DNA of 12,361 bases from Deltaproteobacteria bacterium (lineage in GTDB: Bacteria; Desulfobacterota; B13-G15), in NCBI GenBank assembly GCA_003646705.1, contig QMLK01000011.1, positions 1 to 12,361 on the forward strand, read 5' to 3'. This document shows positions 1 to 12,361 of this stretch, one piece after another. Every line of letters starts with the position of its first letter. Position 1 is the first letter of the stretch. Below the pieces are notes generated by a model, which was given only the letters and a program-made list of their open reading frames with translations, had not been told where the DNA came from and made no database searches. The position numbers and the translations under genes are program-made.

Positions 1-329
1 GTGGCCACCAAGGCCACCGCCAGGACCGGCCTCAGGAACCTCTGGGCCCCGACCCCTGAGGTCTTGAGGGCTAGGACCTCGCGGTCGGCGCTCATCCTGC
101 TCAGGGCCAGAAGGACGCCCAGGAGGAGGGCCATGGGGATGACGAAGACGAGGAAGGAGGGGGTGAGGAGCAGCATGAACTTGAGGGCGTAGAAGAAGGG
201 GATGCCCCTGTCCAGGACCATCTCGGTGACGCGGAATATCTTCCCCGTCATGAAGGAGAAGGTGAAGACGAGCAAGCCCGTCAAGGAGTACTTGACGATC
301 TCCCGGGATAGGTAACGGTCCACTATCAC
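1..329 (-). CDS. lptF: LptF/LptG-family lipopolysaccharide export permease, N-terminal part (runs off the left edge)
   Basis: Only the first 109 codons are present; the 3' end lies outside the window. The frame begins MIVDRYLSREIVKYSL (GTG start), the usual opening of YjgP/YjgQ (LptF/LptG) permeases. A hydrophobic helix follows, then a loop with a KIFRVTEMVLDRGIP-type segment, a second hydrophobic stretch (MLLLTPSFLVFVIPMALLLG) and the family's cytoplasmic motif LSRMSADREVLALKTSGV. Members pair as LptF-LptG in the inner membrane with the LptB ATPase and extract LPS toward the outer membrane, so the host should be diderm. An in-frame stop lies shortly upstream, and the only start codons before the conserved block are GTG at 329 and GTG at 323; 329 gives the family-typical N-terminus. 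No good Shine-Dalgarno sequence precedes it. The gene starts 34 nt after the smc stop codon. LptF and LptG cannot be told apart from this fragment. Confidence 0.85.
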   Translation of the reverse strand, partial: MIVDRYLSREIVKYSLTGLLVFTFSFMTGKIFRVTEMVLDRGIPFFYALKFMLLLTPSFLVFVIPMALLLGVLLALSRMSADREVLALKTSGVGAQRFLRPVLAVALVA

Positions 330-338
330 GGTGCTCGA

Positions 339-367
339 AGTATAACAGAGGGGCGAGGGTAGGTCAC
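339..367 (-). promoter_or_regulatory. Candidate promoter for lptF at the end of smc
   Basis: Read on the minus strand, TATACT (344-339) is preceded by TG one base upstream, giving an extended -10 element (TGTTATACT). Seventeen bases further upstream is GTGACC (367-362), a 4/6 match to TTGACA that overlaps the smc stop codon. Transcription would start near 332, only about 3 nt before the GTG start at 329, so the message would be nearly leaderless. This agrees with the lack of a Shine-Dalgarno sequence but is inferred from consensus matching only. Confidence 0.35.
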
Positions 368-3300
368 CTCAGCCGCAAGGAGACCACCTTGGAGATCCCC
401 GGCACCTCCATGGTGACCCCGTAGAGGGCGTGGGCCGCCTCTATGGTCCTCTTCTGATGGGTCACCAGGATGAACTGACAGCGGTTCTCGAACTCCCGCA
501 GGAGCCCCAGGAATCGTTCGATGTTGGCCTCATCCAGCGGTGAGTCCACCTCGTCCATGATGCAGAAGGGGGCAGGCCTCAGCAGGAAGAGGGAGAGGAT
601 GAAGGCGATGGCCGCCAGGGCCTTCTCCCCCCTGGAGAGCAGCTCCATGCTCCTCAGCCTCTTCCCCTTGGGCTGTATGAGGATCCTCACCCCGGGCTCA
701 GGCCCTCCATCGGACACGATCTCCCCTCTGCCGCCGAGGAATAGCCGTTCGACCAGGGAGTTGAAGGTCTGCCGCGTCCTTTCAAGGGTTTGCTGGAAGA
801 GCTGCCGACTCTGGCGGTTTATCCGCTCTAGGGTCTTGGAGAGGGTGGAGAGGGACTCTTCGAGGTCCTCCCGTTGGGTCTTGAGGAAGGCCAACCGCTC
901 CTTGACCCCTTCGTACTCCTTCACAGCCCCGAGGTATACGTCGCCTATTCGCTCCAGGGCCTCTCGCAGCCGTGAGATCTTGTCCGTGAGGTCCTCTGGG
1001 GCCTCCTCCTCGGGGACCTCTCCTGGGGAGAGGCCGAAGCGTTCCCTCAGGGCCTCCTCGAGTTGTTTCATCTCCAACCTGAGCCTCTGGAGCTCAAGCT
1101 CCTTGGCGGAGAGGCGACCCCGGATCTCCTCCTCTTGGGCCTCCAGCTCCTTCAAGGCCCTCTCTGCCCGCGCCTCCTCTTCCTTCAGGAGCTCCAAGTG
1201 CTGACGCCCTTCCTCTAAGCGGAGGGATAGCCCTTCCTGTTGGGTTGTGAGCTCGCGGAACTCCTCGGCCGTCCTCATCCGCTCCGCCTCCCGATCCTCG
1301 ATCTTCCCCTCAAGCTCCTTGGCCTCCTGCCTTTTGCCCTTGAGTTGAGCCGCGGTCCTCTTGAGCCTCGCTGCCAGTTCCTGGATCCCTGCCTCCTTTC
1401 CCCTCAACCTCTCCCTCAAGGTGGCCAGCTCCTCCCTGAGGTCGGAGATCTCCCTCTGGAGGCGGGCCTTACGGGCCTCCACCCCCTTTAGGGCCTCTTC
1501 CTTCTGGCCGAGCTCCTCGGTCAGCCCTTTCAGCTTTCCTTCCAACTCTCGGAGCCCTTCCGCGGTTCGGCCGACCTCCGCTCCCCATTCATCGAGCTCC
1601 AGCTTCGACTGCTCCAGTTCCACCTTCAGCAGGGAGGCCTTCCTCTCCGCGGCCTCAAGGTCCCTCTCCAGGTGATGCCTCCTGTCCTGAAGTTCCCTGA
1701 ACCTTTGTCCCTTGGCCTCCCGACTTTGCCTCAGGGCATCCGCCCTCTGCCTCATCGCTCCGAGCCGGGTCTCGAGGTCCCTCAGGGCTCCTTCTGCCCT
1801 CTGCAGGGCCTCCCTCCTGCGGGCCATCTCCTCCTCGAGCTCCTTTATCGAGGTTCTCCTCCTGAGGAGCCCCGAGGGAGGGGGCCCCCAGAAGGTCCCT
1901 CGAGAATCTACGAGTTCCCCCTTCCTGGTCACGACCTCGCTTTCCCCCTCGGGGTTCGCCGAGGAGAGCTCATCCACCAGGAAGACCCCCTCCAGGAGGC
2001 GATCGAGCAGCCTTTCGTAGCCCTCCGCCCTCACAAAGTCCCTCAGGTTCCCCCCCTTTCCCTTGGGCTTCGGTCCCTCGGCGGGCAAAAGGGAGACCTT
2101 CCCCTTGACCCTACTCAGGACCCGGAGGGCCTCCTCGACGTCCTTGACCACCAGGGCCTTGATCCGCTCCCCCAGGGCGGCCTCCACCGCCTCCTCGTAG
2201 CCCCGCTGCACCTCGATGAGCTCACCGAGGACCAGGGCCTCGCTGAGGCCCACCGCCTGAGGGTCCTTGAGGATGGCCTTCACCTCCTCCGGGTAACCCT
2301 CCCGTTCCTCTTCCATCCTGAGGAGGAGCTCGTGTCGCATCCTCGAGGCCTCAAGTTCGGCCCCGAGGCGTGCGATCTCCTGCCGAGCCGCGGCCATTTC
2401 CGCCTCCTGCTCCCCTATGGAGAGCCCCAGCTCCTCGAGTTCACCGTTTATACCCTCCAGCTCCTGCTGCAGCCCTTCCTCCTGCAGCCGAAGGCCCCGG
2501 AGTTCTTCCTCCAGCCGCCTCTTCTCCTCCTCCGTCCGCTGAAGTTCCGCTCTGTCCCTCTCCCTCTTGGCCTCCAACTCCTGGAGCCGTCCCCGTAACT
2601 CCTTGAGGAGGTTCCCCAGCCGGACCCTCTCCCCCTCCATGGAGAGGAACTCCTTCCTCAGGCGATCCCGCTCCCTCATCAGGTCCTCTCTCTGGGGCTC
2701 CAGCTCCCCAAATCCCTCCCACCTCTGCTCCAGGAGGGCCTCAAGCCTTCCAACCTCTTTCCCCAGCCCCTCGACCTCGGCCGAGGTCTCTTGGTGCCTG
2801 CGCCTCAGCTCCCCCTCGAGGCTGCAGAGCCTCTCCTCGTCCTCCTTACAGGCGCTGAGGAGCCCCTTCAGTCCCTCGAGCTCCCTCTCCAGGGCCCGGA
2901 GGCGTTCCTCCCGCCTCTTCAGCTCCCCCTCCACCTTGAGGGCCTCCCGTTCCACGGCCTCGAGGTCCTCCCTGGCCTCAAGCAGCCGGAGGCCCACCTC
3001 CTCCTTCCTCCTTTGGGCCTCCGCCTTCCGCCTCTGGAGCTCGGTCAGCCGTCCCCTTAGGGCCTCCACCTCCCCTTGAAGCCCCTCGGCCTCCTGCCCT
3101 TTGGAGCGCCACCGTCCGGCCAGGTGCGCGATTTCCAGCCTTCGCAGCTCCTCCTTCAGGCGCCTGTAGCGCCTCGCCTTGGACGCCTGAGACTTCAGGC
3201 TCCTGGCCTGGCGTTCTACCTCAGCGATGACGTCCTGCAGCCGCTCCAGGTTCTGGCGGGTGTTCTCCATCTTCCGCAGGGTCTCCTTGCGCCGCTCCTG

Positions 3301-3816
3301 GTACTTGCTGACCCCTGCCGCCTCTTCGATCATGAGGCGGAGCTCGCCCGGCGGTGCCTCGATCAAGGCCTCCACCTCCCCTTGGGCCACCACGGCGTAG
3401 GCATTGACCCCCAGACCTGTGCCGAGGAAGAGGTCCCTGATGTCCTTGAGGCGGCAGGGCCGCCTGTTTATCAGGTAGTGGCTTTCGCCGGACCGGAAGA
3501 GGCGCCTGGTCACCCTCACCTCCTCGAGGCCTTCGTAGCCTCGAAGGGACTGGAGGCTCGTGTCGAAGACCAAGGAGACCTCCGCCATCCCGGAGGGCTT
3601 CACCTCTTCGGTGCCGTTGAAGATTACGTCTTCCATGGAGCGGCTGCGAAGGTGGGTGGGGCGCATCTCTCCCAAGGCCCAGAGCACCGCATCCACGATG
3701 TTGGACTTCCCGCAGCCGTTGGGCCCGACTATGGCGGTTATCCCCTCCGGGAAGGTGAGGACGGTGCGGTCGAAGAAGGACTTAAACCCCAGGAGTTCGA
3801 TCCGCTTCAGCCGCAT
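364..3816 (-). CDS. smc: Chromosome segregation ATPase SMC
   Basis: This 1150-residue protein has the full SMC layout. The N-terminal ATPase half carries [14 protein letters not shown] and Walker A GPNGCGKS (31-38). Next come the Q-loop region with QGEVE and [15 protein letters not shown], and a long coiled coil (about 165-505) rich in Glu, Leu, Arg and Lys. A hinge (about 515-650) includes [18 protein letters not shown], followed by a second coiled coil. The C-terminal ATPase half has signature LSRGEK (1060-1065) and Walker B with D-loop [15 protein letters not shown] (1084-1098), catalytic Glu at 1089. SMC dimers work with ScpA/ScpB to organise and segregate the chromosome; neither partner gene is visible here. 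Two oddities are Arg1062 in place of the first Gly of the signature (LSGGE) and a hinge end reading [10 protein letters not shown] instead of the common TGGS-type motif. The ATG is preceded by GGAAGG at 7 nt spacing and lies inside the end of gltX (35-nt overlap), suggesting coupled translation. Confidence 0.97.
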
Positions 3817-5215
3817 GGGCCGGCCTTCCGCATACGGTCTGTGCCAGCTCGATCCGTTTGATGACCTCCTCAGGCCCCAAGACGTCCATGACCTCGAAGA
3901 GACCGGGGCTCACGGTCCTCCCGGTGAGGGCCAACCTCACCGCTTGGGCGGCGTCCTTGGTCTTGATCTCCAATTCGTCACAGAGGCGGCGGAAGGTGGC
4001 CTCGAGGGCCTCCTCCGTAAAGGGGACTCCTTTGATGGCCTCCTTGAAGCGTTCGAGGAACTCCGAAGCCCTCTCCGTGAAGAACTTCTCGACGCCCTTT
4101 TGGTCGTAGGAGGTAGGCGGACGGAAATAGAAGGCGGCCTGAGAGGCCATCTCCTTGAGGGTCTTGGCCCTTGGCTGAAGGGTCTTTACGGCCTTGATCA
4201 GCTTTTCCCCCAGGTTCACCTCTATGCCCTCCTCCTTGAGGAAGGGCAGGAGCCTCCTGGCGATCTCCTCCGGTGGTTCCTCCTTGATGTAATGGGCGTT
4301 GAGCCAGAGGAGCTTTTCGGGATCGAAGACCGCGGGCGATTTGCTCACGTTCTCAAGGGAGAACTTCTCCACGAGCTCCCCGAGGCTGAAGATCTCTTGA
4401 TCCCCGTAGGACCATCCGAGCCTGGCCAGGTAGTTCACCATGGCCTCGGGCAGATAGCCCATCTCCCGATAGGCCGACACGGCGGTTGCCCCATGGCGCT
4501 TGCTGAGCCGCGTCCTATCGGTGCCGAGGATGAGGGGCAAGTGGGCGAACTTCGGCACCGGGTAGCCGAGGGCCCGATACAGGAGGATCTGACGAGGGGT
4601 GTTGTTGAGGTGATCGTCCCCCCGGATCACGTGGGTGATCCCCATGAGGGCGTCATCTACCACCACCACGAAGTTGTAAGTGGGGGTGCCGTCCGAGCGC
4701 ACGATGATCAGGTCGTCCAGTTCCTCGTTCCTGAAGGTCACCTTCCCCCGCAGCAGGTCCTCCACCACCGTGACGCCGTCGAGGGGTGCCTTGAACCTGA
4801 TGGCGTAGGGCAGGTCCGGTTGGTCCTTGCGATAGCGGCAGCGGCCGTCGTACTTGGGCTTGCGCCCTTCGGCCAAGGCCCTCTTCCTCATCTCCTCGAG
4901 CTCTTCGGGGGTGCAGTAACAGCGGTAGGCCTTCCCCTCATCGAGCAGCCGCTCGGCGTGCTCCCTGTAAAGTTCCATCCGTTGGCTCTGGAAGTAAGGT
5001 CCTTCGTCCCAGTGCAGGCCGAGCCAGGAGAGGCTGTCGAGGATGTCCGCCAGGAACTCCTCGCGCGAGCGGCTCCGGTCGGTATCCTCGATCCTCAGGA
5101 CGAACTTTCCACCGTGGTGGCGGGCGAAGAGCCAGTTGAACAAGGCCGTCCTCGCCCCCCCGATGTGGAGATATCCCGTGGGGCTCGGGGCGAACCTGGT
5201 CCTTACCTCCTTCAT
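3782..5215 (-). CDS. gltX: Glutamate--tRNA ligase (GluRS)
   Basis: The 477-residue length is normal for bacterial GluRS, which charges tRNA-Glu with glutamate using ATP. The class I nucleotide-binding motif is [14 protein letters not shown] (HIGH equivalent at 17-20), followed by [13 protein letters not shown]. The KMSKS equivalent is LSKRHG (LSKR at 237-240). Cys99, Cys101 and Cys126 with Tyr128 align with the zinc-site positions of E. coli GluRS (C98, C100, C125, H127), so a metal site is possible with Tyr in place of His. The ATG start overlaps the stop of the Yip1-family gene by 4 nt (ATGA), pointing to translational coupling. The last codons overlap the smc start by 35 nt, and the C-terminal tail after about residue 460 is not family-conserved. 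Some bacteria use a non-discriminating GluRS that also charges tRNA-Gln; the sequence does not tell which type this is. Confidence 0.97.
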
Positions 5216-5730
5216 CGCATCATGATCAGCAGGCCCCCGAAGGGTAGCATTATGAGGACGAAGATCGCCGCGGTGATGACGACGGCGAGGATGGCCTTTC
5301 CCACGGAGACTTCGTGGACCTTCTCGAGGCCCACGACCTGCAGGTAAAGGCCGTAAAGGGAGGCCAAAAAGCCGATAAACGGGATCCAGCCGAGCAGTTG
5401 CACCACGGCGCTATAGGCCACCACGCGGAAGGTCCCTTCGTAGGTCCCCCTGCCCTGGAAGAGCTGCTGAAGCACAAACTGCAGGATCCCCGCCCCGATG
5501 AAGGCGAAGACCAGGGAGACCAGGGCCGCGATGAAGGGCATGGGGTTGAAGAAGATGAGGGAGCCGAGGATCCCCCTCACTGCGAGGCAGACCGCCAGGA
5601 AGAGCACCGGCGGGTAGAACCCCCCTGTGCGCGACATATCCCCGAAGAACTCCTTGGGACGAAGCGCCACCTCCTTGGCCACCTGGATGAAGCTGCCCAC
5701 GAACTCCTGGGGGTTGAAGTCCTTTTCCAT
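5212..5730 (-). CDS. Yip1-domain integral membrane protein of unknown function
   Basis: This 172-residue protein has a short cytoplasmic N-terminus with the family-like segment [18 protein letters not shown], then about five hydrophobic segments (roughly 40-61, 64-90, 104-118, 119-135 and 145-170). This matches the small bacterial Yip1-domain (PF04893-like) proteins, which typically have a PxxFF..M...GG opening and a Y...[15 protein letters not shown] middle helix. No catalytic residues can be pointed out and the bacterial function is not established. The start is secure: AAGGAGGGAG lies just upstream at normal spacing. The gap after the phosphodiesterase gene is 13 nt, and the stop overlaps the gltX start by 4 nt. 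Family assignment is from recognition of the pattern, not a profile search. Confidence 0.75.
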
Positions 5731-5743
5731 ATCTCCCTCCTTT

Positions 5744-6301
5744 TCAGATCTTGAGAATGACCTCCTTTAAGACCTCACCTCCGAGGTCCTGAAGGACGAT
5801 CCTCTTCTCCTCCGTGTCCAGCACTGCCAGGGAGGGTGGTCCCTCCTTCGGCAGGGCAGGGGACCCTGGGTTGAGCAGCACCAAGGGGCCCCTCTCTATG
5901 AGATGGGGCCTGTGGGTGTGGCCGGTGATCAGCAGGTTTACCTGATAGCGCCCCCCCAGTTCCAGCAGGTCCTCCACGTCCTGCTCCTCCCCATGGAGCA
6001 TCATCACCGAAAGCCCATCGATGAAACAGTACACATAAGGGGACTGAAGGGGGAAGTTTATCATCAGTTGATCCACATCGGCGTCGCAGTTCCCCTTGGC
6101 GATCAGTAGGGGGACCGGGGCGTGGTTGATGGCCCAGGCCAGGGTCTGGGGGTCATAGTCCTTGGGGAAGGGGTTGCGGGGGCCGTGATAGAGCAGGTCT
6201 CCGGCGTGAAGTATCAACTCCACCCCTTCGAAGGGCCCTTTGATGGCCTCCTCCCAGGCCTTGAGCCCCCCGTGGGTGTCGCTTATGATCCCCACCCTCA
6301 T
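5744..6301 (-). CDS. yfcE: YfcE-type metallophosphoesterase (phosphodiesterase)
   Basis: The 185-residue protein contains all calcineurin-like metal-binding motifs: DTH (Asp8, His10), GD (Asp35), GNCD (Asn71), a lone His103 in LHGEE, and GHTH (His128, His130), followed by LNPGS. The segment YHGPRNPFPKDYDP after the GD motif closely resembles E. coli YfcE (NHGPRN.LPEGY.P), as does GNCD.DVDQ. YfcE-group enzymes are small, cytosolic, Mn-dependent phosphodiesterases shown to act on model substrates; the natural substrate is unknown. The usual second His of the HGH motif is Glu here. Its ATG overlaps the stop of the upstream DJ-1/PfpI gene by 4 nt (ATGA), and no strong Shine-Dalgarno is seen, so translation is probably coupled. 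Confidence 0.9.
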   Translation of the reverse strand: MRVGIISDTHGGLKAWEEAIKGPFEGVELILHAGDLLYHGPRNPFPKDYDPQTLAWAINHAPVPLLIAKGNCDADVDQLMINFPLQSPYVYCFIDGLSVMMLHGEEQDVEDLLELGGRYQVNLLITGHTHRPHLIERGPLVLLNPGSPALPKEGPPSLAVLDTEEKRIVLQDLGGEVLKEVILKI

Positions 6302-6894
6302 CTGGCCAGCAGTTCGAGGATTCGCTCTGCAAAGGCCCTGGCCGCCTGGGGACCGTTGGCGGTCACCACCCGGCCGTCCACCTCTACCGCCTTCGCCGTG
6401 TAAGAGGCCCCAAGGGCCGCGAGGGTCCTGCCCTCTGAGGGCCAGACAGTGGCCCTTTTGCCCTCCAGTACGCCGGCCTTGGCGAGGATGACCGGGGCGA
6501 TGCAGATGGCCCCCACCACCTTCCCCTGAGAGTAAGCCTCCTTGGCGATCCGCAAGGCCTCCGGGTGGGAGAAGTAGACCTGTGCCCCTATGCCCCCTAC
6601 GAAGATCACGGCCTCATAACGGGCCACATCAACCTCTCGGAGGGAGAGGTCGGGCTCGACCCGTAGGCCGAGCATCCCCCGGGCCTCCCCCCTCTTGGAC
6701 GAGGCCACCTCCACCACGAGGCCCTTGGACTCGAAGAGCTCCTTGGGCACCTTCAGCTCCTCGTCCCTGAACCCCTCAGGGGCGATGATCATGAGGACCT
6801 TGGCCGTAGAGGCCCCTGAGATCGCCCAAAGGCAAAGGAGCAGAAGGGCCAAGAAGAGGCCCCTCCCTCCCTTCAAGGACCCTCTCTTCAACAC
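6298..6894 (-). CDS. Exported DJ-1/PfpI-family protein
   Basis: The 198-residue protein starts with a basic stretch (MLKRGSLKGGRG) and a hydrophobic run (LFLALLLLCLWAISG). This is a likely signal peptide with cleavage near GAST-AKV, or otherwise a membrane anchor. The rest is a DJ-1/PfpI fold: APEGFRDEEL with conserved Glu46 (equivalent to Glu18 of human DJ-1), then VIFVGGIGA, and the nucleophile elbow GAICIAPVILAKAGVL with Cys131. The family includes glyoxalase III-like hydratases, deglycase-reported proteins, proteases and chaperones; no His of a clear catalytic triad follows the Cys, so the activity cannot be named. The GTG start at 6894 is well supported by GGAGG seven bases upstream, inside the end of greA (7-nt overlap). 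Most family members are cytosolic, so export is unusual. Confidence 0.85.
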   Translation of the reverse strand: MLKRGSLKGGRGLFLALLLLCLWAISGASTAKVLMIIAPEGFRDEELKVPKELFESKGLVVEVASSKRGEARGMLGLRVEPDLSLREVDVARYEAVIFVGGIGAQVYFSHPEALRIAKEAYSQGKVVGAICIAPVILAKAGVLEGKRATVWPSEGRTLAALGASYTAKAVEVDGRVVTANGPQAARAFAERILELLAR

Positions 6895-7358
6895 GCCCTC
6901 ACCTCCAGGATGAGGTAACGCCTCTTGCCCGCGGGGACCTCCACCTCCACCTCCTGGCCCTCCTCCTTCCCCACGAGGGCCTTGGCCACAGGGGAGTGGA
7001 TGGAGATCTTGCCCTGGGGGGGGTCGGCCTCATCGCCACCCACGAGCTGGTACTCGAGGACTCGGTCGTTGTCCAAGTCCTTCAGCTTCACCTTGCAACC
7101 GAAGGAGACCCGCCCCTCCTCGGGGACCTGTTCCACCACCACGGCCCTGGCCAGCTTCTCCTCCAGCTCCTTGATCTTGGCCTCGATGAAGGCCTGTCGC
7201 TCCTTGGCGGCCTCGTATTCGGCGTTCTCGGAGAGATCGCCGAAGGCCCTGGCCCGCTCTATCTCGGCGATTATGCGGGGTCGCTCCTCCTTCTTCAGAC
7301 GTTCAAGCTCCCTCTTCAGACTTTGATAACCCTCTTTGGTGATGGGAAAGGTCTCCAT
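6888..7358 (-). CDS. greA: Transcription elongation factor GreA
   Basis: With the ATG at 7358 the product has 156 residues, the normal GreA length. The N-terminal coiled coil begins METFPITKEGYQSLKREL and carries the tip loop DLSENAEYEAAKERQ, with Asp41 and Glu44 at the same numbers as the acidic pair in E. coli GreA that enters the RNA polymerase secondary channel. The C-terminal FKBP-like domain includes KISIHSPVAKALVGK and ends VEVPAGKRRYLILEV. GreA stimulates transcript cleavage in backtracked polymerase. A longer frame opens with TTG at 7388, but that codon lies upstream of the expected transcription start. The ATG at 7358 has GGAG at 7 nt spacing, so the shorter form is preferred. It is the first gene of the minus-strand operon; its last bases contain the ribosome-binding site and start of the next gene. 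Confidence 0.96.
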   Translation of the reverse strand: METFPITKEGYQSLKRELERLKKEERPRIIAEIERARAFGDLSENAEYEAAKERQAFIEAKIKELEEKLARAVVVEQVPEEGRVSFGCKVKLKDLDNDRVLEYQLVGGDEADPPQGKISIHSPVAKALVGKEEGQEVEVEVPAGKRRYLILEVRAC

Positions 7359-7388
7359 CTCCCTTCTCCGGAGGCTGAAATTTGCCAA

Positions 7389-7417
7389 ATATTAACACCT
7401 CTGACCCAGACGGGCAA
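7389..7417 (-). promoter_or_regulatory. Candidate sigma-70 promoter of the greA operon
   Basis: On the minus strand, TTGCCC (7417-7412) and TAATAT (7394-7389) are separated by exactly 17 bases, and a TG one base before the -10 makes it an extended -10 element. The expected start point is near 7382, giving a leader of about 24 nt that contains the GGAG ribosome-binding site of greA. No other promoter of comparable quality is seen before the operon. Assigned by consensus only. Confidence 0.6.
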
Positions 7418-7520
7418 CCACCGGGAAGACTCGTCTGACCCTAGCCTCAACAGATGATGCGGAGCAAGCGCGCCGAGGTGCCCAGCGAAGTTGAAGAAGC
7501 GGTCAATCAGTCAAGAACCC

Positions 7521-7574
7521 TTGACAATCCCTACCCTTTGGGTTTTTCTAAAAGAGTACAAATTTCAGTATAAA
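7521..7574 (+). promoter_or_regulatory. Possible livJ promoter elements (unresolved)
   Basis: Two partial signals precede livJ. A perfect TTGACA lies at 7521-7526, but no good -10 follows at 16-18 nt. A good -10-like TATAAA lies at 7569-7574 without a convincing -35; it is kept in the second copy of this leader (12190-12195). Use of TATAAA would start transcription near 7581, leaving little more than the ribosome-binding site ahead of the ATG. The AATTT/AAATT arms at 7561-7565 and 7572-7576 flank it. I cannot decide between these, and an activator-dependent promoter is possible. Confidence 0.25.
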
Positions 7575-7637
7575 TTAAAGGAGGGAGGTCATGAAGCGAG
7601 TGATAAGGGGGCTTTTGGTAGTGGGGTTGGCGGTGTT
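7549..7637 (+). repeat. Direct repeat, copy 1: leader, RBS and signal-peptide start of livJ
   Basis: This stretch runs from TAAAAGAG through the ribosome-binding site AAGGAGGGAGG and the first 47 coding bases of livJ. It matches 12170-12263 upstream of and into the TRAP binding-protein gene. By hand alignment about 84 positions are identical. In the last 60 bases (7578-7637) there is a single mismatch, A versus G at 7603. Differences upstream are TACA versus CATA at 7557-7560 and a TA versus AAAACGT replacement at 7576-7577, which makes the other copy 5 bases longer. Sequence similarity stops at both ends, so the unit is sharply bounded. Confidence 0.95.
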
Positions 7638-8817
7638 TATGGTCAGCGGCTGGGCTATTGCTAAGGAGCCCATAAAAATTGGTATGCTTGCTGACAAAAC
7701 TGGTGGCCTAGCCGCCTATGGCTATTCTCACGAGAAGGTCCTCAAAGCGGCCGTGAAGAAGATCAATGAAGAGGGAGGGATAGTCGGAAGGCCTGTAAGG
7801 CTTTATGTAGAAGACACCGAGAGCAAGCCTTCTGTAGGTGCCCTCAAGTTCAGGAAGCTAGTCGAGACTCATGGGGTGGACTTCGTCATTGATTCGAACA
7901 GCTCTGGTATAGCCATCGCTTGTGCTCCTGTGGCCAAAGAGTTGAAGACTCCTTACTTTCCCTCTGCGGGGGCCACGGAGATCTCGGGTGAGAAGGGAAA
8001 CCGGTATGTCTTTCAGCCCTGTACGAATGTGCGCGAGGAGTGCAAAGGGGCCGCGTCCTTTGCGGTGAAGAACATCGCTAAGAAGTGGGTAACAGTTGTG
8101 GTCAACTACGCTTGGGGTTGGTCCAACGAGAAGGAGTTCAAGAAATATGTTGAGCAAAAGGGCGGCAAGGTGCTCAAATCTATCAGGGTGCCCCTTGGGA
8201 CCAGCGATTGGCTACCCTATCTGAGAAAGATCCCGAGGGAGGCAGAAGCGGTCTACTTTGCCAACTTTGGCTCAGACTTCCTCTCCTTTATAAGGGACCT
8301 TTACGCAGTGCGTCCAGATATTAAGAAGTTGGGAGCTGTTTATGTACTCTCAGCTCAAGATCCTGCGAAACTCGGCCCGGCAGGCGAAGGGCTTTATTGC
8401 ATCACTTCCTATCCAACCCGTCTTGAAGGGCTGAATACCGAGTATAACCGGAAATATCGTAGTTTGATTGGTGTGGATCCCGAGGGACTCGAAATAGGAA
8501 TTGGGAAACGTTTCGTTTTGGCCTACGACTGGGCCGTGTGGGAATCCATGTTCCTAATCAAAGCCGCTATAGAGAGAAGTGGTTGGCGCTCACGGAAGGA
8601 CACCTCAAAGGTGATCGAGGCATTAGAAGGGATGAAGTTCAAGGAAAGTGTGGAATTTCCCCAGGGAAGTGGGTACATCCGGGCAGAGGACCATCTTGCC
8701 ATCGTCGATCTATACATCGAACAGATTGTGGGTGGTAAGTTGAAAGTCGCGGCACGGATTCCTGCGGCCAAAGGAGCCTATCCACCGATCGTGGATCGCA
8801 CCAAAGAATCCTTCTGA
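7591..8817 (+). CDS. livJ: Liv-type ABC importer periplasmic binding protein
   Basis: The 408-residue protein has a Sec signal peptide (MKRVIRGLLVVGLAV..., cleavage probably after AIA near residue 24; no lipobox Cys). A Peripla_BP_6/LivJ-type domain follows: EPIKIGMLADKTGGLAAYG, INEEGGIVGRPVRLYVED, the hinge-crossing region with FPSAGATEIS, and a C-terminal FPQGSGYIRAEDHLAIVDLYI block typical of the branched-chain amino acid/amide (HAAT) group. It would capture the substrate in the periplasm and deliver it to LivHM. The substrate cannot be read from the sequence; branched-chain amino acids, amides or aromatic acids are all possible for this family. The mature protein has four Cys (111, 144, 151, 270), which could form disulfides. 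The ATG has the strong RBS AAAGGAGGGAGG. The signal-peptide DNA is part of the duplicated leader; the remainder has lower GC than the minus-strand genes. Confidence 0.95.
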   Translation: MKRVIRGLLVVGLAVFMVSGWAIAKEPIKIGMLADKTGGLAAYGYSHEKVLKAAVKKINEEGGIVGRPVRLYVEDTESKPSVGALKFRKLVETHGVDFVIDSNSSGIAIACAPVAKELKTPYFPSAGATEISGEKGNRYVFQPCTNVREECKGAASFAVKNIAKKWVTVVVNYAWGWSNEKEFKKYVEQKGGKVLKSIRVPLGTSDWLPYLRKIPREAEAVYFANFGSDFLSFIRDLYAVRPDIKKLGAVYVLSAQDPAKLGPAGEGLYCITSYPTRLEGLNTEYNRKYRSLIGVDPEGLEIGIGKRFVLAYDWAVWESMFLIKAAIERSGWRSRKDTSKVIEALEGMKFKESVEFPQGSGYIRAEDHLAIVDLYIEQIVGGKLKVAARIPAAKGAYPPIVDRTKESF

Positions 8818-8827
8818 GGAAGAGGCC

Positions 8828-9700
8828 TTGGCCTCAGAGGTTGCCTCTGCGCTCCTCTTTTACCTGGTCAATGGGCTCATATGGGGGCTTATTATTGCCC
8901 TCATTGCTTTGGGACTATCTTTTATCTTCGGGGTCATGGGCATCGTAAACATGGCCCATGGCGACCTTTACATGCTAGGGGCGGTTTTCGCTTACTGGAT
9001 ATTTTCCGCCCTGGGTAACTTCTGGTTAAGCCTCTTGATAGTCCCTGTGGCTATTGGACTCCTTGCAGCCCCCACAGAGCGGTTGATTTTGAGGCCCTTC
9101 GAAGGACATCCGGCGGTTACCATGATCGCCACCGCAGGACTCTCCTTCATACTCCAACAGCTCGTGTTGATGACTTATGGTGGAGTTCCCAAAGAACTCC
9201 CCATGCCCCTTCAGGGGAGCTTCGATTTTCTGGGAGTTGCCTATCCCCTTTATCGTCTTTTCATCGCTGCTCTATCTCTGGTGATCATTGCTTCGGTTTG
9301 GCTCTTCCTACACCGGACTGACTATGGGATCCTCGTCAGAGCCTCTATGCAGGACAAAGAAATTGCCAGCGCCATGGGGATCAACGTCAATACAGTGCTC
9401 GTTTTTACCTTTGTTTTGGGTTGTGTCCTGGCGGCTGTGGGGGGAGTGCTGGCAGCTCCTGTTACCCAGGTCTTCTACCTCATGGGTAATGACGTTATCC
9501 TGCTCTGTTTCATCGTGGTTATCATCGGAGGGCTTGGCAGCCTGGGCGGCACCCTGGTGGCTGCTCTTGTCCTTGGGGGGGTGGAGGGGCTGTTAGCTTA
9601 TTTCCTCAGCCCCACCGGGGCAAGAGCAGCCGTTTTTGCCTTTATGGTCGGAGTGCTCATCCTTCGCCCTCAAGGGCTTTTCGGCACACAAAGGGGTTAG
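8828..9700 (+). CDS. livH: Liv-type ABC importer permease LivH
   Basis: The 290-residue inner-membrane permease has about eight hydrophobic segments and the LivH hallmarks: FGVMGIVNMAHGDL (34-47), PTERLILRPFEGHP, the ATPase-contact loop ASMQDKEIASAMGIN (172-186) and IIGGLGSLGGT (232-242), ending LRPQGLFG. It pairs with LivM to form the membrane channel. The start is TTG at 8828, since no in-frame ATG or GTG occurs before the first conserved motif. AGGA lies seven bases upstream of the TTG, directly after the livJ stop, which supports this choice. The gap from livJ is 10 nt. A rare start codon could lower its translation relative to livJ. Confidence 0.95.
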   Translation: MASEVASALLFYLVNGLIWGLIIALIALGLSFIFGVMGIVNMAHGDLYMLGAVFAYWIFSALGNFWLSLLIVPVAIGLLAAPTERLILRPFEGHPAVTMIATAGLSFILQQLVLMTYGGVPKELPMPLQGSFDFLGVAYPLYRLFIAALSLVIIASVWLFLHRTDYGILVRASMQDKEIASAMGINVNTVLVFTFVLGCVLAAVGGVLAAPVTQVFYLMGNDVILLCFIVVIIGGLGSLGGTLVAALVLGGVEGLLAYFLSPTGARAAVFAFMVGVLILRPQGLFGTQRG

Positions 9701-9703
9701 TCC

Positions 9704-10657
9704 ATGCCCTCACGCGGAGGTTCTCAGTCCAGGAAGGCTGTCCTGCAGAGATGGATGTTGTTTGGCTTTTTCATCCTTACGGTTCTGGGGGTTCTCATGC
9801 CAAGGGGTCCCCGTAGCTTAGCCATGCAGACCATGGCTTTTTGTATCTTCGCCATGGCTTACGACCTCTGCTTCGGCTACACGAACCAATGCAGTCTAGG
9901 CCATTCGGTCTTCTTCGGGGTGGGGGCCTACGGCGTGGTGTTGTCGTTGTTGCATCTTCAAAGTGGCATTCTTCTGGGGCTTCTAATCGCTTTTGTGGCT
10001 GGTATGGTGGTGGCCTTTTTAATGGGCAGCATATGTGTACGTCTCACCGAGGCCTATTTCGTCATAGTTACTGCTCTCTTTTCGGCCATCTTTCACCTAT
10101 TGTCCCTTGATATGACATGGTTGACTGGCGGAGATGATGGGTTGTCTGTTACCCTGCCCGATATCTCTGTAGGTGGAGTCCGCCTTTCCCTCTACGACCC
10201 TATGACAAATTACTATTTCATTCTGGTTTTTTTTCTTGCTAGCTACCTCCTGATGAGGCGAATCACTGAGGCCCCGCTGGGGAAGGTCTTCATATCCATC
10301 AGAGAGAATGAGAAGAGGGCTGCCTTCTTGGGATACGACCCCTTCAGGTACAAACTCGCGGCGTTTGTCCTTTCAGGTGCCTTTACTGCTCTGGCAGGAT
10401 CAATCTACGCCCTCACCCTTCGTTATGCGACGGCAGACCTCTTCGGCCTCTACTGGTCGATCATCCCCATAGTGTGGTGTTTGATAGGAGGAGTAGGGAC
10501 GCTAGTGGGGCCTTGCATCGGAGTAGCGTTAATGTTCTTCTTCCAGTACTATGTGAGCGCTTGGTGGACCCACTATCTAATTCTCTTCGGCGTTCTCATT
10601 TTGGTAATCTTGCGGACTTCACGGAAGGGACTGTTGGGTTATCTCCTGGGAAGGTAG
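9704..10657 (+). CDS. livM: Liv-type ABC importer permease LivM
   Basis: The 317-residue permease has a short basic N-terminal tail and about eight to nine hydrophobic segments. LivM motifs are SLGHSVFFGVGAYG (64-77), TGGDDGL (141-147), the cytoplasmic coupling segment IRENEKRAAFLGYD (199-212) followed by FRYKLAAFVLSGAFTALAGS, and IGGVGTLVGP (261-270). The residues before SLGH read YTNQC, whereas GQL/GQV is more usual. The start codon lies 3 nt after the livH stop, with AAGGGG upstream as a ribosome-binding site. It forms the transmembrane pair with LivH and docks to the LivG/LivF ATPases. Confidence 0.95.
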   Translation: MPSRGGSQSRKAVLQRWMLFGFFILTVLGVLMPRGPRSLAMQTMAFCIFAMAYDLCFGYTNQCSLGHSVFFGVGAYGVVLSLLHLQSGILLGLLIAFVAGMVVAFLMGSICVRLTEAYFVIVTALFSAIFHLLSLDMTWLTGGDDGLSVTLPDISVGGVRLSLYDPMTNYYFILVFFLASYLLMRRITEAPLGKVFISIRENEKRAAFLGYDPFRYKLAAFVLSGAFTALAGSIYALTLRYATADLFGLYWSIIPIVWCLIGGVGTLVGPCIGVALMFFFQYYVSAWWTHYLILFGVLILVILRTSRKGLLGYLLGR

Positions 10658-11395
10658 ATGGCGATCTTAGAAGTGAGGGAGATCACGAAGAACTTTGGCG
10701 GCCTTACGGCTCTGAAGGATGTTTGCTTGTCGGTTCAAGAGGGAGAGCTTCGGGGTATCATTGGTCCCAACGGGGCGGGAAAGACCACGCTGTTCAACGT
10801 CATCTCCGGCGATCTTAAACCGACTGGAGGAAAGGTTTACCTCCAGGGTGAAGACATAACGGGCCTCCCCCCACATAAAATATGTAAGAAGGGATTGGGT
10901 AGGACTTTCCAGCTCACTATGGTCTTTCCGGAGTTAACAGTCTATGAAAGCATCTGGGTGGGAATAAATTCCAGGAAGGAAAAGCCCTGGGATCCCTTTC
11001 GATCCTTCGAGAAGGATTCCGATGTATCGGAACGGGCCGAGGAACTGTGCCGTATAGTAGGGCTTTACGAGAAACGAGACGAACTAGCATCTAACCTCTC
11101 CTATGGAGATCAGAAGGCCCTGGAGATTGCAATGGCTTTGAGTACAGATCCTGCGGTCCTGCTTTTAGATGAACCAACCCAGGGAGTGAGCCCCAAAGAG
11201 GCAGAGGGGCTAATCGAACTGATCGTCGAGTTGTCGAAGCGGATGACTATAGTCCTGATAGAGCACAGCGTTGACGTCGTGCTAAGGCTCTGCCACAAGG
11301 TGACAGTACTAAACGAGGGACGGGTGATCGCTGAAGGTAGCCCTGAGGAGATCAGTCGTAACAAGGAGGTTCAAAGGATCTACCTAGGGACCTAA
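10658..11395 (+). CDS. livG: Liv-type ABC importer ATPase LivG
   Basis: The 245-residue ABC ATPase has Walker A GPNGAGKT (36-43), Q-loop Gln85 in GRTFQLTMVFPELTV, signature LSYGD (147-151), Walker B VLLLDEPT (167-174) with catalytic Glu172, and the H-loop His203 in LIEHSVDVV. It ends with IYLGT, typical of LivG. The signature region reads LSYGDQKALEIAMAL, a variant seen in amide/aromatic-type Liv operons as well as amino acid ones. The start codon directly follows the livM stop with no gap (TAGATG), and GGAAGG lies just upstream. It forms the nucleotide-binding pair with LivF. Confidence 0.96.
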   Translation: MAILEVREITKNFGGLTALKDVCLSVQEGELRGIIGPNGAGKTTLFNVISGDLKPTGGKVYLQGEDITGLPPHKICKKGLGRTFQLTMVFPELTVYESIWVGINSRKEKPWDPFRSFEKDSDVSERAEELCRIVGLYEKRDELASNLSYGDQKALEIAMALSTDPAVLLLDEPTQGVSPKEAEGLIELIVELSKRMTIVLIEHSVDVVLRLCHKVTVLNEGRVIAEGSPEEISRNKEVQRIYLGT

Positions 11396-11397
11396 CG

Positions 11398-12102
11398 GTG
11401 GCGCTACTTGAGGCACAAGAGGTTCATGCCTTTTACGGTAGAAGCTATGTCCTACAAGGGGTGTCCATCACAGTTCAAGAAGGGGAGGTGGTGGCTCTCC
11501 TCGGCAGGAATGGCGCGGGGAAGACCACCTTCCTGAAAACAATCATGGGGCTGGTGAGAGCATGCCAAGGGCGGGTTATTCTAGACGGTGTCGATATCAC
11601 TGCTCTTCCCTCCTATCGCATAGCTCGGCTTGGGATCGGCTACGTCCCCCAGGGAAGAGGGCTCTTCCCGGAGTTGACGGTTTTGGAGAACCTGAAGACG
11701 GGGATGCGTGACCGTAGGGATAAAGGGAGCCTTGAAAGGGTTCTTGACCTTTTTCCCCTCCTCCGGGACCGGCTGGGCCAGAAGGCCGGTACACTGAGCG
11801 GGGGGGAACAGCAGGCTCTGGCCATTGCTAGGACTCTTTTGCAGAAGCCACGCATCCTTTTGCTCGACGAGCCCACAACCGGCCTGATGCCCCTCATCGT
11901 AGAACGGTTGAAGGAGGTCATCCGTGAACTCAACAGCCGCGGTATGGCCATTCTGCTGGTGGAGGAAAAAGTTCCCTTTGCCCTCTCTCTGGCCCACCGT
12001 GTCTACTTCATGGTGAAGGGAAAGATGACCTTCAGCGCTCCCAAGGAAGAGGTAGCCAGTAGAGAGGACATCCTCCTTAAGTATCTCGGTGTACAGGGTT
12101 GA
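11398..12102 (+). CDS. livF: Liv-type ABC importer ATPase LivF
   Basis: The 234-residue ABC ATPase has Walker A GRNGAGKT (36-43), Q-loop Gln85 in GYVPQGRGLFPELTVLENL (the LivF hallmark), signature LSGGE (133-137) and Walker B ILLLDEPT with catalytic Glu158. The H-loop reads LLVEEKVPFAL, with Glu190 where LivF proteins usually have Gln (VEQN) and most ABC ATPases have His. LivG keeps its His, so one composite site remains canonical. The start is GTG at 11398, 2 nt after the livG stop, with a weak AGGGA ribosome-binding site. It is the last gene of the operon; no clear intrinsic terminator follows. Confidence 0.95.
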   Translation: MALLEAQEVHAFYGRSYVLQGVSITVQEGEVVALLGRNGAGKTTFLKTIMGLVRACQGRVILDGVDITALPSYRIARLGIGYVPQGRGLFPELTVLENLKTGMRDRRDKGSLERVLDLFPLLRDRLGQKAGTLSGGEQQALAIARTLLQKPRILLLDEPTTGLMPLIVERLKEVIRELNSRGMAILLVEEKVPFALSLAHRVYFMVKGKMTFSAPKEEVASREDILLKYLGVQG

Positions 12103-12116
12103 GGATACCTAAAATG

Positions 12117-12173
12117 TTTCAAAAAAGTCCTTGAAAAAATGTCCCTATATATGTTTAAGTAAACTTAAGTAAA
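12117..12173 (+). promoter_or_regulatory. AT-rich spacer with inverted and direct repeats before the TRAP gene
   Basis: The 114-base gap between livF and the next gene contains a perfect 6-bp inverted repeat, TTTCAA (12117-12122) and TTGAAA (12131-12136), 8 nt apart. Further on is a tandem TTAAGTAAA at 12155-12163 and 12165-12173, with a 10-base period, and the palindrome ACTTAAGT (12163-12170). TTGAAA could also serve as a -35, with TTTAAG at 12154-12159 as a 4/6 -10 at 17 nt spacing. The inverted repeat has no T-run after it on the plus strand, so it does not look like a terminator. The helical-turn spacing of the repeats suggests a regulator site, but this is a guess. Confidence 0.3.
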
Positions 12174-12263
12174 AGAGCATAAATTTCAGTATAAATAAAA
12201 CGTAAGGAGGGAGGTCATGAAGCGAGTGGTAAGGGGGCTTTTGGTAGTGGGGTTGGCGGTGTT
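12170..12263 (+). repeat. Direct repeat, copy 2: leader, RBS and signal-peptide start of the TRAP binding protein
   Basis: This is the second copy of the leader module at 7549-7637, in the same orientation and 4.6 kb downstream. It contains AATTTCAGTATAAAT, the ribosome-binding site AAGGAGGGAGG and the first 47 coding bases (12217-12263) of the following gene. It differs by a 5-base net insertion ahead of the RBS and three substitutions. Together the copies bracket livJHMGF. Confidence 0.95.
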
Positions 12264-12361
12264 GTTCTGCCTGGCCTCTGGCGGGCAGGCTGTGGCCGCG
12301 GGCAAGACCATGCACATCAAGTTCAGCACCTGGCACCCGCCGGCGAGCCGTGAGGTCAAGA
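12217..12361 (+). CDS. dctP: TRAP-type transporter substrate-binding protein (DctP family), N-terminal part
   Basis: The first 48 codons are present; the gene continues past the right edge. The product starts with a signal peptide MKRVVRGLLVVGLAVLF... (cleavage probably after AVAA or nearby). The mature start is KTMHIKFSTWHPPASREVK, the characteristic first beta strand of DctP-type TRAP binding proteins (IKFS.WHPP). Such proteins bind C4-dicarboxylates, other organic acids or related anions and work with DctQ/DctM membrane subunits using an ion gradient; those genes would be expected just downstream. The first 47 coding bases copy those of livJ, but the codons after the signal-peptide core are GC-rich and unrelated to livJ. 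The ATG has the strong RBS AAGGAGGGAGG. Confidence 0.85.
   Translation, partial: MKRVVRGLLVVGLAVLFCLASGGQAVAAGKTMHIKFSTWHPPASREVK

Follow-up and report, generated by a model that had tools for sequence, protein, structure and literature searches.

Why do two genes for unrelated binding proteins, one at the head of an ABC transporter operon and one for a TRAP transporter, begin with almost the same DNA on a single contig? The window analysed here is the whole stretch of 12,361 nt, which is the entire contig. Its relevant features, all on the + strand, are the following.

7549-7590, +: non-coding part of unit A, the 5' leader and ribosome-binding site GGAGGGAGG of livJ
7591-7637, +: coding part of unit A, the first 47 bases of livJ, with the signal-peptide start and most of its hydrophobic core (regions assigned by eye), MKRVIRGLLVVGLAV...
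7591-8817, +: livJ-like gene for a periplasmic binding protein (Peripla_BP_6), 408 aa
8828-12102, +: livHMGF-like genes, GC3 0.60-0.65
12103-12169, +: AT-rich spacer between livF and unit B, 27% GC
12170-12216, +: non-coding part of unit B, the leader and ribosome-binding site of the TRAP gene
12217-12263, +: coding part of unit B, the first 47 bases of the TRAP gene, MKRVVRGLLVVGLAV...
12264-12361, +: remainder of the TRAP DctP-type gene to the contig end, 67% GC, GC3 0.906, not repeated

A repeat search showed that a unit of about 90 bases is present twice, before livJ (unit A, 7549-7637) and before the TRAP gene (unit B, 12170-12263), and BLAST against the organism's own genome aligned the two at 90% identity (E 9.2e-32). 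The repeat comprises a core of 60 nt with a single mismatch (7578-7637 versus 12204-12263, 98%) and a leader segment of 31 nt (7549-7579 versus 12170-12200, 90%). Aligned over their full length, the copies show four substitutions and, immediately 5' of the ribosome-binding site, a gap of 5 nt; their longest common exact run is 34 nt. The first 16 codons of the two genes differ at two positions. One, ATA against GTA, falls within the unit; the other is TTT/TTG, whose final base is the first base beyond it. Within the coding part of the unit there is no synonymous difference. The two-copy leader and signal-peptide DNA described in an earlier note on this sequence is thus real, as is the conservation of synonymous third positions that it pointed out.

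Pfam analysis assigned the product of the first gene to Peripla_BP_6 (E 2e-61); the genes after it encode two BPD_transp_2 permeases and two ABC ATPases. Units A and B bracket a complete livJHMGF-type operon. Scores against the NCBIfam urea and leucine binding-protein models were far under their cut-offs, and the name livJ is therefore used here as a mere label. The second gene is 48 codons long because the contig stops at 12361, 98 nt past the repeat. This fragment gave no Pfam match of its own; its N-terminus was found at three genes listed as DctP in relatives (G001:C157, G002:C3 and G007:C181), which bears out its earlier assignment to the TRAP type. The last 98 nt of the contig had no convincing match on another contig of the genome (next E 0.77). 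A truncated DctP gene on contig C180 was considered as the continuation of the TRAP gene and rejected, with 28% identity to the TRAP relative from the same family.

We then asked how widely the unit occurs. In the organism's own genome, a MAG of 82.8% completeness, BLAST detected no third copy (next best match E 0.38), and none was seen in a whole-contig comparison within a 34% sample of the genome. Among 58 relatives no match was better than E 0.004, and among 394 other genomes of the phylum, a set that overlaps with the first, none was better than E 0.003 when two candidates per genome were scored. The remaining matches (E 0.003 to 1.3, 14-36 nt) were dismissed as chance. The search across genome and relatives that the earlier note had proposed thus found just two genomic places. 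Nine DctP matches occur elsewhere in this genome, and all eight with a readable start differ from the unit. The modular system for binding proteins envisaged there, should more copies exist, does not emerge from these results.

The relatives of each gene were also compared. None of 19 relatives had a livJ match at E<=1e-80. The signal peptides of the closest livJ relative (L070, 81% aa identity) and of 20 further homologues are unlike that of the unit, sharing with it at most short generic pieces such as the MKR start. TRAP relatives were present in 48 of the 394 other phylum genomes, one of them from the same family; six were inspected, and the five readable starts all differ from the unit. 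Neither unit had a BLAST match better than E 0.7 in 10 livJ loci or 21 TRAP loci from 16 genomes. The absence of the unit from the examined relatives of either gene marks the shared start as a derived state. No liv gene was found in the 21 TRAP loci and no TRAP gene in the 10 livJ loci, a thin sample of adjacency in which three of the 10 livJ loci continue beyond livF by more than 1 kb and most of the TRAP loci cover ~3 kb. Among the genomes searched, no relative carrying both genes was found, and the relatives examined showed no intermediate or ancestral arrangement.

Base composition sets the operon apart from its surroundings. GC3 is 0.582-0.65 in the five liv genes, 0.811-0.849 in the five genes to their left and 0.906 over the 32 codons (98 nt) of the TRAP remainder; the unit itself (0.69-0.75 over 16 codons) matches neither side. 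Across 312 ORFs of >=200 aa on 47 other contigs, a sample chosen by length in which some ORFs may be spurious, the median was 0.82 and 3.8-14% were as low as one or other liv gene, low-GC3 genes also being scattered elsewhere in this genome. The contrast in composition, together with the lack of a strong livJ match in the 19 relatives, would fit horizontal acquisition of one partner. That the units bracket an operon of different composition, a point absent from the earlier note, suggests a local rearrangement at the operon junction.

A near-identical upstream region before two non-homologous genes of one genome is the pattern by which capture of an expression module (promoter capture) is recognised, and two papers (PMC11111574; PMC5906472) describe how transferred genes can be activated when a deletion or a tandem duplication captures a promoter for them. 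We favour, with a probability of roughly 0.55, a single lineage-specific local duplication-and-fusion at the liv/TRAP junction that passed the start region between the genes. A livJHMGF-type operon of foreign-looking composition would have arrived directly upstream of a DctP (TRAP) gene in this lineage. Tandem duplication with later partial loss, or fusion by deletion, would then have supplied one of the two genes with the start of the other, comprising leader, ribosome-binding site and 47 coding bases. The breakpoint would fall in the signal peptide's hydrophobic core, a place where in-frame hybrids ought to remain working export signals, and the recipient would gain immediate translation initiation and Sec export, in effect a captured working expression module. 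The transfer, its mechanism, the export function and any selective benefit are all deduced from the two copies and their setting. The suggestion that a start module was copied between unrelated binding-protein genes is supported, and the event looks like one of a known kind, a single local rearrangement, not a genome-wide modular system.

How far the copied piece reaches upstream bears on the shared control that had also been proposed. Clear similarity reaches back to about 42 nt before the start codon in A and about 47 nt in B, and the core promoter is not clearly within the repeat, so that shared control is at most a conjecture. The 70 nt upstream of each unit are weakly similar (6 of 300 shuffles as good), and no clear similarity follows downstream (38 of 300). 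A search found no consensus promoter near either copy; TTGACA at 7521 and TTGAAA at 12131 were noted by eye. With clear similarity ending above the leader, the core promoter may have been left uncopied.

The direction of transfer was addressed by comparing the units with the starts of related genes. The 47-nt coding part showed no significant similarity to the start of the L070 livJ gene (422 of 2000 shuffles as good), the G001 TRAP gene (246 of 2000) or the G002 TRAP gene (58 of 2000, over a fixed 90 nt with the end anchor missing). Whole units scored slightly above shuffles against the G001 TRAP start (4 of 300 as good) and more weakly against the L070 livJ start (34 and 104 of 300), and these matches are uninformative because the ribosome-binding motif GGAGGGAGG also precedes other genes. 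Alignment of the full TRAP signal-peptide DNA was likewise set aside as a means of naming the donor, being non-specific: both G001 TRAP (0 of 2000 shuffles as good) and L070 livJ (1 of 2000) match. At the 3' border lies a microhomology, GGTGTT, which the signal-peptide DNA of L070 and that of G001 also contain (joint shuffle frequency 0.005); it was picked after looking and serves as a lead only. The donor may be a third gene missing from the MAG.

Gene conversion, in which weakly related older leaders were made near-identical by a recent short tract, is a possible though not a probable origin of the repeat. Identity does peak in the 60-nt core, with one difference against 3 of 31 and the gap in the leader, and a weak similarity may carry on upstream of the units, but the contrast of core with leader falls short of significance (Fisher p 0.11) and older homology between livJ and TRAP starts was not seen in the relatives examined. 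We consider it doubtful that two tandem liv operons once stood here and that deletion of the second livJ fused its leader and half its signal peptide to a resident TRAP gene. The second livJ has left no trace between 12263 and the contig end; on the other side, the AT-rich spacer continues into the AT-rich leader of unit B, which looks as if brought along with liv DNA, and extra copies do occur, one relative MAG having three livJ loci (L075, L078 and L079).

A misjoin of the TRAP end to the liv contig via the repeat is unlikely, and we give an assembly artefact of this kind very little weight, although this is a MAG contig that ends just 98 nt past the repeat and whose composition shifts at both borders. 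The exact run shared by the copies is at most 34 nt, against 104 and 123 nt in the two exact contig-end overlaps found in the sample, lengths which suggest that longer words were used in assembly. Because the copies are also told apart by the substitutions and the gap, each of the two sequences is present somewhere in the sample, whether or not the join is right. Selection on a shared regulatory site, such as a small-RNA target or the site of a leader-binding regulator co-controlling both transporters, is highly improbable: small-RNA targets do lie in regions such as those of the unit, which takes in leader, ribosome-binding site and first codons, but no Rfam match was found within the 12,361-nt window, no stable fold was seen (z -0.99 and 0.42) and just two copies were found. 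It is just as improbable that the direct repeats of ~90 bp act as a recombination switch, in which crossover would delete the liv operon and put the TRAP gene, with leader and signal peptide kept, under the liv upstream region; if so, the population would alternate between ABC plus TRAP and TRAP only, with the TRAP gene changing its promoter.

The duplication-and-fusion reading can be set beside known systems. In families of phase-variable surface proteins, one start region and signal sequence serves different mature proteins. The locus studied here likewise has a common start and signal region before different mature proteins, but shows no multi-copy locus, inversion or surface variation. Promoter capture (PMC11111574; PMC5906472) similarly involves an expression region copied or fused, by illegitimate recombination, before another, often transferred, gene; here, in contrast, the piece runs from a leader through the ribosome-binding site into half of a signal peptide, it does not clearly take in the core promoter, and the event is reconstructed from sequence, not observed. 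A gene family of Schistosoma japonicum (PMC3434034), with similar core promoters and signal sequences, also combines a duplicated start region and signal sequence with different bodies, but it is a eukaryote's and has many dispersed copies tied to repetitive elements. Our literature search returned general papers on promoter copying, and we do not suggest that the phenomenon is unpublished. The duplicated unit reveals no new system; it offers a natural case of a transporter gene that may have acquired its neighbour's translation start and half of that neighbour's signal peptide, and it suggests that capture breakpoints can fall inside a signal-peptide core, a position at which tolerance of in-frame hybrids is to be expected.

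Promoter propagation by mobile promoters (Matus-Garcia et al. 2012, as cited in the literature found) resembles this locus in placing short promoter-like repeats before different genes of a genome. Several dispersed copies would mark such a family; the present unit has two, close together and reaching into coding sequence. Among the 25 best pairs of similar gene starts in the genome sample were the present pair, a contig-end overlap and pairs lying in longer paralogous alignments. Seven weaker pairs were rejected, proving on inspection to be conserved coding sequence or short matches. Repeats away from gene starts also occur in the sample, for example 42 nt at 90% identity between L131 and L145.

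The start region of livJ (a label only, for a Peripla_BP_6 binding protein) recurs in front of a DctP-type TRAP binding-protein gene. The window spans contig C11 from end to end and stops 98 nt past the second copy, so that the TRAP gene is cut at 12361. Its features are:

left of 6888, minus strand: smc, gltX and smaller genes (named by eye from translations, gltX excepted)
6888-7388, minus strand: greA-like gene (named by eye from its translation)
7549-7637, plus strand: unit A, with the leader, ribosome-binding site and first 47 bases of livJ
7591-12102, plus strand: livJHMGF-like genes
12170-12263, plus strand: unit B, the corresponding region of the TRAP gene
12217 to window end, plus strand: TRAP binding-protein gene, first 48 codons

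The two units share a 60-nt core with one mismatch, and their longest common exact run is 34 nt. Their 31-nt leaders are 90% identical, with a 5-nt gap immediately 5' of the ribosome-binding site, and two of codons 1-16 differ between livJ and the TRAP gene (ATA/GTA and TTT/TTG, the latter at the unit border). On the upstream side, similarity reaches 42 nt ahead of the start codon in A and 47 nt in B; at its other end it stops within the signal peptide's hydrophobic core. Because the units align at E 9.2e-32 within their own genome, chance is excluded. The duplicated start region described in the earlier note is a true feature. The 70-nt upstream flanks are weakly similar, with 6 of 300 shuffles aligning equally well; the downstream flanks show no clear similarity (38 of 300). 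No consensus promoter was found around either copy, the leaders form no stable fold, and an Rfam search of the window gave no match.

Units A and B flank a low-GC operon, one at each border. GC content is 0.60-0.67 in the left half of the window, drops to 0.50-0.52 across livJ and remains 0.50-0.58 as far as 12000; in the spacer ahead of unit B it is 27%. Five genes to the left have GC3 values of 0.811-0.849, the five liv genes 0.582-0.65, and the part of the TRAP gene past unit B (32 codons only) 0.906. The median GC3 over 312 ORFs from 47 other contigs is 0.82, and 3.8-14% of these ORFs, depending on the liv gene taken for comparison, have equally low values; five in a row thus look unusual, although low-GC3 genes do occur elsewhere in the genome. 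This island (7549-12263) among high-GC3 genes suggests horizontal acquisition. Among named sequences, the one nearest to the host gltX (82%) comes from a MAG labelled Deltaproteobacteria. The liv-like operon is similar to urea (Urt) and leucine (Liv) transporters; NCBIfam models for these scored under their cut-offs, the binding protein far under.

None of 19 relatives had a livJ match at E<=1e-80. The best livJ relative among genome contigs (L070, 81% match, from a MAG labelled Aquificota) has an identical gene order, and its leader and signal peptide are unlike unit A. Signal peptides also differed, with at most a short generic likeness, in 22 homologues aligned from 120 listed, among at least 448. 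Of 394 other phylum genomes, 48 hold relatives of the TRAP N-terminus, one of them being from the same family. Six of these relatives were inspected; the five with readable starts all differ and lack the unit. What we take by eye to be an XRE-type regulator-like gene adjoins the TRAP gene in five of the six (L110, L111, L112, L113 and L114; on the opposite strand in L113), whereas in the window no such gene was seen separating livF from the TRAP gene. The 10 closest of 14 retrieved livJ loci showed no match to the TRAP set (only 3 extend >1 kb past livF), nor did 21 TRAP loci from 16 genomes, most ~3 kb long, match liv proteins. Against these 31 loci the units gave nothing better than E 0.7. 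As far as tested, the liv-TRAP adjacency and the common unit are thus peculiar to this lineage.

The copying event proposed earlier is borne out in part: one duplication and fusion at the liv/TRAP junction would be the simplest account of the pair, with a probability of roughly 55%. The recipient gene would gain a functional leader and ribosome-binding site together with half a signal peptide. Two papers describe promoter capture via deletion or tandem duplication as a route activating transferred genes (PMC11111574) and the copying of existing promoters as prevalent (PMC5906472); the pair would be a tidy single case of this already known kind of rearrangement. Gene conversion, the other route named earlier, is possible and rather unlikely, and fusion by deletion from a second liv operon, since lost, is doubtful. 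An assembly misjoin of the TRAP end to the liv contig is unlikely: contig ends in the sample overlap by 104 and 123 nt (exact) and 133 nt (99% identity), suggesting assembly words too long for misjoining at a 34-nt run, and the four substitutions and gap between the units imply that both sequences exist in the sample. These overlaps (L128, contig C5, end with L132, C9, start; L154, C34, start with L163, C43, end; L126, C3, start with L154 end) might mean that some MAG contigs are neighbours. Very improbable is the bold reading of a recombination switch, in which crossover between the units would remove the liv operon and change the promoter of the TRAP gene.

As to the donor, whole units were compared with TRAP starts from three relatives' genomes and with the L070 livJ start. 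Equally good shuffles numbered 4 of 300 for both units against G001, 9 and 24 against G002, 40 and 108 against G007, and 34 and 104 against L070. This leans weakly to TRAP as donor, though the ribosome-binding motif may account for it. Taken by itself, the coding part showed no significant similarity to the relatives' starts. A six-base motif at the unit border, picked after the fact, also occurs in both L070 and G001.

The modular system for binding proteins raised in the earlier note is not supported. In its own genome (1,384,932 bases, 270 contigs, 82.8% complete) the search returned only units A and B, the next match being at E 0.38; with ~17% of the genome missing, a further copy is possible. 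Best matches were E 0.004 in 58 relatives and E 0.003 in the overlapping set of 394 phylum genomes (two candidates per genome scored). Nine other DctP matches occur in the genome, and the eight with readable starts all have a different leader and signal peptide, some sharing a generic ribosome-binding motif. The truncated ninth (C180) was considered as kin of the cut TRAP gene and is no close relative. A sample of 48 contigs, the window among them, covered 34% of the bases. Comparing whole contigs turned up 21 repeats, and when 2353 putative start windows were compared, the best 25 pairs included no second case of this kind; those inspected were short matches, overlapping contig ends or coding regions of paralogues. 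L128 8453-11290 and L088 897-3711 are paralogous regions containing DctP, with 74% identity over 2.8 kb.
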